Source: Lachnospiraceae bacterium (GTDB lineage: Bacteria > Bacillota_A > Clostridia > Lachnospirales > Lachnospiraceae). From it: DNA of 8,549 nt. Shown here in pieces: positions 1-8,549 of the stretch. The notes beneath the pieces were generated by a model, which saw only the letters and a list, made by a program, of their open reading frames with translations, was not told the origin of the DNA and ran no database searches. The position numbers and the translations under genes were made by a program. Position 1 is the first letter of the stretch, and the number at the start of each line of letters is the position of its first letter. The DNA is taken from positions 1-8,549 of the forward strand of contig JAFXWR010000065.1 in NCBI GenBank assembly GCA_017542725.1. The letters are read 5' to 3'.

Positions 1-1086
1 ACAGTAAATAGGACACTTGAACCAAGTGCGGCAGGTAGCATTTACAATTTATATGCTGTATGGCAAAAATATACATATACACTTCACTATAATATGAATA
101 GCGGATCTGGAACTATAGCTGATATCACTGATGTAGGTTCTGGTGATAACATTACACTTTCTACAGTTAGACCAACTAAAGAAAACTATACATTCTTTGG
201 TTGGGCAGATGATAGCACAGCAACTACTGCACAGTATAGTGCTGGTGGCACATATAAAGCAACTGTAGATAGTGATGGTGTGACGAAGACAATTTATGCA
301 GTATGGAATTATAATTATCCTTATACTGTAAGATTCAATTCAAATGGCGGTAGTGGTGATATGGCAGACACCATAGCAACTTCAAGTTTGGCAAGTCCAC
401 TCCCAGGTAATGCATTTACAAGGTCTGGTTATACTTTCCTTGGATGGTCTGAGAATGCGAGTGCGCGTTCTGCAAGTTATACAAATACTATAACAAAGAC
501 AGTTACTAGTGCAGGACAGGTAGTGACACTTTATGCTATTTGGAAAAAGAATGGTGGCGGGGGACGATACGTTCCATCAGGCGGTGGAAGCGGTAGCGGC
601 GGTGGTGGTGGCTCTGGAATAATAGGTGGATTACAGAATGATATATTAAATAATCAAATAACTTCTTCTATAAAATTACCTGCTGTTAAATCTATAAAAG
701 CTGTAACAAATTCACAACTTGTAGATTGGACTAAGAATGAAGTATCAGGTAGATGGAAACTTAATATATTAGATGCAGCTGGACAAAACAATGTGGCTGC
801 AAATGGATTTTATGTGATTGTATATGGCGTAGAAACCATACAGTCAGTGAACACATATTATTTTGATAACAATGGCGACATGTATACAGGATGGCTTACA
901 ACAGATGGAGATGGAGCTAAATATTTCTTTGACACTGCAAGAACTGATAACGAGGGCAGAATGGCTACTGGCTGGAAACTGATAAATAATGAGTGGTACT
1001 TCTTTGGCACAGAAGGCGCTATGTATAAGTCAGCAATTACACCTGATGGTTACTTAGTAGATAGTGATGGGAAGTGGATGAAATAA
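1..1086 (+). CDS. Surface protein with InlB-type (Flg_new) repeats and a choline-binding-like C-terminal tail, 5' truncated
   Basis: The reading frame is open from base 1, so the ATG at 94 is internal and the gene starts outside the window; 361 codons are visible. Residues 1-21 are the end of one InlB B-type repeat (ends YAVW), about 26-102 a second (FFGW, ends IYAVW) and about 104-181 a third (FNSNGG, FLGW, ends LYAIW). A glycine/serine-rich hinge follows at about 182-212. The C-terminal part, about 250-361, has aromatic-glycine motifs of the cell-wall-binding (choline-binding-like) type: GRWKLN, YYFDNNGDMYTGW, GWKLINNEWYFF. No LPXTG motif or C-terminal membrane anchor is present, so non-covalent attachment to the wall or its polymers is inferred. 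The family is typically secreted, with display or adhesion roles; the ligand is unknown. No clear terminator follows the stop codon. Confidence 0.85.
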   Translation, partial: TVNRTLEPSAAGSIYNLYAVWQKYTYTLHYNMNSGSGTIADITDVGSGDNITLSTVRPTKENYTFFGWADDSTATTAQYSAGGTYKATVDSDGVTKTIYAVWNYNYPYTVRFNSNGGSGDMADTIATSSLASPLPGNAFTRSGYTFLGWSENASARSASYTNTITKTVTSAGQVVTLYAIWKKNGGGGRYVPSGGGSGSGGGGGSGIIGGLQNDILNNQITSSIKLPAVKSIKAVTNSQLVDWTKNEVSGRWKLNILDAAGQNNVAANGFYVIVYGVETIQSVNTYYFDNNGDMYTGWLTTDGDGAKYFFDTARTDNEGRMATGWKLINNEWYFFGTEGAMYKSAITPDGYLVDSDGKWMK

Positions 1087-1124
1087 GTACTAATTTTGTC
1101 AGAAAAAAGAGGTAAAAAAAAATA

Positions 1125-1153
1125 TTGCATTTCTTGCAAAAATATAGTATTAT
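1125..1153 (+). promoter_or_regulatory. Predicted sigma-A promoter of the T-box/trpXYZ transcript
   Basis: A -35 TTGCAT (1125-1130) and a -10 TATTAT (1148-1153) are separated by 17 bp and lie just upstream of the T-box stem I, which starts near 1169. Transcription would begin around 1160. The surrounding AT-richness makes chance matches common, but spacing and position fit the riboswitch well. Confidence 0.6.
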
Positions 1154-1159
1154 ATCTAC

Positions 1160-1385
1160 AATTAAATAGGCCGATGATAAAAGATGAAGTAACTTATGTT
1201 GATGCTTTTGAGAGAGCCGTGCTGAAGCTGGGAAACGGTAAGAGGATAGTAAGTGAATGGGCTTTTGGAGGTCAAACTACTTTGAGAGACCGTTGATGGA
1301 CGGTAATATGAGTGGCACCGCGGATAAATATTATTTATTTTAATTATTCGTCTCATATAGCAAATGCTGTATGAGATTTTTATTT
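1160..1385 (+). promoter_or_regulatory. T-box riboswitch, tryptophan-specific (UGG specifier)
   Basis: This leader senses uncharged tRNA and controls trpXYZ by antitermination. Stem I can be folded by eye: basal helix GGCC 1169-1172 with GGTC 1270-1273; K-turn-like GATGA 1173-1177; helix AAAAG 1179-1183 with CTTTT 1262-1266; a specifier loop with AGTA 1188-1191 on the 5' side and GAA-TGG-G 1255-1261 on the 3' side; helix ACTTA 1192-1196 with TAAGT 1250-1254; and the distal AGAGAG element at 1210-1215. The specifier codon is TGG at 1258-1260 (Trp). A small stem III is ACCGT 1289-1293 with ACGGT 1300-1304. The T-box core GAGTGGCACCGCGG spans 1310-1323. The antiterminator pairs 1306-1312 with 1352-1358, and the bulge TGGC (1313-1316) is complementary to a tRNA ending GCCA, as in bacterial tRNA-Trp (discriminator G73). 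The alternative fold is the terminator at 1351-1385. Confidence 0.93.
1351..1385 (+). terminator. T-box-controlled intrinsic terminator (attenuator)
   Basis: An 11-bp stem, TCTCATATAGC (1351-1361) with GCTGTATGAGA (1366-1376), has a four-base AAAT loop and one G-U pair. It is followed by a T-rich run from 1377. Its 5' arm shares bases 1352-1358 with the antiterminator, so the two structures are mutually exclusive, as expected for a T-box. Confidence 0.9.
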
Positions 1386-1401
1386 TATCATATAGCAGTA
1401 T

Positions 1402-1426
1402 GTAGGGGGCGAGTTTCACGAGCCCG
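1402..1426 (+). repeat. Palindromic repeat copy A, between attenuator and trpX ribosome site
   Basis: The copy begins GTAGGGGGCGA and ends GAGCCCG. It folds as GGGC/GCCC closing pairs, a tandem GA/GA mismatch, an inner GT/AC stem and a TTC loop. It sits three bases before the trpX AGGAG at 1429-1433, so it would be part of every read-through mRNA leader. It belongs to the same family as the copies at 2517, 4398, 6303 and 8058. Confidence 0.8.
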
Positions 1427-1439
1427 AGAGGAGAAAATT

Positions 1440-2510
1440 ATGAAAAAGAATTTGGGATTATCACTACTAGTTTTACTATCTTTAGTATTTACTGCTTGTG
1501 GATCAAAAGCAGTAAGCACACAAACTACTGAAGCAGCAGCTTCTGGACAAGAAGCAGCTACTGAGAAAGCAACTACTGAGAAAGCAGCAGCTGCGAAAGT
1601 TTACAAAGTAGGTATAGGACAATTTGCAGAACACCGTTCTCTTGACAATTGTAGAAATGGTTTTATCGTAGGAATGATGTCAGAGGGATTTGTTGAAGGA
1701 GAAAACATAACTTATCTCTATGATAATGCACAGACAGATGGAAGTACAGCACAACAGATATACAATAAATATGCTACACAGAAAGTTGATTTAGCTATGG
1801 CAATTGCAACTCCTATGGCACAAGTTGCTTACGGTACATTTAACGGAACCAACACACCTGTTATATACACAGCAGTAAGTGATCCAGTTGCAGCAGAGCT
1901 TGCAAAAGCAAATGGCTCCCCAGTTGGAAATGTCACAGGAACATCAGATAAGATTCCTGCAGAGGCACAACTCAAATTGATGACAGAGATGTTCCCAAAT
2001 GCAAAAAACATAGGCATACTTTATACTACAAGTGAAGTAAATTCTTTATCTGCAATAGAAGACTATAAAAAGGCAGCTGAAAAGTATAATGTCAATATAG
2101 TAGTTCAATCTATTGATCAAGGTTCTGATATGCCTCTCGCTGTAGATGCTATCTTGCCAAAGGTTGATCTTATGACAAATCTTTTAGACAATACTGTAGT
2201 TGCAAATATGCCAGTGCTTATAGAAAAGGCAAACGAAAAAAAGATTCCTGTATTTGGTTCAGAGATAGAGCAAGTTCGTAGAGGCTGCATAGCTGCTATG
2301 GGACTTGACTATATGGAACTTGGAAAACAAACTGGTGTTATGGCTGCAAAAATTTTAAAGGGAGAGAAGAAAGCTTCTCAGATGAAATTCGAAGTAATTA
2401 AAGATGCTTCGCTCTATTTAAATACTAAAGTTATTGAAAATCTCGGTCTTGATGTTGACCCATCATTTGCTACTCGCGCGGTAGAAGTTTATAACGAGAT
2501 TATGGAGTAA
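1440..2510 (+). CDS. trpX: Tryptophan ABC transporter substrate-binding lipoprotein (TrpX type)
   Basis: This is a 356-residue extracytoplasmic binding protein of the ABC_sub_bind family (PF04392), predicted to capture tryptophan outside the cell and deliver it to TrpY/TrpZ. The ATG at 1440 is chosen because AGGAG (1429-1433) precedes it by 6 bases and the protein then opens with a lipoprotein signal: two lysines, a hydrophobic stretch, and lipobox FTAC with Cys20. The in-frame ATG at 1371 lies inside the attenuator and would add 23 implausible residues before the signal peptide. Residues 21-52 form an Ala/Thr/Glu/Lys-rich linker containing a repeated TEKA unit. The two-lobed domain starts near 54 (VYKVGIGQF) and includes ATPMAQVAYG, PVIYTAVSDPVAAELA and the late GRR-free segment EQVRRGCIAAMGLDY. 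Substrate assignment rests on the Trp-specific T-box upstream and the known TrpXYZ arrangement in Firmicutes; the protein alone would only suggest an amino-acid-like ligand. Confidence 0.85.
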   Translation: MKKNLGLSLLVLLSLVFTACGSKAVSTQTTEAAASGQEAATEKATTEKAAAAKVYKVGIGQFAEHRSLDNCRNGFIVGMMSEGFVEGENITYLYDNAQTDGSTAQQIYNKYATQKVDLAMAIATPMAQVAYGTFNGTNTPVIYTAVSDPVAAELAKANGSPVGNVTGTSDKIPAEAQLKLMTEMFPNAKNIGILYTTSEVNSLSAIEDYKKAAEKYNVNIVVQSIDQGSDMPLAVDAILPKVDLMTNLLDNTVVANMPVLIEKANEKKIPVFGSEIEQVRRGCIAAMGLDYMELGKQTGVMAAKILKGEKKASQMKFEVIKDASLYLNTKVIENLGLDVDPSFATRAVEVYNEIME

Positions 2511-2516
2511 TATAAT

Positions 2517-2541
2517 GGGGCTCGCATAGCTCGCCCATACG
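2517..2541 (-). repeat. Palindromic repeat copy B, inverted, between trpX and trpY
   Basis: Read on the minus strand it gives GTATGGGCGAGC, loop TAT, then GCGAGCCCC, the same architecture as copy A: GGGC/GCCC, tandem GA mismatch, GC/GC inner stem. On the plus strand the mismatch becomes TC/TC. It fills most of the 42-base gap after the trpX stop, and its outer end merges into the GTAGGAG that serves as the trpY ribosome site. Confidence 0.78.
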
Positions 2542-2552
2542 TAGGAGTAGTA

Positions 2553-3428
2553 ATGCAATTATTAATTGGAGTATTAGAAGAAGGATTTATATATGCCCTA
2601 GTATCTTTTGGGGCATATATAACATTTAAAATATTGGATTTTCCGGATATGACTGTGGATGGTTCATTTCCTTTTGGCATGTGTATAACAGCGGTGATGA
2701 TTATAAATAATGTAAATCCATTTATCACACTGCCAGTAAGTTTTATTGCTGGATGTGTGGCAGGAACTATCACAGGACTCATACACGTGAGACTCAAGGT
2801 GAGAGACCTTTTGTCAGGAATTATTGTGATGACATCACTTTATTCTATAAACTTAAGGTTGGCTGGAAGAGCAAATTTACCTATATTTCAAAAGCCGAGT
2901 ATTTTTAAAATGATTCCTTTTGCAAATAGGGATACTTTTTTGGGTCATCTAAAAGTTGTAATCATCTTACTTGTCATAGTTATGATATTAAAAATTTTAC
3001 TTGATTTGTATCTTGAAACTAAGAGTGGATATCTACTTAGAAGTGTAGGAGATAATGAGACACTTGTCACGACACTTGGCAAAAATAAAGAAAATGTAAA
3101 AGTGTTGGGACTTGCTCTTGCAAACGGATTTGCAGCACTTGCTGGTTCTATTTATGCACAGCATCGTGGTTTTTTTGAAATTAGTGCAGGCACAGGGACA
3201 CTTGTCATAGCAGTTGCAAATGTCATCATAGGACTTCAACTTATGAATGCGTTTAGAAGTATGAAACCTACAACGAGCGTTATCTTAGGCTCTATATTGT
3301 ATAGAGCATGTATAGGTTTTGCATTATTCCTCGGTATGCCATCAAGTGATTTGAAGATAATCACAGCTGCACTTCTACTTATAGTTATAGTTTTAAATAC
3401 AAAAAAATATAAGAAGATGGTTAAGTAG
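2553..3428 (+). CDS. trpY: Tryptophan ABC transporter permease (TrpY type)
   Basis: This 291-residue integral membrane protein of the LIV-permease-like family (BPD_transp_2) would form the translocation channel for the TrpX ligand. Hydrophobic segments are apparent at roughly 5-27, 41-53, 57-79, 86-100, 131-150, 185-205, 215-233, 241-260 and 266-284; exact count and topology are uncertain. The cytoplasmic coupling loop has the family pattern GYLLRSVGDNE...TLGKN (about 158-178) before ANGFAALAGSIYAQ. The protein ends with a short basic tail (KKYKKMVK). The start is set by AGGAG at 2543-2547, five bases before the ATG. The gene lies 42 bases after trpX and 8 before trpZ, so it is in the same transcript and under T-box control. 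Confidence 0.85.
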   Translation: MQLLIGVLEEGFIYALVSFGAYITFKILDFPDMTVDGSFPFGMCITAVMIINNVNPFITLPVSFIAGCVAGTITGLIHVRLKVRDLLSGIIVMTSLYSINLRLAGRANLPIFQKPSIFKMIPFANRDTFLGHLKVVIILLVIVMILKILLDLYLETKSGYLLRSVGDNETLVTTLGKNKENVKVLGLALANGFAALAGSIYAQHRGFFEISAGTGTLVIAVANVIIGLQLMNAFRSMKPTTSVILGSILYRACIGFALFLGMPSSDLKIITAALLLIVIVLNTKKYKKMVK

Positions 3429-3436
3429 GAGGGATT

Positions 3437-4210
3437 ATGATTGAGTTAAATAACATTTTTAAATATTATAATCCAGGCCTTGTGACAGAAAATTGTGTCT
3501 TTCATAATTTTAATCTTAAGGTTGATGACCATGAATTTGTATCTGTGATAGGTTCAAATGGTTCGGGTAAGACAACGATGCTCAATATAATTTGTGGTTC
3601 AATAGATATAGACCATGGAAACATCTTTCTTGATGGTAGAGATATAAGTAAAGAGCCAGAATATAAAAGGATGTATCGCATAGGGCGCGTGTATCAAAAT
3701 CCTGCAATGGGAACTTGCCCAAGCATGAACATAATAGAAAACATGGCGCTCGCTGAAAATAAAAACAAATCATTTGGTCTAAAAAGACTTATAGATAAAA
3801 AGAAAATAGATTTTTATCGGGATGAATTAAAGAAGCTTGGGCTCGGACTTGAAGATAAAATCTATGTACCTGTAGGAGCACTTTCTGGTGGACAGAGACA
3901 GGCGATATCACTTCTTATGACTACTATGTCTGAAATAGATTTTTTAATTCTTGATGAACACACTGCTGCTCTTGACCCAAAGACAGCTGACATAATTATG
4001 GAGCTTACAGATAAACTTGTAAAAGAGAAAAACCTAACTTCCATAATGGTAACTCACAATCTTCGTTATGCTGTGGAGTATGGCTCAAGACTTATAATGA
4101 TGCATCAAGGGGAAGCAATTATAGATAAAAAAGGTGAAGATAAAAAGAATATGAATGTTCAAGATATCTTGCAAAAGTTCACTGAGATATCAATTGAATT
4201 GGGAAATTAA
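3437..4210 (+). CDS. trpZ: Tryptophan ABC transporter ATP-binding protein (TrpZ type)
   Basis: This is a complete 257-residue ABC ATPase that would power TrpY from the cytoplasmic side. Visible motifs are Walker A GSNGSGKTT (39-47), Q-loop Gln87 in VYQNPAMG, signature LSGGQ (149-153), Walker B FLILDE (169-174), D-loop AALD (177-180) and switch His207 in VTHN. All key residues are intact. The Shine-Dalgarno AGGAGGG (3427-3433) overlaps the last bases of the trpY stop codon, implying tight translational coupling. The family resembles the ATPases of LIV-type importers; Trp specificity comes from operon context and the T-box. The operon ends immediately afterwards: the terminator stem begins at the base following the stop codon. 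Confidence 0.88.
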   Translation: MIELNNIFKYYNPGLVTENCVFHNFNLKVDDHEFVSVIGSNGSGKTTMLNIICGSIDIDHGNIFLDGRDISKEPEYKRMYRIGRVYQNPAMGTCPSMNIIENMALAENKNKSFGLKRLIDKKKIDFYRDELKKLGLGLEDKIYVPVGALSGGQRQAISLLMTTMSEIDFLILDEHTAALDPKTADIIMELTDKLVKEKNLTSIMVTHNLRYAVEYGSRLIMMHQGEAIIDKKGEDKKNMNVQDILQKFTEISIELGN

Positions 4211-4238
4211 AAAACAAGGGCTTGCCCTTGTTTTTTTT
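4209..4238. terminator. Bidirectional intrinsic terminator between trpZ and tRNA-Glu
   Basis: A 10-bp stem, AAAACAAGGG (4211-4220) with CCCTTGTTTT (4225-4234), has a CTTG loop. T8 (4231-4238) follows on the plus strand; A6 (4209-4214) provides a U6 tract for transcripts coming from the opposite side. It can therefore end both the trpXYZ transcript and the convergent tRNA-Glu transcript. Confidence 0.92.
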
Positions 4239-4239
4239 G

Positions 4240-4311
4240 TGACCGATCCGGGAATCGAACCCGGGATTCCGCCGTGAGAGGGCGACGTCTTAACCGCTTG
4301 ACCAATCGGCC
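4240..4311 (-). tRNA. tRNA-Glu, anticodon CUC
   Basis: The minus strand folds as a cloverleaf. The acceptor is GGCCGAT with ATCGGTC (one G-U pair). The D arm is GTC/GAC around AAGCGGTTAA. The anticodon stem is TCGCC/GGCGG with loop CTCTCAC. The T arm is CCGGG/CCCGG with loop TTCGATT. The anticodon is CTC (plus-strand 4276-4278), decoding GAG. The discriminator is A at 4240. The genomic 3' CCA is absent (ACAAAA follows), so it must be added after transcription. The gene is isolated, convergent with trpZ and divergent from the SGNH gene. Confidence 0.95.
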
Positions 4312-4325
4312 GTCACAACACATAT

Positions 4326-4355
4326 ATAATAACATAAATTATATGCTTTTTGCAA
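4326..4355 (-). promoter_or_regulatory. Predicted promoter of tRNA-Glu
   Basis: On the minus strand a -35 TTGCAA (plus-strand 4350-4355) and a -10 TATTAT (plus-strand 4326-4331) are spaced by 18 bp. Initiation would be near 4318, a few bases before the mature tRNA 5' end at 4311. The motif match is moderate, but no gene lies upstream on this strand, so a promoter is required here. Confidence 0.5.
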
Positions 4356-4366
4356 GACTGTTTTTA

Positions 4367-4395
4367 TTGACTATAAAAAATCAATAATTTATAAT
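4367..4395 (+). promoter_or_regulatory. Near-consensus sigma-A promoter of the SGNH-like gene
   Basis: TTGACT (4367-4372) and TATAAT (4390-4395) have an ideal 17-bp spacer. Transcription should start about 4402, which falls inside palindromic repeat copy C, so the mRNA would begin with that hairpin. It is divergent from the tRNA-Glu promoter, 12 bp away. Confidence 0.8.
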
Positions 4396-4397
4396 AT

Positions 4398-4421
4398 GTA
4401 GGGGCGGATATTATCCGCCTG
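4398..4421 (+). repeat. Palindromic repeat copy C, at the predicted transcript start of the SGNH gene
   Basis: The copy shares the GTAGGGGCG opening but has fully complementary arms: GGCGGAT (4403-4409) and ATCCGCC (4413-4419) around an ATT loop, with no GA mismatch. It is therefore a variant or a related subfamily. It ends 4 bases before the AGGA (4425-4428) used for translation of the gene at 4437. Confidence 0.72.
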
Positions 4422-4436
4422 TACAGGATACTTATT

Positions 4437-5456
4437 ATGAATAAAAAGTGCTTGAAAAATGCAATATTTACACTGTTTGCTTTGGTGCTGATATTAGGTT
4501 TGAGCTTTGGCATAAAGGCAGATGCAAGGGTGACAGACAATGAGCAGAGTGCAATAAATGCACTTAGTGGTAACTTGGTTTGTTCTATAAATGATGCATA
4601 TCAAGAAAGATATTTTAAAGCAAATATAATTAAAAACTTAAATAGAAATGTAGGAGTGATTTCAATCGGCTCAAGTCATCTTATGACTCTTTCAAGTGAT
4701 GCAGTAAAAGGTGACTATATAAATTTAGCTGTCGGCGGTGCAAATCTTCAGGATAGATTAAATATTTTGGGATTACTTGATTTATATAATATTCAATATA
4801 ACAAAGTTGTCTATGAGATAGATATAGCAAGTTTTTTGCCAACTGCAAGAAAAATTGAAAAATATAATTCGGATTTTAAAAAATATGGAGATTATTTTTA
4901 CAATAAATTTGTTCTGGGCATCAATTCTCAGCCTGTTGCATTAGATTTCAATGATTATTATATAAATGAATTTGCAGATAATGCTGTTTTAAATTTGACA
5001 AGAGTGTATGACAAGAATAATTTGCCACACAAATTAATTTATTATAAGCCAGATGCATCACAAGGATATCCAAGAGCTGTCTACGAAGAAGAGAAAGAAA
5101 ATAAAAAAGAGCAGACTGGGATTATCATCAATAATGACAAGATATTTAGAGATACGGATATTAATAAGGACTCTATAAAAGTTGTTGATACAATTATGAA
5201 ATATTTTCATGATAAGGGGATAGAGATAGAGATAGTTGTAATTCCAAGACCGCCATCTGTGTACGATGGTTCTGAGATGCTTACATCAAAGTATATTGCA
5301 TCAATCAATGAATTAATATATAAGTATTATGTTAATTATAATGTGAAAGTATGTGGCTCGTTTAACCCACATGATTTAGATGTGGCTGAGGACGATTATT
5401 ATGATGCGCTGCATTTAAAGCCTGAAAGTATAACTAGATTATATACTATAGATTGA
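4437..5456 (+). CDS. Exported SGNH-hydrolase-like protein of unknown substrate
   Basis: This 339-residue protein has an N-terminal signal peptide: basic start, hydrophobic core about 8-25, and probable cleavage after ADA (28-30). The mature part has features of the SGNH fold: block-I-like IGSSH with candidate nucleophile Ser79 or Ser80, a following VGGAN segment (99-103) as a block-II-like glycine, and near the C-terminus DALH with Asp323 and His326 as the candidate catalytic pair. A charged, low-complexity EEEKENKKEQ stretch occurs at 217-226. The family includes esterases and polysaccharide or teichoic-acid acyl-transfer proteins; a cell-envelope carbohydrate acyl substrate is only a guess. 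The start has AGGA at 4425-4428, eight bases upstream, and the signal peptide supports it. It looks monocistronic, with its own promoter. It ends only 13 residues after the histidine, slightly short but not evidently broken. Confidence 0.7.
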   Translation: MNKKCLKNAIFTLFALVLILGLSFGIKADARVTDNEQSAINALSGNLVCSINDAYQERYFKANIIKNLNRNVGVISIGSSHLMTLSSDAVKGDYINLAVGGANLQDRLNILGLLDLYNIQYNKVVYEIDIASFLPTARKIEKYNSDFKKYGDYFYNKFVLGINSQPVALDFNDYYINEFADNAVLNLTRVYDKNNLPHKLIYYKPDASQGYPRAVYEEEKENKKEQTGIIINNDKIFRDTDINKDSIKVVDTIMKYFHDKGIEIEIVVIPRPPSVYDGSEMLTSKYIASINELIYKYYVNYNVKVCGSFNPHDLDVAEDDYYDALHLKPESITRLYTID

Positions 5457-5511
5457 CAATAGACTGATTTTTTTAGATATAATTGACTAACAAATTGAAA
5501 TTTACTATAAT
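5453..5511 (+). promoter_or_regulatory. Overlapping tandem promoters of leuS
   Basis: The downstream promoter is near-perfect: TTGACT (5483-5488), 17-bp spacer, TATAAT (5506-5511), start about 5518. An upstream candidate, TTGACA (5453-5458) and TATAAT (5478-5483), has a long 19-bp spacer and a -35 box overlapping the stop codon of the preceding gene. Its -10 shares base 5483 with the -35 of the second promoter, so the two could not be occupied together. Confidence 0.75.
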
Positions 5512-5600
5512 ATAAAGTGCGATTTAATGCATATATAAAGGGATATTTGGTAAAGATTTGAAACCACGTGTCCCAAAATTTTGGTGTGTAAAGGATTCGT

Positions 5601-8048
5601 ATGGCTTATAATTTTAAAGAAATTGAAAAGAAATGGGATAAGTATTGGGAAGAAAATCCAGTAAATCCGAAAGATGAGAAGAAGGAAAAATATTATTGTC
5701 TTGATATGTTTCCATATCCATCAGGTGCAGGGCTTCATGTAGGTCACTGGAGAGGATATGTGATATCAGATGCATGGGCAAGGTATCAACTTCTAAAAGG
5801 CAAGTATGTCATCCATCCTATGGGCTTTGATGCTTTTGGACTTCCCGCTGAGAACTATGCACTTAAGATGCATGTGCATCCTTCAATTTCTACTGATGAA
5901 AATATAAAAAATTTCGAGAGACAGTTAAAACAAATTTCTGCTATCTATGATTGGGATATGGAATTAAAAACCACCGACCCAAATTATTATAAATGGACTC
6001 AGTGGATATTTGTTAAACTTTTTGAAAATGGTCTCGCATATGAAAAAGAATTTCCTATAAACTGGTGTCCAAGCTGTAAGACAGGACTTTCAAATGAAGA
6101 TGTGGTTGATGGTTGTTGTGAGAGATGCGGAACTCCTGTAACTAAAAAGAATCTTCGCCAGTGGATGCTCAAGATTACAAATTATGCTGAGAGACTTTTA
6201 AATGATTTAGATAAATTAGATTGGCCTGAAAAAGTTAAGAAGATGCAGACGGAGTGGATTGGAAAATCTTACGGAGCTGAAGTAGATTTCGAAATTGCAG
6301 AAGTAGGGGCGAGCACTGCGAGCCCGGATAATAAAATTACAGTATATACCACTAGACCAGATACATTATATGGTGCAACATTTATGGTTCTCGCGCCAGA
6401 GCACGACATGTCACTCAAACTTGCAACTCCTGATAAGAAAGTCGAAGTAGAAGAATACATCAAAACTGCAAGCATGAAGACAAATGTAGATAGAATGTCA
6501 GTGTCCGATAAAGATAAGACTGGTGTGTTTACAGGATCTTATGCTATTAATCCATTAAATAAAAAACAGATTCCAATCTGGATTTCAGACTATGTATTAA
6601 ATGATTATGGTACTGGAGCCATCATGTGTGTTCCTGCGCATGACGAGAGAGACTTTGCATTTGCTAAAAAGTTTGGACTTGAAATAGTTCCAGTTATAGC
6701 TCCAAAAGATGATGTGCATAAATTTGACAATGGAATGGATGAGGCATTTATATCAACTGATGGTGTAGTAATCAATTCTGATGATTGGAATGGAAGAATT
6801 TCAAGTGAGTTAAAGAAAAATGCACCTGATGAGTTAGAGAAAAAAGGAATTGGAAAGAAAACAGTAAATTATAAAATTCGTGACTGGGTTTTCTCAAGAC
6901 AGAGATATTGGGGAGAGCCTATACCTATAGTTCATTGTCCGCATTGTGGTAATGTGGCGGTGCCAGTTGAAGAACTTCCACTTAGGCTTCCAGATGTAAA
7001 GTCATATGAGCCATCTGGAACTGGTGAGTCTCCGCTTGTAAATATCACTGACTGGGTAAACTGCAAATGTCCAAAGTGCGGTGCCGATGCTAAGAGAGAG
7101 ACAAACACTATGCCACAATGGGCAGGGTCATCTTGGTATTTCTTAAGATATATAGATGTTAATAACGACAAGGCTCTAGTTGATAGAGCGAAGGCGGATA
7201 AGTTTTTACCTGTAGATATGTATATAGGTGGAGTTGAACATGCTGTTCTTCATTTGCTCTATTCGAGATTTTGGACTAAGTTCCTCTATGATATTGGAGC
7301 AATAGGATTTGATGAGCCATTTCATAAACTTTTTAATCAGGGAATGATTTTAGGACCAAAGGGCATCAAGATGAGTAAGTCGCTTGGAAATGTCATAAAT
7401 CCAGATGAGATGGTTGACAATTATGGTTGCGATACTCTTCGTATGTATGAACTCTTCATAGGGCCACCTGATTTGGATGCGGCTTGGGATGATAGGGGAA
7501 TAGAAGGTGTATATAAATTTATAAATCGTCTATATACTTTGGTTGAGAAAAATGCGAACTCAAATGGTGATGCGACTAAGGAAAGTTTATTTATAAGACA
7601 TAATCTCATAAAAGCTATCACTGAAAGACTTGAAAAGTTTTCACTCAACACAGTAATATCTGGATTTATGGAATATACAAATTCACTTATAGACCTTGAT
7701 AGAAAACAAGGTTATATTGATAAAGATACGCTTAAGACTATAGCAGTGTTGATGGCACCATTTGCACCACATGTTGCAGAGGAGTTTTATCATATGCTTG
7801 GTGAGAGTGGTACTGTGTTTAATGCTAGTTGGCCAAAGTTTGATGAAAATTTGGCGAAGTCAGATACTATAAAACTCCCTATACAGATAAATGGAAAGAC
7901 AAGAGGCTTTGTAGAGGTTGCAGCAGAGACAAGTGAGAAAGAGGTGCTCGCAGCGGCGAAGGAAGTTGTAAAAGAAAAACTTACGGGCGACATAATTAAA
8001 GAAATATATGTGAAAGGAAAAATAATCAACTTTGTAATAAAGATGTAG
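5601..8048 (+). CDS. leuS: Leucyl-tRNA synthetase, class Ia
   Basis: This complete 815-residue enzyme charges tRNA-Leu with leucine and hydrolyses mischarged products. Motifs in order: HIGH-type HVGH (46-49); zinc-type cysteines Cys156/159 and Cys172/173/176; CP1 editing domain with TTRPDT (250-255), GTGA (337-340) and HDERD (347-351, Asp348 the editing residue); DWVFSRQRYWGEPIP (428-442); a second cysteine cluster at Cys446/449 and Cys488/490/493; WAGSSWY (507-513); KMSKS (590-594); then the anticodon-binding and C-terminal domains. Length is slightly above the roughly 804 usual in Bacillus. Part of the excess is residues 235-242 (VGASTASP), encoded by an inserted palindromic repeat. The start has AAGGA at 5591-5595. 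The stop TAG at 8046-8048 lies in a repeat fragment. No T-box is seen in the 80-base leader, although leuS genes of Firmicutes often have one. Confidence 0.98.
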   Translation: MAYNFKEIEKKWDKYWEENPVNPKDEKKEKYYCLDMFPYPSGAGLHVGHWRGYVISDAWARYQLLKGKYVIHPMGFDAFGLPAENYALKMHVHPSISTDENIKNFERQLKQISAIYDWDMELKTTDPNYYKWTQWIFVKLFENGLAYEKEFPINWCPSCKTGLSNEDVVDGCCERCGTPVTKKNLRQWMLKITNYAERLLNDLDKLDWPEKVKKMQTEWIGKSYGAEVDFEIAEVGASTASPDNKITVYTTRPDTLYGATFMVLAPEHDMSLKLATPDKKVEVEEYIKTASMKTNVDRMSVSDKDKTGVFTGSYAINPLNKKQIPIWISDYVLNDYGTGAIMCVPAHDERDFAFAKKFGLEIVPVIAPKDDVHKFDNGMDEAFISTDGVVINSDDWNGRISSELKKNAPDELEKKGIGKKTVNYKIRDWVFSRQRYWGEPIPIVHCPHCGNVAVPVEELPLRLPDVKSYEPSGTGESPLVNITDWVNCKCPKCGADAKRETNTMPQWAGSSWYFLRYIDVNNDKALVDRAKADKFLPVDMYIGGVEHAVLHLLYSRFWTKFLYDIGAIGFDEPFHKLFNQGMILGPKGIKMSKSLGNVINPDEMVDNYGCDTLRMYELFIGPPDLDAAWDDRGIEGVYKFINRLYTLVEKNANSNGDATKESLFIRHNLIKAITERLEKFSLNTVISGFMEYTNSLIDLDRKQGYIDKDTLKTIAVLMAPFAPHVAEEFYHMLGESGTVFNASWPKFDENLAKSDTIKLPIQINGKTRGFVEVAAETSEKEVLAAAKEVVKEKLTGDIIKEIYVKGKIINFVIKM
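6303..6326 (+). repeat. Palindromic repeat copy D, in frame inside leuS
   Basis: The copy begins GTAGGGGCGAGC, has loop ACT, and ends GCGAGCCCG. Pairing is GGGC/GCCC (6307-6310 with 6322-6325), tandem GA mismatch, GC/GC, three-base loop, the same as copies A and B. At 24 bases it keeps the frame and encodes VGASTASP (residues 235-242 of LeuRS) between the AEVDFEI strand and the TVYTTRPDT motif. Confidence 0.85.
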
Positions 8049-8081
8049 GGCGCCAATGTAGGGGCGAACTTTAGGAGCCCG
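8045..8081 (+). repeat. Palindromic repeat copy E with an adjacent fragment, after leuS
   Basis: A fragment GTAGGGCGCC (8045-8054) is followed three bases later by a fuller copy (8058-8081) beginning GTAGGGGCGA and ending GAGCCCG. The copy keeps the GGGC/GCCC pairs and GA/GA mismatch, but the inner stem is degraded (ACTTTAG). The leuS stop codon (8046-8048) is inside the fragment. The whole 43-base gap before the next gene is mostly repeat. Confidence 0.75.
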
Positions 8082-8091
8082 AAAAGATAAT

Positions 8092-8549
8092 ATGGAATAT
8101 AATAGATATAGAACAAATGAATATGGTAGAGATTACGAGGGCTACGGCAAGAGCAGAAATTTGAGTCGTTCGCGCGACGCACTCAATCGCTACAAACTTA
8201 GTAGAAGAAGAAAGTCCAACAACATTTTTAAATTTGTAGGACTCACTCTTGCTATCATAGTGGTGTTGGTGCTTTCAATATTTGGAGCATACAAGTTTAT
8301 ACAATATCGAAATGATAAAAAAGCACTTGAGGGCTTCACTAATGTGCAAATGAAACAGGATATCTATTTGGACTTTTCTATAATAGGTATGAAGAAGCCA
8401 TTTAGCATACAGGGTCTTACAAAGCAAGAAGTCTATGATAAGGTTTTGGGTTCTTATGATTTTGATATAAAGATATCAAATAGCAATCCAGAGATAGATT
8501 TGTTTGATATGCCTAAGTATGGAGCGAAGGTGGAAGATACAGATTATAG
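8092..8549 (+). CDS. Membrane-anchored protein, 3' truncated by the window, possibly a cell-wall enzyme
   Basis: The frame is open from the ATG at 8092 to the last base; 152 codons are visible, and the terminal TAG is out of frame. Residues 1-45 are a polar, Tyr/Arg-rich cytoplasmic region ending in a basic RRRK cluster. Residues about 47-67 form one transmembrane helix (FVGLTLAIIVVLVLSIFGAY). The remainder is extracytoplasmic, with IYLDFSIIG, IQGLTKQEVYDKVLGSY and DIKISN. That short pattern resembles the N-terminal region of Gram-positive VanW- or L,D-transpeptidase-type proteins with a peptidoglycan-binding domain, but the evidence is weak and no catalytic part is in view. The ribosome site is poor: GAAAAG is close by, while AGGAG (8073-8077) in repeat copy E is 14 bases away. 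Co-transcription with leuS is likely, as no terminator is seen. Confidence 0.7.
   Translation, partial: MEYNRYRTNEYGRDYEGYGKSRNLSRSRDALNRYKLSRRRKSNNIFKFVGLTLAIIVVLVLSIFGAYKFIQYRNDKKALEGFTNVQMKQDIYLDFSIIGMKKPFSIQGLTKQEVYDKVLGSYDFDIKISNSNPEIDLFDMPKYGAKVEDTDY

Follow-up and report, generated by a model that had tools for sequence, protein, structure and literature searches.

A GTAG-tagged REP copy read in frame within leuS of a Lachnospiraceae bacterium, most likely spread by a RAYT-type transposase and tolerated as a loop in LeuRS

The window, by which we mean the whole 8,549-nucleotide stretch of Lachnospiraceae DNA analyzed here, carries leuS, whose leucyl-tRNA synthetase (LeuRS) product matches the Pfam leucyl editing domain at residues 218-409 as well as the synthetase domains and retains intact HVGH (46), TTRPDT (250) and KMSKS (590) motifs. 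Within this gene lies the 24-mer GTAGGGGCGAGCACTGCGAGCCCG, the first base of which is the start of codon 235; the original prediction that a repeat is read here in frame as VGASTASP was confirmed (Table 1). The sequence folds as an imperfect hairpin (-10.3 kcal/mol), the stem of which includes an internal mismatch step, and leaves a GTAG tetranucleotide at its 5' end unpaired, that is, a short palindrome of the 20-40 bp class behind a GTAG tag, and other stem variants of the family retain pairing. Seven residues separate VGASTASP from the editing motif TTRPDT, and the insert occupies a length-variable loop just before that motif, in agreement with its predicted placement at the entry to the editing domain. 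The AlphaFold model of LeuRS is weak (mean pLDDT 67, pTM 0.49) and was for that reason used solely for the statement that the insert is coil: residues 236-242 are modeled as coil, with pLDDT below 50, between strands at 221-233 and 245-250. The peptide is likely a floppy loop added without breaking leuS, and we infer that the protein bearing it is made and active.

Table 1. leuS and the members of the repeat family in the window
Feature	Position	Strand	Basis
leuS, leucyl-tRNA synthetase, 815 aa, host gene	5601..8048	+	ORF, Pfam domains, motifs
REP copy in leuS	6303..6326	+	reads in frame as LeuRS residues 235-242, VGASTASP
42-bp block (REP half-unit and full REP), absent from L001	8046..8087	+	window versus L001 alignment
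REP copy GTAGGGGCGAACTTTAGGAGCCC, 3' of leuS	8058..8080	+	repeat comparison, scan
REP copy GTAGGGGGCGAGTTTCACGAGCCC, 5' of start codon of gene at about 1440	1402..1425	+	repeat comparison, scan
Intergenic REP copy, GGATATTATCC stem variant	4398..4419	+	repeat comparison, scan
Close variant GTATGGGCGAGCTATGCGAGCCC, opposite orientation, between genes	2518..2540	-	inverted pair I1, scan

The window was aligned to the L001 locus. Positions 1-1112 of the window have no match there and positions 1113-8549 align at 86%, so gene order breaks at this point; the place in L001 that matches the copy at 1402 holds another variant. The window also contains a T-box leader at 1165-1358 (76.2 bits, below the Rfam gathering score of 93; E 5.9e-17), upstream of an ABC transporter operon with ORFs from 1371, 2553 and 3437, and a tRNA-Glu (CTC) on the minus strand at 4239-4311.

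Family copy number was counted in relatives standing in for the species of the window, such as G001, the genome of L001 (49 contigs, 1,643,626 bases, 32.8% G+C) and the nearest relative fetched, with a LeuRS 97% identical to that of the window. The loose pattern GTAGGGGCG-N5-14-GCCC occurs 134 times in G001 and its reversed control not once. Six of the 13 genomes compared carry the repeat (134 in G001, then 37, 16, 55, 22 and, in G008, 383 copies, with no reversed match in any); the other seven have none, three of them showing 1-3 reversed matches. Of 145 relatives of G001, 9 have a stricter variant of the pattern. G001 itself contains several stem sequences whose arms match, and those that were folded form hairpins. 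The leuS copy had been called a faithful member of its family, and this holds against the genome-wide family of G001, to which we limit it because the direct copies within the window are only 67-79% alike.

By rough gene calls, 115 of 160 copies in G001 lie outside called genes, 16 over a gene edge and 29 inside, a mostly extragenic distribution that would be expected if most in-gene insertions were purged. Between co-directional genes 89 of 111 copies are sense-oriented, so the orientation of copies in genes needs no protein-level cause. Among those 89, 31 stop 5-20 bases short of the following called start codon and sit directly 5' of the ribosome-binding site. The element, at 23-26 bp, is spread through a clade of host-associated Lachnospiraceae, as judged from its copies in these genomes. 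The assignment that suits it best is that of a GTAG-tagged REP (repetitive extragenic palindrome), because of its 5' GTAG, its imperfect hairpin, its many copies in relatives and the presence, in G004, of a predicted RAYT-type gene between inverted copies.

PF01797 (Y1 transposase, the RAYT domain) was matched in seven of eight genomes searched, including all six with repeats; G007 has two PF01797 fragments and no repeats, and G006, also searched, has neither a match nor repeats. Stop codons are present within the G002 and G008 matches, and that in G003 rises above the cut-off only with its neighbors in frame. The clearest unit is in G004 (L111), where REPs at 1376 (-) and 2314 (+) flank a transposase ORF at 1465-2259, placing a RAYT-type gene between two inverted family repeats. 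In G001 and G003 the TAG of the adjoining REP is the stop codon of the transposase gene, and the two repeats adjoining that gene do not make up a clear inverted pair. The G008 match has REPs to either side, and the G002 and G005 loci fetched around their matches contain no GTAGGG match. From this association we infer that a RAYT-type transposase moved the REPs. Most likely, a Y1 HUH transposase of the RAYT/TnpA_REP type acts on single-stranded hairpins and spreads the family, and single-stranded GTAGGGGCGAGCACTGCGAGCCC would be a candidate substrate for the G004 (L111) and G001 (L114) transposases. The boundary of leuS itself provides a filled/empty site. Between the window and L001 (86% identical DNA) the 42-bp block differs by presence and absence with its flanks unchanged, and the leuS stop codon is TAG in the window, formed by the first bases of the block, and TAA in L001. 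By sequence comparison, this site points to recent mobility.

The LeuRS loop was compared across 46 aligned rows, eight of which have a REP-like loop: six read VGAS, P0006 only VGAN, and P0016 CRGEHCEP, which, as a protein sequence, fits the other open sense frame of the repeat. The insert is found in L001, where the copy has diverged, in L002 and in P0001-P0003; L003-L005 and many others lack it. The original prediction had asked whether relatives lacking the repeat have these same residues; the aligned rows without it do not. Loops without the repeat span 6-12 residues, so the gain is not a clean eight residues, as had been proposed, against every relative: it is 7 net against L005 and, as a gap, against Thermus thermophilus LeuRS, whereas loops of the KCKDKT kind give 9. 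The LeuRS tree (46 rows, loop cut out) requires no fewer than four gains or losses, and the loop is empty in the very close relatives P0008, P0004, P0005 and G016, the last 92% identical to the window. The loop of L002 (G002) holds two full copies plus several half-units and is 48 residues longer than that of P0008. P0007, with this array, and P0008, with none, show 3 differences outside the loop region, and the residues adjacent to the array differ too (I232V, A233E, D234N, K286I); loop-flanking residues likewise change between P0001 and P0004. These changed flanks mean that a single clean insertion is not enough as an explanation. The prediction of a mobile or once-mobile element tolerated in a protein is supported by the LeuRS comparisons and the 42-bp site, with the refinement that related loops display several gains or losses, arrays and altered flanks, more than a simple 24-bp insertion would leave.

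Short-tract recombination or slippage between related alleles could have brought or removed the REP, with transposition needed only for the first copy. The P0007 and P0008 pair, so alike elsewhere and so different in and beside the array, is what such exchange would leave, and half-units in tandem at 18-21 bp, seen in the G002 leuS and elsewhere, resemble local duplication. However, the flanks of the 42-bp block by the leuS stop are unaltered in L001, as insertion predicts, and we consider recombination or slippage possible but on the whole unlikely.

The proposed search for further copies inside ORFs, with their frames, was made in G001, which has 201 strict copies in total; 42 ORFs with a length of 180 aa or more contain a strict copy. 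Thirty of the 42 were scanned with Pfam, and 25 were kept because homology, by Pfam or by alignment to G005, lay on both sides of the copy (in Q09 and Q26 some copies are N-terminal to the Pfam match). The 17 dropped ORFs comprised matches without a hairpin or native-looking by our reading (Q03, Q15, Q22, Q32, Q34, Q36, Q40), those for which homology did not cover both sides (Q01, Q04, Q10, Q11, Q17, Q18, Q25) and giant ORFs outside the Pfam scan (Q19, Q31, Q41). Q10 (G001 C8:21817-21931) is a 995-aa ORF crossing a REP cluster at which the G005 relative has stop codons, and is possibly two genes fused via read-through of REPs. The hairpin filter left 41 copies in 23 homology-supported ORFs, including two in Q12 that are half-units just passing the energy filter (-5.4): 25 are sense and read in the VGA frame (17 ORFs), 6 are sense in the RGE frame (5 ORFs) and 10 are antisense (6 ORFs), some ORFs having more than one kind. 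As the copies are not independent, P values for this frame census are only indicative. A simple gene caller applied to G001 (1084 genes, 82% coding) places 29 of 160 copies inside genes, as 23 sense VGA, 1 sense RGE and 5 antisense; it omits known genes, and the census was therefore not based on it. All 14 pairs of adjacent sense units in kept ORFs have a spacing of 0 or 1 modulo 3, the missing phase being the one that would place TAG in frame. With 3 antisense pairs the count is 17 of 17; for pairs outside ORFs it is 22 of 29 (Fisher p 0.036, with 6 pairs in unkept ORFs excluded).

The hosts identified by Pfam include Maf, queuosine synthase (QueA), rRNA adenine dimethylase (KsgA), RecF/RecN/SMC-type, carbohydrate kinase, HI0933-type and tRNA_Me_trans (MnmA) proteins, and a further host ORF, 85% identical to a G005 gene, we take to be MnmG. 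Judged by homology, LeuRS is one of many hosts, and the same kind of repeat lies in loops of many core enzymes of close relatives. MnmA was matched in all 14 genomes searched, and the loop sequence was obtained from 6. After ATGHYAN this loop contains REP sequence in different combinations in G001, G002 (read in the RGE frame), G016, G017 and G018; it is empty in G004 and, by alignment, in G005. The MnmG loop holds sense copies in G001 and an opposite-orientation variant, GTACGGGCGAGCTGTGCGAGCCC, at the same loop in G005. A second repeat family in the G005 MnmA and MnmG genes was considered and rejected: 10 of 11 guessed strings were absent from G005 and G001, one gave a single G005 hit, and the MnmG insert is this close variant of the REP family. 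In L234 (G005 MnmA) the first loop consists of half-units and an apparent REP with a longer element nested inside, and a similar peptide precedes the transposase ORF in L117.

We are thus largely confident in reading the 24 bp in leuS as a GTAG REP copy, most likely spread by a RAYT-type transposase and tolerated as a flexible loop in LeuRS. This reading draws on the family relationship in sequence and hairpin, the frame, the loop location, the restriction to a lineage, the recurrence across further genes and genomes and the one filled/empty site. In-gene copies would persist if the frame stays open and the landing site is a surface loop; the leuS copy, or an ancestral one common to L001, would occupy a turn that joins two strands at the editing-domain entry and be translated as a small flexible peptide that the enzyme tolerates. 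VGASTASP is presumably neutral, and that a loop tolerates it seems more probable than that it brings a new function. That the insert is kept for a benefit, as a longer editing-domain loop or as an RNA hairpin acting on the leuS mRNA, would suit the recurrent occupation of the loop and the discussion of published REPs as transcribed RNA elements (Di Nocera and colleagues 2013, PMC3733652), but the insert is missing from very close relatives (P0008, P0004, P0005, G016), copies occur in many unrelated proteins and the L001 copy has diverged, which makes a benefit quite improbable. Repeats can mislead assembly and the titled repeat-carrying records are all metagenome assemblies; however, in-frame REP loops recur in the separate records L001, L002 and P0001-P0003, of which P0002 has 15 member sequences and P0003 has 14, so an artefact that spliced the repeat into leuS is very hard to credit. 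That a run of codons resembles the repeat by chance, as a length of 24 bp might suggest, is rejected as next to impossible by the reversed controls: G001 has 8 exact and 15 one-mismatch occurrences of the first 23 bases of the leuS copy, and the reversed 23-mer is absent even when up to 6 mismatches are allowed.

Coding DNA is expected to be purged of mobile repeats. A bolder and rather doubtful proposal is that the REP/RAYT system is an ongoing generator of loop length, in which coding-compatible V-G-A-S/N-x-A/S-P units repeatedly refill loops of LeuRS, MnmA and MnmG, and alleles with and without the filling segregate among very close relatives. A clade in which core-enzyme loops are filled, empty or differently filled offers a natural experiment on protein sites that accept insertions, and one that bears on the speed of loop turnover and on whether RAYT transposases still move REPs. 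For annotation, unusual VGAS or RGEHCEP segments of these proteins should be regarded as repeat-derived.

The original prediction drew a parallel with Rickettsia palindromic elements (RPE), which are likewise translated in frame as parts of protein genes; of these, RPE-4 and RPE-6 fall among the CGTC repeats, and RPE-1 has a greater length (PMC3733652). The in-frame palindrome is common to both, but the present element is GTAG-tagged, 23-26 bp long and accompanied by a RAYT-type gene in relatives. A Rickettsia-type element with the CGTC tag of RPE-4/6 was rejected, as the leuS copy begins with GTAG, and the Rickettsia elements become a looser parallel because the element is a GTAG REP tied to a RAYT-type transposase. 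RAYT genes are flanked on either side by a GTAG repeat, the two being inverted (Nunvar and colleagues 2010, PMC2817692), those satisfying that paper's definition being, in its available text, from gammaproteobacteria only. The PF01797-type gene of G004 resembles these units, unlike G001 and G003, in which the neighboring repeats form no clear inverted pair. Cleavage by Escherichia coli TnpA_REP requires GTAG, and its substrate stem has two conserved mismatches (PMC8266576); the window copy is similar in the mismatch step of its stem, whereas several G001 stem variants have no mismatch. One transposase subclass has been placed in Clostridia, without this repeat in the available text (PMC6006769). 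Among the literature matches listed, those on in-frame palindromes included, we recognized no such case in Lachnospiraceae or the rumen, and the listed matches to the bare 9-mer look unrelated. The closest known counterparts are GTAG-tagged REPs of other bacteria, for which intragenic in-frame copies were already reported (PMC3733652): intragenic GTAG and CGTC repeats are described there, in clusters coding for 43-82 residues and with tRNA synthetases among the hosts, and recB of two Xanthomonas species is hit at about one site. The host clade here, Lachnospiraceae, differs (the available text of that paper has no word beginning "clostridi"), as does, relative to the cases in that text, an orthologous loop that is empty in some sister genomes and filled, in differing ways, in others. 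Shared with those REPs are the 5' GTAG, the short palindrome, the mostly intergenic placement with some copies in frame in ORFs, the dimers or groups, the TAG of the tag serving as a stop codon, and tRNA synthetase hosts; intragenic GTAG REPs having been published, the Lachnospiraceae finding is a new case of a known kind.
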